Made by a program: the position numbers and the translations under genes. Below are positions 1-64,000 of a stretch of DNA of 64,000 nucleotides, piece by piece. Under the pieces are notes generated by a model that ran no database searches, was not told the origin of the DNA, and was given only the letters and a program-made list of their open reading frames with translations. Positions within the stretch are counted from its first letter, which is position 1; every line of letters starts with the position of its first letter. The stretch lies in contig NZ_AHCB03000012.1 of the NCBI RefSeq assembly GCF_000238335.3, forward strand, positions 664,007-728,006, read 5' to 3'. The stretch is from Pseudoalteromonas marina (GTDB lineage: Bacteria; Pseudomonadota; Gammaproteobacteria; Enterobacterales; Alteromonadaceae).

Positions 1-327
1 ATTGGCGTCAAGACCGCGAATAACCAGGTTATCGCCAATACCATAATTATTACCCGCTTGGGTTAAACCACTCACATTACGGACAAGATCTTGTAGGCTG
101 TCTACGCCCTGTGATTCCATTAATTCACGATCAATAATAACAACAGGAGCAGGGGTTTCCATTAAGGACATATCTGACTTTGTGGCAAGACCCGAACTCA
201 TAACAACTTGATTTTGTTTTTGATAAACACTTATGTGTTCAATATCTTGTTCTGCAGTGGTTGTTGCTAAAGCGGCTTGTCCATTTAAACAAGCAAGGGT
301 GAGGAGTGAGTATTTAAACTTTTTCAT
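1..327 (-). CDS. TonB-dependent siderophore-type receptor, N-terminal part (runs off the window)
   Basis: Only the first 109 codons are present; the gene continues past position 1. The start at 327 gives a signal peptide (MKKFKYSLLTLACLNGQAALA), then a short linker and the beginning of a plug domain (ETPAPVVIIDRELME, LVRNVSGLTQ, NLVIRGLDAN), which is the usual layout of ferric-siderophore receptors in the outer membrane. A Fur-box-like sequence lies 27-45 bp upstream of the start, so iron repression is likely. The specific ligand cannot be told from this fragment. Confidence 0.85.
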   Translation of the reverse strand, partial: MKKFKYSLLTLACLNGQAALATTTAEQDIEHISVYQKQNQVVMSSGLATKSDMSLMETPAPVVIIDRELMESQGVDSLQDLVRNVSGLTQAGNNYGIGDNLVIRGLDAN

Positions 328-353
328 TATGATAACCATTCGTATTTATTTAC

Positions 354-372
354 GGTAATGGTAATGATTATT
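354..372. promoter_or_regulatory. Fur box upstream of the receptor gene
   Basis: The 19 bases match the classic 19-bp Fur consensus at 15 positions: two GGTAAT hexamers followed by G and ATTATT. It sits just upstream of the leftward receptor gene that starts at 327, where Fur-Fe2+ would block the promoter in iron-rich cells. Confidence 0.7.
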
Positions 373-586
373 ATTTGCAAAATATACTAAAAGTTCAATA
401 AATATTAGATTAAAACAACTGTTTGCGTGTTTTTTATACAAATAGGCCAGCTTAGTTAATAAAAACCAAACAAATATAAAGGAGGGGACGAATTTGACAA
501 TTAAGAAAAACAAATTGCAATATGATTTTCTTTAACAACTCTCCCGAATTAAGAGTAATAAACTAAAAGTGACAATAGAGATCAGG

Positions 587-623
587 TAAAACAATGCTAT
601 TAAAGCTTTAACACATTGTTTTA
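587..623 (-). terminator. Perfect inverted repeat, possible terminator of the amidohydrolase gene
   Basis: Arms TAAAACAATG and CATTGTTTTA (10 bp, perfect) flank a loop that itself contains the palindrome TTAAAGCTTTAA. It lies downstream of the leftward amidohydrolase gene, so it may terminate it, but there is no strong T-run on that strand. The rest of the 328-733 gap holds the Fur box and otherwise only AT-rich sequence. Confidence 0.4.
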
Positions 624-733
624 CTGAGCTTTTAATTTTAGTGTTTTTAGGATTGAGAATTAAAATTTAATGAATTTTAACGTTAAAAGTAAAGGCTAAC
701 ACTATAAAGCCGGCCTTAACTTAGATTTAAATT

Positions 734-2011
734 TTATTTTTCAGTTTTATAAACAATACCAGCTTTCATCACAAACGGTATTTGCTCTAATGTTGAAATG
801 TTCTCTAATGGGTTTCCTTCAACAGCGATAATATCGGCGGCATATCCCGTTTTTATTTGCCCTAGTTTGTTATGCATTTTCAGCAGTTTAGCGCTGTTAA
901 TGGTCGCTGATTGAATAGCTTGCAGTTCAGTCATGCCAAATTCAACCATACGTGAAAATTGCTTTGCATTATCACCATGTGGGTAGATGGCAGCGTCGGT
1001 TCCAAATACCATGTTCACACCAGCTTTCACAGCTCGGCTAAAGCTATCTCTTTGTTTTTTAGAAACTTGGCGTTCTTTGTTTAGGTTTTCTTCGTCTACA
1101 CCATTTTGTTCGCCAAAGCTTAATGTGTATTCTGTGTTGTATATATCCATAGAAAGCCAAGTGCCATGTTCTTTAGCCAGGGCTATGGCTTCATCGTCTA
1201 AAAAGCTTGCGTGTTCTACGCTGTCAACACCTGCGATGATGGCTGTTTTTATGCCGCTTGTGCCGTGTGCATGTGCTGCAACGGGCAGGTCGCGCATGTG
1301 CGCTTCTTCAACAATGGCTTTCATTTCTTCAAGCGAATATTGTTGTACACCTACTTTGGTACCCTTTGAAAAAACACCACCTGTAGCACAAAACTTTATA
1401 GCGTTTGCACCATACTTTATGTTTTCACGTACTTTTGTTCTAACCGCCCATGGTCCGTCTGCAACACCTGCTGAAGTATATTTTAGCTCAGGCGGTAAAC
1501 GGTTATTGTCACAGTGCCCGCCAGTTATACCCAGTGAAGGACCTGCAGCCCAAATTCGTGGACCTACAATGTCACCCGCATTAATACCGTCCCGCACCGC
1601 AATAACGCTATAACCATCTGCGCCTACATTTCTTACGGTAGTAAAACCTGCTTCAAGGGTCTTTTTAGCAAAATAAGCTGATTTAACTGCCATGCGTGGG
1701 ATTGATTGACCCAAGCGCTCACTACGAGAAACAGTAGGATCACTCGTTAAGTGTACATGCATGTCCATCAATCCAGGGACTAGTGTTAACTGTGGCAGGT
1801 TAATAAGTTCATCATTTTTACCTAGTTGCGGCTTTTTATTACGTTCTATTGAGGTGATCACACCATCATCAATAGTAATTAATGGCGATTGAATGAGTGT
1901 GCCATTCTCTACATCTAACATGGCTTTTGCAGAAATGTAGGTGACTGCCTGGGCAGGTAGACTGCTCAAACATAATATGGCTATTGAGGCTGATAATAGG
2001 TGCTTTTTCAC
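734..2011 (-). CDS. Secreted/periplasmic metal-dependent amidohydrolase
   Basis: A 425-residue protein with a signal peptide (cleavage near AQA at residue 22). It has the amidohydrolase superfamily metal ligands: HVH (H85, H87) after the first strand, a probable carboxylated lysine in AIKFCATGG (K206), H247 in VAAHAHG, H267 in SVEHA and D339 in FGTDAA. This pattern is typical of the prolidase/imidazolonepropionase-like branch, which hydrolyses N-acyl amino acids or Xaa-Pro dipeptides. It is divergent from the DUF885 peptidase-like lipoprotein at 2155, so both may act on peptides. The exact substrate is not known. Confidence 0.85.
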   Translation of the reverse strand: MKKHLLSASIAILCLSSLPAQAVTYISAKAMLDVENGTLIQSPLITIDDGVITSIERNKKPQLGKNDELINLPQLTLVPGLMDMHVHLTSDPTVSRSERLGQSIPRMAVKSAYFAKKTLEAGFTTVRNVGADGYSVIAVRDGINAGDIVGPRIWAAGPSLGITGGHCDNNRLPPELKYTSAGVADGPWAVRTKVRENIKYGANAIKFCATGGVFSKGTKVGVQQYSLEEMKAIVEEAHMRDLPVAAHAHGTSGIKTAIIAGVDSVEHASFLDDEAIALAKEHGTWLSMDIYNTEYTLSFGEQNGVDEENLNKERQVSKKQRDSFSRAVKAGVNMVFGTDAAIYPHGDNAKQFSRMVEFGMTELQAIQSATINSAKLLKMHNKLGQIKTGYAADIIAVEGNPLENISTLEQIPFVMKAGIVYKTEK

Positions 2012-2154
2012 TTTTTAATTCTTTTATATGAAAGTTACGTTGTTTTGACTTTACCAAGCTCAAGTAAAAGTGCAATAAAATAACGACTAAGTTACTACTT
2101 TATTTAGCTTAATTTAAAGCTCATAATCGAGCTGAGTTTTTTATAAGGATTAAT

Positions 2155-3984
2155 ATGAAATTATTAAAATTAGCACTGGTCGCTACTTCAGTGATAGGTG
2201 CGCTAATGGGGTGTAGTAGCACAACGTCTCAACAAAATAATAGTAAACCGGTTTCATCATCTATAAATGCTGTGGTTTCAGAATTATCTGCCGAGCAGCA
2301 ATTAGACGTGCTTGCTGACCAATACTACAACGAGTCGCTTGCATTTTCGCCAATAATGGCAACATATAGCGGTAAAAATGAATTTAATGATCAGTTCACT
2401 CCTGCAATTTCAGCGACAAATCGTAACAAAAAGGCGGTTTTTTATAAAAAGTATCAACAACGCCTTGCTTACATTGATTCACAACAATTAACAGGGCAAG
2501 CGTTATTAAGTTATGAGATTTTAAAACGTGACCTTGCACTTAACCTCGAGGGGATGCAATTTCCAAGCTACTTTCTGCCTATTAATCAAATGTCGGGAGC
2601 ACATAATGTGTTTGCTGGATTTGGCTCTGGGCAAAGTGCACAACCTTTTAAAACAGTACAGGATTACGATAATTTTTTAAAACGTAGTGATGGCTATATC
2701 AAATGGCTTAAAAGTGTTGAGCTTTCTATGGCTGAAGGTATAAAACAAAATATTGTTTTACCTTTGCCACTTGCAAAAAAGTTAGCCCCACAATTTAGTG
2801 CGCATGTTGTAAATAAGGCTGAAGATTCACTGTTTTGGGGACCTATAAAAAACTTACCAAATTCGTTTACAGTTGAGCAAAAACAAGAAATAACAGCGCA
2901 ATACCGCGATTTAATCATGAAGCAATTAGTGCCGGCTTATCAAAGCATGCACACATTTTTAATTAACGATTATATACCTAGTAGTCGTGTGTCAGTAGGC
3001 TACAGTGATTTTACTAATGGTAAAGCTTGGTACGAATACCAAATAAAGAAAAACACAACGCTTAACTTATCTGCTGACGAAATTCACAATATTGGTTTAA
3101 GCGAAGTATCACGTATTTTAAGCGAAATGAAAAAGGTAAAACATACCGTTGGCTTTGACGGCGATTTGCCCGCATTTTTTACCCACTTGCGTGATTCAGA
3201 TGAGTTCTACTTTAATACCGCTGATGAGCTTATTGAAGCGTACGAAAATGTGAAGAAAAAAATTGATGCTAGAGTACCGCAGTTATTTGATGTGGCCCCT
3301 AAAGCGCCTTACATTGTTAAACCAGTAGAGGCTTATCGTGCTCAGTCTGCGGCGGGTGCTTCTTATGCAGCCCCAGCACCAGATGGTTCACGTCCGGGTA
3401 TTTTTTATATCAATACTTTTAATTTAAAAGCACAACCTAAGTTTTTACTCGAAACACTCTCGATTCATGAAGCGGCACCTGGTCATCATTTTCAAATTGC
3501 TCTTCAACAAGAAATAGACGGTTTACCTGATTTTCGTAAATTTGGTGGGTATACGGTTTTTGCTGAAGGGTGGGCACTGTATGCAGAAAGTTTAGGAAAA
3601 GAGCTTGGATTATTTACCGATCCGTATATGTGGTATGGGCGTTTGGCTGACGAGCAATTACGGGCAATGCGTTTAGTACTCGATACTGGTTTTCATGCAA
3701 AAGGGTGGACGCGCGAGCAAGGTATACAATACATGCTTGCTAATTCATCAATGGCTGAGAGCGATGTAGTGGCAGAGGTTGAGCGTTATATTGCGTGGCC
3801 AGGGCAAGCACTTTCGTACAAATTAGGGGAGTTTAAAATTAAAGAACTTCGCGATTATTGTAAAAAAGAGCTAGGTTCTCAATTTGATATTAAAGCGTTT
3901 CATACGCAAATATTAATAGATGGCGCATTACCTATGCCTATTTTGGAGAAAAAAATAAAGCGTTGGGTGAAAACCCAGCGTTAA
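2155..3984 (+). CDS. DUF885 family lipoprotein, putative metallopeptidase-like
   Basis: A 609-residue protein. The N-terminus carries a lipoprotein signal with lipobox LMGC (Cys at residue 20), so it should be membrane-anchored outside the cytoplasm. The body matches DUF885: the HEAAPGHHFQ motif (H438, E439, H444/H445) and EGWALYAE (E471) resemble the zinc-binding HExxxH plus distal Glu arrangement of metallopeptidases, but the biochemical activity of the family is poorly defined. It is divergent from the amidohydrolase gene and has a good upstream Shine-Dalgarno (AAGGA before the ATG). Confidence 0.85.
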   Translation: MKLLKLALVATSVIGALMGCSSTTSQQNNSKPVSSSINAVVSELSAEQQLDVLADQYYNESLAFSPIMATYSGKNEFNDQFTPAISATNRNKKAVFYKKYQQRLAYIDSQQLTGQALLSYEILKRDLALNLEGMQFPSYFLPINQMSGAHNVFAGFGSGQSAQPFKTVQDYDNFLKRSDGYIKWLKSVELSMAEGIKQNIVLPLPLAKKLAPQFSAHVVNKAEDSLFWGPIKNLPNSFTVEQKQEITAQYRDLIMKQLVPAYQSMHTFLINDYIPSSRVSVGYSDFTNGKAWYEYQIKKNTTLNLSADEIHNIGLSEVSRILSEMKKVKHTVGFDGDLPAFFTHLRDSDEFYFNTADELIEAYENVKKKIDARVPQLFDVAPKAPYIVKPVEAYRAQSAAGASYAAPAPDGSRPGIFYINTFNLKAQPKFLLETLSIHEAAPGHHFQIALQQEIDGLPDFRKFGGYTVFAEGWALYAESLGKELGLFTDPYMWYGRLADEQLRAMRLVLDTGFHAKGWTREQGIQYMLANSSMAESDVVAEVERYIAWPGQALSYKLGEFKIKELRDYCKKELGSQFDIKAFHTQILIDGALPMPILEKKIKRWVKTQR

Positions 3985-4081
3985 TTAATAGCGTAAAGTG
4001 CTTATCAATTTAAGGTATTCGCTTTGCGCCATTTAGTGCAATACGTTAGAATGCGCGCTCTAAAAAGGGCGCGAGAACACT

Positions 4082-4594
4082 ATGTTTGATCAACAGTTAG
4101 CAAATACACAGTTTTGGCTTACAAAAAGCTTGAGCGAAATGAGCCAAAATGAATGGGAAGCTATTTGCGATGGCTGTGGTAAATGTTGTTTAAATACGTT
4201 TATAGATAGTGAAGACGAAGACGATTTTTCCCCCACAGATCAGCTACGTGAAGGTGAACAGCTCATTTTCACAAATATTGTTTGTCAGTATTTAGATAAT
4301 AATACCTGTGGGTGTAGCGAATACGAAAACCGCCAAACACTTGTCCCTTCTTGCGTAAAACTAACCAAAGAAAACCTTAAAGATATTTTCTTTATGCCGC
4401 AGAGCTGCAGTTACCGCCGCCTGCATGAAGGGCGTGGTTTAGCTTCGTGGCACCCGTTATTAAATAACGGCGATAAAACACTTATGCATGATCTCGGTAT
4501 TTCAGTAAAAGATAAAACAGTCAAAGACAGTAATGTAAAATTAGATGATTTTGATTTATACATTGCTGAGTGGCCAACAAAGGATTGCGATTAA
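4082..4594 (+). CDS. ycgN: YcgN-like cysteine cluster protein (UPF0260)
   Basis: A 170-residue cytosolic protein with the family hallmark CDGCGKCC near the N-terminus (C29, C32, C35, C36). Further cysteines follow (VCQYLD, CGCSEYENR, PSCVKL, SCSYRRL), and so does the conserved LASWHPL stretch. Members are thought to bind a metal or Fe-S cluster, and their function is unknown. The stop codon shares one base with the start of the next gene, so the two are translationally coupled. Confidence 0.85.
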   Translation: MFDQQLANTQFWLTKSLSEMSQNEWEAICDGCGKCCLNTFIDSEDEDDFSPTDQLREGEQLIFTNIVCQYLDNNTCGCSEYENRQTLVPSCVKLTKENLKDIFFMPQSCSYRRLHEGRGLASWHPLLNNGDKTLMHDLGISVKDKTVKDSNVKLDDFDLYIAEWPTKDCD

Positions 4595-5112
4595 TGAGCA
4601 AGTTAAAAGCGAGTATTGGTTTAATAAACCCGAAGAGCCCTACTAACGTTGGCGGTGTGTTACGAGCTGCTGGGTGTTACGACGCAAAGCAGGTTTATTT
4701 TACGGGTAATCGATACCTTAATGCGCAAAAATTTCATACCGATACTAAAAATGTGGTTGAACGTATTCCATTAACCTCTACTGATAGCCTAGAAAAAGTA
4801 AAACCTGAAGGGGCAACCGTTGTTGTTGTTGAGTTAATTGAAGGGGCTACACCGCTCCCTGAATTTAAGCACCCAGAAAATGCATTTTATGTTTTGGGCC
4901 CAGAAGACGGTTCTGTTCCTAAAGACGTACTAAAGTGGTGCGATGAAGTAGTTTACATTCCTACTATAGGGTGTATGAACTTAGCTGCAACCTGTAATGT
5001 AGTACTTTACGATAGGCTTTCTAAATTAGGTGGTGTTAAAAGCAGTGATGACACAATAATAAGTTCGCGTGACACCAATAATAAAATGAAATGGGTTAAA
5101 CCTGCTTTATAA
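4594..5112 (+). CDS. SpoU/TrmH-family RNA methyltransferase
   Basis: A 172-residue SPOUT-fold enzyme. It shows the family motifs in order: NPKSPTNVGGVLRAAGC near the N-terminus (motif 1), YVLGPEDGSVP (motif 2) and PTIGCMNLAATCNVVLYDR (motif 3), which form the knotted S-adenosylmethionine site. These enzymes 2'-O-methylate tRNA or rRNA; the target here is not determined. I placed the start at 4594, overlapping the upstream stop by one base, rather than at an in-frame ATG at 4570, because residues from 4594 align with the family's usual N-terminus. Confidence 0.85.
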   Translation: MSKLKASIGLINPKSPTNVGGVLRAAGCYDAKQVYFTGNRYLNAQKFHTDTKNVVERIPLTSTDSLEKVKPEGATVVVVELIEGATPLPEFKHPENAFYVLGPEDGSVPKDVLKWCDEVVYIPTIGCMNLAATCNVVLYDRLSKLGGVKSSDDTIISSRDTNNKMKWVKPAL

Positions 5113-5118
5113 CTTTTG

Positions 5119-5149
5119 TAATGCCAATTAAATCTGCTAGTTGGCATTA
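5119..5149 (+). terminator. Hairpin after the RNA methyltransferase gene
   Basis: TAATGCCAA and TTGGCATTA form a 9-bp stem immediately after the stop codon. There is no T-run, so it may be a weak terminator or a 3' stabilising structure. Confidence 0.45.
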
Positions 5150-5269
5150 GACACTGTCTATATTCAATTTCACGTTCTACCAATTTTTCATTCTCTAGAT
5201 TTATTTCTCCTTCAAAAGTGTAAATAACGCCTACACTTAACTGACTATTAGTTTGACGATAGCTTTATT

Positions 5270-6163
5270 ATGCGCATTGTAGTCTTTTTGTTGTCCTTTA
5301 TTAGTTGTTTTAGTTTCGCGAGTCAAAGCGTAACCTTCATTCATAAAAATAGCCTTAAAACTGTAGAAGGGCAGCGTTATAAATCGGGGCTTTTATATAG
5401 CGCCCCAAATAGTAAACGCACATTACATATTGTTACTTTAGATTGGCCGCCTTATATAAGTAACGACTTATGTAACAAAGGGTGGGTCTATCATTTTGCC
5501 GTTGCTGTTCTTAATAGTCAGGGTTACAGCGTTTATTTAGAATTTTTACCTTGGGCAAGAGCTGTGCGTAATGCGGAACTTGGAAAAGCCGATATTTTAA
5601 TGCCTGAGTACTTTATTGAAGACACTGCGCCTTCAGACTATGTTAATAATAAAATGAGAAGAGAGCTGCTTGGTATTTCAAATTCGTTTCAAGGTGGAAA
5701 TATTGTATTTCTAAAGCGAAAAAACGCACCTGGTATTTTTACAGGTAATCTAAACTCATTAAAAGGCTCAACAATAGGTGTTGTAAGAGGATATCAAAAC
5801 ACGCCTGAATTTGATGCCATGATGGATAATGAAGAGTTTAAAGTTATTAGTGCGGTAAACGATTTGCAGTTAATGCAATTACTTTTTGCCAAGCGGGTCG
5901 ATCTTATTATAGGCGATCCTTCGGTGTTAACCCATTCAGTTACGTTTTCTGAGCTTAACCAAAGTGAAAAAATAGCACTGCTTAATGCTGTTGAGCAAGA
6001 TGGCAAACCACTCCATTATAACTCATTGTATTTTGCTATAAGTAAGCTAACACCTAACTGGCTTGGAGTGCTAGATGATATAAATCAAGCCTTATATATA
6101 TTTTCTAATAGCGGTGAAACTGAGCGTTTAATCAATACTGTTTCAGAAGAATGTGCAGTTTGA
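5270..6163 (+). CDS. Periplasmic solute-binding-protein-like (type 3 family)
   Basis: A 297-residue protein with a signal peptide ending near FASQS (residue 20). The region LHIVTLDWPPYIS begins a type 3 extracellular solute-binding fold; EFLPWARAVRNAELGKADILMP-type residues follow, in the place where amino-acid binding proteins contact ligand. It has no permease or ATPase neighbour, so it is an orphan that may serve as a sensor or have lost its transporter. No clear ribosome binding site precedes the ATG. Confidence 0.7.
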   Translation: MRIVVFLLSFISCFSFASQSVTFIHKNSLKTVEGQRYKSGLLYSAPNSKRTLHIVTLDWPPYISNDLCNKGWVYHFAVAVLNSQGYSVYLEFLPWARAVRNAELGKADILMPEYFIEDTAPSDYVNNKMRRELLGISNSFQGGNIVFLKRKNAPGIFTGNLNSLKGSTIGVVRGYQNTPEFDAMMDNEEFKVISAVNDLQLMQLLFAKRVDLIIGDPSVLTHSVTFSELNQSEKIALLNAVEQDGKPLHYNSLYFAISKLTPNWLGVLDDINQALYIFSNSGETERLINTVSEECAV

Positions 6164-6261
6164 ATATGCATGATGATTTGGAACGTTCTAATCACCTTGT
6201 GCCCAAACAACTTATTAACAATGTAGAATCAGTTTAACTTGTTAATGGAGTGAAAATAAAA

Positions 6262-7512
6262 ATGAGCACACTGAACACACATCACGATTATGGCGTTAAT
6301 AAACAGCACAACAAAAATTATCTGTTTCCCCTAACTGCAATGACAACCCTGTTTTTTTTATGGGGTTTTATTACAGTATTAAATGATGTATTGATTCCAC
6401 GATTAAAAGGCGTATTTGATCTTAGCTACTTTGAGGCAATGCTAGTGCAGTTTTGCTTTTTTGGTGCCTATTTCATTGTATCTATTCCCGCTGGTATTTT
6501 AGTTAAACAGCTTGGTTATAAAAAAGGTATTTTAACGGGGCTTATTATTGCTTCGATTGGTTGTATGCTTTTTTACCCTGCAGTAGTAGTGCATGAGTAT
6601 TGGTTGTTTTTAGGCGCATTGTTCGTGCTTGCTGCTGGTATAACCGTATTGCAAGTATCAGCTAATCCATACGTTGCGGCTCTTGGTCCTGATAAAACCG
6701 CCTCTTCACGATTAAACTTAGCACAAGCGCTTAATGCCTTGGGTACTACAGTAGGGCCTTACGTAGGAGGTATTCTCTTTTTCGGTACTGCTGGTACATT
6801 GGCTGCGTCTGCTGCATCGGCAGAATCAGTAAAAGTGCCTTATTTAATGTTGGCTGCAGCACTTTTATTAATTGCCATTGTGTTTGCATTTATAAAGTTA
6901 CCTGAAATTGAAGCCCATAAGGAAGACAGTACAGACACCGAAACTCGCTCTTTAATGCAAGCACCTCACCTTACTATGGGGGTTGTAGCAATATTTTGTT
7001 ATGTAGGCGGTGAAGTAGCTATAGGTAGCTTTTTAGTTAATTACTTTGGTGAAGCACACATTGCTGGGCTTGAAGAGCATGCTGCTGCGGCACTTATTAG
7101 TTATTATTGGGGCGGAGCAATGGTTGGGCGTTTTGTAGGCTCTGCGTTGTTACAAAAAATTGCGCCTTCTAAAGCAATTGCCTTTAATGCTATCAGTGTT
7201 ATTGCGTTGTTATTAATCACTATTTTTACACAAGGTGATGTCGCTTTGTATTCAGTATTGGCAATCGGGTTGTTTAATTCAATTATGTTTCCAACTATAT
7301 TTTCTGTTGCGATTGAAAAATTAGGCCCGTTAACCAGTAAAGGCTCTGGTTGGCTATGTTTAGCGATTGTAGGTGGTGCATTAGTACCTTTACTACAAGG
7401 GTATATTGCCGATACCGTAAATATTCAAGATAGCTTTTTCGTGCCTATGGTATGTTACGTATTTATAGCTTGGTATGGTTTAAATGCTGTTCGTTTAGCT
7501 AAAAAATGGTAA
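6262..7512 (+). CDS. Sugar MFS transporter, FucP/glucose-galactose family
   Basis: About 416 residues with 12 predicted membrane segments. The first is preceded by the motif FFLWGFITVLNDVLIP, which marks the fucose/galactose/glucose:H+ (or Na+) symporter family (FHS); QVSANPYVAALGP and NLAQALNALGTTVGP are also family blocks. An in-frame GTG at 6250 overlaps the GGAG ribosome binding site, so the ATG at 6262 is the better start. It stands alone, followed by a terminator. Which sugar it carries cannot be decided. Confidence 0.88.
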   Translation: MSTLNTHHDYGVNKQHNKNYLFPLTAMTTLFFLWGFITVLNDVLIPRLKGVFDLSYFEAMLVQFCFFGAYFIVSIPAGILVKQLGYKKGILTGLIIASIGCMLFYPAVVVHEYWLFLGALFVLAAGITVLQVSANPYVAALGPDKTASSRLNLAQALNALGTTVGPYVGGILFFGTAGTLAASAASAESVKVPYLMLAAALLLIAIVFAFIKLPEIEAHKEDSTDTETRSLMQAPHLTMGVVAIFCYVGGEVAIGSFLVNYFGEAHIAGLEEHAAAALISYYWGGAMVGRFVGSALLQKIAPSKAIAFNAISVIALLLITIFTQGDVALYSVLAIGLFNSIMFPTIFSVAIEKLGPLTSKGSGWLCLAIVGGALVPLLQGYIADTVNIQDSFFVPMVCYVFIAWYGLNAVRLAKKW

Positions 7513-7528
7513 AAAATGTAATGAATGA

Positions 7529-7562
7529 TAATGGCTGAATACGTATTCAGTCATTATTATTT
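7529..7562 (+). terminator. Terminator of the sugar transporter gene
   Basis: TAATGGCTGAATAC and GTATTCAGTCATTA form a 14-bp stem with one mismatch, followed by TTATTTTCTTTT. Confidence 0.75.
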
Positions 7563-7676
7563 TCTTTTTATATGGAACATTCCAAATTGTTTTATCTATT
7601 GAACATTATTTATGTAAAATTAACTACTTAAAATTTGTAATTAAGTTTATCTAGTCCTTTTTCATTGTTTTTAGCT

Positions 7677-7703
7677 GCTATTTTCGGAAAAACCGAAAAT
7701 AGC
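7677..7703. repeat. Perfect inverted repeat upstream of the chemoreceptor gene
   Basis: Arms GCTATTTTCGG and CCGAAAATAGC (11 bp, perfect) with a five-base A loop, ending 61 bp before the MCP start. There is no T-run, so an operator or 5'-UTR hairpin is more likely than a terminator. Confidence 0.5.
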
Positions 7704-7764
7704 TAAGACAATGCTCACATTATTTGCTAAAACTAGAATGCTAAAAATAAATTAAAGGGCATTT

Positions 7765-9654
7765 ATGTTTGGGGCATTCAAGTTTACGACAAAAGTCACA
7801 ATAGCAGCGTCTGTTGTACTCGTTTTGGTATTAGGGTTATTCACTGTAAATAACTACTTTACCTTAAAAAACCAAACACAAAATCAGCTTGCTCTCGTGT
7901 TGCAACAAAACTCAGAATCTGTTTCTCAAAATATAGCTAGCTGGTTAAATGCAAAGCTGGCCATTGTTAGTGCGTTTGCTAAAACCCACCAACCATCAGA
8001 TCCAAGTACGCTTACATTACTACAATTAAACACAGCAGGGTTAGCAGGTAGTTTTAAAAACACCTATATTGGCCAATCTAACGGTAATTTTATTTTAAAT
8101 GATCAAAGCATTGTTTTACCGCCAGATTTTGATGCAACATCACGTCCTTGGTATAAGCTAGTCGAAAACAAAACCAATACTGCCTTTACTACTCCCTATA
8201 TTGATGTAACAACTAACGAGTTAACGATATCTGCTGTTGTGCCTATAAACCAAAATGACCGTTTTGTTGGTGTTGCTGGTGCTGATATTGATATGCAAAC
8301 TGTGACAGAAATTATTAATAATATTGATTTTTTAGGGCTGGGTTATGGTTTTTTACTCGATGACAGCGGCCAAATATTAAGTCACCCACAAAGCAATGTT
8401 AACCTAAAAAATATCGCTGAGTTATTTGGCACCCAACCATTACTTAGTAGCGAGTTTGTTGAATATCAAATAGCTGGCGAAACTAAATTAGTTTCGTTTA
8501 ATAAAATACGTGGTATTGAAAATGTAAATTGGTATTTAGGGGTTGTTATTGATCAACAAAAAGCATTTGCTAGTGTATCTAGTTTTGGTGAAACGGCATT
8601 TATTTACTTAATTGTGGGTACAATCGTCATTGTAATTTTAATGCAATTTTTACTTCGTTATTTAATGCGTCCAATGAATCGGTTAAATGACGCTATAAAA
8701 GATATTTCACAGGGAGAAGGTGATTTAACACGCCGTTTAGAGATAGAAAATGACGATGAGTTTGGTGAGCTAAGTCATTCATTCAATGTGTTTATTGAAA
8801 AAATTCAATCATCAATCGAACAAGTTAAAAATACAACAATACTTCTTGATGGCGTAATAGCCAGTCTGCTATCACAAACTCATTCTTCACTTGCGATGTA
8901 TGACGATCAAAGTATGCGTACTGATAGCGTTGCAGCTGCAATTAATCAATTTACAGGGATGACATCAGATATATTCAATAGTGCATCTGACGCATCAACA
9001 CTTGCAAAAGATGCGAATAAGCACTCTACACAAAACCAAGAAATATTAAGCAATAATGTTGCTGGGATCCATGAGCTATCTGCCAATATAGTGCAAGCTC
9101 AACAAACTATTAATAGCTTAAATGCACATACAGAAAGCATTGGTAATGTTTTAGAAGTGATTAAAGGCGTGAGTGAACAAACCAACTTACTTGCATTGAA
9201 TGCGGCTATTGAAGCAGCTCGTGCAGGTGAAGCCGGACGTGGTTTTGCAGTAGTGGCTGATGAAGTTCGACAATTAGCTCATCGCACCAAAGAATCAACG
9301 CAAGAGATAGAAGAAACAGTCATAGAATTGCAAAAAGGGTCAACTTTGGCTGTGGAGTTAATGAAAACAAGTTTGCAAGGCAGTGAAAAAAGCGTGTCAG
9401 AAGCTGATGCAGTTGGAGAATTAATGCAGCAAGTCATAGAGGATATAAAACAAATAAGTGCTGCTAACCATGCCGTTGCGGGCGCTACAGAAGAACAAAA
9501 TCAAGTTGTTAAATCATTAGATGCAGATATACAAACTATCAGCGAACTATCTATTCAAAGTAAAACCAACCTAAATAATACTCTAAACGAATGTACAAAA
9601 CTGAGGCAACAATTCGGTGATTTAGAACAAATGGTTAAAAAGTTTAGAGTATAG
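7765..9654 (+). CDS. Methyl-accepting chemotaxis protein with dCache sensor
   Basis: A 629-residue transmembrane chemoreceptor. Order of parts: first membrane helix (about 10-30), a periplasmic double-Cache ligand-binding domain (about 35-270, with the RPWYKLVEN and SAVVPI blocks), second membrane helix (about 277-300), HAMP (about 300-355) and the cytoplasmic signalling hairpin, whose tip is [19 protein letters not shown]. dCache domains usually bind amino acids or other small organic molecules. It is followed after two bases by a diguanylate cyclase gene, so the two are co-transcribed. A perfect inverted repeat lies 61 bp upstream. Confidence 0.93.
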
Positions 9655-9656
9655 AT

Positions 9657-10745
9657 ATGGAAGAGGAAAAATTAGCTAAGTCAAATTGGCGCAATTTAAT
9701 TAACATAGATAGCGTTTACAACTCAGACAGGCAGCGTCAAGCACTTTCATTATTTACAATGATAGCCTTTGCTATTCTTATATTGGGTTTTTTACTTCTA
9801 TCTAATTATGATGTGTATTCGCCCATCTTAAGTGTGGCTTTGCTCGTTGCTAATATGACGATCATTGCCTGCACTGTTTACTTCTTCAAAACCGGTAAGC
9901 TAGAGGTTGTGTCTTTAATAACCATGCTAATCATTTTTATTATGTGTATTGCGCTTATTTACACAGGTGGTAAAGAGAACACTGCGTTGTATTGGCTTAT
10001 GTTTTATCCAGTTGTTACCTTTGCTACTCTCGGTGTTAAATTAGGGTTATGGCTTAGTGGGTTTTTATTGGTCTGCTGTTTAGGGCTATTATACGGCCCT
10101 AATTTTGGGCAGGTCGATTACGGTTTTGTAGAAAAATCACGTTTTATGGCTTCGTTTAGTTTGGTGTTTATTTTTTCGTTGATTGGTGAATTTTTTAGAT
10201 ATAAAAGCCATCAATCTATTGCTGAAATAACTTTGGCACAAAAAAAGGATGCGTATACCGATCAGCTAACAGGGGCTGCCAATAGGCGTTTTGTTACATC
10301 TCATTTTTTTAAGCTGGTTAGCGATAATCCCGATAATTATTTACCGTTCTCAATTTTACTTTTGGACTTAGATCACTTTAAATCCATTAATGATAACTAT
10401 GGTCATGATTGTGGTGATACTGTCCTAATAGAATTTACTAAAATGCTTGAGTCACACTTCAGCAGCGATTCAATAAAAGCGCGTTATGGTGGTGAAGAGT
10501 TTGTGGTAATTCTCCCAAAAGCGACTATTCAAACTGCAGAGCACATTGCTAACAACTTTAGAGAAAGTGTTGCCAATACAACACTTTTGAATGTTGATAG
10601 TAAAAACGTAGCACTTACCTGTAGCATAGGTGTAGCACAAGTAAATAAACTATCAGATTACAATGATGCTTTAAAACAAGCCGATCGATGCCTTTATAAA
10701 GCAAAGGAAACGGGTCGAAATAAAGTTGTTTCAGCTTTTATGTAG
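9657..10745 (+). CDS. Membrane-bound diguanylate cyclase (GGDEF domain)
   Basis: A 362-residue protein with about six membrane helices (residues 30-185) and a C-terminal GGDEF domain. The active-site loop is GGEEF at residues 278-282, so it should make cyclic di-GMP. The inhibitory RxxD site expected just upstream is FSSD here, so product inhibition is probably absent. It starts two bases after the MCP stop and ends eight bases before the DsbA-like gene, which suggests one operon linking a chemoreceptor to c-di-GMP output. Confidence 0.9.
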   Translation: MEEEKLAKSNWRNLINIDSVYNSDRQRQALSLFTMIAFAILILGFLLLSNYDVYSPILSVALLVANMTIIACTVYFFKTGKLEVVSLITMLIIFIMCIALIYTGGKENTALYWLMFYPVVTFATLGVKLGLWLSGFLLVCCLGLLYGPNFGQVDYGFVEKSRFMASFSLVFIFSLIGEFFRYKSHQSIAEITLAQKKDAYTDQLTGAANRRFVTSHFFKLVSDNPDNYLPFSILLLDLDHFKSINDNYGHDCGDTVLIEFTKMLESHFSSDSIKARYGGEEFVVILPKATIQTAEHIANNFRESVANTTLLNVDSKNVALTCSIGVAQVNKLSDYNDALKQADRCLYKAKETGRNKVVSAFM

Positions 10746-10753
10746 GAGTTGTT

Positions 10754-11368
10754 ATGTTTCAAAGTAAGTTAATTTATATACACGATCCAATGTGTAGTTG
10801 GTGTTGGGGCTATGCACCTACGTGGCTAAAATTAAAAGAACAACTTGAGCATAAAATTATTGTTGAATATAAAGTGGGCGGCTTAGCTGCCGATAGTCAG
10901 CAGCCTATGCCAAAAGCAATGAAAGAAATGCTTGAAGGTACGTGGCATAAAATACAAAAGCAATTAGGTACCCAGTTTAATTATGACTTTTGGCGTAATT
11001 GCGAACCTCGACGTTCTACTTACCCGGCTTGTAGAGCAGCTCTGATCGCGCGTAAAACCAATAAAGAAGTGCAAATGATAGAAGCAATCCAGCGTGCTTA
11101 CTATTTAAATGCGCAAAACCCTTCTGATGAAGCCACCTTAGTAGCGCTTGCTCAAGGCATTGGTTTAGATAAAGAGGGATTTGCAAATGAATTAGTCAGC
11201 TCATCATTAAATAATGAATTGAGTGACGAGTTGGCATTTGTTAATGCGTTGCCTATTAATGGCTTTCCTTCCTTGGTACTTATTCATAACAACAGCTACT
11301 ATCCTATTGGCGTTAATTACACAGACTGGCAAAGCACTTACAGCCAAATTTTAAATATTATTGATTAG
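10754..11368 (+). CDS. DsbA-family thioredoxin-fold protein (FrnE-like)
   Basis: A 204-residue protein without a signal peptide. Near the N-terminus it has PMCSWCWGY, with a CxxC redox pair (C14, C17), and it has a cis-proline loop NGFPSLVLI near the C-terminus; the helical insert lies between. This is the cytosolic DsbA/FrnE branch, related to 2-hydroxychromene-2-carboxylate isomerases, and probably a thiol-disulphide oxidoreductase. It is the last gene of the MCP-cyclase row. Confidence 0.85.
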   Translation: MFQSKLIYIHDPMCSWCWGYAPTWLKLKEQLEHKIIVEYKVGGLAADSQQPMPKAMKEMLEGTWHKIQKQLGTQFNYDFWRNCEPRRSTYPACRAALIARKTNKEVQMIEAIQRAYYLNAQNPSDEATLVALAQGIGLDKEGFANELVSSSLNNELSDELAFVNALPINGFPSLVLIHNNSYYPIGVNYTDWQSTYSQILNIID

Positions 11369-11419
11369 GCAGCGTTAATTTTAACGCTTCGACCGTCTTT
11401 ATTCTGCTATAAGTCCTGA

Positions 11420-11468
11420 TTATGACAGCTGTCATAAAAGCGACTTTTTTGCGCAACATCCTTGTCAT
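11420..11468. promoter_or_regulatory. Palindrome and Pho-box-like repeats upstream of the TonB2 operon
   Basis: TTATGACAGCTGTCATAA at 11420-11437 is a perfect 18-bp palindrome. Its right half starts CTGTCAT (11429), and a TTGTCAT recurs at 11462, exactly 33 bp or three 11-bp turns away, which resembles the spacing of PhoB half-sites although the intervening units are poor. It lies 110-160 bp before the DUF3450 gene and is probably its control region. PhoB is only one candidate. Confidence 0.4.
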
Positions 11469-11579
11469 CTTTTATCTATAAACTTCCCTTCATTGAATTA
11501 TTCAAGCCACTAAAGCTCTGTTTATTGGCTTGAAATACAACCTAGCAAATCCGCTAATTAACGAGTAAAGGTGTATGCG

Positions 11580-12332
11580 ATGAAAGGCGTTAAACCATTA
11601 ATCTTAGCTGGTATTGTGGCCGCAAGTGCAGCAGTACACGCTAACGATTTAGATAAGGTTATTGATAAAAGCAGCGAAATTAATAAATCAGCTGCGCAAT
11701 CACAAACAAAAATAGACAAGATTGCAGATTCAATGCAAGGACGTTTACAGCAATTTAAAACGCTCAATAAAGAGATTGACGGTTTAGCTGTTTATAACGC
11801 GCAGTTAAATAAACAGCTTAATAATCAAATTGAAGAAATGGAATCGCTTAACCTATCAATGGATCAGGTTTCTATTATTGAGCGCCAAATTACACCACTT
11901 ATGATGCGAATGATCACAGGTCTTGAGCAGTTTGTATCGTTAGACATTCCCTTTTTGCAAGACGAGCGCGCTAAGCGTTTAGTATCACTGAAAGCCATGA
12001 TGGACCGCGCTGATATCACCTCGAGTGAAAAATTTCGTCGTGTGCTAGAAGCTTACCAAGTAGAGGTAGACTACGGGCGCACTATTGAAGCTTACACCGC
12101 ATTGTTAGATGTAAACGGTAAAGAGCGTGAAGTTGACTTTTTACGCATTGGCCGATTAGAGCTGATTTACTTAACACGTGATGGTAAACACGCTGGTAGC
12201 TACAACACAGAGACTAAAACGTTTGAAACATTACCAGATTCAACAATTAGTCAAATCAACAAAGGTTTACGTATTGCGCGCAAGCAACTTGCCCCAGATA
12301 TGCTAACTCTGCCAGTACACGCAGCAGAATAA
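11580..12332 (+). CDS. DUF3450 periplasmic protein of a TonB2-type cluster
   Basis: About 250 residues with a signal peptide (cleavage after VHA) and a long coiled coil (about residues 20-110) of the DUF3450 family. This family is found at the head of TonB2-type operons in Vibrio, Shewanella and relatives. The ATG at 11580 has AAAGG eight bases upstream; an upstream in-frame GTG at 11571 overlaps that site and is less likely. The next gene starts 10 bp downstream. It probably supports assembly or function of the ExbB complex in the periplasm. Confidence 0.85.
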   Translation: MKGVKPLILAGIVAASAAVHANDLDKVIDKSSEINKSAAQSQTKIDKIADSMQGRLQQFKTLNKEIDGLAVYNAQLNKQLNNQIEEMESLNLSMDQVSIIERQITPLMMRMITGLEQFVSLDIPFLQDERAKRLVSLKAMMDRADITSSEKFRRVLEAYQVEVDYGRTIEAYTALLDVNGKEREVDFLRIGRLELIYLTRDGKHAGSYNTETKTFETLPDSTISQINKGLRIARKQLAPDMLTLPVHAAE

Positions 12333-12342
12333 GAGGTTAAAA

Positions 12343-13710
12343 ATGAAATTGTTTACTCAAATGACAAAAATGGCATTGTTTGTTACAAGCCTCGGTTTTG
12401 CAGGCGTTAGCACTGCGGCAGAAACAATGGATCTTGATTCATTATTAAAAACATTAGAAAACGGCAAGACCGTTCAAAGTGCGCAAAATAAACAACGAGA
12501 GCAGGAGTTTACTTCTCGCCAAAACCAGCAAGTTCAAATGTTAAATGATACAACTGCAAAGCGTAACCAAATGCTTGTTGAATCAGAGCGCCTTGAAACA
12601 CAATTTGAAGAAAACGAAGTTAAACTAGCAAACTTAACCGATACCTTATCTAAGCGAATGGGATCACTTAAAGAGTTATTTGGGGTATTACAGCAAGTCG
12701 CTGGGGACTCTAGCAATAAGTTTGCTACTTCGGTTGTATCAGCAGAATTACCGGGCCGTAGTGACTTTATGGACGAGTTAGCTCAAAAAATGGGTTCAAC
12801 GTCTAAGCTTGCTTCAATAGAAGATATTGAAAAGGTGTGGTACGAGCTGCAACGTGAAATGACTGAGCAAGGTAAAGTCAGTCGCTTTAATACTTCAGTT
12901 ATTGTTGAAGGTGGAAATAAAGCAGAGCAAGAAGTTGTTCGTGTTGGTGCCTTTAACTTAATTTCACAGGGTCAATACTTAGAATATAACCCAGGAACAA
13001 ACACGCTGAGCGCGCTTACTCGCCAACCAGTGTCTCGTTATACTGCTACAGCTGCTGACTTACAAGATGCTAAAAGTGGTGTTGTACAGTTTGCATTAGA
13101 CCCAACAGGAGGCTCTATTTTAGGCTTACTTGTTCAAGCACCAGATACATCAGAGCAAGTTCATCAAGGTGGTGCGGTTGGTTATGTAATTTTAGGTGTT
13201 GGTTTGCTTGCTTTATTAATTGCAATTGAGCGCTTTATTTCATTGTTACTTGTTGGTGGGAAAATTCGTCGCCAATTAAAAGATTCAGTAGCGCGTGACG
13301 ACAATCCGCTAGGTCGTGTAATGAAAGTAAAAGACGACTACCCACATGTTGCTTACGACACGTTAGAGCTTAAATTAAGTGAAGCAATTTTACGTGAAAT
13401 GCCAAAAATCACACGTAACTTAACGCTTATAAAAATCATCTCTGTTGTTGCCCCATTACTTGGCTTGCTAGGTACAGTTACCGGTATGATCAACACGTTC
13501 CAAGCAATCACATTATTTGGTACTGGCGACCCTAAACTAATGGCTGGTGGTATTTCTCAGGCACTAGTTACGACCGTACTTGGCTTAGTTGTGGCAATCC
13601 CAACAGTGTTTATATACACATTACTAAACACGCGTTCAAAAGGCTTACTGCTTATTTTACAAGAGCAAAGCGCAGGTATCATTGCTGAGCGAAGCGAGAA
13701 GGGAGAATAA
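12343..13710 (+). CDS. Long ExbB/TolQ-type proton channel protein (TtpC-like)
   Basis: A 455-residue protein: signal peptide (to about residue 26), a coiled-coil periplasmic domain (about 40-265), then a MotA/TolQ/ExbB domain with three membrane helices. The last part carries the family motif APLLGLLGTVTGMINTFQ. This long form matches TtpC of Vibrio TonB2 systems, which is needed in addition to ExbB2. It sits between the DUF3450 gene and exbB, with three bases to the next start. It should help convert proton motive force into TonB movement. Confidence 0.88.
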   Translation: MKLFTQMTKMALFVTSLGFAGVSTAAETMDLDSLLKTLENGKTVQSAQNKQREQEFTSRQNQQVQMLNDTTAKRNQMLVESERLETQFEENEVKLANLTDTLSKRMGSLKELFGVLQQVAGDSSNKFATSVVSAELPGRSDFMDELAQKMGSTSKLASIEDIEKVWYELQREMTEQGKVSRFNTSVIVEGGNKAEQEVVRVGAFNLISQGQYLEYNPGTNTLSALTRQPVSRYTATAADLQDAKSGVVQFALDPTGGSILGLLVQAPDTSEQVHQGGAVGYVILGVGLLALLIAIERFISLLLVGGKIRRQLKDSVARDDNPLGRVMKVKDDYPHVAYDTLELKLSEAILREMPKITRNLTLIKIISVVAPLLGLLGTVTGMINTFQAITLFGTGDPKLMAGGISQALVTTVLGLVVAIPTVFIYTLLNTRSKGLLLILQEQSAGIIAERSEKGE

Positions 13711-13713
13711 ACC

Positions 13714-14241
13714 ATGGTGCTATTGATTGACTCAATCAATGCTATCCGTGATTTTCTCGACACCGGTGGCCAAGTCCTCTTGGTCATTGGGGTGTTAATC
13801 TTCGCGATGTGGTTATTGATACTCGAGCGATTTATATACTTTTTCAACGGGTTTCGCGGATACAAAAATAGCATTAAAGGAACATGGTCAACGCGTAACG
13901 AACGCAATAGTTGGAATGCTGAGCAAATACGCCAAGCTATGATTTCGCGAGCAAGTATGCGTTTAAATGCAAACCTTCCGCTTATCAATGTCATGGTGGC
14001 TTTGTGCCCACTACTTGGGTTGCTTGGCACAGTAACGGGCATGATTGAAGTGTTTGATGTAATGGCTATAACAGGCACCGGAAGTGCGCGCTCTATGGCG
14101 TCAGGTGTATCTAAAGCCACAATCCCTACAATGGCGGGTATGGTAGGGGCATTATCTGGTGTATTTGCCTCAACGTACTTACAACGTAAAGCCAAACGTG
14201 AAGTAGAACTACTTGAAGATAGCATGTTGCTAGATCACTAA
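13714..14241 (+). CDS. exbB: ExbB biopolymer transport protein
   Basis: A 175-residue inner-membrane protein with the MotA/TolQ/ExbB domain: an N-terminal helix (VLLVIGVLIFAMWLLI), then CPLLGLLGTVTGMIEVFD and a third helix. It forms the proton channel with ExbD and the preceding long ExbB. The gene is tightly packed between its partners, three bases after the stop of the TtpC-like gene. Confidence 0.92.
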   Translation: MVLLIDSINAIRDFLDTGGQVLLVIGVLIFAMWLLILERFIYFFNGFRGYKNSIKGTWSTRNERNSWNAEQIRQAMISRASMRLNANLPLINVMVALCPLLGLLGTVTGMIEVFDVMAITGTGSARSMASGVSKATIPTMAGMVGALSGVFASTYLQRKAKREVELLEDSMLLDH

Positions 14242-14291
14242 ATAAGTTTTATGAGCGGCTAAACATACCCGCTCATATCAGGAGAATAAAA

Positions 14292-14702
14292 ATGAGAGCG
14301 CCTTTAGGTAATTTAATGCAAGAAGATGAAGCTGAAGAAATAAACATGACACCCATGCTAGATGTTGTATTTATTATGCTTATCTTCTTTATTGTAACAG
14401 CTTCATTTGTTAAAGAAGCAGGCATTGACGTAAACCGGCCAGAAGCCGCAACTGCGGTTAAAAAAGAAAGAGCCAATATATTAGTTGCTATTTCAGATAA
14501 GGGTGAAATTTGGATTAACAAACGCCAAATAGATGTTCGTGCAGTGCAGGCAAATATTGAACGCTTAAAAGCTGAAAACCCACAAGGTAGCGTTGTAATT
14601 CAAGCCGATAAAAAAGCAACCACCGATACGTTAATTAAAGTAATGGATGCCGCACGCGCTGCAGGTGTGTTTGATGTTTCAATTGCGGCTCAAGAAGCGT
14701 AA
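14292..14702 (+). CDS. exbD: ExbD biopolymer transport protein
   Basis: A 136-residue protein with one N-terminal membrane helix carrying the conserved proton-handling aspartate in NMTPMLDVVFIMLIFF, followed by the periplasmic ExbD domain. It is the partner of ExbB in the TonB motor. A GGAG ribosome binding site lies before the ATG. The gene follows exbB by 50 bp and precedes tonB by 9 bp. Confidence 0.93.
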   Translation: MRAPLGNLMQEDEAEEINMTPMLDVVFIMLIFFIVTASFVKEAGIDVNRPEAATAVKKERANILVAISDKGEIWINKRQIDVRAVQANIERLKAENPQGSVVIQADKKATTDTLIKVMDAARAAGVFDVSIAAQEA

Positions 14703-14711
14703 GGGTAAGTA

Positions 14712-15317
14712 ATGCGTTATTTAGTAGCATTAATTATTGCCGGTGTAGTCACGTTTATGCTGTTTTTGGGCATGCAAGCACTTATAACCGGCGGTGAAGG
14801 GGCAATGAGCGAACCAGCTAAAGGCAATGTACTTGATTTTGTTCGTTTGAAAAAAGAAGAAAGTGTTCAAAAGAAAGAGCGTAAACCACAAAAGCCACCT
14901 ACGCCAAAAGAGCCGCCACCACCAATGGAGTCGCCACAAATGCAAAGTAGTGATGCTAATGCCAACGCTAACAACTTTGACTTTGGTGCTAATGTTGACG
15001 CCGAAGTGAACCTGGCGGGTGGATTAGCACTGGAAACGAGCGATGGCGAGTATTTACCCATTGTAAAAGTTGCACCGGTTTATCCGCGTCGTGCGCTATC
15101 GCGCGGTATTGAAGGGTATGTGATTGTTGAATTTACTGTAACAAAGCAAGGTACCGTTCGCGACCCGCAAGTATTAAAAGCAGAGCCTGAGTCGTTATTT
15201 GATCGGGCTGCAATGGACGCTGCTCTTAAATTTAAATATAAACCGCGTGTTGTCAACGGTGAAGCTGTTGAAGTAGCGGGTGTTCAGAACAAAATATCTT
15301 TTCAAATTGGCGGATAG
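14712..15317 (+). CDS. tonB: TonB energy transducer
   Basis: A 201-residue protein: N-terminal membrane anchor (LVALIIAGVVTFMLFLGMQAL), a proline/lysine-rich linker (PQKPPTPKEPPPPMESP) that spans the periplasm, and a C-terminal TonB domain (VAPVYPRRALSRGIEGYVIV to the end). It is shorter than E. coli TonB, as TonB2 proteins are. It should contact the TonB box of outer-membrane receptors, most plausibly the receptor encoded at 21137 in the same region. Confidence 0.93.
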   Translation: MRYLVALIIAGVVTFMLFLGMQALITGGEGAMSEPAKGNVLDFVRLKKEESVQKKERKPQKPPTPKEPPPPMESPQMQSSDANANANNFDFGANVDAEVNLAGGLALETSDGEYLPIVKVAPVYPRRALSRGIEGYVIVEFTVTKQGTVRDPQVLKAEPESLFDRAAMDAALKFKYKPRVVNGEAVEVAGVQNKISFQIGG

Positions 15318-15347
15318 TAGCTAACTAGAAAAGACCGTGAGGCGATT

Positions 15348-16676
15348 ATGAAATTATTAACCAAAACTAAACTTTTAAAAGTAACACTACTTTGTACCAC
15401 TGCGATAGGGTTCAGTATTGTTACACCCAGTGCACTAACTTTGTTACCTGGCGTATCAATTGCAAGTGCTCAAGCGGCGCAGGAGCAAAAAACAAAACGC
15501 GTTCCTGCGCTTCGTGAAAAAGTATACAGCCAACTGGCTCGCGCACAAAAATTGGCAGACGATGGCGATGTAAAAGCTGGACTTGAAGCGCTCGATAGCA
15601 TTAATGAACGTTCTTCAAGTATGAACTCGTACGAAATAGCCATGATGCATAATTTTTACGGGTTCATTTACTACAATCAAAATGACTTACCAAAAGCGAT
15701 AGCTTCATTTGAACGCGTTGTGGCAGAAGAAGGGATCCCTGAAACATTGCGTTTAAGCACCACTTTTAGTTTAGCGCAGCTTGCAATGGCAAACAGCGAT
15801 TACGATAAAGTCATTGCCTTTTTGGATAACTGGGATGAGATTAACACTCAGCCAATACCTGAAGGGTATTACTTACTTCGTGCACAAACGTATTACCAGT
15901 TAAAAGACTATAAGCAAGGCCTAGACTACATCACTAAAGTTATTTCATTAAGTGATGACGAAGGTAAAACCCCAAAAGAAAACTGGCTTGTATTACAGCG
16001 CGCTATGTTTTATTCACTAAATCAAACTAACAAAGTGGTTGAAGTACTTGAACGCATGGTTAAGCTTTATGATAAACCAGAATACTGGGTACAGCTTTCG
16101 GGTATGTATGGTGAAACAGGGCATGAGAAGAAGCAATTAGCTGTTATTGAAGCTGCCTATCAGCAAGGGTTTTTAACATCAAGAGCCGACTTACGCCAAC
16201 TTGCTCAAGTTTACTTATACAATGGACTTGCTTTTAAAGCGGCAGAAGTTATGAGTAAAGCAATAGATAATGGCATTGCCGAAAAAACAGCTAAAAACTA
16301 TGCGTTTGTTGCCGAGGCGATGATCCAAGCAAAAGAAGATGAAAAATCGATAGAGTATTTTGTTAAAGCCGCCGATTTATCAGATCATGGGCAATACGAT
16401 CAGCGTTTAGCTGAGGTGTATGTTAATACAGAGCACTATGAAGATGCTGCTGATTCAGCGCGTAAAGCGCTTGATAAAGGTGGACTTGATTTTGAGTCAA
16501 ATGCCTTTGTCGCACTGGGTATGGCGCAGTACAATTTGCAAAATTTCGATGCGTCTATTTTAGCGTTTGAACAAGCTGAAAAACACAAAAAATCACAGCG
16601 TTTGGCTAAGCAATGGATTAAGTATGTTAAACGTGAAAAAGTACATGCTGAAACGTTAAGAACCGCTCTGCTTTAA
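15348..16676 (+). CDS. Periplasmic tetratricopeptide-repeat protein of the TonB2 operon
   Basis: A 442-residue protein with a signal peptide (cleavage near AQA, about residue 43) and several TPR helices (e.g. YGFIYYNQNDLPKAIASFER, LAEVYVNTEHYEDAADSARK). TPR proteins of this kind close TonB2 operons in marine gammaproteobacteria; they are thought to act as scaffolds with TonB or receptors, but the role is not settled. It ends the operon, with a strong terminator 66 bp downstream. Confidence 0.85.
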   Translation: MKLLTKTKLLKVTLLCTTAIGFSIVTPSALTLLPGVSIASAQAAQEQKTKRVPALREKVYSQLARAQKLADDGDVKAGLEALDSINERSSSMNSYEIAMMHNFYGFIYYNQNDLPKAIASFERVVAEEGIPETLRLSTTFSLAQLAMANSDYDKVIAFLDNWDEINTQPIPEGYYLLRAQTYYQLKDYKQGLDYITKVISLSDDEGKTPKENWLVLQRAMFYSLNQTNKVVEVLERMVKLYDKPEYWVQLSGMYGETGHEKKQLAVIEAAYQQGFLTSRADLRQLAQVYLYNGLAFKAAEVMSKAIDNGIAEKTAKNYAFVAEAMIQAKEDEKSIEYFVKAADLSDHGQYDQRLAEVYVNTEHYEDAADSARKALDKGGLDFESNAFVALGMAQYNLQNFDASILAFEQAEKHKKSQRLAKQWIKYVKREKVHAETLRTALL

Positions 16677-16741
16677 ATTTTAAAACAACAAGTCACTACT
16701 TCGTTGGTGCTTGTAATATCAATTTCATAATCGCACTACGC

Positions 16742-16777
16742 AAGCCGGCTCAATAATAATTGAGTCGGCTTTTTTTA
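16742..16777 (+). terminator. Terminator of the TonB2 operon
   Basis: AAGCCGGCTCAA pairs with TTGAGTCGGCTT (one mismatch), followed by a run of seven T. Confidence 0.85.
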
Positions 16778-16818
16778 TTGCTGTAGCAATTAAGCTGTTG
16801 AATTTTAATAATATAGTT

Positions 16819-16858
16819 TTGTCATGTTATGTTTATTAAAGTGTAACTCCAGTGTCAT
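16819..16858 (+). promoter_or_regulatory. Pho-box-like direct repeats upstream of the triplicated lipoprotein
   Basis: GTGTAAC (16841) and GTGTCAT (16852) are 11 bp apart, and TTGTCAT (16819) lies a further 22 bp upstream. PhoB sites are tandem CTGTCAT-type units with an 11-bp period, so this is a fair match by spacing and sequence. It lies about 130 bp before the lipoprotein start. Regulation by phosphate is a hypothesis. Confidence 0.4.
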
Positions 16859-16984
16859 ATAGCTCCCGTAAGGTAAGCCCTGCTGATAACTCAAGTGACC
16901 TTAACGCATTATTAAGTGCTTTAAAGTGACTTGAGTTTTTATAAAGCGCTAACAAAATAATTAAATACTTTAACGGAGTGAACA

Positions 16985-19900
16985 ATGAAATTATCTGACT
17001 TATTCAAAGTTAGTTTGATTGCAACTGCAGTATCTTTAGCGGGTTGTGGTGGTGACTTAGTAGTATCTGAAGGCGACACAACAATTAACGAAGGCGATAC
17101 AATAACAAACGTTGTTGAAGGCGGCTCAGACACAGGCGGTGAAACGTCATCTCGTGATGATTCACAAAACGGCACAACTGGTTTCCCTACCACTGTTGAT
17201 AACGCATTTGTTCAAGGCTTAGCCACAGACGTATCAAGCGAATTTCCGGAAATTACTGATAAGCCAGTGTATCGTTTAACAGCAGATACAACGTTCACTA
17301 CCGATGCAACACTTACAAACGACGCGCATTGGATTGTAAATGGTCGTACAGCAGTAGGTAATGACCGTGCAGATAACGCAAAGCTTTATATTCAACAAGG
17401 CACAACAATTATTGGTGAATCTGGCGATGACTTTTTAGTTGTTCGTCGTGGTTCACAGCTTGAGTCGGTTGGTACGGTAAGCCAGCCAATTACTATGACC
17501 TCTATTCAAGATGTAACGGGTGGTGAAACAGCCATTGGTCAATGGGGTGGTTTAGTATTATTAGGTAATGCACCTGCTAACTCATGTGGCGACCAACAAG
17601 GTGAAGCAACAGCCGATGAGCTAGCTAACTGTGGTGTATCTGCTGAAGGTGACGCCGGCCAGTTTGGTGGCGATGTTGCAGATGATAACTCAGGTACATT
17701 AAAGTACTTAATCGTTAAGCAAGCAGGTAAAACTCTGGGTAATGGCGATGAGCTAAACGGTATTTCGTTTGCCGGTGTAGGTTCTGCAACAACTGTTGAT
17801 TACATTCAAGTACACGAAAACCTTGATGACGGTATCGAGTTTTTCGGTGGTACAGTTGATGTAAGCAATGTTGTATTAACCAGCATTGGTGATGATTCAC
17901 TTGACTGGTCGTTCGGTTGGACAGGCTCTGCAACTAACGTATACATTCAACAAGCTGCAAACGTGGGAGATAATGCGATTGAAGCTGATAACTCTGAGTT
18001 TGATTCAAGTGCAACACCACTTACAATGCCAACTGTTTCAAACGTAACAATTGTAGGTGCTGAAGGTAACAACGGTATTCGTTTACGTGCAGGTACTGCG
18101 GGCGCATTAAGTAATGTATTCGTAACGGGGCCAGCTACCTATGAAAATTGTTTACGTGTGGGTTCAGACTCTGTACCACGCGCAGAAGATGGTACATTAA
18201 CTATTACTAATTCAGTTGTTGCATGTCAAACAACAGCTAACAACTTTGGTAGTGAAGCGATTAATGGCGGCGATGTTAAATCGTGGTTTGAAGCTCAAGA
18301 CGGCAACCAAACGCTAACTCCAGCAGATTTAATGCTTGATGATAATGGTTACACACCACTGCCGGGTTCACCGCTTATTGCCAATGGGCAAATTGGTGCA
18401 TTTAATGGTACAACTAACTGGATGGAAGGTTGGACAGTAGGTATTAATGGTGGCTTCCCAACAGATATTTCAAATGCATTGGAGCAGGGTTTAGCGACCA
18501 ATGTATCAAGTGAATTTCCACAAATTACCGATAAGCCTGTTTACCGTTTAACACAAGATACAACATTTACAGCCGATGTAACGCTTACAAACGATGCACA
18601 TTGGATTTTAAATGGCCGTACTGCGGTAGGTAACGATCGCGCTGATGCAACTACACTTTACGTTCAAGCGGGCACTACGCTTATTGGTGAAACTGGTGAC
18701 GATTTCTTAGTTGTTCGCCGTGGTTCACAAATTAACGCTAATGGTAATGCAACAGCACCTATCACTATGACATCTATTCAAGATGTAACGGGTGGCGAAA
18801 CAAATATTGGCCAATGGGGTGGTTTAGTATTACTAGGTAATGCACCTGCTAACTCATGTGGCGACCAACAAGGTGAGACAACACCAGAAGAACTCGCTAA
18901 CTGTGGTGTATCGGCAGAAGGTGATGCAGGTCAGTTTGGTGGTGATATCAGCGATGATAACTCAGGTGTTCTTCGTTACATTGTTGTAAAACATGCTGGT
19001 AAAACACTGGGTAATGGCGATGAGCTAAACGGTATTTCGTTTGCTGGTGTAGGTTCACAAACTAAGGTTGAATATATCCAGGTTCATCAAAACCTAGACG
19101 ACGGTGTAGAGTTTTTTGGTGGTACAGTAAACGTACGTAACATTGTACTGACTGATATTGGCGATGACGCATTTGACTGGTCGTTTGGTTGGACAGGTCG
19201 TGCACAAAATATCTACATTCAACAAAGTGCTGTTGAGGGCGATAATGCCATTGAAGCTGATAACTCTGAATTTGATTCAAATGCAACGCCATTGACTAAG
19301 CCACTTATTTCTAACGTAACTATTGTAGGTGCAGATGGTACTAACGGTGTTCGTTTACGTGCAGGTACAGCGGGTGTGCTTCGTAATGTTGTTATCACTG
19401 GCCCAGATGGGTATTCAAACTGTTTACGTGTAGGTTCTGACTCGGTAGCAAATGCAGAATCGGGTGAGCTTTCTATTGAAAACTCAGTAGTAGCCTGTAA
19501 TGAAGATAATAACTTCGGTAGCGAAGCAATTGCTGGTGGTAACGTTCAATCGTGGTTTGAAGGCCAAACAGGTAACCAAACACTCACGGCTGCAAACCTA
19601 AGCTTAGCAACTGATGGATATACACCTAAGTCGAGTTCACCTTTACTTGGTGCAGGTGTTGATACCTCTGGCCTTGATTCGTTCTTCACTAAAACCGATT
19701 ACATTGGTGCGTTTGACGGTGATAATAACTGGATGGAAGGCTGGACCGTTGCTATTAAACCTAGCTTCCCAACTGATATCCAAAACGCATTAGAGCAAGG
19801 GCTAGCAACAGATGTGTCTGCAAGTTTCCCAGCTATTACCGATAAGCCTGTTTATCAGTTAAATTCAGATGTGGTATTCACAGCTGATGTAACACTAACA

Positions 19901-21073
19901 AATGATGCACATTGGATCTTAAAAGGGCGTACAGCTGTTGGTAATGACCGCGCAGATAACACAACATTGTATGTTCAGTTTGGTACAACATTAATTGGTG
20001 AATCGGGTGATGACTTTTTAGTTGTTCGTCGTGGTTCAAAAATTGAGGCCGTAGGCACAGCAACTCAGCCTATCACCATGACATCTATCCAAGATGTAAC
20101 GGGTGGCGAAACAACGATTGGTCAATGGGGCGGCTTAGTATTATTAGGTAATGCACCGGCTAACTCATGTGGCGACCAAGAAGGTGAAGCGACAGCTGAT
20201 GAACTTGCAAACTGTGGTGTATCTGCTGAAGGTGATGCTGGCCAATTTGGTGGTAATGACCCAGAAGATAACTCAGGTACGTTAAAGTATGTTGCTGTAA
20301 AACAAGCAGGCAAAACTTTAGGTAATGGTGATGAACTAAACGGTATATCACTTGCTGGTGTAGGTAGCCAAACAGAGTTAGATTACATCCACGTTCATGA
20401 AAACCTAGATGACGGCGTAGAGTTTTTCGGTGGCACAGCAAACATCAGCCACTTAGTGCTTACAAATATTGGTGACGACTCTTTAGATTGGTCATTTGGT
20501 TGGACGGGTAAAGCGCAATACGTACTTATCAAACAATCAGGCTCTGAGGGCGATAACGCGATTGAAGCTGATAACTCTGAATTTGATTCAGATGCATCAC
20601 CGCTTACTATGCCTACTATCTCTAATGTAACCATTATTGGTGACGCAGGCGTAAACGGTATTCGCTTACGTGCAGGTACTGCGGGCATACTTAAAAACGT
20701 AGTGGTAACGGGTGGCGCAGATTACGCAAACTGTTTACGTGTAGGTTCTGATTCAGCACCACGTGCCGAAGACGGTTCACTTACTATCACTCACTCAGTG
20801 GTTGCGTGTGAAACAGCTAACAACTTTGGTACTCAAGCAATTGGTGATGGCAATGTTGAGTCTTGGTTCTTAGGTCAAGCTGGTAACTCAGTGCAAACAG
20901 CTGCAAGCCTTGCACTAGCGAGTAACGGTTACATGCCTTCAAGTGAATCATTACTACTCGGTGCAGGTTTTGATTCTTCTAGCCTAGATAGCTACTTTGA
21001 TACAGTAGATTACATTGGTGCAATGGATGCACAAACAGACTGGACAGCGGGTTGGGTAAAAGTAGGTCTTTAA
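16985..21073 (+). CDS. Large lipoprotein with three tandem beta-helix-like units
   Basis: A 1362-residue protein with a lipoprotein signal (lipobox LAGC, Cys at about residue 21) and a low-complexity linker, then three homologous units starting at about residues 66, 490 and 927 (424, 437 and 437 residues). Each unit contains the near-identical blocks NDAHWI.NGRTAVGNDRAD, GQWGGLVLLGNAPANSCGDQ and GWTG, and has the short repeating strands expected of a right-handed beta-helix (pectin-lyase-like) fold. Each unit also has a conserved pair of Cys (SCGDQ and ANCGVS). It lies between the TonB2 operon and a TonB-dependent receptor, so it may be a surface-exposed binding partner of that receptor. The ligand is unknown. 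Confidence 0.85.
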   Translation: MKLSDLFKVSLIATAVSLAGCGGDLVVSEGDTTINEGDTITNVVEGGSDTGGETSSRDDSQNGTTGFPTTVDNAFVQGLATDVSSEFPEITDKPVYRLTADTTFTTDATLTNDAHWIVNGRTAVGNDRADNAKLYIQQGTTIIGESGDDFLVVRRGSQLESVGTVSQPITMTSIQDVTGGETAIGQWGGLVLLGNAPANSCGDQQGEATADELANCGVSAEGDAGQFGGDVADDNSGTLKYLIVKQAGKTLGNGDELNGISFAGVGSATTVDYIQVHENLDDGIEFFGGTVDVSNVVLTSIGDDSLDWSFGWTGSATNVYIQQAANVGDNAIEADNSEFDSSATPLTMPTVSNVTIVGAEGNNGIRLRAGTAGALSNVFVTGPATYENCLRVGSDSVPRAEDGTLTITNSVVACQTTANNFGSEAINGGDVKSWFEAQDGNQTLTPADLMLDDNGYTPLPGSPLIANGQIGAFNGTTNWMEGWTVGINGGFPTDISNALEQGLATNVSSEFPQITDKPVYRLTQDTTFTADVTLTNDAHWILNGRTAVGNDRADATTLYVQAGTTLIGETGDDFLVVRRGSQINANGNATAPITMTSIQDVTGGETNIGQWGGLVLLGNAPANSCGDQQGETTPEELANCGVSAEGDAGQFGGDISDDNSGVLRYIVVKHAGKTLGNGDELNGISFAGVGSQTKVEYIQVHQNLDDGVEFFGGTVNVRNIVLTDIGDDAFDWSFGWTGRAQNIYIQQSAVEGDNAIEADNSEFDSNATPLTKPLISNVTIVGADGTNGVRLRAGTAGVLRNVVITGPDGYSNCLRVGSDSVANAESGELSIENSVVACNEDNNFGSEAIAGGNVQSWFEGQTGNQTLTAANLSLATDGYTPKSSSPLLGAGVDTSGLDSFFTKTDYIGAFDGDNNWMEGWTVAIKPSFPTDIQNALEQGLATDVSASFPAITDKPVYQLNSDVVFTADVTLTNDAHWILKGRTAVGNDRADNTTLYVQFGTTLIGESGDDFLVVRRGSKIEAVGTATQPITMTSIQDVTGGETTIGQWGGLVLLGNAPANSCGDQEGEATADELANCGVSAEGDAGQFGGNDPEDNSGTLKYVAVKQAGKTLGNGDELNGISLAGVGSQTELDYIHVHENLDDGVEFFGGTANISHLVLTNIGDDSLDWSFGWTGKAQYVLIKQSGSEGDNAIEADNSEFDSDASPLTMPTISNVTIIGDAGVNGIRLRAGTAGILKNVVVTGGADYANCLRVGSDSAPRAEDGSLTITHSVVACETANNFGTQAIGDGNVESWFLGQAGNSVQTAASLALASNGYMPSSESLLLGAGFDSSSLDSYFDTVDYIGAMDAQTDWTAGWVKVGL
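17180..21073 (+). repeat. Threefold tandem repeat of ~1.3 kb inside the lipoprotein gene
   Basis: Units at 17180-18451 (1272 bp), 18452-19762 (1311 bp) and 19763-21073 (1311 bp). Stretches such as those starting at 17504, 18775 and 20083 are almost identical at DNA level, so unequal recombination could change copy number. All units stay in frame. Confidence 0.9.
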
Positions 21074-21087
21074 CCTTAAACGCTTTA

Positions 21088-21107
21088 GGCCGGGCGAAAG
21101 CCCGGCT
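21088..21107 (+). terminator. Stable GC-rich GNRA-loop hairpin between lipoprotein and receptor genes
   Basis: GCCGGGC, loop GAAA, GCCCGGC: a perfect seven-base-pair stem with a tetraloop. There is no T-run after it. It lies 15 bp after the lipoprotein stop and 30 bp before the receptor start, so it may protect the upstream mRNA or attenuate the receptor rather than terminate fully. Confidence 0.55.
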
Positions 21108-21136
21108 AATGTCTTGTTTTGTTTCGGAGTATAAAA

Positions 21137-23836
21137 ATGAATTCTTATAAACCCTCTAAACTTGCCTTATCAACATTAAATTGCGCCGTTTTGGCTGCAC
21201 TATTTGGTTGGTCGGTAAATACTGCTGCTGCAGAAGCCGACATTCAAGAGCAAGAAATAGAAGAAGTGGTTGCAGTAGGGCAACGACTCAAAGGGAGCGC
21301 AGGTGCAGTACTGCAAGAACGCCAAAATCAGGCGTTTGTTGCTGATATTATGGGTGCCGACCAAATTTCACGCACCGGCGATGGTGATGCTGCATCGGCT
21401 CTTCGCCGTGTAACAGGCTTAACCTTAGTTGATGGTAAATTTATATATGTGCGTGGTTTAGGTGAGCGTTACTCAAGTACACAATTAAATAGCATGTATG
21501 TACCAAGCCCCGATCCTACTCGCTCGGTTGTGCCACTCGATTTATTTCCATCTGAAATAATCGAAAGCTTAAGTGTACAAAAATCATTTTCACCAGATAT
21601 GCCTGCGCATTTTGGTGGTGGTAATGTAAACATTCGTACCAAGTCTATTCCGTCTGACTTTTTATTTAAAGTTCAAGTAGGCTCATCGTATAACACGTCA
21701 AATAGTGATTCTGGCTACTTTTACGAAGGCGGTGATGATGATTGGATGGGCCGTGATGATGGCACACGTGCGCTATCTAATGTATTTACTACAGCACTTA
21801 CCAGCGACGCAGGCCTTGAAGGCAATATTAATTCTACGCTTGAAGAGCGTAAAAACCTTATTCAATCGCTCGATTGGAGTGTAGGCATTAGCAAGGAAGA
21901 TGTTGATCCAGCTATGAGCTTTTCTGTTGCCGTGGGCGACAGACTAGAAAGCGAAATAGGCACCTTTGGTGTGCTTGCGGCTGTTTCTTATGACAACGAA
22001 TGGGAAGTTGTTCAAGAACAAAGTGGTTCAAGCCTAGGTAGTTTGGGTTGTGAAAACAAATGTTTTGCACAATATTACGATGGTACATCGACTGAACAAA
22101 ATGTTCGCTGGAGCGGAACATTAAATCTTGGCTATGAGTTTAACTCAAACCATCGATTTGAGCTGACTAACATTGCATTACACGACATGAGCGATCGGGT
22201 TCGTAATCGTAACTATTACGATGCCAATGAAACCGAAGAGGGTGTGACTGAGCTTCGCCGTGTTGATATTAGCTACGAAGAACGTGAAATGTTTTCTTCT
22301 CAGCTTAAAGGCACGCATAACTTTCCAGAGCTAAATAATTTATTTTTTGATTGGTATGGTGGCTTAAGTAGAGCTAACCGTAACGCACCAGGCGGTTTAG
22401 ATGTTGTTTTTCAACAAAACTATAACGACGGTGTTTTTGAGTCAGAGCAGCTTCAAGATGTTGCAGCAACTAATATTACGCGTGAATACCAGGTACTTCA
22501 CGATGACGTAGAAACATTTGGTTGGAACATGGGGTTACCTTTTTATGGGGACGGCTACGAGCTCGAACTTAAAATTGGCGGTGACTTTTCAGAAAAAAAA
22601 CGTGATGCAAGCAATGTTAAATTTGGCATAACGCACCGTGGTATAAGCGATGAGTTTACGTTTGGTAATAACATTAGCGATATTTTTGCTGATGCAAACA
22701 CATCAAACGACGCGTTTTACACAAGTGCTACGGGTTCAGGTATTTTTGATGATGGTACAACTGACGGTGACAAATACAGCGCAGCGCATAAGTTAGATGC
22801 TTATTACTTTATGGCTGACTACTTTTTTGAAAATACGTGGCGTATTACCGGCGGTGTTCGCTGGGAAGATTTCAAACAAGTATCAATTGGCTATCAGGCA
22901 CATTCAAACTTATTCGAAAACACGCTTGAAGAAATTCAAGACGTTGTCATTAACGAAGATACTTTTTTTCCATCACTTGCTGTTACGTACATCATGGATG
23001 AAGAAATGCAGTTTCGCTTAAACGTGAGTGAAACCACTATTCGCCCAGACTTACGTGATGTAAGTACCTCGTTCTTTGTTGACCCGCTTACTGAATTTTT
23101 GGTTCGTGGTTCGCCTAGCTTACAAAGCTCTGAATTAACGAATGTTGATTTTAGGTTTGAGTGGTACATGCCAACAGGGAATAACCTGTCAGTTGCATTG
23201 TTTTACAAGGACATAGAAAACCCAATTGAAATGGTTGAACTTGCAGGTGTAGGTGGTGCGTCTCCGCAATTACTTACGGCTAATGCGCAGTCGGGTAAGC
23301 TATCTGGTATTGAGGTAGATTTTTTAACTGACTTTGGTTTTATCAATAAAGATTGGTCGTCTGCATTTTTGTCGGGTAACGTAACGCTATCTGATTCGAG
23401 CGTCAATTTAGGTATAAATGACTCAGATAATGTTGATTCATTATTTGAAACGCAACTTAAAGAAGCACTCGAAGCCGATACCGTTTCAAATATTGTTACT
23501 AACAACAAACGCCGTTTAGTAGGCCACTCTGAATGGGTTGCTAACTTACAAATGGGTTACGATTCAGATGACGGTTTTCATTCAACATCGGTTATTTACA
23601 ATGTGTTTGGGCCGCGAATTATCGTACCAGGTACGCGTGGGAATGAAGATGCTGAAGAAAAGTCATTTCACTCACTTGATTTAGTTTATTCTTATTTTCC
23701 TAACTTTAACTCTAAAGTTAATTTTAAAGTGAAGAATATTTTAGGCCAAGAAAAACAAATAGAGCAAGAAGGGTTAACCCTTTGGGGCCAAGAAACAGGC
23801 ACCGAGTTTAGCTTAAGCTATAGTTATGAATTTTAG
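21137..23836 (+). CDS. TonB-dependent outer-membrane receptor
   Basis: About 899 residues: signal peptide (ending near TAAA), a TonB-box-like segment (EIEEVVAVGQR), a plug domain (ALRRVTGLTLVDGKFIYVRG) and a long beta-barrel ending in aromatic Phe (SLSYSYEF), as outer-membrane proteins do. I chose ATG 21137 because CGGAG lies seven bases upstream; an in-frame TTG at 21119 precedes that site. It is probably co-transcribed with the triplicated lipoprotein and powered by the TonB2 operon upstream. It lacks an N-terminal signalling extension. The substrate is unknown. Confidence 0.9.
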   Translation: MNSYKPSKLALSTLNCAVLAALFGWSVNTAAAEADIQEQEIEEVVAVGQRLKGSAGAVLQERQNQAFVADIMGADQISRTGDGDAASALRRVTGLTLVDGKFIYVRGLGERYSSTQLNSMYVPSPDPTRSVVPLDLFPSEIIESLSVQKSFSPDMPAHFGGGNVNIRTKSIPSDFLFKVQVGSSYNTSNSDSGYFYEGGDDDWMGRDDGTRALSNVFTTALTSDAGLEGNINSTLEERKNLIQSLDWSVGISKEDVDPAMSFSVAVGDRLESEIGTFGVLAAVSYDNEWEVVQEQSGSSLGSLGCENKCFAQYYDGTSTEQNVRWSGTLNLGYEFNSNHRFELTNIALHDMSDRVRNRNYYDANETEEGVTELRRVDISYEEREMFSSQLKGTHNFPELNNLFFDWYGGLSRANRNAPGGLDVVFQQNYNDGVFESEQLQDVAATNITREYQVLHDDVETFGWNMGLPFYGDGYELELKIGGDFSEKKRDASNVKFGITHRGISDEFTFGNNISDIFADANTSNDAFYTSATGSGIFDDGTTDGDKYSAAHKLDAYYFMADYFFENTWRITGGVRWEDFKQVSIGYQAHSNLFENTLEEIQDVVINEDTFFPSLAVTYIMDEEMQFRLNVSETTIRPDLRDVSTSFFVDPLTEFLVRGSPSLQSSELTNVDFRFEWYMPTGNNLSVALFYKDIENPIEMVELAGVGGASPQLLTANAQSGKLSGIEVDFLTDFGFINKDWSSAFLSGNVTLSDSSVNLGINDSDNVDSLFETQLKEALEADTVSNIVTNNKRRLVGHSEWVANLQMGYDSDDGFHSTSVIYNVFGPRIIVPGTRGNEDAEEKSFHSLDLVYSYFPNFNSKVNFKVKNILGQEKQIEQEGLTLWGQETGTEFSLSYSYEF

Positions 23837-23872
23837 TTTTAGCTTGCGTTAAGCCTTATACATTCGCGCTAT

Positions 23873-23902
23873 AAGCCCTGTATTAAATACAGGGCTTTTT
23901 TT
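23873..23902 (+). terminator. Terminator of the lipoprotein-receptor operon
   Basis: AAGCCCTGTAT and ATACAGGGCTT form an 11-bp stem with a three-base loop, followed by a T-run. Confidence 0.9.
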
Positions 23903-24039
23903 ATACCTTAATTTCGCATGAAAAATTTTTAAGTTCTGTTTTATTAACTAGTTTTAGCCGTCTAGCAGTGTTAGTTTGTTAACTTGAAAATTGAATCTCA
24001 CGCAATGAATTTAATTTTTAATGTATTAAGGCATCTTTT

Positions 24040-25179
24040 ATGAACAAAACAGTGGATAAAACAATGAAAAAAGTAGGTTTAGTCGGTTGGCGTGGCATGG
24101 TTGGCTCTGTGTTATTAGAGCGTATGGAAAAGCAAAATGATTTTGCCAATATAGACACCACTTTTTTTACTACCTCACAAGCCGGACAACTTGGTCCTGA
24201 TTTAGCGGGTGATGCAAAACCGCTACTTGATGCAAGCGATGTATCTGAACTTGCAAAAATGGATATTATTGTTACGTGTCAAGGGGGCGATTACACCAAA
24301 GCGGTTTACCCAAAACTTCGTGAATCGGGGTGGGATGGTTACTGGATTGATGCAGCATCTGCACTTCGTATGAGTGATGACAGCATTATTGTGCTTGACC
24401 CTGTAAATAAAGATGTCATTACTCAAGGTTTAGAGCAAGGCGTTAAAACCTTTGTTGGCGGTAACTGTACTGTGTCGTTAATGCTCCTTGCTTTAGGTGG
24501 TTTGTTTGAGAAAGACCTTATTGAATGGGTAAGCCCCATGACTTACCAAGCAGCCTCGGGTGCGGGTGCACGCAATATGAAAGAGCTGATTTCACAAATG
24601 GGCGCTATTCATTCAAGTGTTGCTCAGCAACTCGATAACCCAAGTTCAGCTATTTTAGAAATTGATAAAATAGTCAGTGAAAAAATGGCTTCAAGCGATT
24701 TACCACAAGATCAATTTGGCGTGCCATTAGCAGGTAGCTTGATCCCATGGATTGACGTGCCTATGCCAAGTGGACAATCAAAGGAAGAATGGAAAGCACA
24801 AGTTGAAGCTAACAAAATTTTAGGCTCTACCCAGCAGTCTGTACCTATTGATGGTTTATGTGTTCGCATTGGCGCAATGCGTTGTCATAGCCAAGCAATG
24901 ACTATTAAATTACGCGAAGACATAAGCGTAGAGAAAATAGAAGAAATATTAGCTTCGCACAACGAATGGGTTAAGGTTATTCCAAATGAGCGTGATATTA
25001 CATCCACCGATTTAACGCCGGTTAAAGTAACAGGCACGTTAAGTATCCCAGTGGGACGTATTCGTAAGCTTGCTATGGGACCTAAATATATTAGCGCATT
25101 CACAGTGGGCGATCAGCTTTTATGGGGTGCAGCAGAGCCACTTCGTCGTATGCTTCGCATTATTGTAGACGCTGAGTAA
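24040..25179 (+). CDS. asd: Aspartate-semialdehyde dehydrogenase
   Basis: A 379-residue enzyme that reduces aspartyl phosphate to aspartate semialdehyde, on the route to lysine/diaminopimelate, threonine and methionine. It shows the NADP-binding start [18 protein letters not shown], the catalytic cysteine in [16 protein letters not shown] and the substrate-binding region of the E. coli-type (proteobacterial) Asd. The start at 24040 has AAGG eight bases upstream; ATG 24064 would give the canonical E. coli N-terminus and remains possible. It is monocistronic, with terminators on both sides. Confidence 0.95.
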
Positions 25180-25207
25180 TTCCAGTTTTTTAACTTTTCT
25201 ATTTCAT

Positions 25208-25234
25208 AGGGTTAGCATAGTGCTAACCCTTTTT
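25208..25234 (+). terminator. Terminator of asd
   Basis: AGGGTTAGCA and TGCTAACCCT form a perfect 10-bp stem with a three-base loop, followed by TTTT. Confidence 0.9.
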
Positions 25235-25425
25235 AGTTTTTATTCCTTCCTTTTACACTCTTTTGTGGCTTTTAAATAACTGTCTGTGTGGCATACCCAT
25301 TGCAAAAGCTAAAATAGTATTTTGCGTGCACCCAGTAATTTAAGTACTTTACAGCGCAGTTGTGCTTATTTTGTGTAGTTTTTACACATTGTCATGCTCA
25401 TAATTACACAAATAAGGATGGTTAT

Positions 25426-26541
25426 ATGGCGTTAATTTCAAAGGTTACTCAAGCTAAATGGTTTACTACTTTTGTTTTAATCACTGTGCTTTTATTAATA
25501 TTCCGTGTTGGTGCGCCCCATGCTATTCAATATTATGTTAATCAACAAATTAAACACACGCAGGGAATAACAGGTCACGTAGGTGACGTTGATTTATATT
25601 TATACCGTGGTGCGTATGCTATTGACGGCATAAAAATTTATGCCAAAGAGGATAATTTAGCGCCTAAACCGCTACTTAGCGTTGCAACCCTCAATTTTTC
25701 ACTTTCATGGTCTGCACTACTGAAAGGGAATTTAGTGACAAAAATGCAATTTGCCCATCCTGAAATTGTGGTTTACGACAAAGCCCCTAATAAAACGGAG
25801 CAAAATAAACAAGTTAAAAACGAAACAACCTGGATAGGGCTTGCTAATAATTTAGTCCCTTTTTCAATTGACACTTTAAGTATTGATAACGGTAAAGTTT
25901 CGTTAGTTAATGCCACCAGCGAGGGTGATAAACCTACCTATATCTCAAATATTAATGCAAATATTAATAACATAACCAATGCTAAAAACCTCACAAAAAC
26001 GTTAGTGACTTCGTTAAACGTAGAAGGGGATTTAATGGGCGAAGCTGCATTGTCTCTTAAAGGTCAATTAGACCCATTTAGTGAAAAAGCAAATTTTGAC
26101 TTTAATGTAGAGGTTCAACGTTTTTCGGTTAAACACCTAGAAACGGTTTTTAAAGTGTATACCCCGTTTGACATTGAAGCTGGTGGCATAGATGGTGCAA
26201 TGGAGGTTGCTGCAAAAGACAATGTTTTAAACGGCTATGCAAAGGCCGGTGTTTATGACTTGAGTGTTTTTTCGTGGCGTGAAGATATAGAAAAAGACGA
26301 TGACGGATTGTTCACTGCTATTTTTGAAGGCAGCATAGATATACTCAGCGAATTACTTGAAAATGATGAATCTGAGTTAGTTGCTGCGCGCATACCGATC
26401 GATGGCACATTAAACAACACCGATATATCTACGTTTCAGGCAGTGGTGTCGGTATTAAAAAATGCGTTTTTAGAAGCGTTTAAAATGGAAGTGGAGGACG
26501 TGATATCGTTTGAAACAGTAGAAAGTACATCAAATGAGTAA
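25426..26541 (+). CDS. DUF748/AsmA-like membrane-anchored protein
   Basis: About 371 residues with one N-terminal membrane helix (WFTTFVLITVLLLIFRVGAP) and a large periplasmic part containing AsmA/DUF748-type segments (TLNFSLSWSALLKGNLVTKM, IDTLSIDNGKVSLVN). Such proteins are related to lipid-transport or envelope-maintenance proteins. The start at 25426 has AAGGA seven bases upstream and removes a spurious upstream extension. It is convergent with the channel gene that follows. Confidence 0.75.
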   Translation: MALISKVTQAKWFTTFVLITVLLLIFRVGAPHAIQYYVNQQIKHTQGITGHVGDVDLYLYRGAYAIDGIKIYAKEDNLAPKPLLSVATLNFSLSWSALLKGNLVTKMQFAHPEIVVYDKAPNKTEQNKQVKNETTWIGLANNLVPFSIDTLSIDNGKVSLVNATSEGDKPTYISNINANINNITNAKNLTKTLVTSLNVEGDLMGEAALSLKGQLDPFSEKANFDFNVEVQRFSVKHLETVFKVYTPFDIEAGGIDGAMEVAAKDNVLNGYAKAGVYDLSVFSWREDIEKDDDGLFTAIFEGSIDILSELLENDESELVAARIPIDGTLNNTDISTFQAVVSVLKNAFLEAFKMEVEDVISFETVESTSNE

Positions 26542-26562
26542 CAGGCTAATTGAGTTTTAAGC

Positions 26563-26592
26563 CCCACAAACATATTTTGTGAGGCTTAAACT
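26563..26592. terminator. Bidirectional terminator between convergent genes
   Basis: GTTTTAAGCC...CACAAA and TTTTGTG.GGCTTAAAC form a long stem with a short loop, placed between two gene ends. It has A/T-rich flanks on both strands. Confidence 0.75.
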
Positions 26593-26593
26593 G

Positions 26594-27397
26594 TTACTTT
26601 TTACTCAGCAATGTTTTTAACTCTGCTATTTGCGCTTGTAATTCGTTAACTTGTCCTTGTGTTGCAGGGAGCGAGTCGTTATCGGCCTGTTCTTCTCGTG
26701 CATTTCGGTGTTCTTCACCCATTACTTCTAAAATTGCGCCAACCATCATATTTAAAAATACAAAGGCGGTTAAAAATATAAAGGTCAGGTAGTAAATCCA
26801 GCTTAGCTCATACACCGCCATTGTTTCGTACATTATGTCGGTCCAATCTTCAAAGGTCGCTATTCTAAATAGCGTTAGCATTGAAATAGACACATCTTGC
26901 CAAAGCACGGGGTTAATGTCGGCAAACATCATACTGCCCATAGCGGCGTAAATATAAAAAATAACAAACATAAGCAGAGCTATGTAGCCCATTTGCGGGA
27001 TTGCTTTAAGCAAGGAGTTAACGAGTAATCTAAGCTCCGGTATCATCGACACTAACCTGAGCACTCTAAATATACGTAGTAAACGCGCTATTAGCATTGT
27101 AGAGCCCGCAGCGGGGTATAAACTACCCAATACAATAATGGTGTCGAATATATTCCAGCCCTTCGAAAAGAAGTCTTTTATGCCTTTGCTTGCAACAAAG
27201 CGAATAATCAGCTCAATTAAAAAGAATGCGGTTATGCCAATATCCATCCAGTTAAGTGCAAGCTCAACCGTAGGATGAAGACTATAGGTATGAGCGCCTA
27301 CAGTAAGGGCAGAAACAATAATGACAGCTATAACAAATGATTGAAATATCTTGCTTTTGTCTATACGCTGAAACAAGGCTTGTAACTGCGACATCAT
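26594..27397 (-). CDS. Voltage-gated-type bacterial cation channel (ion transporter family)
   Basis: About 267 residues, the size of a NaChBac-type single-domain channel with six membrane helices. S4 is RLLRIFRVLR, with four arginines at every third position (about R105, R108, R111, R114). The pore loop is FRIATFEDWTDIM (E183, D184, W185), in the place of the usual TLESW sodium filter. A C-terminal coiled coil (VNELQAQIAELKTLLSKK) follows S6, as in tetrameric channels. The start at 27397 has AGGA nine bases upstream; an in-frame ATG at 27445 is less likely. The extra acidic residue may alter Na+/Ca2+ selectivity. Confidence 0.88.
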   Translation of the reverse strand: MMSQLQALFQRIDKSKIFQSFVIAVIIVSALTVGAHTYSLHPTVELALNWMDIGITAFFLIELIIRFVASKGIKDFFSKGWNIFDTIIVLGSLYPAAGSTMLIARLLRIFRVLRLVSMIPELRLLVNSLLKAIPQMGYIALLMFVIFYIYAAMGSMMFADINPVLWQDVSISMLTLFRIATFEDWTDIMYETMAVYELSWIYYLTFIFLTAFVFLNMMVGAILEVMGEEHRNAREEQADNDSLPATQGQVNELQAQIAELKTLLSKK

Positions 27398-27498
27398 AAT
27401 AAGTGGTCCTGTAAATACGAAGATTTTTATGGCGCTAATATACAATATATTCGGCTTAATTTAACGTCTTTTTAAAAGCAATAGTGTAAGGAAATTTA

Positions 27499-27711
27499 AT
27501 GGTTATTAATAAATTAAAAGTATGTGCTGTATTTATAATCGGATTACCTATTTTAGCCGGGTGTAGTTCCGACGCACGCTTTGAACAATTGCAATCAGCC
27601 CGCCTTAACGAATGTAATTACAAAGCTGATAAAGAATATTATGAGTGCCTTAAAGAGCAAGACTCAAATTACGAAGAATTTAAAAAACAACAAGCAGAAA
27701 AAAGTAAATAA
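27499..27711 (+). CDS. Small lipoprotein
   Basis: A 70-residue protein with a lipoprotein signal and lipobox LAGC (Cys at 22), followed by a short charged domain with two more cysteines (NECNYKADKEYYECLKEQ), which may form a disulphide. No family is recognised. A small gene follows nine bases later, suggesting one transcript with 27720-28001. Confidence 0.7.
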   Translation: MVINKLKVCAVFIIGLPILAGCSSDARFEQLQSARLNECNYKADKEYYECLKEQDSNYEEFKKQQAEKSK

Positions 27712-27719
27712 TCCTCCTC

Positions 27720-28001
27720 ATGACTAAAACACAAAAACAACGAGACAAACAAATACGCGCAGCGCTGACTCAAGCCTGTGAGTCTATAAAAGACTCAGTG
27801 ACCGATTTTGCATACCTTACTCACACTGTCGATTTAAATAACGAAGCTAACACCTTAAAAGTTAACTGCTATTTTGAAGATACTATAGCGCTTAATAACG
27901 CTGACTCTGAGATTGAACACCTTAAATCTATAATTATTACTCAACTAACGGGTATTAAATTGACGATAAAACCGTCACATATCGTGTTTTTTGCCAATTA
28001 A
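27720..28001 (+). CDS. Hypothetical small protein
   Basis: A 93-residue protein, acidic-basic mixed, without signal peptide or membrane helix. I do not recognise a family. It has an alpha/beta-looking pattern with a strand NTLKVNCYFED and a helix IEHLKSIIITQLTGIKL. It begins nine bases after the small lipoprotein gene, with CCTCCTC rather than a canonical ribosome binding site before it, so translation may depend on coupling. Confidence 0.6.
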   Translation: MTKTQKQRDKQIRAALTQACESIKDSVTDFAYLTHTVDLNNEANTLKVNCYFEDTIALNNADSEIEHLKSIIITQLTGIKLTIKPSHIVFFAN

Positions 28002-28069
28002 AATGGGTTTTGTTGGTTTGCCTGCAGTTGGGCGTTATAATTAAAAAAATTATATTTAGGGTTTAAATA

Positions 28070-28261
28070 ATGGCTGTTCCTTCTCGTTCGCAAATATCAC
28101 CAGGCACTGTAGTTAATATTGTTTTAAAAGAAGATCAACGAAGCGGTACATTAACCGAAGGCGTGGTAGAGCGTTTATTAACTAAATCACCAAACCACCC
28201 GCATGGTATTAAAGTGAGATTAGAAGATGGCCAAGTTGGCCGAGTAAAAGAGATTTTATAA
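28070..28261 (+). CDS. ywbE: YwbE family small protein
   Basis: A 63-residue protein that matches the YwbE family (DUF2196) along its full length: SQISPGTVVNIVLKEDQRSG, SPNHPHGIKVRLEDGQVGRV. The family is widespread in bacteria and looks like a small SH3-like/KOW-like beta-barrel; its function is unknown. The stop codon overlaps the next start by one base, so it is coupled to the DUF4240 gene. Confidence 0.88.
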   Translation: MAVPSRSQISPGTVVNIVLKEDQRSGTLTEGVVERLLTKSPNHPHGIKVRLEDGQVGRVKEIL

Positions 28262-28776
28262 TGGCAGCGTTATCAGAGCAGGCTTTTTGGGAATTAGTGA
28301 CTACACCCGACTTAGGCCTTGATCCGCAAAGTGTAAGCGACCACCTTAAAGCAAACCTAAGCAATTTAGACGATCAGCAACTTATTGCATTTGATAAGTT
28401 TTTTGGCATAAATATGCGCAAATGTTTTACATGGGATTTATTTGGCGCTGCGTTTGTTATGGCAGGCTGCAATGACGAATATGGTTTTAGTGAGTTTAGA
28501 TGTTGGCTTATTTCACGCGGTAAAACAGTGTTTGATAACGCGCTCGTTAATGCCGACTCCATTGCATTATGTACACCTGTTTATCACTTAAATGAACAGC
28601 CTTATCCATACATTGACGAGTACGACCTTATCGCCGGCTTATTATATGAAGAGCGCAACGAGGATGAATTACCCTTCGTGCCATCAGGCGACCAACCCGC
28701 AGGCAAACGCTTTAAAGACAAAGCAAAATTTTTAAAACAAGCCTATCCGCAATTATTCGCAAAATATTGGCAGTAA
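28261..28776 (+). CDS. DUF4240 domain protein
   Basis: A 171-residue cytosolic protein. Near the N-terminus it has FWELV, then LNDLDDQQLIAF-like residues, FDKFFG, AAFVMAGC and SEFRCWLISRGKTVFDNAL, which are the DUF4240 pattern (often annotated with WGR-domain molybdate proteins). It is translationally coupled to ywbE. Function unknown. About 280 bp of AT-rich sequence without visible genes follow before the protease gene. Confidence 0.75.
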   Translation: MAALSEQAFWELVTTPDLGLDPQSVSDHLKANLSNLDDQQLIAFDKFFGINMRKCFTWDLFGAAFVMAGCNDEYGFSEFRCWLISRGKTVFDNALVNADSIALCTPVYHLNEQPYPYIDEYDLIAGLLYEERNEDELPFVPSGDQPAGKRFKDKAKFLKQAYPQLFAKYWQ

Positions 28777-29056
28777 TACGCTAATTTTGCATTGTTTTTA
28801 ACGATTTTTTGAAACAGAGCACTGCGTAGATATTTAATTTGTTTATGCAGTTTTTTGTACGCTTATCATTTATTTTTTACACCTTTAAAATTCAAATCAT
28901 AGTTTCAATTAATTATTTAGTTACTTTTTACATTAGTTAACAATTGTACCTATTAAACTAGCTTTTTGAATGACTCTTCATTATCAAATATGTTACATTT
29001 AACTGTTTTTATATGAATAAACACTGAATAATTACAATATACGACATAGGAATGTT

Positions 29057-32000
29057 ATGTATAAAACACTTTCATCAGGATTGATAGCATTTTGCTTTTT
29101 GAACACTCTAAGTTCTCAAGCTGCTGTTTCACTGCGAATAAATAAATCATCCACCCAAGAAGTTAAGCAACTTTTAAATCAAAACGCCTCTATAGCTAAT
29201 AACCCTTCTGCAAGTTCTTATTTTGTAGAATTAGAACAACCTCAATTGAGCCTTTCACAACAAGTTAATGCATCTTCTAAAAAGATGCAGCAATACTTTT
29301 CTGGGGTTCCAGTGTGGGGTCAGCAAATTAGAGTTCAGTCTAACTCCGAACATATTAGTGGTTTTTTTGCTAAAAATATTAACTTTACATCTTTGAATAA
29401 AACCGCGAGCACCACTTTTGATCAGTCAAAGGCGGTTAAATCGTTGCTGACTAAGTCTAAATTAGATGATTCACTAGAGAGTGAAATAATAAATAATAAG
29501 CGCTACATTTATATTCATGATGGAAAAGCTTACTACGTTCGCTTAATTGAACTCAAAGTAACTGAGAATGGCATTGAAAAAATGCCAATAGGTTTAATAA
29601 GTGAATCGACTTATCAGATTTTTGAACTGTGGGACAATATTCAAAGTGTTGACGGGACAGGACCTGGTGGTAATCAAAAGATTGGCCAATATGAATACGG
29701 TACAGATAAAGACGCCTTTAATGTTACTCAAGTTGGTGAGACCTGTTTTTTAGAGAATGACAAAGTAAAAACGGTCACTATGGAATCGGGCTCTGAGCCA
29801 AGTGAAGCCTTTTCATTCACATGTGATCGTAATACACATAAAGAAATAAATGGTGCTTTTTCTCCATTAAATGACGCTCATGCATTTGGAACCGCAGTTT
29901 TTGATATGTATCAACAATGGTACAACACTGCACCGCTTACATTTCAATTGTTAATGCGAGTTCACAGTGGGGATAACTGGGAAAATGCCACCTGGAATGG
30001 CCAAGCAATGACCTTTGGTGATGGCGCTGATAGGTTTTACCCGCTGGTTTCACTTGATATTGTATCTCATGAGGTTAGTCACGGTTTTACTAGTCAAAAC
30101 TCCAATCTAATTTACTCTAATCAATCAGGCGGAATTAACGAGTCTTTCTCTGATATGGCAGGCGAAACCGCAGAATATTTTTTACGTGGTGAAACCGACT
30201 GGCTATCAGGGGCGGATATTTCAAAAGTAGATCCAGCTCTTCGTTACTTTGAAACGCCTTCATTAGATGGCGTTTCTATTGATAAAGCCAGCGATTTTTA
30301 CCCCGGCATGGATGTTCACTTTAGTAGTGGTGTTTTCAATCGTGCTTTTTTCCTGCTTTCAAATACTGAAGGTTGGGATCCTCAAAAAGCATTTGAAATA
30401 ATGCTAAAGGCAAATCAAAACTACTGGGTTAATTCAAGTGGTTTTATTGATGGTGCATGTGGTGCAATCAACTCTGCAATTGACCTAAATTATAATGCAT
30501 CTGATGTAATTTCAGCATTTAATGAAGTAGAAGTTATTTGCGATAATATTAAGTTTGTCGATACTGATTCAGATTTAATGGATGATTACTGGGAGCTTTT
30601 ATACGGACTAGACCCTTCAGATGCTGATGATGCCAATTTAGATTTAGACCAAGATGGCCTTTCTAACTTGGAAGAATACTTGGCAAATACTCTTCCAAAC
30701 TCAGTTGATACTGATGCTGATAGTTTATCTGATTACGATGAATTAAACGTCTACATGACGATGCCTAACAATGCGGATTCAGATTCTGATCGTATGCCAG
30801 ACGGTTGGGAAGTCACTTTTGCATTTAATCCACTCGATGCAGCTGATGCAGAACTTGATTTTGATGCCGATAGCTGGGCTAACTTAATTGAGTATTATGG
30901 CAACAGCGACCCAACTGATCCAAACTCTGAACCTTCTGTTTTTCCCGAAACTACCTATAACTTTGATGACGCAATAGTCCCTGAATTTTTAGTTTCTTCA
31001 AATCCTCAAGCGCCTTGGTTTATTACTGATTATGACGGTCATGATAGCTTAGTGTTATCTAGCAGTGATATTACTGATTCGCAACAAACGAGCACTGAGT
31101 TTCAATTTTTAAGTGACGAACATCGTTTTGTTAACTTTAACTACCTATTGGAAACTGAAACAAATTATGACTTTTTCAAAGTTTATATTAACGATACATT
31201 AGTCCTTGATGAGTCAGGCTTAACTGACTGGAAGGTGGCTTCTTTTCCTGTACCTGCTGGGTTCAATACAGTTAAGTTTGTGTACACTAAAGACTTTACA
31301 GTGTCTGAAGGTTTAGACGCCGTATTTATCGATAATTTATATATTGGGCCTAACTTCCCTGACTCTGATGGTGATGGTATGTCAGATATGTGGGAATTAT
31401 CATATGGTTTGGATATAAATACTGACGATTCAGCGCTAGATTTAGACAACGATGGTTTATCTAACCTTCTTGAGTTTTTAAATAACGGTTTACCTAACAA
31501 CTCAGATACTGATGGCGATTTAATGCCTGATGGGTGGGAGTATAACAACAGCCTAAATCTTACAGATGCCGCAGATGCGTCACAAGATACTGACAATGAT
31601 GGATTTACTAACCTTACAGAGTATCAAGCAAATACAGACCCTCAGTCAGATGCTTCTTACCCTGTTGCTTTAAATATCACAACGTCATTTGAAAGCGATA
31701 CACTTCCAACATGGATGATTGAATCTGTAGACTCAAGTGCACCGTGGTTTATCACAAACGACTTTGCCACACAGGGCTCACAAAGTATTCGCTCGGGGGA
31801 TATCTCTGATTCTCAGTTTAGCGGGTTTACTGTCACGGGCTTATTTGAAGAAGGGGTTTTAGCGTTCGATTATAAAATTGATTCTGAATCTTGTTGTGAC
31901 TTTTTTATGGTGACTATAGATGGCCAAGAAGTTATTGGTTTTGCTGAGCGTGGAGATTTAGAAGCACCTGAACCAACTTCATTTTTAGTTAATATTAGTG

Positions 32001-35000
32001 AAGGGGTGCATAAGATTGAGTTCAAATATACCAAAGACGGATCAGTATCAACTGATGCTGATGCAGTATGGCTTGATAACTTTGCTATGCTTCCAGTCGG
32101 TGATCAAACCGATACTGATAACGATCAAATGCCAGACTACTGGGAACTACTAAATGGTTTAAATCGTTTTGATGCAAGTGATGCACAATCTGACAATGAC
32201 GTTGACAGCCTTTCAGCCCTTGATGAGTATAACCTAGGAACAAATCCAAATTCAGCTGACACAGATTCTGATGAGTTAAGTGATGGCTATGAAGTTAATA
32301 ATGGCTTGCTACCACTTGACCCTTCGGATGCAAGTTTAGATTTTGATGCTGATGGTTACACTAATATCCAAGAGTTCTATGGGCAAAGCGTTGCTAATGA
32401 CGCAACATCAACTGTGCAGTCTTTTTCTCAGCTAAATGAAAGCTTTGAAGAAGGGCTTTTGCCAGCTATGTTTACTGAGCTTGCAGAACATACTACACAA
32501 TGGCAGCTTAATACTAATTGGTCTACTGATGGTACATCAAGTTTAAGCCTAAATACTTCTCCAGCAGGTAGCATAAGCGGCTTTGCAATTGCAGGGTTAT
32601 TTGAGGCAGGGTTCATTAATTTAGATTACTTTTCAAACAGTAACTCATCATTCCAAATTAGTGTTAACGGTACTCAGTACAATATTAAGCATTATCGCTC
32701 TCGTTTGTTAATTCCGGTAAATGATGGTTTTAATATTGTGAAGATAAAATACGAAAGTCCTTACTTAGCAGGTATGCCTTTTTCAGTTGATAATATCTCA
32801 TGGACTGCTGAGCTGGATGTAGTTAGTGACTTTGATGGCGACGGTATTCCAGATTATTGGGAAGCACAGAATGGACTAAATGCACTTGATTCTTATGATG
32901 CATCAAATGATCCAGACTACGACGGTTTATCTAACTTAAACGAGTATCAGATGTCGAGTAATCCGCTTTCTACAGATACAGATGGCGACGGTGTGCTAGA
33001 TAGTGAAGATAGTCACCCAACTGACTCTAGCTTGGGTGAAAATATAGCTCCTGTTTTTGTATCAAGTTTAGAACCAATTACTCTTGAAGCAACGTCTCAA
33101 AATACTAATGTTATAAATGTTTTTGTTCCTGAGGCAACTGATAACGGGCATTTAGAACCTTATGTTTATGCTGCTTCTGGGTCTTACTTGCCCCTTGGTG
33201 AACATCAAATTACATGGGTTGCTCGTGATTTTGTTGGTAACGAAACGACGGCTATTCAAACGGTAACCTTAGTTGACACAACGCCACCGGTTATACAAGA
33301 CTATTACTCAGTCGATGTTTATGGCAGCTCAATTGATCATATAAAAGCGGCATTATTTAACTCTAATGCTATCTACGATAGTGTATCGGATGTAGCTATT
33401 ATCGATATTGATAGCAACTTTGTGTTCAGAACGGGGGATATTTTAATTCCTGTCTCAGCCGTTGATGGAGCGGGTAATACTTCTACAGGTGAAGTAAATG
33501 CTCGTGTTTTTCCTAAGGTTAGTATCCAGCCCACTACCTATGTTTACCAAGATGGTAATGCGGTTATTGATTTATTCATAAGTGGTAAAAGCCCTTATGG
33601 TTCAGTAAGCTTTGATCTGATTGGAAATAATACTAGTAAATATATATCTACAAACCTGCATGGGCTTGTCAAGGTAGAGTTAGAACGTGAGTTCTTTGAA
33701 AATGCGTCTAATATTCGCATTAATACGAGAAGTAGTTCATTTACCGATAGAAATGATACCAGCCAGTTAGTTTTTCTAAATGAAACTGCAAAACCTGAAT
33801 TTATTACTAATCTATATCAAGATGGGAAAGTAATAAGCAATGTAGTTCAACGTGATTCGTCAGACTTTATTGTTGATGTTCATGCAGTTAATTTACCTAG
33901 TGCAGCAGCTGATAATTCAATAGAGCTTCAGCTATCATCACAAGGTGATTACTTTGTAAATAAAATTGGTCACTCAAAATGGAATATTACATTTACGCCT
34001 CAATTACTTACAGATTCTGATAATCTAGACATTGCATTCACTATAAAACAAAATAGCGAAGCTGTTGCAACGGATAAAATTAGTCTACGTGTGATTGACG
34101 CAGTTACTTTCAATGATCCTGAGTTAGATACTGATGGTGATGGTATTCCTGATGCTGAAGAAGGTGTGAGCGATGGCGATAAAGACGGCATTGTTGATTA
34201 CTTAGATAGCTCTTCTATTACGCATTCAGCTGTTTTAGATTCAGGTGATATGGTTCGTAGTATCGATGAGTTTAATCACTTGTCAGTAGGTAACATTAAA
34301 CAGGCTACTGTAACGCAAATGATTGCTGATATGTCTATTTTAGAGCAAGATTTAAGTACTTACTTTGATAGCTTAGACATTACAGAACCTCACTTTCAAG
34401 CTAAAAGTGATATTGTAAATATCCATATTACACTTTCAAACTCATCGGGTACGGCTGAGATTGCAATACCAGAGTATGTTAACTCTATTTTAAGTTCAGA
34501 AATGCAAATTCGTTTGTTATCTAATACTGGTTGGCAGTCGGTCGCAAAGCTAACTGGTAACGTGTACGAGCAAATTTGTTCAGGTTGCTTTACTTTTGCA
34601 GTAACAGACGGCAGTGAATTTGACTTAGACGGTGAAGTTAATGGTGTGATTGAATTAGTTGCTAAGTTAGCTGAAGAAAGCTTAAACCAAGCGCCTGTTT
34701 TAGATGTAACAATTCCAGCAACCATTGAAGAGCTTTCAACTACTGAGCTTGATGCGTCAGGAACAACAGACCCTGATGGTGATTTGCTAAGTTTTGAGTG
34801 GAGTATTGATCATCCTCAATTATCACTGGCGCCTTTAGAGACAGACAGTAAAGCGTCACTGACTGTAGGTGAATTAGAGGAAACGTTCACTACAGATATC
34901 ACTTTATTAATCTCAGATGGTTACGAGCAATTCACAGAGGTATTTACAGTGACCTTTATGCACGTTAATCAATTACCAGCAGTTGACTTGAGCTCATCTT

Positions 35001-35368
35001 CTTTATCGGTTGATGAGGGTAAAGACGTTAGCGTTACAGCAACTGCGACAGACAAAGAGTCATCTGAACTTACTTATAGCTGGGTTCAAACACAAGGTAT
35101 AGAAGTCGCAATTGAAGATGCTAATTCAAATACATTGTCGTTTACAGCGCCAAGTGTATCTGTAACAAGTGAACTTGGCTTTAAACTCAGCGTTTCTGAT
35201 GGTGAAGGGGAGACAGAGCAAAGTGTTATCGTTACCGTTAATGATGTACCTGTTGCACTGCCAACACCTAAAGAAGGTGATAAAAGTGGAGGGGGGTCTT
35301 TAAGTTTCTTCTTATTACTCTTAACCGCTTTGTTTGTTTATAGAAGAGCACAGTTGTTTCACAAATAA
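29057..35368 (+). CDS. Giant M4 (thermolysin-family) metalloprotease with GlyGly-CTERM tail
   Basis: A 2103-residue secreted protein. Parts in order: signal peptide (to about 23), FTP/PepSY-type propeptide (about 50-195), and the M4 catalytic domain (about 203-495) with HEVSH (H338, E339, H342) and the third zinc ligand in GGINES (E362), at thermolysin spacing. Next come alternating calcium-binding thrombospondin-3-like repeats (DTDSDLMDDYWE, DSDGDGMSDMWELSYGLD) and three jelly-roll-like modules, then HYR/Ig-like and cadherin-like domains. The end is GGGSLSFFLLLLTALFVYRR, a GlyGly-CTERM signal cut by rhombosortase after type II secretion. Such proteases degrade extracellular protein. The gene is monocistronic. 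Confidence 0.9.
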   Translation: MYKTLSSGLIAFCFLNTLSSQAAVSLRINKSSTQEVKQLLNQNASIANNPSASSYFVELEQPQLSLSQQVNASSKKMQQYFSGVPVWGQQIRVQSNSEHISGFFAKNINFTSLNKTASTTFDQSKAVKSLLTKSKLDDSLESEIINNKRYIYIHDGKAYYVRLIELKVTENGIEKMPIGLISESTYQIFELWDNIQSVDGTGPGGNQKIGQYEYGTDKDAFNVTQVGETCFLENDKVKTVTMESGSEPSEAFSFTCDRNTHKEINGAFSPLNDAHAFGTAVFDMYQQWYNTAPLTFQLLMRVHSGDNWENATWNGQAMTFGDGADRFYPLVSLDIVSHEVSHGFTSQNSNLIYSNQSGGINESFSDMAGETAEYFLRGETDWLSGADISKVDPALRYFETPSLDGVSIDKASDFYPGMDVHFSSGVFNRAFFLLSNTEGWDPQKAFEIMLKANQNYWVNSSGFIDGACGAINSAIDLNYNASDVISAFNEVEVICDNIKFVDTDSDLMDDYWELLYGLDPSDADDANLDLDQDGLSNLEEYLANTLPNSVDTDADSLSDYDELNVYMTMPNNADSDSDRMPDGWEVTFAFNPLDAADAELDFDADSWANLIEYYGNSDPTDPNSEPSVFPETTYNFDDAIVPEFLVSSNPQAPWFITDYDGHDSLVLSSSDITDSQQTSTEFQFLSDEHRFVNFNYLLETETNYDFFKVYINDTLVLDESGLTDWKVASFPVPAGFNTVKFVYTKDFTVSEGLDAVFIDNLYIGPNFPDSDGDGMSDMWELSYGLDINTDDSALDLDNDGLSNLLEFLNNGLPNNSDTDGDLMPDGWEYNNSLNLTDAADASQDTDNDGFTNLTEYQANTDPQSDASYPVALNITTSFESDTLPTWMIESVDSSAPWFITNDFATQGSQSIRSGDISDSQFSGFTVTGLFEEGVLAFDYKIDSESCCDFFMVTIDGQEVIGFAERGDLEAPEPTSFLVNISEGVHKIEFKYTKDGSVSTDADAVWLDNFAMLPVGDQTDTDNDQMPDYWELLNGLNRFDASDAQSDNDVDSLSALDEYNLGTNPNSADTDSDELSDGYEVNNGLLPLDPSDASLDFDADGYTNIQEFYGQSVANDATSTVQSFSQLNESFEEGLLPAMFTELAEHTTQWQLNTNWSTDGTSSLSLNTSPAGSISGFAIAGLFEAGFINLDYFSNSNSSFQISVNGTQYNIKHYRSRLLIPVNDGFNIVKIKYESPYLAGMPFSVDNISWTAELDVVSDFDGDGIPDYWEAQNGLNALDSYDASNDPDYDGLSNLNEYQMSSNPLSTDTDGDGVLDSEDSHPTDSSLGENIAPVFVSSLEPITLEATSQNTNVINVFVPEATDNGHLEPYVYAASGSYLPLGEHQITWVARDFVGNETTAIQTVTLVDTTPPVIQDYYSVDVYGSSIDHIKAALFNSNAIYDSVSDVAIIDIDSNFVFRTGDILIPVSAVDGAGNTSTGEVNARVFPKVSIQPTTYVYQDGNAVIDLFISGKSPYGSVSFDLIGNNTSKYISTNLHGLVKVELEREFFENASNIRINTRSSSFTDRNDTSQLVFLNETAKPEFITNLYQDGKVISNVVQRDSSDFIVDVHAVNLPSAAADNSIELQLSSQGDYFVNKIGHSKWNITFTPQLLTDSDNLDIAFTIKQNSEAVATDKISLRVIDAVTFNDPELDTDGDGIPDAEEGVSDGDKDGIVDYLDSSSITHSAVLDSGDMVRSIDEFNHLSVGNIKQATVTQMIADMSILEQDLSTYFDSLDITEPHFQAKSDIVNIHITLSNSSGTAEIAIPEYVNSILSSEMQIRLLSNTGWQSVAKLTGNVYEQICSGCFTFAVTDGSEFDLDGEVNGVIELVAKLAEESLNQAPVLDVTIPATIEELSTTELDASGTTDPDGDLLSFEWSIDHPQLSLAPLETDSKASLTVGELEETFTTDITLLISDGYEQFTEVFTVTFMHVNQLPAVDLSSSSLSVDEGKDVSVTATATDKESSELTYSWVQTQGIEVAIEDANSNTLSFTAPSVSVTSELGFKLSVSDGEGETEQSVIVTVNDVPVALPTPKEGDKSGGGSLSFFLLLLTALFVYRRAQLFHK

Positions 35369-35392
35369 CAACAGTCTAATTGTATAACTATT

Positions 35393-35424
35393 AAATCCCT
35401 TGATTGCTATCAAGGGATTTTTTT
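35393..35424 (+). terminator. Terminator of the metalloprotease gene
   Basis: AAATCCCTTGA and TCAAGGGATTT form an 11-bp stem with a six-base loop, followed by TTTT. Confidence 0.88.
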
Positions 35425-35497
35425 GCATAAATTTTAAAATAAGTAAGTAGGTTTAATGTGTTAAGCTAATTGTATTGTGACTTGTTAGGTTTCTTTA

Positions 35498-35965
35498 ATG
35501 AAGAATTATAAAGTTCTATTGTGTGTTTGTTGTTTATTTTTTGCTAACCAGTCTTTTGCTAAAACGATTTTGCCTAGTAACAAAACTAAGTTTGTTAGCT
35601 TGTTTAATAGTAAAGTTGGCGAGTATGAATTAGTTTCTGGCGATACTCGCTATTGCGATTCAGGCTCATTAATGTGGCTTGATAAAAATAATACCGATTT
35701 GGGCTTTAGACTTGGCAGTTTAATTTCTTTTATTGATTTACATAATGGTACACAAACTAATAAAGTCCCTGATTTTTGCCTAGTGACTACAAAGTTTAAA
35801 TATACGAATATTGGTTTAACAATGTATTTACGCCAAGACCGGTGTGACAATAATAACGATACATTAGATGTTAGCCGTACGCTAAATTTTGTTTCTGATA
35901 CACAGTTAGAATACTTGATTAAAAATGCTAGTGTTCAGTGCAAGTTTGAATTAAAGCGTCTATAA
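35498..35965 (+). CDS. Hypothetical periplasmic protein
   Basis: A 155-residue protein with a signal peptide (ending FANQSFA) and four cysteines in the mature part, which could form two disulphides. No family is recognised. Its last six bases overlap the end of the oppositely oriented umuC. Confidence 0.6.
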   Translation: MKNYKVLLCVCCLFFANQSFAKTILPSNKTKFVSLFNSKVGEYELVSGDTRYCDSGSLMWLDKNNTDLGFRLGSLISFIDLHNGTQTNKVPDFCLVTTKFKYTNIGLTMYLRQDRCDNNNDTLDVSRTLNFVSDTQLEYLIKNASVQCKFELKRL

Positions 35966-37222
35966 ATCGCATTTTATTTTTGGTATATCTCGCCAACGGG
36001 TTGTGTACTGAGGCGATAAAAAATCTCTGTTCATATGCCAGCGATCGTTTAATTTACTACTTGCTAAGCCCAACATACCCTTGCCGTATCGGGTATTAAT
36101 AGCATCTAAACAGCCCATTAACTTTGGGTTATCTTGTTGTGGTGAAAATAAGTCATTTTGCTGAAATTGCTCAGCGGTGAGTTCTAGTGCACCTACACCA
36201 CATTTATAAAACCGCACGCCAGGTTGGTAAATTTTTTCAAACACCTCAGACACCGCATTGGCCATAACGCAAGTATCGTTTGTTGGCATACTAAACTGAT
36301 ACATATAAGACTTTTTATAAAATACATCTTCATGAGATGAGCTAGATGCAAAAATATATAATTGCTTTGTTAGCGACTTTTGGGCTCTTAGTTTTTTGCC
36401 CACAATAGTGACATGGTTAATTAAAGCGGTTTTAAGAGCGGTTGGTTCATAAATACGCTCTCCAAAGCTGCGAGTTGAGTAAATTTCGCGTTTATCTTGG
36501 CGTACATCATCCCAGTTTAAACATACTAAGCCATTAAGCTCGCTTACTGTGCGCTCTACCACCACACTAAAAGCGCGGCGCATAGTTTTTGGGTTTTGTT
36601 GTGCAAGCTGCCATGCGGTATTTATGTTCATTATTTTTAGCTTTTTAGCTAAGCGCTTGCCAATTCCCCATACATCTTGGCAGTCCATGCGCTGTAAAAT
36701 AGCTCGCCGGCTTGCTTCGTCATTTATGACAGCAACACCGTCAAAGCCTGTTAATTTTTTAGCTGCATGATTTGCCGCTTTTGCAAGTGTAGGCGTTGGC
36801 CCAAACCCCACGCCAACGGGGAGTTTTGTTTCTCGCCATACGGTTCGTCTAATAAGGTGCCCGTAAGTATGCCAATCTTTTACAACGTTTTCGTAGCCGC
36901 TAAAGTGCAAAAACGATTCATCAATACTGTAAATATGCTGGGTATCACAAAAACGGCCAATCACACTCATCATTCGGTCGCTTAAATTAGCGTATAGTTC
37001 ATAGTTACTAGAGCGTACAACCACATTGTTTTGTTCTAGTAACTGCTTAACTTTAAAATAAGGGCCAAATTTAGGAATATTTAAACGTCGCGCAATAGGG
37101 CATACCGCACATACGCAGCCGTCGTTATTAGTGAGCACAACCACAGGTTTTGAACGAATGGCGGGATCAAATACTTTCTCGGCGCTGGCATAAAACGCCA
37201 CGGCATCGACTAAGGCATACAT
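35960..37222 (-). CDS. umuC: DNA polymerase V catalytic subunit (UmuC, Y-family)
   Basis: A 420-residue Y-family polymerase for error-prone bypass of DNA lesions. It begins MYALVDAVAFYASAE, with the first metal-binding aspartate at D6, and has the catalytic YSIDESF (D101, E102). It also has the helix-hairpin-helix block DVWGIGKRLAKKL and a UmuC-type C-terminal domain. It overlaps umuD by 14 bases and shares its SOS promoter. Length is normal for UmuC. Confidence 0.95.
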   Translation of the reverse strand: MYALVDAVAFYASAEKVFDPAIRSKPVVVLTNNDGCVCAVCPIARRLNIPKFGPYFKVKQLLEQNNVVVRSSNYELYANLSDRMMSVIGRFCDTQHIYSIDESFLHFSGYENVVKDWHTYGHLIRRTVWRETKLPVGVGFGPTPTLAKAANHAAKKLTGFDGVAVINDEASRRAILQRMDCQDVWGIGKRLAKKLKIMNINTAWQLAQQNPKTMRRAFSVVVERTVSELNGLVCLNWDDVRQDKREIYSTRSFGERIYEPTALKTALINHVTIVGKKLRAQKSLTKQLYIFASSSSHEDVFYKKSYMYQFSMPTNDTCVMANAVSEVFEKIYQPGVRFYKCGVGALELTAEQFQQNDLFSPQQDNPKLMGCLDAINTRYGKGMLGLASSKLNDRWHMNRDFLSPQYTTRWRDIPKIKCDL

Positions 37223-37623
37223 GAAAGTAACTCAGGGCTTTGGCGATGCATACGAATTGACAAACTGACTACGCCTTCAAGCTGAAATTCATCGCTAGGC
37301 GTAATATTAACGGGTTGGTATAAAGGCGAAGCCGATAGTAATCGAGCGTTTGTTTTATCAAGTAGCTTACACACAAATAAGCCATTTAAATTAGCCACAA
37401 TTACATCGCCATCTTTAGCGTGTTCTGCTCGGTCTACTACAAGTAAATCACCCTCAAAAATCCCTACTTCTTGCATAGAGCTACCCGACGCAATACCAAT
37501 AAAAGTGGCATCAGGGTGCTTTATTAATAGCTCATCAAGGGAAACGCCAAGCTCAGTGTATTGTGCGGCAGGAGATTCAAACCCGCAAATACCTGCTTCT
37601 ATATAAATAGGAATAACAAACAT
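37210..37623 (-). CDS. umuD: UmuD, SOS-response polymerase V accessory protein (S24 peptidase)
   Basis: About 137 residues. It has the self-cleavage site CG-FESPAA, the catalytic serine in IASGSSM and the catalytic lysine in NGLFVCKLL, as in E. coli UmuD. RecA-stimulated cleavage would give UmuD', which joins UmuC as polymerase V. I chose the ATG at 37623; an in-frame ATG at 37644 lies inside the LexA box and is unlikely to be used. It is followed by umuC with a 14-base overlap. Confidence 0.93.
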   Translation of the reverse strand: MFVIPIYIEAGICGFESPAAQYTELGVSLDELLIKHPDATFIGIASGSSMQEVGIFEGDLLVVDRAEHAKDGDVIVANLNGLFVCKLLDKTNARLLSASPLYQPVNITPSDEFQLEGVVSLSIRMHRQSPELLSCMP

Positions 37624-37647
37624 AAATAAACAACCAAAACACATATA

Positions 37648-37663
37648 CTGTATAAGTGTACAG
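37648..37663. promoter_or_regulatory. LexA (SOS) box of umuDC
   Basis: CTGTATAAGTGTACAG matches the gammaproteobacterial LexA consensus CTGT-N8-ACAG. It is embedded in a longer near-palindrome (37641-37670) that starts 18 bp upstream of the umuD start. Confidence 0.92.
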
Positions 37664-37706
37664 TATATGTGTTTTGTTTAACTTATGCCAAGTAATGAAG
37701 TAAAGA

Positions 37707-38126
37707 TCATTGCATATTTTTGATCATTTGCTGAGCCGTGTTTAAAAAGTCATTGATTTGCTTTGGGTTTAACGTTTTACACATTTGATCGTTTACATGT
37801 TTTTCAGCGGCCAGTAATTTTTCAAAAAGCACGGCACCCTGATCGGTAAACGTTAAAATAAAACAGCGCTTATCGTGTTCGCTGGCACACTTATTTATAA
37901 GCTTTAAAGCTATAAGTTCTTTTACAAGCCGCGCTATTTGAGCCTTATCTCGTTGGGTTTTATTCACAATGTCGTTTGCTGTGCACTGCGAAGTACTTGC
38001 AATAATATGCAAGCAACGTACATGCATTGCATTTAAACCGAGCTCGCTGGCATTAATGGCTTCGCGTATGGTTACCCGGTAGTTTTGCATTAACATAAAT
38101 AGCGTATTGGCTAAAGAGGTGTTCAT
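37707..38126 (-). CDS. MarR-family transcriptional regulator
   Basis: About 139 residues with a winged helix-turn-helix of the MarR family: LNAMHVRCLHIIAS, CTANDIVNKTQRDKAQIARLVKEL as recognition region, then the wing and a C-terminal dimerisation helix. I set the start at 38126, where GGAA precedes the ATG; the longer in-frame reading would run through the divergent promoter. It is divergent from the siderophore-interacting protein gene, and two palindromes in between are likely its operators. Confidence 0.88.
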   Translation of the reverse strand: MNTSLANTLFMLMQNYRVTIREAINASELGLNAMHVRCLHIIASTSQCTANDIVNKTQRDKAQIARLVKELIALKLINKCASEHDKRCFILTFTDQGAVLFEKLLAAEKHVNDQMCKTLNPKQINDFLNTAQQMIKNMQ

Positions 38127-38142
38127 AATACATTCCAAATGG

Positions 38143-38183
38143 TTGACAAAGTCAATTAAATCTATATAGTTGATTTTATCAAC
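38143..38183. promoter_or_regulatory. Divergent promoter with paired MarR-type operators
   Basis: Two short palindromes, TTGACAAAGTCAA (38143-38155) and GTTGATTTTATCAAC (38169-38183), are centred 27 bp apart. The rightward promoter reads TTGACA, 16 bp, TATAGT, so one palindrome covers the -35 and the other touches the -10. A leftward TTGATA lies in the second palindrome. This is what one expects of a MarR operator region that controls both genes. Confidence 0.7.
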
Positions 38184-38248
38184 CAATGGGGCGTTGTGCA
38201 ATGTCTGCTTTATAAAGCAGTGATTTTTAATCAATGAGGTTAATTTAT

Positions 38249-38992
38249 ATGGCAAAAAAAGTACGCAAAGCAACAGTATTAAGCACACAGCAAATAACCC
38301 CGCATTTACAACGTATAGTTTTAGGCTCTGAAGAGTTTACAGATTTAACTTCCGATCACATTGGCAGTTATGTAAAAGTGCTTATTCCAAAAAACGGTGT
38401 GGCCGACTTCAATTTAAAAACGGCGTGTATGCGTTCGTACACAATACAAAATGTAAATAAAAGTAATGGTGCAATTACGCTCGATTTTGTTATTAATATG
38501 CACCAAGGCTCTGCAACTAAATGGGCAAAAGCCGCTAAAGTAGGTGATGAACTGGCTATTGCAGGCCCTGGTCCTAAAAAGCTTGAAAATTACCAGCACT
38601 CACATTATGTGTTACTAGGCGATTTGACCTCAGTAAACGCTATAAAAGGCTACATTAAGCAATTGCCAATAAACGCCAAAATTGACGCGTTTATTCATGC
38701 CCCAACTGATGCGGATATAATCAGCTTAGATTCAACGCGTCAGGCCACTTGGTTAATAACTACAACGCCAGAGGTTGAGATGGCTAATGCATTAACCACA
38801 CTACAGCATTATGAACAGCCACCTATTGTATTTATGGCACTTGAAGCTGGGCTAGTGCGTGAGCTTAAAGCAGCATTAACTAACACGCATTCAATACCAA
38901 GGGGCAACATAGTGGCATCAGGTTACTGGAAAAAAGGCTTAAATTCAGAAAACTACAAGTTAGAGCGCCAAGCTAATAAACAAACGGCTTAA
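38249..38992 (+). CDS. Siderophore-interacting protein (FAD-dependent ferric reductase family)
   Basis: About 247 residues. It has an N-terminal FAD-binding domain with the family motif MRSYTIQN (RxYTxR-like) and GSATKWAKAAKVGDELAIAGPG, and a C-terminal NAD(P)H-binding part ending GNIVASGYWKKGLN, as in ViuB/SIP proteins that reduce Fe3+-siderophores in the cytoplasm. The start is 38249, with GAGG nine bases upstream. It is unusual in being controlled by a neighbouring MarR protein rather than an evident Fur box. Confidence 0.88.
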   Translation: MAKKVRKATVLSTQQITPHLQRIVLGSEEFTDLTSDHIGSYVKVLIPKNGVADFNLKTACMRSYTIQNVNKSNGAITLDFVINMHQGSATKWAKAAKVGDELAIAGPGPKKLENYQHSHYVLLGDLTSVNAIKGYIKQLPINAKIDAFIHAPTDADIISLDSTRQATWLITTTPEVEMANALTTLQHYEQPPIVFMALEAGLVRELKAALTNTHSIPRGNIVASGYWKKGLNSENYKLERQANKQTA

Positions 38993-38998
38993 TTCTTT

Positions 38999-39030
38999 AT
39001 AGCTAAGTAAAATAGGTTACTTAGCTATTT
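38999..39030 (+). terminator. Terminator of the siderophore-interacting protein gene
   Basis: ATAGCTAAGTAA and TTACTTAGCTAT form a 12-bp stem with a six-base loop, followed by TT. The remaining gap to 39321 is AT-rich and shows no further gene or clear signal. Confidence 0.75.
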
Positions 39031-39321
39031 AATACACTCGTCAACACTCATTTTTATTTTAGTTAAGCAAGCGTACACCTAAGGCTTGGTAAAGTAGTGG
39101 CATCAATCAGTAATTTACAATTTAAATTAATTGATGTGATGCCTAAATATTTAAAATAAAACAAAACGCATTAGTAACTATTAGTTAAGTGTATTAATAG
39201 GTGATCTATCGTTCTGTTTTATCAATCAAACTGATTTAAACAATCAATTTTAAGGCATTACTTTAATTCTATAAAATGTATTTATTGAAACAAACATTAT
39301 TAAATTAAAGGCAGGTACCCC

Positions 39322-40314
39322 GTGAACTCTCTAAACAGCGCAACAGCTTCTTCAGTAACTAAAATAGCTCAGCCTAAGGTTGCGTTAATTGCTGAAGGTG
39401 GCGGGCAGCGAGGGATTTTCACCGCAGGTGTACTTGATGCGTGGTTAGAGCAAAACTACGACCCATTTGATTTATTTATTGGTACGTCGGCAGGTTCACA
39501 AAACTTAACAAGTTATTTAGCACGTCAAAAAGGTTACGCTAAACGCCTAATTAGAGGGCTGTCTCGTAATAAACGTTTTTTTCAGCTAGGTCGCGGCCTA
39601 ATGGGAAAACACATTGTTGATTTAGACTGGTACTTTGATAAAACAAAAGAAGTAAATAGAGCGATTGACTTTAAAACAGCTAAAACGTCTTTAGGTGAAC
39701 GTGAGTTACTTATTACTGCTACAAACGCACGAGACAGAAAAGCGTATTACTTATCACCAACGGGTGAAGAGCATCAATGGAGAGAGCTATTAAAAGCGTC
39801 AAGTGCTTTACCATTTTTATACAAACAAGGTGTTAAATTAACGCCTTGGTTAAATGCGCAAGCGGCTAACGAAACCACGAAAATAAACAAAGTCCAAGAA
39901 GACTTTTTTCTTGATGGTGGGCTAGCAGCACCATTACCAGTACGCGAAGCGTATAACCGTGGGGCACGTAAAATTGTGGTTATTAGAACGGTAGATGCTG
40001 ATTTTCAAGCGCAATCTGCATGGGTTCAAAAGCTTAGATCGCTTGCTACAGCTGCCGGTTACTGCCCAAAAACACTCGACTACCTAATTCAGCACGAACA
40101 AGCTTACTTAGACGAGCTAAACTTTATGGCAAACCCGCCAAGTGATGTAGAAATTATACAAATTTTTGCAGACGAAACACTGCACAGCAAATTGTTAGGC
40201 AGTACAAACGACGATCTACGTAAAGATCATAAGCTTGGTGTAAAAGCAGGCCGTGAATACTTAAAAAGCCAAAATGCACGTATTGTAGATTACGCACACA
40301 GCTACGCCATGTAG
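39322..40314 (+). CDS. Patatin-like phospholipase
   Basis: A 330-residue protein with a patatin domain: the oxyanion loop GGGQRG near residue 27, the nucleophile serine in GTSAGS, and the catalytic aspartate in DGGLAAPLPV. These form a Ser-Asp dyad that removes acyl chains from lipids. There is no signal peptide, so it is cytoplasmic or exported by another route. It starts with GTG at 39322, with AGG seven bases upstream. It is next to an integron-type cassette cluster but shows no attC of its own. Confidence 0.88.
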   Translation: MNSLNSATASSVTKIAQPKVALIAEGGGQRGIFTAGVLDAWLEQNYDPFDLFIGTSAGSQNLTSYLARQKGYAKRLIRGLSRNKRFFQLGRGLMGKHIVDLDWYFDKTKEVNRAIDFKTAKTSLGERELLITATNARDRKAYYLSPTGEEHQWRELLKASSALPFLYKQGVKLTPWLNAQAANETTKINKVQEDFFLDGGLAAPLPVREAYNRGARKIVVIRTVDADFQAQSAWVQKLRSLATAAGYCPKTLDYLIQHEQAYLDELNFMANPPSDVEIIQIFADETLHSKLLGSTNDDLRKDHKLGVKAGREYLKSQNARIVDYAHSYAM

Positions 40315-40334
40315 CTGTGAAGCGAATAGTTTAG

Positions 40335-40363
40335 AAACAACCGTAAAATATTACGGTTGTTTA
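40335..40363 (+). terminator. Terminator of the patatin gene
   Basis: AAACAACCGTAA and TTACGGTTGTTT form a perfect 12-bp stem with a four-base loop. Confidence 0.8.
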
Positions 40364-40436
40364 ACTGAATAAGTCTTAGCTAAATCTGATAGTCACATAT
40401 TTGTGATTTGCGGACAGTCATAACCTTAGTCACCTG

Positions 40437-40790
40437 TTATGTAGCGCTTTTAAATTTAGCTTTGTTTTTAATTAAACCTAAAGCTGAACATAAAGCAATG
40501 ATTACCGCTGCACTATATGACGCAATTATAAAAGGCCTACCTTGCTCTTTGATTATTCCAACGCCGATATAAGGATCACTAAGTGTTGCATATGCAACGT
40601 AAGCAAAAAATACCGTAAACAAAATACCAAGACCTAGAAAATCTTTACGCCATACTGTTAAAAAATAAATAGGAATACCGAATATAAAACCTTGAAGCCA
40701 CAACTCAGGAATTGTTGCCATTTTATCTGATACTTCAGCAACAGCATTAAAAGACACAAACAGTGCTGCAAATGTTAGTCGTTTATTCAT
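40437..40790 (-). CDS. Small membrane protein carried as a gene cassette
   Basis: A 117-residue protein with a signal peptide-like N-terminus (ALFVSFNAVA) and about three hydrophobic helices. No family is recognised. The ATG lies only 10 bases after the recombination point of the upstream attC (GCG|TTATAT), which is the usual close spacing of integron cassettes. Its own downstream attC begins with ACATAAC, overlapping the stop, near the complement of the cassette's first bases, but no complete site is evident. Function unknown. Confidence 0.6.
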   Translation of the reverse strand: MNKRLTFAALFVSFNAVAEVSDKMATIPELWLQGFIFGIPIYFLTVWRKDFLGLGILFTVFFAYVAYATLSDPYIGVGIIKEQGRPFIIASYSAAVIIALCSALGLIKNKAKFKSAT

Positions 40791-40797
40791 AGGTATA

Positions 40798-40877
40798 TAA
40801 CGCCCACTTAAGCGGACAAAAATTGTTGGCTATAATTTTGTGAGGAACGAACAATAGCCAACTGTTTTTGTTGATCT
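40798..40877 (-). repeat. attC site, 3' part (split by an IS)
   Basis: Read on the minus strand, it ends CCGCTTAAGTGGGCGTTA, very similar to the 3' end of Vibrio-type attC sites. It contains a strong stem, ACAGTTGGCTAT with ATAGCCAACAAT, as the variable terminal structure. Its 5' part lies at 42147-42179, on the other side of the IS element. Joined, the two give about 113 bp, within attC size range. Confidence 0.7.
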
Positions 40878-40907
40878 TCACCCGATAAAGTGGACACCGT
40901 CCACGTT

Positions 40908-41795
40908 TCAATTAACTGCCGATTCAAACTCGGCAGGTGATTTATATCCTAAACTCGAATGCAATCGCTGTCTATTGTAAAAGTAATTTAGGTAAACCTT
41001 TAATTTTGATAATAGTTTACCGCTACTCTCAAATTTATTTCCTCGAATTAAATCTGCTTTAAGCGAATGAAAGAACGACTCGACTTCTGCGTTGTCAGTA
41101 CAGCACCCAGGCCTATTCATACTGGCTTTGATGTTTTTGCTAGCCAAATACTTTTGTACAACGTGAGCACGGTATTCTGCACCTCGGTCAGTGTGAAATA
41201 ATACACTTTCTGTTGGCTGTCGTTTTTTTATCGCAAGCCTTAGCGCCTTTAACGTAAGCTCCGTTGTTTTGTTTTTACCAAACGCCCAGCCGATTACTCG
41301 ACGTGAATATAAGTCGATAACCACTGCAAGGTAATGCCAACGAGCCCCGACTTTTAAATACGTAATATCGCCAGACCACTGTTGGTTGATTGCTGTGGCC
41401 TTTTCACTATCTTTGCGTTTATTTTCTATCTCTTTATAAAAGAACTTAACCTTCGCTGGTTTACTATAAGTCTTAAGCGCCCTAGCTCTTAAACCGTTTT
41501 CTCGCATTAAGCGGGCAACACGTTTTTGGCTTGTGTTTACACCTTCTTTTTTTAGCGCATGAAATACGCGTGGGCTACCATAGGTTTGATGATTGACATT
41601 GAAGACGTGTTTTATCTTAAGCAACAAATTAGCATCTGACAGCGCTCTAGCTGACACTGTACGCTCACGCCAAGCATAGAACCCACTACGCGACACATTA
41701 AGCCAAGAGCACAAGTATTTGACGCCTAAGGCTTGTCCGAACTTTTGGATGAATCCAAATCGTTCTGATGTACTTCCGCCAGATACCGTTGCCAC
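40908..41795 (-). CDS. IS3-family transposase OrfB (catalytic subunit)
   Basis: A 295-residue frame with an HTH_21 region (HQTYGSPRVFHALKKEG) and the DDE integrase core: D in WSGDITYLKV, D in FHTDRGAEY, E in NAEVESFFHSLK. It lies in the -1 frame relative to orfA and overlaps it by 70 bases; a slippery A-AAA-AAG at 41801-41795 (minus strand) should produce the OrfAB fusion. The frame is intact, so the element may be active. Confidence 0.93.
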   Translation of the reverse strand: MATVSGGSTSERFGFIQKFGQALGVKYLCSWLNVSRSGFYAWRERTVSARALSDANLLLKIKHVFNVNHQTYGSPRVFHALKKEGVNTSQKRVARLMRENGLRARALKTYSKPAKVKFFYKEIENKRKDSEKATAINQQWSGDITYLKVGARWHYLAVVIDLYSRRVIGWAFGKNKTTELTLKALRLAIKKRQPTESVLFHTDRGAEYRAHVVQKYLASKNIKASMNRPGCCTDNAEVESFFHSLKADLIRGNKFESSGKLLSKLKVYLNYFYNRQRLHSSLGYKSPAEFESAVN

Positions 41796-42100
41796 TTTTT
41801 TAGCAGGTCATTCTCCTGCTTGAGACGCTCATTTTCTTTCTTAAGCTTTTGAATGTTATCCAGCTCTTTTTTTGTTGGGAGTTTACTCATTGTTTTGTTG
41901 TTGCTTTGATAGCGCGGCGTGTTTTTAAACTTACCTTCTCGATATTCTTTTCGCCAACGACTAAGCATTAACGGATGAATATCCAGCGCCTCGGCAACGT
42001 CCTTTGACATGACATCGTCTCGTAAGCTTAGTTCGACTGCTTTGATTTTGAAATTAACGGGGTAAAACCATGTCTTTCTAGGTTGGGTATATCTAGGCAT
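41726..42100 (-). CDS. IS3-family transposase OrfA (DNA-binding subunit)
   Basis: A 124-residue protein with a helix-turn-helix (MSKDVAEALDIHPLMLSRWRKEY) and a C-terminal leucine-zipper-like coiled coil (LKKENERLKQENDLLKK) of the transposase_8 family. It contains the slippery codons CTA AAA AAG near its end, where ribosomes shift to the OrfB frame. Confidence 0.92.
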   Translation of the reverse strand: MPRYTQPRKTWFYPVNFKIKAVELSLRDDVMSKDVAEALDIHPLMLSRWRKEYREGKFKNTPRYQSNNKTMSKLPTKKELDNIQKLKKENERLKQENDLLKKWQRYLAEVHQNDLDSSKSSDKP

Positions 42101-42146
42101 GTTAGCCTTCTCAAAGTGATGAGGAGGTGTCCACTAAAACGGGTGA

Positions 42147-42179
42147 GGAGCATGTTCCGTTTTGAAGCGCTTGTTAGGC
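42147..42179 (-). repeat. attC site, 5' part (R'' end)
   Basis: On the minus strand it starts GCCTAACAAGCGCTTCAAAA, a classic attC beginning. GCCTAAC, with the preceding ATAT, is the exact complement of the first bases of the RES cassette (GTTAGGCATAT at 43342-43332, minus strand), as required for an attC R''/R' pair in a circular cassette. The other half is at 40798-40877. Confidence 0.75.
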
Positions 42180-42184
42180 ATATG

Positions 42185-43309
42185 TTAAATTGGTACGAAA
42201 CTTCGTTTACCTAGTAAAGCACGAAGCTCTTCGAAAGCTTCATTAAAATCGTCAGGGTTCATATCAGGGTTTTCAGTAAGAGCTTTCATTTTTTTACTAA
42301 TTTCACTCAACTTAGATTTATCTAAAACATAGTTGTCATTTGTTGGGCCAAACCTATATTCATATGAAACCGAATCGATGATCAACCTATTAACTGATTT
42401 GATAGAGAGTTTTTTCTCTTTTAACGGGTAACCAAACAATGAAATATTATACAATTCGGATTTGTGAGCTTGCCCAAAATAACTAAGAGAAATAAACCCG
42501 TCATAGCCATATTTCTGGATTTCCAAGGCTAACTCTTGGCAAATGCTATATTCATTTTTTCCTGCATATGACAGCCTTTGTAACATTCTACCAACTTGTT
42601 CAAACTCAGTAGCGCCAGTTGACTCACTTTTAGACAAATTTAATAGTTTCAATGGTTTTATGGCAAGTAGTTCTGCAACAACAATATAGTCAGCTAAAGT
42701 TGCACGTGTTTCGTGAATACAAGTCTCTACATCAGTCGCACAATATAATATTGGCAACTCACTTGAATTAAATCTCCCCTCGCCAATTAAGCCTACTGGG
42801 GGCGTATCAAATTCACCTTCTACTGATGGAGGCATCTTATTACCAGTTCTTACACGGTATAAAACATCACCTACATTATAGGTAGTTTCCTCACAGCTAT
42901 TTATTATCTGCTTCCAAACCTGACTTCGCTTTTCCCCTTCCACTTTATCGAAAACAAGTGCTTGATAGTGCTCAGTATACCCAAGTCTCCATAATGGCGG
43001 ACCATAATGAAAAAGCCCCACATTTAGTTTTTCTGAAAGTAATTGAAGATCTTTATCAATATCGGTTAAAAATCTAATGTCTTTAGAATTATGGTATTCA
43101 TTGAATTGATAAACAGGTGCCGGACCACCAATTTCAGGGGGAATAGAGCCATTAACAAAGAACTTCCCCATAATATCTGCTAATTCATCCAAGTTAAGGG
43201 GATATCCGATGGAACCACAATTATCGCATTGCTTTTGAATATTTGATTTCTTTACCAAAAGGCTTGTTTGCCGAATACCATAATTATTAAAGCACGATGT
43301 ACAAACCAT
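42185..43309 (-). CDS. RES-domain protein with N-terminal zinc ribbon, cassette-borne
   Basis: About 374 residues. The N-terminus has two CxxC pairs (VCTSC, QCDNC), a probable zinc ribbon. The middle carries a RES domain: LYRVRTG, GEGRFNSSELPILYCATD and ETCIHETRA, with the Arg, Glu and a following Ser of the NAD-degrading active site known in RES toxins such as MbcT. The start is ATG 43309, with GGAG seven bases upstream; GTG 43318 overlaps that site. No Xre/MbcA-type antitoxin gene is adjacent. The gene is bounded by cassette recombination sites, so it is mobile cargo, possibly a defence or toxin gene. Confidence 0.8.
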   Translation of the reverse strand: MVCTSCFNNYGIRQTSLLVKKSNIQKQCDNCGSIGYPLNLDELADIMGKFFVNGSIPPEIGGPAPVYQFNEYHNSKDIRFLTDIDKDLQLLSEKLNVGLFHYGPPLWRLGYTEHYQALVFDKVEGEKRSQVWKQIINSCEETTYNVGDVLYRVRTGNKMPPSVEGEFDTPPVGLIGEGRFNSSELPILYCATDVETCIHETRATLADYIVVAELLAIKPLKLLNLSKSESTGATEFEQVGRMLQRLSYAGKNEYSICQELALEIQKYGYDGFISLSYFGQAHKSELYNISLFGYPLKEKKLSIKSVNRLIIDSVSYEYRFGPTNDNYVLDKSKLSEISKKMKALTENPDMNPDDFNEAFEELRALLGKRSFVPI

Positions 43310-43335
43310 CAAATACACTCCGACTATGTGAATAT

Positions 43336-43342
43336 GCCTAAC
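43336..43342 (-). repeat. Cassette boundary (core site GTTAGGC)
   Basis: GTTAGGC on the minus strand fits the GTTRRRY core recombination site, 27 bases before the RES gene start. Upstream of it an imperfect inverted pair (AGCGAGCTA / TAGCTCG) may be the rest of an older attC or attI-like site. The gap 43343-43816 also holds a terminator-like ACGA...TCGTTTTTTT (43480-43503) and a 28-bp tandem repeat; no gene was found. Confidence 0.55.
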
Positions 43343-43630
43343 ATATTTATAGCGAGCTAATCGCGCGTATTTCTACCACAGCGTAGCTCGTTTTCTTATT
43401 GGTTTATTTTTAACAAACTTGTCAACTAATTGCCAGTGTTATTAAAATTCATGCGTGCTCGCTTTTCTTCTCAGTATAAAACGAGCGACTGGGTCGTTTT
43501 TTTGACTATGCGAGCGACTGAGCTATTACTCTGCATATATACAGCATAAATTCGACGGATTGAAAATAAAAACTCGCTCTGCGTATTTAAATTACATTGC
43601 CGACTATATGCTCACTCGACAGTATTAATT

Positions 43631-43686
43631 AAAAGCCTAGGGTCAAATCTTGACTTCTAAAAGCCTAGGGTCAAATCTTGACTTCA
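43631..43686. repeat. Two tandem copies of a 28-bp repeat
   Basis: AAAAGCCTAGGGTCAAATCT and the following eight bases are repeated directly without spacer, with one difference at the last base. Two copies without a spacer do not make a CRISPR. It lies in the gene-free stretch next to the cassette cluster. Confidence 0.85.
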
Positions 43687-43816
43687 GACATTAAGATTTT
43701 GACTAACTACTTCTTGCTAATAGCTGTCTGCTAAATGAGGTCTAAATCTAATTACTTAAACTGTAAGATCAGACATGAGCAAGGCGATATTAATATTCAC
43801 GTGTTAACATTAATGC

Positions 43817-44248
43817 TTAAGTAGATGATAATAATATACTGGTTTCGCTATTTAAAATGCCTTCTATTTCGCGCACTTGCCTGAGTACGCCATCAAACTC
43901 ACCTAAATTTGCCGCCTGTATTTCTGCTACTAAATCCCAAGCGCCGTTAGTGGTATGTAATTTAGTGAGCTCTGGTATGCCCCGCAGAGTTTTAATTACC
44001 TGCGATGTAGATTTACCCACTACTTCTACCATCATTATTGCTCTTACAGCTTCGGTTTCTATGTGTTCATGTACACGCACCGTAAAGCCTAATATAGCGC
44101 CCGATGAAACTAAACGGTCTAAACGATTTTGTACTGTACCGCGCGACACCTTTAAAACATCGGCTAGGGCTGAAATAGAAGCACGGCCATCTTTTCTTAA
44201 TTCGGCTATTAAGGCGTTATCTAATGAGTCGTAAATGTATGGGATCAT
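43817..44248 (-). CDS. Lrp/AsnC-family transcriptional regulator
   Basis: A 143-residue protein with an N-terminal winged helix (LIAELRKDGRASISALADVLKVSRGTVQNRLDRL) and a C-terminal RAM ligand-binding domain. It is divergent from the ornithine cyclodeaminase gene, 166 bp away, and is likely its regulator; PutR/ArgP-like roles in amino acid catabolism are typical of this family. The effector is presumably an amino acid such as ornithine, citrulline or arginine. Confidence 0.9.
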   Translation of the reverse strand: MIPYIYDSLDNALIAELRKDGRASISALADVLKVSRGTVQNRLDRLVSSGAILGFTVRVHEHIETEAVRAIMMVEVVGKSTSQVIKTLRGIPELTKLHTTNGAWDLVAEIQAANLGEFDGVLRQVREIEGILNSETSILLSST

Positions 44249-44414
44249 TCGCTTACCTCTTAATTAATTTCATACAAAATACTAAAACTTTACATTTATG
44301 CATAGCAAATTGATAAAAATTACTACTATTTGTATAAAGTATTGCCATATTAAATAGCATCTGTAGTCGATAAACTTATTTTAATTAGTTCATATTATTA
44401 TTACAGAGGTAGTC

Positions 44415-45485
44415 ATGAGTCATTTTATAGCAGAGCCAAAACAAGGCGTTCCATTTGTAAGTGTTCAAGCTATGGCTAAGCTAATAAATACATTAGGAAT
44501 AGAAAACGTATTAGTTAGCCTAACTAACACGTTAAAACACGATTTTGCTCGGTGGCATGAGTTTGATAAATCGCCGCGTTATGCAGCTCACTCTCCGGAT
44601 GGTGTAATAGAGCTTATGCCGGTAAGTGATGGAAAAATGTTTAGCTGTAAATATGTCAATGGCCATCCAAAAAACACGTTTAAGGAGCTTCAAACGGTTG
44701 CGGCTTTTGGTATTTTGTCAGATGTTGATAGCGGCTACCCGGTAATGATTAGCGAAATGTGCTTATTAACCGCACTACGCACTGCTGCAACATCAGCGCT
44801 GGTGGCTACTTATTTAGCACCAAAAAACTCAACAACCTTAACTCTGATTGGCAATGGGGCTCAGTCAGAGTTTCAGGCTTTAGCATTTAAAGCGGTATTA
44901 GGTATTACGCACATTCGTTTATACGATATAGACGAAGCAGCTTCTCAAAAAGCATTTAATAACTTAAACAATAAAGGCTTAACCGTGACTATCTGTGAAA
45001 GTGTAGAGGAAGCAATAAAGGGCGCGCACATAATTACCACATGCACTGCCGATAAAACCAACGCAACCATTTTAACAAACGATATGATCCCACAAGGTGT
45101 TCATATTAATGCGATTGGTGGCGATTGTCCTGGAAAAACTGAGCTTGATTCAGCGTTGTTGGAGCGTGCTAATGTATTTGTAGAGTACGAACCACAAACT
45201 AGAGTAGAGGGCGAAATTCAACAAATGAGCAGGTGTTTTGCTGTAACCGAATTTCATAAAGTAATTAATAAACAGCACCTTGGTCGTACATGCGAAAAAG
45301 AGCTTACTATTTTTGACGGTGTAGGCTTTGCAAGCGAAGACTTTAGCGCGTTAGTGTATATTCGCGAGCAGCTTATTAAGTCAGGAGAATACGAAATACT
45401 TGACCTGATCACTCAGCAGGGCGACCCGCGCAATTTATTTTCAGTTCTTGAAATACCGCATAAAGATAAAGAGAATGCAGCATGA
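44415..45485 (+). CDS. ocd: Ornithine cyclodeaminase family enzyme
   Basis: A 356-residue enzyme of the ornithine cyclodeaminase/mu-crystallin family. It has the N-terminal block ISEMCLLTALRTAATSALV, the NAD-binding TLIGNGAQSEFQALAF, and the region IPQGVHINAIGGDCPGKTEL, whose catalytic aspartate follows GG. It would convert L-ornithine to L-proline and ammonia. It overlaps the next gene by four bases (ATGA), so the two are translationally coupled. Confidence 0.92.
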   Translation: MSHFIAEPKQGVPFVSVQAMAKLINTLGIENVLVSLTNTLKHDFARWHEFDKSPRYAAHSPDGVIELMPVSDGKMFSCKYVNGHPKNTFKELQTVAAFGILSDVDSGYPVMISEMCLLTALRTAATSALVATYLAPKNSTTLTLIGNGAQSEFQALAFKAVLGITHIRLYDIDEAASQKAFNNLNNKGLTVTICESVEEAIKGAHIITTCTADKTNATILTNDMIPQGVHINAIGGDCPGKTELDSALLERANVFVEYEPQTRVEGEIQQMSRCFAVTEFHKVINKQHLGRTCEKELTIFDGVGFASEDFSALVYIREQLIKSGEYEILDLITQQGDPRNLFSVLEIPHKDKENAA

Positions 45486-46393
45486 GCCTAACACAACAAG
45501 CACCGAGCGCGGTTGTTATGGTTCGTCCGCATCACTTTACTTCTAATCCACAAACCATGCTCGACAATGCATTTCAAAGCGAATGTGAAGTAAAAAATGA
45601 AAGCGAGCAAGCATTTAAAGAGGTGACCCACGCGGTTGAGTTACTACAAAGCGAAGGTGTAACCGTTCATTTATTTGAAGATGAGCAAACACACACACCC
45701 GACTCGGTTTTTCCAAACAACTGGTTTTCTACCCATCAAAATGGGCAATTAATTATTTACCCAATGTTTGTTGAAAACAGAAGATTAGAATATCGTAAAG
45801 ATATAATTGATTTTTTAACGGATCACTATAAAGTGGCGGTAGTGACTGATTATGCGCATTTAGCGAAAGAAAATTCATTTTTGGAAGGAACCGGATCACT
45901 GGTGCTCGATCACCAATATAAAGTTGCCTACGCGGTAGAATCTAAACGCACAACAAGGTCGGTGGTTAATACAGTGTGTAATTTACTTTCGTTTAAGCCG
46001 GTTGTGTTTAACGCAACTGACGAGCAAGGTATAGCGGTGTATCACACTAATGTACTAATGTGTGTGGCCAGCAAATTTGTAATGATTGGCTTAAATATGG
46101 TGCCTGAAGACCAACGCAGTGAGCTGGTAGGGCATTTTTTACAAAGCCATCACGAAGTGATTGATTTGTCGGTTGAGCAAATAAATAACTTTTGCGGAAA
46201 TGCCATTGAATTACACGGTAAAAATGGGCGAATTTTAGCGCTGTCACAAACCGCCTATAATGCGCTAACAGCCGAGCAAATAATTGCAATACAAAAAACG
46301 GCTAAACTGGTCCCTTTGCCAATACCTACCATTGAATCTGCTGGTGGTTCAGTAAGATGTATGATTGCAGGGGTACATTTACAAAGCAAATAA
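45482..46393 (+). CDS. ctlX: Citrulline utilisation hydrolase / amidinotransferase-family enzyme (CtlX-like)
   Basis: A 303-residue protein of the guanidino-group-modifying superfamily, with PDSVFPNNWFSTHQ, ENSFLEGTGSLVLD, VYHTNVLMCVASKFVMIG and the catalytic cysteine in GGSVRCMIAG. This is the CtlX branch, shown in Francisella to convert citrulline to ornithine. Its coupling to ornithine cyclodeaminase makes a citrulline-to-ornithine-to-proline pathway. An arginine- or dimethylarginine-degrading role is the main alternative. Confidence 0.85.
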   Translation: MSLTQQAPSAVVMVRPHHFTSNPQTMLDNAFQSECEVKNESEQAFKEVTHAVELLQSEGVTVHLFEDEQTHTPDSVFPNNWFSTHQNGQLIIYPMFVENRRLEYRKDIIDFLTDHYKVAVVTDYAHLAKENSFLEGTGSLVLDHQYKVAYAVESKRTTRSVVNTVCNLLSFKPVVFNATDEQGIAVYHTNVLMCVASKFVMIGLNMVPEDQRSELVGHFLQSHHEVIDLSVEQINNFCGNAIELHGKNGRILALSQTAYNALTAEQIIAIQKTAKLVPLPIPTIESAGGSVRCMIAGVHLQSK

Positions 46394-46401
46394 CAAAACC
46401 T

Positions 46402-46422
46402 AAAGGCAACATGGTTGCCTTT
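46402..46422 (+). terminator. Terminator after ctlX
   Basis: AAAGGCAAC and GTTGCCTTT form a perfect 9-bp stem with a three-base loop, followed by ATT. Confidence 0.75.
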
Positions 46423-46511
46423 ATTACGTATAAAATATTAAGCGTTGCCAGTACATTTTAAAATGCCTATGTTAAAGCGCATAACTATAAAAATATAATA
46501 AGGAATCCGAA

Positions 46512-47918
46512 ATGTTCGATACGGTAGTAAAAAGTGTAAATAACCTTTTGTGGGGAGAAGGTCAGGTACTCATTTATATTTTACTTTTCACCGGCGTATG
46601 GTTTTCTGTGCGTTTAAAAGCAATTCAAATAGTTAAATTTAAGCATATGTTTAGCCTATTAAAAGGCAGCAGTAAATGTAATAAAAACGATATTTCGTCA
46701 TTTCAGGCATTGTGTACAGGGCTTTGTGCTCGGGTAGGTACTGGTAATTTAGCCGGTGTTGCAGTCGCTATATCGCTTGGTGGCAGTGGTGCAATATTTT
46801 GGATGTGGGTCATTGCTATATTGGGCATGGCAACCGGATTTGCAGAAAGTATATTAGGCCAAGTGTATAAAATTCGCGATAGTAACGGCGAATTTAGAGG
46901 TGGCCCTGCGTATTACATTCAACAAGGGCTGGGAAGCCGTGCCTTTGCAATTGTATTTGCCGCGTGCTTATTTTTGGGGTACGGGTTTACTTTTAGCGCA
47001 ATGCAAACCAATACGATTACTGATGCACTAAACTACGCATTTGAAGTCCCCACGTTTTACTCCGGTATTGTTATTACAGTCCTTGCAGGCTCAATTATAT
47101 TAGGCGGCTTTAAAGCCATTGCCCGGTTTGCAGAGCGCGTAGTGCCCATTATGGGCATTATTTTTGTATTAGCCGCCGTTATTATTACCGTTATAAATTT
47201 TACTCAAGTACCGGCCATGCTTAAAGATATATTTTTGTCAGCCTTTGGATTACAAGAAGCGGGAGCAGGCGCGATGGGGGCTGCAATTAAAAATGGTATT
47301 CAACGCGGTTTATATTCTAACGAAGCGGGCGCAGGGAGTGTTCCGCATGCCAGTGCAAGTGCTAGCCCCATTCCTAATCACCCTGTAACACAGGGCTACA
47401 TACAAATGCTTGGTGTGTTTTTCGATACAATCGTACTTTGTAGCTGTACAGCCGTTGTTATTTTATTAGCCGATATAGACATAAGCGGCGAAATGGAAGG
47501 CATACGTTTAACACAAAGCGCTATGACCGCGCATTTGGCTCAAGGTGGCGTGTACTTTGTAGCTGCAGCCATTACGTTATTTGCCTTTACTTCGGTGGTA
47601 GCTAACTACGCCTACGCTGAAAGTAACTTACATCTATTTAAGCTTGATAACAAAGTAGGGCGTGGTATTTACACATTACTATATTTATCAATGATGTTGT
47701 GGGGCGCATCGGCCACATTAAAAGAAGTATGGGATTTAGCCGATATTGCGTTAGGGTTAATGACAGTCGTTAACGTAATCGCTATCATACTGTTAACACC
47801 TACTATTTTGTCGGTAACGCACGATTACCACACGCAAAGAGACAAAGGTATAGAGCCCGAATTTAAGGTAAAAGATGTAAAAGTTCAGGGAAAATGCGAA
47901 GACGGCATTTGGGATTAA
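46512..47918 (+). CDS. Alanine/glycine:cation symporter (AGCS family)
   Basis: A 468-residue membrane protein with about eleven helices and the AGCS signature CTGLCARVGTGNLAGVAVAI, plus GLYSNEAGAGSVPHASASA. It takes up small neutral amino acids with Na+ (or H+). It follows the ocd-ctlX pair after a terminator but in the same direction, so it may supply substrate for that pathway under its own promoter. Confidence 0.9.
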   Translation: MFDTVVKSVNNLLWGEGQVLIYILLFTGVWFSVRLKAIQIVKFKHMFSLLKGSSKCNKNDISSFQALCTGLCARVGTGNLAGVAVAISLGGSGAIFWMWVIAILGMATGFAESILGQVYKIRDSNGEFRGGPAYYIQQGLGSRAFAIVFAACLFLGYGFTFSAMQTNTITDALNYAFEVPTFYSGIVITVLAGSIILGGFKAIARFAERVVPIMGIIFVLAAVIITVINFTQVPAMLKDIFLSAFGLQEAGAGAMGAAIKNGIQRGLYSNEAGAGSVPHASASASPIPNHPVTQGYIQMLGVFFDTIVLCSCTAVVILLADIDISGEMEGIRLTQSAMTAHLAQGGVYFVAAAITLFAFTSVVANYAYAESNLHLFKLDNKVGRGIYTLLYLSMMLWGASATLKEVWDLADIALGLMTVVNVIAIILLTPTILSVTHDYHTQRDKGIEPEFKVKDVKVQGKCEDGIWD

Positions 47919-47950
47919 TTCATGTATTTTAGCTAACTTTAACTACAAAT

Positions 47951-47983
47951 AGCGGTTTTATGGCAGCATAAAACCGCTTTTTA
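47951..47983 (+). terminator. Terminator after the symporter gene
   Basis: AGCGGTTTTAT and ATAAAACCGCT form an 11-bp perfect stem with a six-base loop, followed by TTTTAATTTT. Confidence 0.88.
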
Positions 47984-48057
47984 ATTTTGCATAACTATTC
48001 ACATTTGTAGCGCGTTAAAGAGTTTAAAATACATATATAAAAGGTAAAAATACAGAC

Positions 48058-49101
48058 ATGATCGACATTGTCGCAGGGAAGAACGCAGCAAAAATAATAA
48101 ACGAGCAAGGCTTTAAGCCTGAGCTATTTACTTCATTTTTAGGCGCAAGTGGTGGGCCTAAATGGTTTACTTTATTTGGATTAGACAAATATATTTTTGG
48201 TGAATTTTTTAAAAACCGAACCCAACCGCTTAATTTAATTGGCTCATCAGCAGGGGCTTTTCGTTCAGCCTGTTTTGCACAAAACGACCCGGTTGCCGCC
48301 ATTGAGCGTTTAGCAACATCGTATTCGCAAACGCGTTATTCAAGTAATAAACCAACACCAGCCGAAATTACAATTAAAGCCCGCGCATTACTTGAAGATG
48401 TATTTGGCGATAACGGCGTTACCGAAATAATAAATAACCCCGTATTTAAAGCACATTTTATAGTCGCTAAATCTAATGGCTTTATAGCCAGCGAAAATAA
48501 ATTAATTCAGCTATTAGGTTTATCAAAAAGTTACATGCTTAACAGAATTAATCGAAAATTATTAGGCTCGCAGTACGAGCGATTTATTTTTGGCGCGCCA
48601 AATAGTAATTTATCAATAACCGACAGTTATAATTTTAAAACGCAAAACATAGCACTTAACCAAACAAATTTAAAAGATGCCTTACTTGCATCCGGCTCTA
48701 TACCGCTTGTTATGCAAGGTATAAAAAATATTGCAGGCTCGCCACAAGGCATGTATCGCGATGGCGGAATAATTGATTACCACTTTGATGTAAAAATTAA
48801 TAACCCTGGCTTAATTTTGTATCCGCATTTTAATAGCGACCCAAAAGCAGGGTGGTTTGATAAAAACTTAAAACGAAAAGTAGCACCACACAATTACGAC
48901 AACGTGGTGATGATCACCCCATCAAAAGAATTTGTAGCCGGTTTACCTTACGGCAAAATCCCAGACCGAAACGACTTTACCGATCTTGATGCCGACACGC
49001 GTATTAAATATTGGAATACTGTGTTTAGTGAAACTGAAAAATTGGCTGAAGCTTTTGATAAAGATTTGGATACGGCTAAGTTTGATTTTAAACGGTTCTA
49101 A
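48058..49101 (+). CDS. Patatin-like protein, second type
   Basis: A 347-residue protein with a patatin-type fold: FLGASGGPKWFTL as the oxyanion loop, the nucleophile in LIGSSAGAFR and the aspartate in MYRDGGIIDYHFD. It is distinct from the patatin at 39322 in sequence and lacks a signal peptide. The substrate is unknown, probably a lipid ester. An eightfold heptanucleotide repeat lies just after its stop. Confidence 0.8.
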   Translation: MIDIVAGKNAAKIINEQGFKPELFTSFLGASGGPKWFTLFGLDKYIFGEFFKNRTQPLNLIGSSAGAFRSACFAQNDPVAAIERLATSYSQTRYSSNKPTPAEITIKARALLEDVFGDNGVTEIINNPVFKAHFIVAKSNGFIASENKLIQLLGLSKSYMLNRINRKLLGSQYERFIFGAPNSNLSITDSYNFKTQNIALNQTNLKDALLASGSIPLVMQGIKNIAGSPQGMYRDGGIIDYHFDVKINNPGLILYPHFNSDPKAGWFDKNLKRKVAPHNYDNVVMITPSKEFVAGLPYGKIPDRNDFTDLDADTRIKYWNTVFSETEKLAEAFDKDLDTAKFDFKRF

Positions 49102-49113
49102 TTTTTCATGTTA

Positions 49114-49169
49114 CTGACAACTGACAACTGACAACTGACAACTGACAACTGACAACTGACAACTGACAA
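49114..49169. repeat. Eight tandem CTGACAA heptamers
   Basis: Eight perfect copies of the 7-mer CTGACAA lie 12 bp after the patatin stop and 90 bp before the end of the convergent SYLF gene. Such repeats change length by slippage; here it would affect only the intergenic region. Confidence 0.95.
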
Positions 49170-49260
49170 CCTATAAATTACGTTATGTTAAATTGTATTG
49201 TTAATAATAAAGCGAGCGTGATTATACAAATCAGCCCGCTTTTAGGAGAGTTATTAACGG

Positions 49261-49824
49261 TTAATTTAGCTCAGAATCTACCCAAAATTTAGTCCCTTTT
49301 AGAACAGCTTGTAGAGCAAGTCCATTTTCGGTTACAGAATATACAGTAACTTGGTCTGCAATGGCTTCGGCCACCAATGCTCCACCTTTATCTTCGTATT
49401 TTGCTGCAGCATCTGCGTTCCCACCAAATGCCCAACCGTGTTCAATAAATCTATTTACTGCTGCTTGGGTATGAAAAACCATAACTACATTAAAATCTTT
49501 AACGCCTAAACCTAACCCTAAACCAGCTTCACCCATGTTCATGTAAGTAGATTTACCTGTTAGGTTATTTTTTACTACGCCATAACCACCACCAAAACTA
49601 GCAAGAATAACGTTAACATTCGCGTTATCAAAAACAGCATAACCAGCAGAGTTTGTTATTTGCGTTTTAACATCTGGCTTTTTAGTATAAAGTTTACTAA
49701 GTGTGTTACTTTTCATACTTTGAACTAAAGAACGTTTTTCACTAGGAGATGCACTACCGGTAGTCGCACAACCTGTAAGTATTAACGAGAGTGTAAGTAA
49801 AAATAATATACTAACTTGTTTCAT
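49261..49824 (-). CDS. SYLF/Ysc84-domain lipoprotein
   Basis: A 187-residue protein with lipobox LTGC (Cys at 19) and a lipid-binding SYLF domain: NSAGYAVFDNANVNVILASFGGGYGVV, MGEAGLGLGLGVKDFNVVMVF and GWAFGGNADAAAKYED. Bacterial members are outer- or inner-membrane lipoproteins thought to bind phosphoinositide-like or anionic lipids. It stands alone. Confidence 0.85.
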   Translation of the reverse strand: MKQVSILFLLTLSLILTGCATTGSASPSEKRSLVQSMKSNTLSKLYTKKPDVKTQITNSAGYAVFDNANVNVILASFGGGYGVVKNNLTGKSTYMNMGEAGLGLGLGVKDFNVVMVFHTQAAVNRFIEHGWAFGGNADAAAKYEDKGGALVAEAIADQVTVYSVTENGLALQAVLKGTKFWVDSELN

Positions 49825-49891
49825 AACTTTTCCTTAATAAGGTTTGGCATGGCCATTTAAGCATAGTCTAAAATAAACAGTTATTTACTAT

Positions 49892-49915
49892 GTCCAATAC
49901 TAGACAGTATCGGAC
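49892..49915. repeat. Imperfect inverted repeat upstream of the recombinase gene
   Basis: GTCCAATACT and AGTATCGGAC (one mismatch in 10) around AGAC, ending 48 bp before the recombinase start. It has the size of a tyrosine recombinase core site or of an operator. Confidence 0.5.
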
Positions 49916-49963
49916 TTAAAGGTTATTCTGTAACTAACTTATTTAATTGAATATTTATATACT

Positions 49964-51175
49964 ATGCTTGTTGCGTTGGTCGATACGTTAAAACAATTAA
50001 GATATCAAATTGCTCATCTTGATGACGGTACTCTTAATTCGGAATACCCAGAACTTTCAACCTTTATACAGCAAGTTGCCTTGACTGTAACTGAATCAGA
50101 ATCGGATCTTAAATTTTTATATCAATTTTTATATGTCTATGGCCGAAAATCAGAAGCAACATACAGTCGATTTAGAAACGAACTTGAACGGTTTTATTTA
50201 TGGTCGTGGTTAATTGCCGAAAAGTCAGTATTCGAATTAAAACGTGAAGATATTGAAGCCTATGTTGATTTTATGGTTGAACCCGATAAAAAGTGGGCAT
50301 CGACTTCTGTTCAGTGGCGTTATAAAGATGAGCAAGGGATTCGCCGATTAAATCAAAATTGGCGCCCTTTTATGCTTAAAGAATCTACGGCTAGCCAACA
50401 AACATTGTCGGCTATGTTCACAGCGCTTAATGTATTTTATAAATTTTCATTACTTGAAGAAAAAACGTTTGCTAACTTTGTACCAGTAGTGAAAAAAAAT
50501 AGCCCGTATTTAGTTGTGCAATCTCAAATTCAGATCCCAGACACATTAAGCGATATACAATGGGAGTATGTGTTTGGAGTAACTCGCGATTTATGTGAAC
50601 AAAACCCAGATTTAGAACGAAACTTATTTACCCTTGCGTGTTTAAAGGGATTGTATTTAAGAATTTCTGAATTATCTGAGCGACCTCAGTGGTCACCGGT
50701 TATGTCTCACTTTTGGCAAGATAACGACGGCTTTTGGTTTTTACGAATAATGGGTAAAGGTAACAAGCTACGAGATGTTACGCTAAGTGATGATTTTGTT
50801 GAATATTTAAAACGTTATAGATTATACCGAGGGCTGCCTGCCCTTCCCCGCGTTGATGAAGCCGAGCCACTGGTTCATAAAATTAGAGGCCAAGGTGGTA
50901 TGACTGTCAGGCAAATTAGGCGTTTAGTTCAACAAAGTTTTGATTATGCGCAACAATCATTGTTGGATGATGGTTTTAAAGATGATGCTGAACAATTAGG
51001 TGCAGCAACTGCCCATTGGCTGCGTCATACGGGAGCAACACACGATGCGCAAACGCGGCCACTTAAGCATTTATCTGAAGATTTAGGACATGCAAAAATT
51101 GCGACCACCGATCAAATTTATATTCAAACAAATATTAAAGAGCGAGCAAAATCCGGAGCTAAAAGGAAAATTTAA
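49964..51175 (+). CDS. Solitary tyrosine recombinase/integrase
   Basis: A 403-residue protein: an N-terminal SAM-like core-binding domain (about 45-170) and a C-terminal catalytic domain with R233 (YLRISELSE), K265, H351 and R354 (HWLRHTGATH), H376 (LGHAKI) and nucleophile Y386 (TTDQIYIQ). All catalytic residues are present. No prophage, cassette or transposon genes adjoin it, so it may be a domesticated recombinase. Its stop overlaps the antiporter start by one base. An imperfect palindrome lies 48 bp upstream. Confidence 0.9.
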   Translation: MLVALVDTLKQLRYQIAHLDDGTLNSEYPELSTFIQQVALTVTESESDLKFLYQFLYVYGRKSEATYSRFRNELERFYLWSWLIAEKSVFELKREDIEAYVDFMVEPDKKWASTSVQWRYKDEQGIRRLNQNWRPFMLKESTASQQTLSAMFTALNVFYKFSLLEEKTFANFVPVVKKNSPYLVVQSQIQIPDTLSDIQWEYVFGVTRDLCEQNPDLERNLFTLACLKGLYLRISELSERPQWSPVMSHFWQDNDGFWFLRIMGKGNKLRDVTLSDDFVEYLKRYRLYRGLPALPRVDEAEPLVHKIRGQGGMTVRQIRRLVQQSFDYAQQSLLDDGFKDDAEQLGAATAHWLRHTGATHDAQTRPLKHLSEDLGHAKIATTDQIYIQTNIKERAKSGAKRKI

Positions 51176-52371
51176 TGACCTACTTAGTGATAGCGTTTAT
51201 AGGCGCTTTGTTTTTAATATATTCATTGACGCTTCGCCAACTAGAAAAAACAGAAGTAACTGGCCCAATGTTTTTTGTTATTGGCGGTATTACATTAGCC
51301 AATTTAGTGCCCAATAATGGCGGTGAGTTAAAAGCGGGCGTTGATTTATTACTGCCGTTTATAGAATTAACTTTGAGTATATTTTTATTTTCGGATGCGG
51401 CTAAATCTAAACTAAGTGTATTAAGGCATAGTTTTCAATACCCTGGCTTATTATTATTTGTTGCCCTCCCCTTAACATTATTACTGGGAATAGCAGTTGG
51501 CTTATTTTTGTTTGCTGAGCTTTCGTTAATTCAAGCGGCATTAATTGCTATTATTTTAACGCCAACAGATGCAGCACTTAGCAAAGGGTTACTATCAAGC
51601 GGTCAAGTGCCCGAAAAAATTCGTGAAGGTATCAATACCGAAAGCGGATTAAATGATGGATTATGTGTACCCGTATTTTTAATATTTATTTTATTGGCAA
51701 AAAATCCTGAGTCAGCAATAACTACCTCTCATGTAGTGAGTGTATTTTCAAGAGAGTTAGGTATTGCATTACTTGTTGCTATAACGAGTATTTCGATTTT
51801 TATTCCGAGTTTAAATTTTGCAATGAAGCGGCATTACTTTGCTCAAAACACTAGCCCATTTTTGTTATTAGGTTTTGCAATGGCGGTATTTTCTGTTACC
51901 CAATATTTGCATGGCAGTGGTTTTATTGCTGTGTTTGTAGCGGGTTTATTGTTTGATAAGTTTTCAACTAAAACAGTGCGTACTGAATTAATAGAAGATT
52001 CAGAACATATTGCTGACTTTACGTCTCTGATGATTTGGTGTTTGTTCGGTTATGCATGTGCTTATTTAGTATTGCCAAAATTAAATTTTGAAATAGTAAC
52101 GTATGCATTATTAAGTACTACATTGATAAGAATTATACCTGTAATGTTGTCACTACTTTTTACATCTTTAAATTTAAAAGAGCGTTTTACTTTTGCATGG
52201 TTTGGGCCAAGAGGATTGGCCTCAATTGTATTTACTCTTATGGTGATTGATGAGCAAATAGAAAATAAATTTCAGATTGCGAGCATTGCCATGACTACAA
52301 TTTTGTTTAGTGTATTTATTCATGGCATTAGTACAAAACCGATTGCTGATAGTTTTAAAAATGCAAAGTAA
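51175..52371 (+). CDS. Cation:proton antiporter (CPA1/NhaP type)
   Basis: A 398-residue membrane protein with about twelve helices. The ion-binding stretch is ILTPTDAALSKGLL, followed by NTESGLNDGLCVP, both with the acidic residues of the CPA1 family; WFGPRGLASIVFTLMV is the conserved late helix. It exchanges Na+ or K+ for H+, which is useful in seawater. It overlaps the recombinase stop by one base. Confidence 0.9.
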   Translation: MTYLVIAFIGALFLIYSLTLRQLEKTEVTGPMFFVIGGITLANLVPNNGGELKAGVDLLLPFIELTLSIFLFSDAAKSKLSVLRHSFQYPGLLLFVALPLTLLLGIAVGLFLFAELSLIQAALIAIILTPTDAALSKGLLSSGQVPEKIREGINTESGLNDGLCVPVFLIFILLAKNPESAITTSHVVSVFSRELGIALLVAITSISIFIPSLNFAMKRHYFAQNTSPFLLLGFAMAVFSVTQYLHGSGFIAVFVAGLLFDKFSTKTVRTELIEDSEHIADFTSLMIWCLFGYACAYLVLPKLNFEIVTYALLSTTLIRIIPVMLSLLFTSLNLKERFTFAWFGPRGLASIVFTLMVIDEQIENKFQIASIAMTTILFSVFIHGISTKPIADSFKNAK

Positions 52372-52375
52372 AATA

Positions 52376-52409
52376 AAAAAGGCGTAACTAAATTTAAGTT
52401 ACGCCTTTT
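52376..52409. terminator. Bidirectional terminator between antiporter and ydiJ
   Basis: AAAAGGCGTAACT and AGTTACGCCTTTT form a 13-bp perfect stem with a seven-base loop, with A-run and T-run flanks. Confidence 0.9.
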
Positions 52410-52429
52410 AAATATGTTTAAAAAAATTT

Positions 52430-55400
52430 TTAACTTAGTACATGGGCAAGTAATTCGATAGGATGTTTAGGCTTAAACTTTTCATAGCGTTTTACTTGGC
52501 TACGGCACGAAAACCCAGTTGACAAAAGTTGCTCTGATTTAGTTTTATCAACTATGGGTTTCCAACTCATTTCGTAAAGTGCGCGTGAGTTATCTTGATT
52601 TTGTGCTTCATGTCCGTAAGTACCCGCCATACCACAGCAACCGGTATTAGTTGTATTTAAAGTTAGTCCGATATCTGTAAATATAGTTTTCCAAACATTA
52701 GCTGCTTTTGGCAAAGATGTAGTTTCTGTGCAATGACTTAATAATGTAAATTCAGTTTCATTATTATTATTTGCAGTTAGCCCTTTAAAAGATTGCGTTT
52801 CTAACCATTCGTGAGCAAGTTGTACGTTAAAATCGCCGCGGTTATTTTCTAAAATTGTATTGTATTCATCGCGATAACACATAACCAAAGACGCATCTAA
52901 TCCTACTAGTGGCGCATTAATATCGTTTAACTGATTTAAAAATTCTGCGGCATTTTTGGCAGTTACTTTAAATTCGTGCAAAAAACCTTTTACATGTTGC
53001 GGTTTACCATTGGGTTTAAAGGGTAACAACATTGGTTTTTTACCAAGTTGAGCAATTAAGGTTATAAAACTTTCAACTAGTTCGGCTTCATAAAAGCTGG
53101 TGAACGGGTCTTGAACTATTAAAACATATTCACTTTGTTGTTCGGCAGTTAAACTATTTAAAAATTCAAAATTAAATTGCTGTGCTTTGTTTATCCGATT
53201 TGCTAGTGACGGAATGCTCAGTTGTGGTGTATCAACATAACCCACCGTGTTTTTAATTATGCTGCTAATAAATTTTGTTTTAACGATTGGATTTATTATT
53301 TTACCGAATTTAGCCATAAGTGGCGCGCTACTTTCAATGTTACCCACTAAGTAGTCTTTGAGTGGGCGCGCATAGTAACTGTGATAATAATTTAAAAAGC
53401 GAGCTCGAAAAGTAGGTACATCCACTTTTATAGGGCAAGCAGTTGTACATGCTTTACAGGCTAAACATTCATCCATAGATGCTTTTACTTCGTGTGAAAA
53501 ATCGTAAATGCCTTTCTTTTTTTCGCGGCTATGTACAAACCTTTCCCACCAGGTAATTACTTCACCTTTATTCAATTCTTTTTCTACGCCCAGCAGATCT
53601 ATGCTTTTAGATTCTTGAAGGCGAAGCCATTCACGCATTAAACTGGCTCGCCCTTTTGGTGAGTTACGGCGATCGCCGGTTACTTTATACGACGGACACA
53701 TTGGCGAGTTTTCATCATAATTAAAACAAATACCATTTCCATTACAGGTCATGGCGTTGTTAAAACTCGTTTTAACGTCGATGGAAATTTGTTTGTCGAA
53801 CCACGATCGTTTTTGCCCATCAACACTAACTAGTGAGTCTTCACTATCGATAGGTGTACATATTTTACCAGGGTTTATTCGGTTATACGGGTCGAACGCT
53901 GTTTTGATTATACGCAGTTGGGTAAATAAATGTTCGCCAAAAAACTCAGGCCCATATTCACTTCGGTAGCCTTTACCATGTTCGCCCCACATTAAACCGC
54001 CATACTTAGCTGTGAGTTTAACCACTTCATCTGAAATGGTACGTAATAATTTTTCTTGTTCAGGATCACACATATCCAGTGCGGGCCTTACATGTAAAAC
54101 ACCAGCATCAACATGGCCAAACATACCATATTGTAAATTATGACTGTCGAGTAAGGCTCTAAACTCAACGATATAATCGGCTAAATTTTCAGGCGGTACT
54201 GCAGTATCTTCTGCAAAGGCCAATGGCTTTTGGCTGCCTTTTACGTTTCCAAGTAAACCAACTGACTTTTTACGCATTGCGTAAATTTTTAAAATGTCAC
54301 TTTTATCATTTGTTAGCTGGTAGCCTATTACACCATTGGTTTGATTGGCTACACATTCATCTAACAATGTACAAAGCGTGTCTACTTTGTCTTTTATATC
54401 GTCGGGTGATACTGCATTAAACTCAACCATGTTGAGCCCTTGCATATTTTTATTTGGTACATCAGTTATTAAGTCCGATACTGAATGCCAAATGATATCT
54501 TCGCGGGCTAGGTTTAATACTTTGCTATCGACAGTTTCAACTGAAGTTGCACGGGCATCAACCAAAAATGGAGAGTGTCGAAGTGCTGAATCAAAGCTAT
54601 CGTACTTAATATTTATAAGTGTTTTAAATTCGGCAATCGGTGTAAGGTTTAATTTTGCCTCGGTGACAATACCTAGTGAACCTTCTGAACCTGTTATTAA
54701 ACGGCTCATATCAAAAGTAAGTAAGTCATCACTTAGGACATGCTCTAAGTCATAGCCGGTTAAAAAACGATTTAACCGAGGAAACTTATTTAAAATAGCA
54801 TCACGTTCATCAATGGCTATATTAAGTACAGTTTTATATATTGTGCCAACTAGCGTGTCTTGCTCTGCAATTATTTTTGCTTTTTCGACGTTTATTGGAG
54901 CGGTACTCATTGGTGTACCGTCTACTAAATAGGTTGTAAGGCCTAAAACATGATCACTTGTTTTACCGTAAACAAGTGAACCTTGCCCTGATGCATCGGT
55001 GCTGATCATACCGCCTATAGTTGCACGATTACTGGTAGATAAGTCGGGAGAAAAGAAAAATCCATAAGGTCTTAAAAAGTCATTTAGCTGATCTTTTATT
55101 ACGCCAGTTTGAACCCGAACCCACCCTTCATCGACATTAATTTCGAGAATTTCACGCATGTAGCGTGATAAATCAACAACGATACCTGGTGTTAAAGACT
55201 GACCATTAGTGCCAGTTCCACCACCGCGCGGTCCAAATGTTAATGATAAAAAAGGGTCCCGTGATGCAGTTTGCAAAGCAAGTTGAATGTCTTTTTCGTT
55301 TTTGGGAAAAATGACACCTTGAGGCAATTGCTGGTAAATACTGTTATCGGTTGAAGCGGTAATACGTGTTGCATAACTTGCATCGGTATCACCGGTAAAG

Positions 55401-55477
55401 CCTTGCTTTTGTAATGTATTTAGGTAATTTGCGACAAGGTCTGACGCGGCATCTTGCTGAGTAATTGTTGCGATCAT
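52430..55477 (-). CDS. ydiJ: FAD- and Fe-S-containing D-2-hydroxyacid dehydrogenase (YdiJ)
   Basis: A 1015-residue protein collinear with E. coli YdiJ: FAD-binding (PCMH) domain with FGPRGGGTGTNGQS and STSNRATIGGMISTDASGQG, an FAD-linked oxidase C-terminal domain, then a 4Fe-4S region (CLACKACTTACPIKVDVP) and a CCG-domain-like end (GCCGMAGTYGHEAQN). YdiJ-type enzymes oxidise D-2-hydroxyglutarate or D-lactate and pass electrons to the respiratory chain. It stands alone. Confidence 0.92.
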   Translation of the reverse strand: MIATITQQDAASDLVANYLNTLQKQGFTGDTDASYATRITASTDNSIYQQLPQGVIFPKNEKDIQLALQTASRDPFLSLTFGPRGGGTGTNGQSLTPGIVVDLSRYMREILEINVDEGWVRVQTGVIKDQLNDFLRPYGFFFSPDLSTSNRATIGGMISTDASGQGSLVYGKTSDHVLGLTTYLVDGTPMSTAPINVEKAKIIAEQDTLVGTIYKTVLNIAIDERDAILNKFPRLNRFLTGYDLEHVLSDDLLTFDMSRLITGSEGSLGIVTEAKLNLTPIAEFKTLINIKYDSFDSALRHSPFLVDARATSVETVDSKVLNLAREDIIWHSVSDLITDVPNKNMQGLNMVEFNAVSPDDIKDKVDTLCTLLDECVANQTNGVIGYQLTNDKSDILKIYAMRKKSVGLLGNVKGSQKPLAFAEDTAVPPENLADYIVEFRALLDSHNLQYGMFGHVDAGVLHVRPALDMCDPEQEKLLRTISDEVVKLTAKYGGLMWGEHGKGYRSEYGPEFFGEHLFTQLRIIKTAFDPYNRINPGKICTPIDSEDSLVSVDGQKRSWFDKQISIDVKTSFNNAMTCNGNGICFNYDENSPMCPSYKVTGDRRNSPKGRASLMREWLRLQESKSIDLLGVEKELNKGEVITWWERFVHSREKKKGIYDFSHEVKASMDECLACKACTTACPIKVDVPTFRARFLNYYHSYYARPLKDYLVGNIESSAPLMAKFGKIINPIVKTKFISSIIKNTVGYVDTPQLSIPSLANRINKAQQFNFEFLNSLTAEQQSEYVLIVQDPFTSFYEAELVESFITLIAQLGKKPMLLPFKPNGKPQHVKGFLHEFKVTAKNAAEFLNQLNDINAPLVGLDASLVMCYRDEYNTILENNRGDFNVQLAHEWLETQSFKGLTANNNNETEFTLLSHCTETTSLPKAANVWKTIFTDIGLTLNTTNTGCCGMAGTYGHEAQNQDNSRALYEMSWKPIVDKTKSEQLLSTGFSCRSQVKRYEKFKPKHPIELLAHVLS

Positions 55478-55621
55478 AACGGCATACTTTTAGACATTTG
55501 GTTAATTATATCATGCTGATTGCTAATAGAAATTGAAGAATTTACAGTTTGTAACACTCTTTTAGTCGATTTAAGCGCTGCTGTAATTATAATCAAGTTA
55601 ACTACATGAGAGGTCATTTAT

Positions 55622-55834
55622 ATGAAAAAAATTGTATTACAGATCATGGGTGCGTTATTTATTTTATTAGGATTAATATTTGCGGTTGTACCGGGTCCAT
55701 CACTTATCTTTTTTATGGCTGGTTTATTGTGTTATTCGTTTTATTACCCAAAAGCGCGTTATTATTTGACCCTTTGCCAAAAAGCACTGACTAAATCGTG
55801 TCAGTATTTAGATAAAAAATTATCACGCAGTTAG
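55622..55834 (+). CDS. Small two-helix membrane protein (PGPGW-like)
   Basis: A 70-residue protein with a hydrophobic hairpin around VVPGPSLIFFMAGLL, which resembles the PGPGW family of small membrane proteins. The ATG at 55622 has AGAGG nine bases upstream; a longer start at 55606 is out of frame. Function unknown. Confidence 0.7.
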   Translation: MKKIVLQIMGALFILLGLIFAVVPGPSLIFFMAGLLCYSFYYPKARYYLTLCQKALTKSCQYLDKKLSRS

Positions 55835-55851
55835 AATAAATTGACCAACAA

Positions 55852-55878
55852 AAAAGCCAGCAATATATGCTGGCTTTT
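55852..55878. terminator. Bidirectional terminator
   Basis: AAAAGCCAGCA and TGCTGGCTTTT form an 11-bp perfect stem with a five-base loop, between convergent gene ends. Confidence 0.9.
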
Positions 55879-55897
55879 GCATAGTTATAACAGGTTA

Positions 55898-58270
55898 CTA
55901 AGCTAATTTTTTAGCTAAGTATAACCAAGTTTCGATTACTGTGTCTGGATTTAATGATACAGAGTCTATACCTTGGTCAACTAACCATGCAGCAAAGTCT
56001 TCGTGATCTGAAGGACCTTGTCCACAAATACCTACATACTTTCCTTTTGCTTTGGCTGTTTGAATTGCCATAGAAAGAAGCTTTTTAATTGCAGGGTCAC
56101 GCTCGTCAAATAAATGAGCAATTAAACCAGAATCTCGGTCTAAACCTAGTGTTAACTGTGTTAAATCGTTAGATCCAATTGAAAAACCGTCAAAGTGCTC
56201 TAAAAACTCTTCGGCAAGTAATGCATTTGACGGCAGCTCACACATCATAATTACTTTAAGACCATTTTCGCCACGTTTTAGGCCATGCTCTTCTAGTAAT
56301 TCAATTACGCGTTTACCTTCTTCAAGTGTACGTACGAATGGAATCATGATCTCAATGTTAGTCATGTCCATAGTATTGCGTACACGCTTGATTGCTTCAC
56401 ACTCTAATGCAAAACAGTCGCGGAAGTCTTCTGATATATAACGTGCTGCACCACGAAAACCAATCATTGGGTTTTCTTCTTCAGGTTCGTATTGTTGGCC
56501 GCCAACTAAGTTAGCGTATTCGTTCGATTTAAAATCAGACATACGAACAATTACTCGCTCGGGAGCAAACGCACAACCTAGCGTAGAAATACCTTCAACA
56601 AGTTTTGAAATATAAAACTCTACTGGTGAATCGTAACCAGCAATGATGTCGGTTATTTCTTCTTTAAGGGCATCTGTTTGTGCGTCGAAATTTAATAATG
56701 CTTTTGGATGCACGCCAATCATACGGTTGATGATGAATTCAACACGTGCAAGGCCAACACCTGAGTGTGGCAAACGTGCAAAGTCGAATGCGCGGTCCGG
56801 GTTACCCACGTTCATCATTACTTTCATTGGTAGGTTTGGCATTTCGTCAACACGTGAAGTAAGCACTTCAAAGTCTAAAATACCTTCGTAAATGAAACCA
56901 GTATCGCCTTCGGCACATGATACAGTAACTTCTTGACCAGCTTTGATTAGGTCGGTTGCATTGCCACATCCTACAACTGCAGGGATACCCAGTTCACGAG
57001 CAATGATTGCTGCGTGACATGTGCGGCCACCACGATTTGTAACAATCGCTGCTGCACGCTTCATGATAGGTTCCCAGTCTGGGTCGGTCATGTCGGTAAC
57101 TAAAATGTCACCAACTTGCACTTGATCCATTTCATCAATCGAGTCAAGAACACGAACAACACCGCTACCAATTTTATGACCAATTGCACGACCTTCTACA
57201 ACAACGTTACTTGAACCGTTTAACTGAAAACGCTCCATTACATTTGTATCTTCGTTTGAACGTACAGTTTCTGGACGAGCTTGTACTATATATAGTTTGC
57301 CGTCGTTGCCGTCTTTTGCCCATTCGATGTCCATTGGACGACCGTAATGTTTTTCAATGATTACAGCTTGCTTGGCAAGGTCTTGTACTTCTTCATCTGT
57401 AATCGAAAATTTGTTAGAAAGTTCAGGGTTTACGTCAACTATTTCTACTTGTTTACCATGTGCTTTGTCGTTTGAATAAATCATTTGAATGGCTTTAGAG
57501 CCAATATTACGACGCACTACAGATGGCTTATCTTTTAGTAATGTTGGTTTATGTACATAAAATTCGTCTGGGTTAACAGCACCCTGTACAACCATTTCAC
57601 CTAAACCGTAGCTTGAGGTTACAAATACAACATCTTCAAAGCCAGATTCAGTGTCGATACTGAACATAACGCCTGATGCTGATTTATCAGAGCGTACCAT
57701 ACGCTGTATGCCTGCTGATAATGCAACACCACGATGATCGTAACCTTGGTGAACACGATAAGAAATTGCACGGTCGTTAAACAAAGATGCAAATACATGC
57801 TTTATAGCAACCATAACCGAATCGATACCAACAACATTTAAAAATGTTTCTTGTTGGCCTGCAAAAGATGCGTCTGGCATATCCTCAGCGGTTGCTGATG
57901 AACGTACAGCAAATGACACATCAGCTGATGTGTCGCCATGAAGTTGGCTGTATGCATCGCGAATGGCTTGGTCTAAATTTGGTTGGAATGGTGTATCGAT
58001 TATCCATTGGCGGATATCGGCACCTACTTTGGCGAGTGTATTTACATCATCAACATCAAGTGTATCTAAGATGTCATGAATTTTGGCATTGAGTCCTGAT
58101 TGGTCTAAAAACTCATTAAAAGCATCGGCGGTTGTTGCGAAACCACCCGGTACTTGTACACCAGCATTAGCTAGGTTAGAGATCATTTCACCAAGAGAGG
58201 CGTTCTTACCGCCAACTCGAGGAACATCTTGCATACCAAGCTCTTGATACCAGAGAACGTATTCTTGCAC
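55898..58270 (-). CDS. ppsA: Phosphoenolpyruvate synthase
   Basis: About 790 residues, full length. It makes PEP from pyruvate and ATP (gluconeogenesis). Order: pyruvate-phosphate dikinase ATP-binding domain ([33 protein letters not shown]), the phosphohistidine domain ([15 protein letters not shown]) and the PEP/pyruvate barrel ([32 protein letters not shown]). I chose GTG 58270, with GGAG eight bases upstream; the in-frame TTG at 58291 precedes that site. It is divergent from its regulator ppsR. Confidence 0.95.
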
Positions 58271-58424
58271 GGGTCTTTCTCCAAAAAACAAATTGTAGTT
58301 GAAACTGTGAGAGTTAAGAAAGAAAACCTTTTATAAAGGCCACCTTCATTCTACACTGGCAACAGTCCTCGCGTAAACCGTGAGTAACCCATTTTAGGGA
58401 TTAAAAGTAACAAAAAGGTTAATT

Positions 58425-59234
58425 ATGAGAACTGCATTTTATATATCTGATGGAACAGCAATTACATCAGAAGTGTTTGGGCATGCAACGTTATCTTTGT
58501 TTCCAATCGATTTTAATCACAAAACTATTCCTTTCGTAGAAACAGAAGAAAAAGCACACGAAATTAAAGCGTTAATAAATGCAACAGCTGCAAAAACGGG
58601 TGAAAAGCCCTTTGTGTTTTTTACATTTGTGAATCACAGTTTGAGCGAAATCATAAAGTCAGCGGATGCTATCCCATATGATTTTTTGACCACGTATAGC
58701 GAAAAAATTGAAAAAGAATTACAGGTTGCGCCTGTACCAAAAATGCATCGTACACACTCTATACATGAAAAAAGTTATGACTTTAGAATAGACGCGGTGA
58801 ATTATGCTTTAATGAATGACGACGGCGGCAATATCAAAAACTTTTCCGAGGCTGATATTATTTTAATAGGTGTGAGCCGAAGTGGTAAAACCCCAACGAG
58901 CTTATATTTAGCGTTGCAATATGGCATAAAAGCAGCAAACTACCCTATTACGGAAGAAGATTTAGAAAGCGAAGGCTTACCGAAATGTTTAGTACCTTAT
59001 AAACATAAATTGTTTGGTTTAACTATTGACCCAGAGAGACTTGCTGCAATTAGGCATCGACGCATGGCCAACTCTAAATATGCATCTATAAGGCAGTGTC
59101 GTATTGAAGTACGTGAGGTTGAAATGCTTTACAAGCGTCATAAAATTGCCTACTTCAATTCAACCCACCATTCTGTTGAAGAAATTTCTGCAAAAATATT
59201 GATGGATACGGATTTAGAACGTCGTAAGTACTAA
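58425..59234 (+). CDS. ppsR: PEP synthase regulatory protein (bifunctional kinase/pyrophosphorylase)
   Basis: A 269-residue protein of the DUF299/PSRP family: ISDGTAITSEVFGHATL at the start and the P-loop-like GVSRSGKTPTSLYLALQYG. It inactivates PEP synthase by ADP-dependent phosphorylation and reactivates it by phosphate-dependent removal. It is divergent from ppsA, the usual arrangement in gammaproteobacteria. Confidence 0.94.
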   Translation: MRTAFYISDGTAITSEVFGHATLSLFPIDFNHKTIPFVETEEKAHEIKALINATAAKTGEKPFVFFTFVNHSLSEIIKSADAIPYDFLTTYSEKIEKELQVAPVPKMHRTHSIHEKSYDFRIDAVNYALMNDDGGNIKNFSEADIILIGVSRSGKTPTSLYLALQYGIKAANYPITEEDLESEGLPKCLVPYKHKLFGLTIDPERLAAIRHRRMANSKYASIRQCRIEVREVEMLYKRHKIAYFNSTHHSVEEISAKILMDTDLERRKY

Positions 59235-59255
59235 CTTAGTTAAATATTTACGCCA

Positions 59256-59286
59256 CAAAAAAGCCGCTGTTAAGCGGCTTTTTTTA
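59256..59286. terminator. Bidirectional terminator between ppsR and DAHP synthase
   Basis: AAAAAAGCCGCT and AGCGGCTTTTTTT form a perfect stem with a four-base loop. Confidence 0.92.
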
Positions 59287-59299
59287 TGTGTGAGAGTCT

Positions 59300-60649
59300 T
59301 TATTTACGTGCGTCTTTTAATAAATCAGCAACTAAAAATCCTAGCTCTAATACTTGGTCTGCATTAAGACGTGGGTCACACTGTGTTTTGTAGCGTTGTG
59401 CTAAATCGTCGTCTGATAGACCATATGCTCCGCCGGTACACTCTGTAACATGCTGACCGGTCATTTCTAGATGAACGCCACCTGCATATGAACCTTCTGC
59501 TTTGTGAACAGAGAAAAACTGGCTGATTTCGCGCATTATATTGTCGAAATTACGCGTTTTGTATCCAGAAGTCGCTTTTTCAGTATTGCCATGCATTGGG
59601 TCTGAACTCCAAATTACCTTACGCCCTTCTTGTTGTACTTTACGTACGAGTGCTGGTAATTTCTCTGGCAGTACATCTGCCCCCATGCGTGTAATTAAGG
59701 TTAATCGTCCTGGAATATTGTCAGGATTCAATGCATCAATTAGGCGGATTAATTCATCTGGGTCCATACCAGGACCTACTTTTACACCAATTGGGTTTTT
59801 AATTCCTTTAAAAAACTCAATGTGTGCGTGGTCTAATTGACGTGTGCGCTCACCGATCCAAACAAAATGCGCTGAACAGTCATACCAGTCGCCTGATAAG
59901 TGATCGCGTCGAGTTAGTGCTTCTTCATAGCCCAATAACAATGCTTCGTGAGATGTGTAGAGATCTGTCTCTTTAAGGCTTGGTGCAATGGTCGAATTAA
60001 TACCGCACACTTCCATAAACTCTAATGCATCTTGAATTTTATCAGCAAGCTGTTGGTACTTTTGCTTTTGAGGATTGGCGGCTACAAACCCCATGTTCCA
60101 GCGATTGACCTGGTGTAAATCTGCAAGGCCACCTTGTGCAAATGCACGTAGTAAGTTTAATGTAGCTGCACTATGGTGGTAAGCCGTCATTAAACGTTGC
60201 GGATCGGGTATGCGGGCTTCAGCTGTGAAGTCTATGTTGTTAATTATGTCGCCACGGTATGATGGAAGTGAAACACCGTCAATAGTTTCTAAATCAGCAG
60301 AACGTGGTTTTGCATACTGTCCAGCCATACGGGCAATTTTTACAACTGGGCATTTACCGCCGTAGGTTAAAACTACAGCCATTTGTAAAATTGTTTTAAA
60401 TGTGTCGCGAATGTTTGCTGCATTAAAATCACTAAACGATTCTGCACAGTCTCCACCTTGAAGTAAAAATGCTCGGCCTTCACATACATCTTCAAGTTGC
60501 TTAAATAAACTACGAGTTTCTTCTGCAAAAACTAACGGGGGTGCAGTTTTTAATTGGCCTTCAACAGATTTTAACACGTCTTGATCTGGGTATTGTGGCT
60601 GCTGCAGTATTGGCAGCTCTCTCCAGCTATTTGGGTTCCACGATTGCAT
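59300..60649 (-). CDS. Class II (plant-type) DAHP synthase
   Basis: A 449-residue enzyme that joins PEP and erythrose-4-phosphate, the first step of the shikimate/aromatic amino acid pathway. It has the class II signatures [39 protein letters not shown] and [10 protein letters not shown]. Its neighbours ppsA/ppsR provide PEP. It has AGGA before the ATG. Confidence 0.95.
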
Positions 60650-60918
60650 ATTCTTTCCTCATTCCTACTTTACCTGATGTACTGAAATTAACGTATGCAC
60701 GTACCTCTGTTCAAGCACTAAATTCACTATTTACTAATTATTTTGTTATGGGCTAGTTATAAACACTAATTAACAACTTTCAATATGTGTATATTTCATA
60801 AATTAGCTTAATCAAACTATTATTAAAACCATTTATTATCAGTTAATTACACCTATAAATGTTAATTTCAAAGAGTTCGAGAACACTAAGCTTAATACCA
60901 GATATTATATACAGAATA

Positions 60919-60938
60919 AGAGGGAACACATCATACTT
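60919..60938 (-). promoter_or_regulatory. Ter-like fork-arrest site 1
   Basis: On the minus strand it reads AAGTATGATGTGTTCCCTCT. It shares AAGTATG.TGT with E. coli TerB (AAGTATGTTGTAACTAA), including the G:C pair at position 6 that E. coli Tus uses to lock the fork. By the E. coli rule the blocking face is at the GTATG end, i.e. toward the origin on the right, so it would stop leftward forks. The gap 60650-61232 holds these three sites and no gene. Confidence 0.65.
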
Positions 60939-61100
60939 AATTTGCATCAATTGTAACCTAAACTTTACAGTAAAATTTAAAAAATTATAATCATGAGGAT
61001 TGTATTTATATCTATATATGCTAATGAAGCACAACCAAGTTTAAGCGGCCGACCTATAACATTAATAATATCTAATATAAATAGTAGCTTATATGTTAAA

Positions 61101-61120
61101 CACCAAAGAACACATCATAC
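61101..61120 (-). promoter_or_regulatory. Ter-like fork-arrest site 2
   Basis: On the minus strand it reads GTATGATGTGTTCTTTGGTG. It is identical to site 1 over GTATGATGTGTTC and in the same orientation, 182 bp away. It would stop leftward forks coming from the origin. Confidence 0.65.
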
Positions 61121-61209
61121 GAAATTTATAATAAATATTAATCTTGGCTACAGAAAATTAGTAAAAGGCTAGCTATCAAGGCAAAAGGTTAGTATCATTT
61201 CTAGTTAGA

Positions 61210-61228
61210 GTAAGATGTGTTCTTGGTG
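61210..61228 (+). promoter_or_regulatory. Ter-like fork-arrest site 3, overlapping the tus-like gene start
   Basis: On the plus strand it reads GTAAGATGTGTTCTTGGTG. It differs from site 2 by one substitution and one missing T, and is in the opposite orientation. By the same rule it would stop rightward forks. It lies on the ribosome-binding and start region of the tus-like gene, as TerB lies at the E. coli tus promoter, which suggests self-repression. Confidence 0.6.
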
Positions 61229-61232
61229 TGTG

Positions 61233-62108
61233 ATGGTCTCCAAAATAAAAATAAGAAGTCAGTTTGATTTAATGAGTGAGCTTACCTCATTGTTAATTGA
61301 TGAACTCAAACAATGTGAATACTCAAAAGCTGAATACTATAAATTGCCTGAGGTTCTTACTAGTGAAGAAAATAATGTCCCGCAAAGTATACCCGTTTCA
61401 AAACTAGCGGGAGATAATGCCCAACGAGCTATTCTTAATTCATTTACTGATATGTATACAAAGTCAGGGTTAAGCAGCCGAGTACTTAAAAGGCACCCTG
61501 GTTTGTTAGTTATAAAAAATGCTAATAAACAGGCACTCAATGATAGGATTAATCAGGTTAATAAAGCTAAAGCAGCATTTAAGGAATGTATTCTAAGTAT
61601 TGATAACAACGACGCTCGTTTTGAAGCTGTTCATAATGCAGTACCAAATTTAATTACTTTAGCTGCATACAGAAAAATACACAGTGAGAGTGAATCACCT
61701 TTTTCTGTTAGATTTACATGGATGCACAAACATGCAACTAAAACCCTCACTAAAAAGATGGCTCTTGAAATGTTGAGTAAATCTGCAGGTTATACAAATC
61801 CAAGAATGATCGATCAGCAAAAGTGGCAATCTCTGGTCGCTCAAGAACAAATGAGGATTGCTAGCTTAGGTGAAAAGGAAAAACTAAGAATAAGACGCCC
61901 TACTCGAGTTAGTCCTCAAGTAAATATCAGATACACTGCACAAAATCGTTACCACGTTAGTGCTGCATTACCATTTATATTAATAAACCCAGAGCCCGAT
62001 GTTAAAATAGGAACCTTACCAGATTACGAAAAGCCAGATAGTCATCCTCGAAAACGAGATTATGATTTTCTGGTTGATAGGCTTTACCTTGAACAAGTAA
62101 CAAATTAA
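61233..62108 (+). CDS. tus: Tus-like replication terminus site-binding protein
   Basis: About 291 residues, against 309 for E. coli Tus. It aligns with Tus through most of its length: KLPEVLTSEENNVPQSI, GDNAQRAIL, HPGLLVI, RINQVNKAKAAFKE, RFEAVHNAVPNLITLAAYRK, FSVRFTWMHKHATKTLTKK and KLRIRRPTRVSPQVNIRY. F130 and H134 match Tus F140 and H144, which form the pocket that captures the flipped cytosine of Ter. An in-frame ATG at 61215 lies inside the third Ter-like site; 61233 aligns better with the Tus N-terminus, but GAG before 61215 leaves both possible. It is convergent with the replication initiator gene. Confidence 0.9.
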   Translation: MVSKIKIRSQFDLMSELTSLLIDELKQCEYSKAEYYKLPEVLTSEENNVPQSIPVSKLAGDNAQRAILNSFTDMYTKSGLSSRVLKRHPGLLVIKNANKQALNDRINQVNKAKAAFKECILSIDNNDARFEAVHNAVPNLITLAAYRKIHSESESPFSVRFTWMHKHATKTLTKKMALEMLSKSAGYTNPRMIDQQKWQSLVAQEQMRIASLGEKEKLRIRRPTRVSPQVNIRYTAQNRYHVSAALPFILINPEPDVKIGTLPDYEKPDSHPRKRDYDFLVDRLYLEQVTN

Positions 62109-62116
62109 TTATGTTA

Positions 62117-62141
62117 AAAAGGCCACATTTAGTGGCCTTTT
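62117..62141. terminator. Bidirectional terminator between tus-like and rep genes
   Basis: AAAAGGCCAC and GTGGCCTTTT form a perfect 10-bp stem with a five-base loop. Confidence 0.92.
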
Positions 62142-62171
62142 AGTATTTGTATAACAAAGATAAATAAAAAA

Positions 62172-63386
62172 CTATTTTTCGACTATTTCTTCTATTTTAT
62201 CTTCATCTATTAAAACGGCATTTTCAACTATGCGTTTACCGCCTTGAATCTCTATACGTTTGTTATGCTTATTCAATGTAAGTATTTCATCACAAAACTG
62301 ATCTGACGGATGCATTTCATAGGTGTAATCTATAATATTACCGGTCTTATCGTCTTTAACATTGGTAATGCTGTATTCTGAAATGGCACCCTTTTCTATA
62401 AGGTCTTTCATGGTAGTTGTCATATCACGACGTAATGCTTTTAATTTGTTTTCTGTTATATTGTCGGTTGAGTATATCGAACCATATTTTTCCATAATAG
62501 AAAGTAATCTAAAATGATATGTTTTACCCGGTGCCGCGTAGCGCCATAAGTGATACAAGCGCAACATCATCCAACGTGATAAACCACGCTTTAGTTCTTG
62601 TGCACTGTTAAAATAATAACCTTTATATTCTAAGTTATCGATCATGTTATGAACGAAAGCATTTAAACAAGCAACACATTTAACATTACCGCCCTGACCT
62701 TTTTTCCCACTAAAATGCAAAGACGATAAAAAATTCATATTTGACTCGTAGAATGAATCATCAATATCTGAATTTTTAGTATCTGTTGCAGAGTATTTAA
62801 ATGATAGTTTTGACCCTTGAAGTGCTTCAAGTGATTCTTTAATTGCAGGATATGGCATGGACTGACCAACGGCTTTAAGTTCTTGTGCTAATTCGTTCAT
62901 CGAAAAAACAACGGCATATTGAATACCGGACTTAAAATTTATTTTTACTATTTTACCTTTTGAGGCTAAACGGATAAGAGCTCGTTCTACTTTTTCTTCT
63001 CTATCTGATGGCCATACTAGGTATTCAATATCTTCACCGTCTTTGCGGGTACTAACAACGGCGGGTGTTATTTTTATTTCGCCATCGTATAAAATACCAT
63101 CTACTTTTTCTGATATTTTACGTGTAATGATTGTTTTTTTAGGCGCTTCTTCTAATGGAAGTTTTTTATGACCCGAGCGAACAAAACGTCCCCATAAATC
63201 GTAATGATTAAATGTATTTGAATAGGCACGTAAACCATGAGCTGCATTCTCAATAGAAATGCGAACATCTTTGTTATCTGTAAATAGTGCTAAACTTTCA
63301 TTATCAATTGCACTTTCCACCCCGTGAATTTGGCCTCTTAGTGTATCAGGCAAGTTATCTACCGAGATGTTGACCTTTCGGCTCAT
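62172..63386 (-). CDS. Plasmid-type replication initiator protein of the chromid
   Basis: About 404 residues, basic, resembling plasmid replication initiators. It has an N-terminal extension and two probable winged-helix regions (e.g. EKVERALIRLASKGKIVKINF, RWMMLRLYHLWRYAAPGKTYHF, MEKYGSIYSTDNITENKLKALRRDM). The region upstream holds GATC-rich iteron-like repeats and DnaA boxes, as expected for an initiator next to its origin. I chose ATG 63386, with GGA ten bases upstream; ATG 63401 is also in frame. The family name (RepB-like) is an inference. Confidence 0.8.
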   Translation of the reverse strand: MSRKVNISVDNLPDTLRGQIHGVESAIDNESLALFTDNKDVRISIENAAHGLRAYSNTFNHYDLWGRFVRSGHKKLPLEEAPKKTIITRKISEKVDGILYDGEIKITPAVVSTRKDGEDIEYLVWPSDREEKVERALIRLASKGKIVKINFKSGIQYAVVFSMNELAQELKAVGQSMPYPAIKESLEALQGSKLSFKYSATDTKNSDIDDSFYESNMNFLSSLHFSGKKGQGGNVKCVACLNAFVHNMIDNLEYKGYYFNSAQELKRGLSRWMMLRLYHLWRYAAPGKTYHFRLLSIMEKYGSIYSTDNITENKLKALRRDMTTTMKDLIEKGAISEYSITNVKDDKTGNIIDYTYEMHPSDQFCDEILTLNKHNKRIEIQGGKRIVENAVLIDEDKIEEIVEK

Positions 63387-63457
63387 TGTTCTTATTTCCA
63401 TTTATTATTGCGACAGCTAATAACAACACATAAAACAAAAAAAGTTAAATGTTTAAG

Positions 63458-63512
63458 TTAGTATAAAAGTGATCTGGCTCTAATTAATCTACTCAGATCA
63501 GTTTTATACTAA
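63458..63512. promoter_or_regulatory. 19-bp inverted repeat upstream of rep, probable operator
   Basis: TTAGTATAAAAGTGATCTG (63458-63476) and CAGATCAGTTTTATACTAA (63494-63512) are inverse copies with one mismatch and a 17-bp gap. A third TTATACTAA stands at 63546-63554. The repeat lies 72-126 bp before the rep start, where initiators often bind as dimers to repress their own gene. Confidence 0.6.
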
Positions 63513-63662
63513 GTACTAGCATTTTTCTTTAATTTAAGATCATTATTATACTAACACGTGCATTTCAAATCTCATTTTTACTAACTCAGTTATAAATTTG
63601 TCCACTGCTATGCTAAATTTAGACTGCAAAGCACGACAAATTTGCTCTTTTTCATACTAGCC

Positions 63663-63930
63663 TGTGGATAAGGACTTAGTTAGTTAGCATAGATCTGATC
63701 TGTACTTACTACAGATCAGATCTATACCAATTGATACCTGCTTTTTCTACATTGAACGGTGCATAACATTCTAATTTACTTAGTAAAAGCATGATCTTAA
63801 TCGACCTATTTGTTTATAACCTTAAGGGTAAGCTGTGCATAACTATAAAATTTATTTAGCAGTTAATAAAATGCTGATCTGTTAGTTATTAAAGATCTGA
63901 TCTTAACCACGTATAATGCTGATCTAACTT
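63663..63930. other. Probable replication origin with DnaA boxes and GATC-rich iterons
   Basis: Perfect DnaA box TTATCCACA on the minus strand at 63663-63671, and a second, TTATGCACA, at 63834-63842. Iteron-like units with TGATCT: a perfect 13-bp inverted pair AGATCTGATCTGT / ACAGATCAGATCT (63691-63723), ATGATCTTAA (63791), GCTGATCTGTTA (63873), AGATCTGATCTTAACC (63893) and GCTGATCTAAC (63918). The GATC sites suggest Dam control as in Vibrio chromosome 2. AT-rich DNA follows to the window end, and the origin may extend beyond it. Confidence 0.75.
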
Positions 63931-64000
63931 TTTATAGTTTATTTATATTTATCATATAGTTAAACTACACTTTTAAACTCTTAACCTTTATTACCTTATA

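Follow-up and report, generated by a model that had tools for sequence, protein, structure and literature searches.

How replication of a secondary replicon is held to one direction is the question raised by this locus, at which a tus homologue lies beside the likely origin of a Pseudoalteromonas marina chromid. The initial annotation referred to published evidence for one-way copying of most such chromids, and this literature is real, as unidirectional chromids have been demonstrated by marker frequency in other strains (Xie 2021, PMC7858055). Earlier publications already described tus adjoining ori2, chromids copied in one direction and a clade with bidirectional copying, and put forward the idea that the counterclockwise fork is blocked (Xie 2021, PMC7858055; Galli 2019, PMC6549158). 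A search for ter in Pseudoalteromonas chromids failed (Xie 2021, PMC7858055), and a 2023 review puts a question mark on the Pseudoalteromonas Ter site. The literature consulted was undecided both on Ter sites in the unidirectional chromids and on the number of forks at ori2. New here are candidate Ter sites with a genus-wide consensus, a predicted trap on the main chromosome, and the placement of the candidate sites in the two-way clade.

The relevant features of the window (the 64-kb stretch of DNA that was analysed) were as follows.

49166-49193, + strand: dif2-like site, some 12 kb to the left of the Ter-like cluster (chance expectation 0.00)
60923-60936, - strand: outer Ter-like site (GTATGATGTGTTCC), a predicted block to leftward forks from ori2 (chance mean 0.05)
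61107-61120, - strand: inner Ter-like site (GTATGATGTGTTCT), the predicted first barrier to a leftward fork from ori2
61210-61223, + strand: tus-proximal Ter-like site (GTAAGATGTGTTCT), a predicted block to a fork returning round the replicon
61215-62108, + strand: tus homologue, with matches to PF05472, NF002810 and 1ecr; true start probably at 61230-61233
62172-63401, - strand: chromid initiator gene repA, sharing 97.8% identity with its positional equivalent at locus L151
63402-64000, no strand assigned: putative ori2 with repeats (GATCTGATC/AGATCAG-type), continuing into the beginning of contig C11, where parA lies

The product of the tus gene was a clear Tus homologue, as initially annotated, and the only protein of the genome that matched PF05472 (Pfam profile search, 311 bits, E 7e-93). 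It passed the cut-off of NCBIfam NF002810 (326 bits, cut-off 323) and matched the protein of the E. coli Tus-Ter crystal, 1ecr, with an E value of 5.5e-28; its score with the stricter TIGR02648 (rep_term_tus) was 120, under the cut-off of 178. The gene probably starts at codon 6 or 7 (61230-61233), because the alignment of many relatives begins only about there. Residues F140, H144 and L150, which we take to form the pocket of the C6 lock, were retained in all of the 41 chromid Tus sequences that were readable at these positions (one further row, L149, was unreadable). A Tus encoded by a 149-kb plasmid of P. spongiae had a different residue at all three, and was set aside; its 10.8 kb had no Ter-like site of the present type at the mismatch levels scanned. 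A promoter scan around tus gave matches at chance level, and an Rfam search of 60-64 kb gave none.

C6 of Ter has a role in locking the Tus complex. The Ter-like motif beside tus reads (TAA)GTAWGATGTGTTCYT, in which the half on the blocking side is as in E. coli Ter and the other half is not. Matches to GTAWGATGTGTTCY with at most one mismatch were found in the 64 kb only at 60923 (-), 61107 (-) and 61210 (+), and 100 shuffled sequences gave a mean of 0.05 matches, with a maximum of 1. The initial annotation of two sites facing the origin and a third, inverted site was thereby recovered; as the pattern had been fitted to these same three sites, relatives provide the independent test. Loosening the motif to three mismatches produced no enrichment in the window (14 found, 12.1 expected). 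The E. coli-type Ter consensus had no match near tus and four chance-level matches elsewhere in the window. No full-length match to that consensus is present, since the permissive half differs, and this would explain the failure of the published search with the E. coli consensus. The difference lies in sequence rather than in layout. Eight of the 14 core bases are common to E. coli TerB (compared via locus L086), including GTA.G of the blocking half, and the G at the G:C(6) position was present in 101 of 101 sites, all collected with up to two mismatches to a motif already containing that G. The C(6) base is described as crucial in an earlier account (PMC8707476).

The arrangement beside tus is strongly conserved. 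Site orientations were kept at all 34 tus loci compared, with the order '--+' in 33 and '-+' in one contig-cut locus that has two sites; the outer '-' site was present in 33 of the 34, at -219 to -5154 bp. Columns of the inner '-' site were 0.98 conserved and those of the tus-proximal '+' site 0.95, compared with 0.49-0.63 in neighbouring non-coding DNA. Exact sites near tus followed the order '-...-' and then a single '+' or none in 25 of 25 tabulated chromids; the '+' site was absent in exact form from seven of these, including G061 and G115, which have a mismatched one. Across the genus the pattern GTAHGATGTGTTC occurred in 108 of 108 genomes, with 601 sites, compared with 7 when the pattern was reversed. 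Of 196 genomes from the order but outside the genus, 14 had a match, with 15 sites and 15 for the reversed pattern, which is the level of chance.

Ter-like sites were found on the main chromosome as well. In this genome two further sites lie on either side of dif1, where replication of the main chromosome likely ends, and the GC skew of that chromosome switches sign around dif1. Exact sites were present on the main chromosome in 25 of 28 tabulated genomes (all except G090, G073 and G129), and every one of the 21 exact main-chromosome pairs brackets dif1 as an inward trap. With one chromid pair included, 22 of 22 exact pairs bracket dif in the orientation that would let forks in and not out. 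Of the exact sites not beside tus, 50 could be compared with a dif on their own contig, and 50 of 50 were trap-oriented (46 on main chromosomes, the other 4 on the G073 and G129 chromids; for one more site no dif was found). A motif of reversed polarity would keep both forks out of the dif1 region, and this reading was rejected. The inward orientation of the dif1 pairs and the kept orientation of the ori2-side array support the predicted polarity beyond analogy with E. coli, and the site orientations given in the initial annotation are correct provided that GTATG is the blocking side. As candidate traps of the same motif occur on both replicons, one chromid-encoded Tus is predicted to serve the two, and to restrict main-chromosome termination to the dif1 region too. 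The termination zone of the main chromosome would then depend on a chromid-encoded protein, and this dependence could help to bind the replicons together. G033 was considered as a natural knock-out lacking Tus, and was rejected because MinC also had no match over the cut-off, the one-contig assembly probably missing the chromid.

In E. coli, tus is autoregulated (PMC10331603), and here tus may likewise be repressed through the '+' site at its start, in the manner of TerB. It is conceivable that the sites beside tus are operators only, with the trap geometry a by-product: much like TerB, one site lay no more than 24 bp from the aligned start of tus at 34 of 34 loci, and no more than 30 bp away at 12 of 18 further loci. 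Such a reading is very improbable, as exact sites are found as far as 14 kb from tus, and the identical motif brackets dif1 on the other replicon. Moreover, loci of the P. piscicida type carry their '+' site downstream of tus (+970) and have a '-' site where tus begins, yet the order relative to ori2 is unchanged. Four of the 18 further loci have a back-to-back site with the '-' on the origin side of the '+', which does not fit the array cleanly.

The repA product had no match in Pfam or NCBIfam; genes in its place at L148, L149 and L152 are annotated as 'replication protein A'. The repeats of the putative ori2 extend over 63456-63925, and the function of repA plus ori2 has been demonstrated for two other species (Xie 2021, PMC7858055). 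Contig C11 is probably the entire chromid opened at ori2 (728,006 bp), because it finishes at the window end and starts about 160 bases ahead of the parA match. The presence of a Tus homologue and Ter-like sites beside a likely chromid origin is confirmed, and its interpretation as a fork trap is supported. In the reading that we consider probable, two forks would be fired at ori2, and Tus would bind the Ter-like sites and arrest forks with E. coli polarity. Leftward progress would end at the '-' sites, about 2.3 kb from ori2, leaving the rightward fork alone to copy the chromid, and the '+' site would stop this fork on its return, copying ending at the Ter cluster. That the trap enforces one-way replication, as initially proposed, is what we infer from this geometry. 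GC skew of this chromid was positive in 19 of 19 sampled stretches.

A natural experiment is offered by one clade with two-armed chromids. Four genomes of this clade have no Ter site beside tus, and three of them have a pair bracketing dif2 instead; the chromids of two of these, G073 and G129, have two-armed GC skew. At 4-fold sites, the gene for DAHP synthase, which lies left of Ter, had a skew of -0.08 in the one-way set (n=56) and +0.25 in the two-way clade (n=4), whereas the skew of repA, between Ter and ori2, was 0.04 (n=58) and 0.05 (n=4); the two-way genomes form a single clade, the one-way set includes duplicate and closely related loci, and G090 was counted as one-way. A change of sign for DAHP synthase without a change for repA is the pattern expected from a leftward fork copying the segment between ori2 and Ter. 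The skew of parB shifted by 0.25 although none was expected, and genes on the + strand to the right of ori2 likewise read negative, so coding-strand bias is mixed into the comparison, which is suggestive and not proof of two forks.

This bears on whether ori2 might fire a single rightward fork, the Ter cluster serving only to stop the returning fork and prevent over-replication. Theta plasmids are mostly one-way, as noted by Xie 2021, who leaves the choice between one and two forks open; a '+' site would suffice for such a role, and the tus/repA skew comparison is weak. We nevertheless regard a single fork as doubtful. The redundancy is on the wrong side, with 2-6 exact '-' sites facing ori2 per chromid and at most one '+' (25 chromids), and a returning fork halted at '+' would leave tus and repA for a leftward fork to copy. 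The unchanged repA skew and the absence of ori2-side sites from the four genomes examined of the two-way clade also argue for a leftward fork blocked at the '-' sites.

The switch of replication mode was attributed by Xie 2021 to insertions moving dif2 away from ori2, and the Ter sites might merely accompany dif2 position or insertions. The G090 chromid could be cited for this: it has two exact '-' sites beside tus, yet about 400 kb to the left, over an insert, is mostly of negative skew, and dif2 is 410 kb from tus. It was not accepted outright as a clean counter-example to the trap, because it carries a second RepA-like gene and the insert splits the dif2 block from the Ter block, features that suggest a replicon fusion. 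G070 has one '-' site beyond dif2. Control by dif2 or insertions is, however, quite unlikely, as 14 of the one-way chromids tabulated have dif2 at 12-125 kb upstream of tus and copying seems to continue past it to Ter, given that four genes between dif2 and Ter (FAD, ppsA, ydiA and DAHPS) were positive on the + strand at 4-fold sites. Three of these are minus-strand genes, and coding bias may contribute to their skew. With the origin-side trap preferred, we lean, with some reserve, towards the wider proposal that one Tus at the chromid origin polices both replicons and that a move of Ter sites from ori2 to its antipode changed this clade's chromid from one-way to two-way copying.

The use of host Tus is known from plasmid R1. 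The predicted system resembles the type II Tus-Ter trap of E. coli (PMC8707476, PMC10331603) in its Tus homologue and directional sites, one of them at the tus start in TerB orientation. Its main-chromosome pair, facing inward around dif, is also like the type I trap of Edwardsiella tarda, which has two sites (PMC8707476). The predicted system differs from both in that tus is on a replicon other than that of the dif1 trap, and in that a second trap lies beside an origin. Opposed Ter-like sites within a few kb of the putative ori2 are the arrangement of R1, in which terRL and terRR adjoin the origin and are reported to enforce unidirectional copying (PMC10331603). R1 has two sites, whereas the Pseudoalteromonas chromids, of about 0.7-1.35 Mb, have 2-6 exact '-' sites and carry tus itself beside the origin.

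Contig C11 (728,006 bp, one of 11 contigs in the genome) has the window as its final 64 kb. This contig is probably the whole chromid opened at the putative origin, ori2, because one end falls in repeat-rich DNA upstream of the chromid initiator gene repA and the other starts just ahead of parA. The tus product was a near-full-length match to Tus, with a score under the cut-off of the stricter TIGR02648 model, and all 33 tus loci retrieved from named genomes (51-93% identity) were from Pseudoalteromonas. In the list below, '-' sites are predicted to block a leftward fork from ori2, and '+' sites a fork returning round the replicon. The three Ter-like 14-mers were the sole matches at ≤1 mismatch within the 64 kb (shuffled mean 0.05).

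60923, '-': Ter-like 14-mer (scan of the window, ≤1 mismatch)
61107, '-': Ter-like 14-mer (same scan)
61210, '+': Ter-like 14-mer (same scan)
61215-62108, + strand: tus (Pfam, NCBIfam and PDB comparison)

The Ter core was GTAWGATGTGTTCY, usually with TAA or similar on the 5' side and T on the 3' side (101 sites, 34 loci). Conservation was 0.95-0.98 in the sites versus 0.49-0.63 in the DNA between them, but the sites were gathered with a motif of the same form at ≤2 mismatches, so their apparent invariance is in part a product of the search. The unbiased support for this predicted motif is the low inter-site conservation and the counts against the reversed pattern. In the genomes of 30 of the 33 loci, the motif was found in every genome, with exactly five sites in 27, and the reversed control gave one match overall; sites away from tus lay on a single contig in 21 of the 30, always '-' then '+'. 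In an overlapping set of 108 genomes of the genus, all carried the motif (601 sites versus 7 reversed controls; exactly five sites in 56 genomes) and 107 carried Tus. Among 196 genomes of the order from other genera, 14 matched, with 15 sites versus 15 for the reversed pattern.

The E. coli TerB site, GTATGTTGTAACTA, lies in the same orientation directly ahead of tus. It agrees with the Pseudoalteromonas core at 8 of 14 bases, all in the first nine, the half that we take to be the blocking side, with a G:C pair within it presumed to be the lock base. An E. coli-type Ter pattern misses the Pseudoalteromonas sites. A ter search likewise failed in P. tunicata, according to Xie 2021 (PMC7858055).

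Among the 34 loci (33 tus loci plus the window), the site order was '--+' in 33 and '-+' in L014, where the contig is cut; that genome has a further Ter-like site at the end of another contig. The outer site lay at -219 to -5154 relative to tus, and is thus retained while its spacing varies. The layout was kept in the divergent chromids of P. piscicida, NC201, P. xiamenensis and THAF3; in the first two, the '+' site followed tus (+970), and the tus start carried a '-' site. In 4 of 18 further loci (G057, G061, G062 and G134), a '-' site at the tus start was nearer the origin than a '+' site at a distance of 79-88 bp; the two form a short back-to-back arrangement with a possible regulatory role. 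Arrays of Ter-like cores (ATGATGTGTTCTT) were seen on the origin side of tus in L203 (6241-8068, G081; 11 cores) and L208 (7473-8977, G136; 7 cores), all '-' in the tus frame and without the first G of the motif. A degenerate '+' site close to parA was seen in this genome (to the right of ori2, at the start of L048) and in its closest relative (L002, tus+2847, two mismatches); it is probably inert, because its activity would oppose rightward forks.

The main chromosome of this genome (contig C4) carried two perfect Ter sites around its dif-like site, dif1.

C4 1415240, '-': perfect Ter site (motif search)
C4 1434203: dif1-like site, between the two Ter sites
C4 1447260, '+': perfect Ter site (motif search)

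Sampled GC skew of C4 was positive to 1.42 Mb, approximately zero around dif1 and negative from 1.55 Mb, with one stretch at 1.48 Mb of +0.03. In 28 tabulated genomes (26 two-contig genomes, the one-contig G033 and this genome), exact sites were present on the main chromosome in 25, the others being G090, G073 and G129. Outside the tus region, every exact site that shared its contig with a dif was trap-oriented (50 of 50); for one further site, in G132, no dif was found. All 22 exact pairs bracketed dif (23-144 kb wide), 21 on main chromosomes and one on the G073 chromid, and G075, G115, G130 and G132 had main-chromosome exact sites on one side only. This arrangement fixes the predicted polarity of the sites, since under the reverse polarity forks would be kept away from dif1.

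Positive skew was observed in 19 of 19 sampled stretches of this chromid (18 of 20 kb plus the window, 424 of 728 kb), weakly in some. In all 25 tabulated chromids with ori2-side sites, the exact sites ran towards ori2 as two to six '-' followed by one '+' (18) or none (7), excluding a distant G102 site that probably wraps round the replicon. In the chromids of G073 (1,618,489 bp) and G129 (1,598,238 bp), the two members of their clade sampled for skew, one half was positive and the other negative.

G073 chromid, 825066 '-' and 926045 '+': Ter sites, with the chromid dif-like site dif2 (862562) between
G129 chromid, 737392 '-' and 849851 '+' (one mismatch): Ter sites, with dif2 (819264) between

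The G073 chromid had an additional lone '-' site at 304188. In G126, a dif on contig C124, which may be of either replicon, was flanked by a Ter pair, and G092 had a single '-' site on C15, placed correctly relative to its dif. Within the 13-20 kb around tus, none of these four genomes, whose Tus proteins form one clade, had a Ter-like 13-mer at ≤2 mismatches. By size, skew and dif2 place, they were taken to be the clade that Xie 2021 (PMC7858055) reports as bidirectional and explains by DNA insertion between ori2 and dif2. In this presumed bidirectional clade the displaced dif2 is bracketed by predicted Ter sites. At the position aligned with E. coli Tus R198, where the alignment is uncertain, L156 and L193, both of the two-way clade, had Ile, and the remaining 39 readable Tus had Arg.

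No paper identifying Ter sites in Pseudoalteromonas was found in the portions of the open PMC literature searched, and within these the idea of an ori2-side trap had already been published as speculation. As far as this literature shows, the Ter-like sites are new, and so are the predicted trap on the main chromosome and the proposed relocation.

Gene-matched GC skew at 4-fold sites of the coding strand was compared between the one-way set and the two-way genomes, the latter a single clade and the former including close kin, G090 and at least one likely duplicate (L148/L211). To the left of Ter, the DAHP synthase gene had -0.08 (n=56) versus +0.25 (n=4), and repA, between Ter and ori2, 0.04 (n=58) versus 0.05 (n=4). 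For tus the values were -0.16 (n=58) and 0.005 (n=4), a change that is not in the direction predicted by a single rightward fork. The change was small for parA and the helicase gene; the shifts for parB (0.25) and rmuC (about -0.1) had no predicted cause. These values are compatible with a leftward fork that copies the segment between ori2 and Ter, but are only suggestive.

In G090, two '-' sites adjoin tus, yet skew was mostly negative over a stretch that starts at about 980 kb and runs across the contig end to about 80 kb. Its dif2 block (FAD, ppsA, ydiA) lies near 1.06 Mb and DAHPS-Ter-tus-repA at 148-154 kb, the two blocks being about 400 kb apart, and DAHPS skew was still of the rightward type. 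We guess that this chromid is possibly a replicon fusion. A second RepA-like gene (27% identity) was seen on it at L218 15739-16749, about 16 kb along the chromid.

A second, more distant Tus was present in some genomes (e.g. on contig C3 of G035, G043 and G066), and no Ter of the Pseudoalteromonas type was found around the P. spongiae plasmid Tus (L150). In the window (49964-51175, + strand), L151 and L152, a XerC/XerD-like tyrosine recombinase gene, with scores under the cut-offs of the XerC/XerD models, lay about 0.8 kb from dif2 (window 49166-49193). Its product may assist dimer resolution specifically on the chromid.
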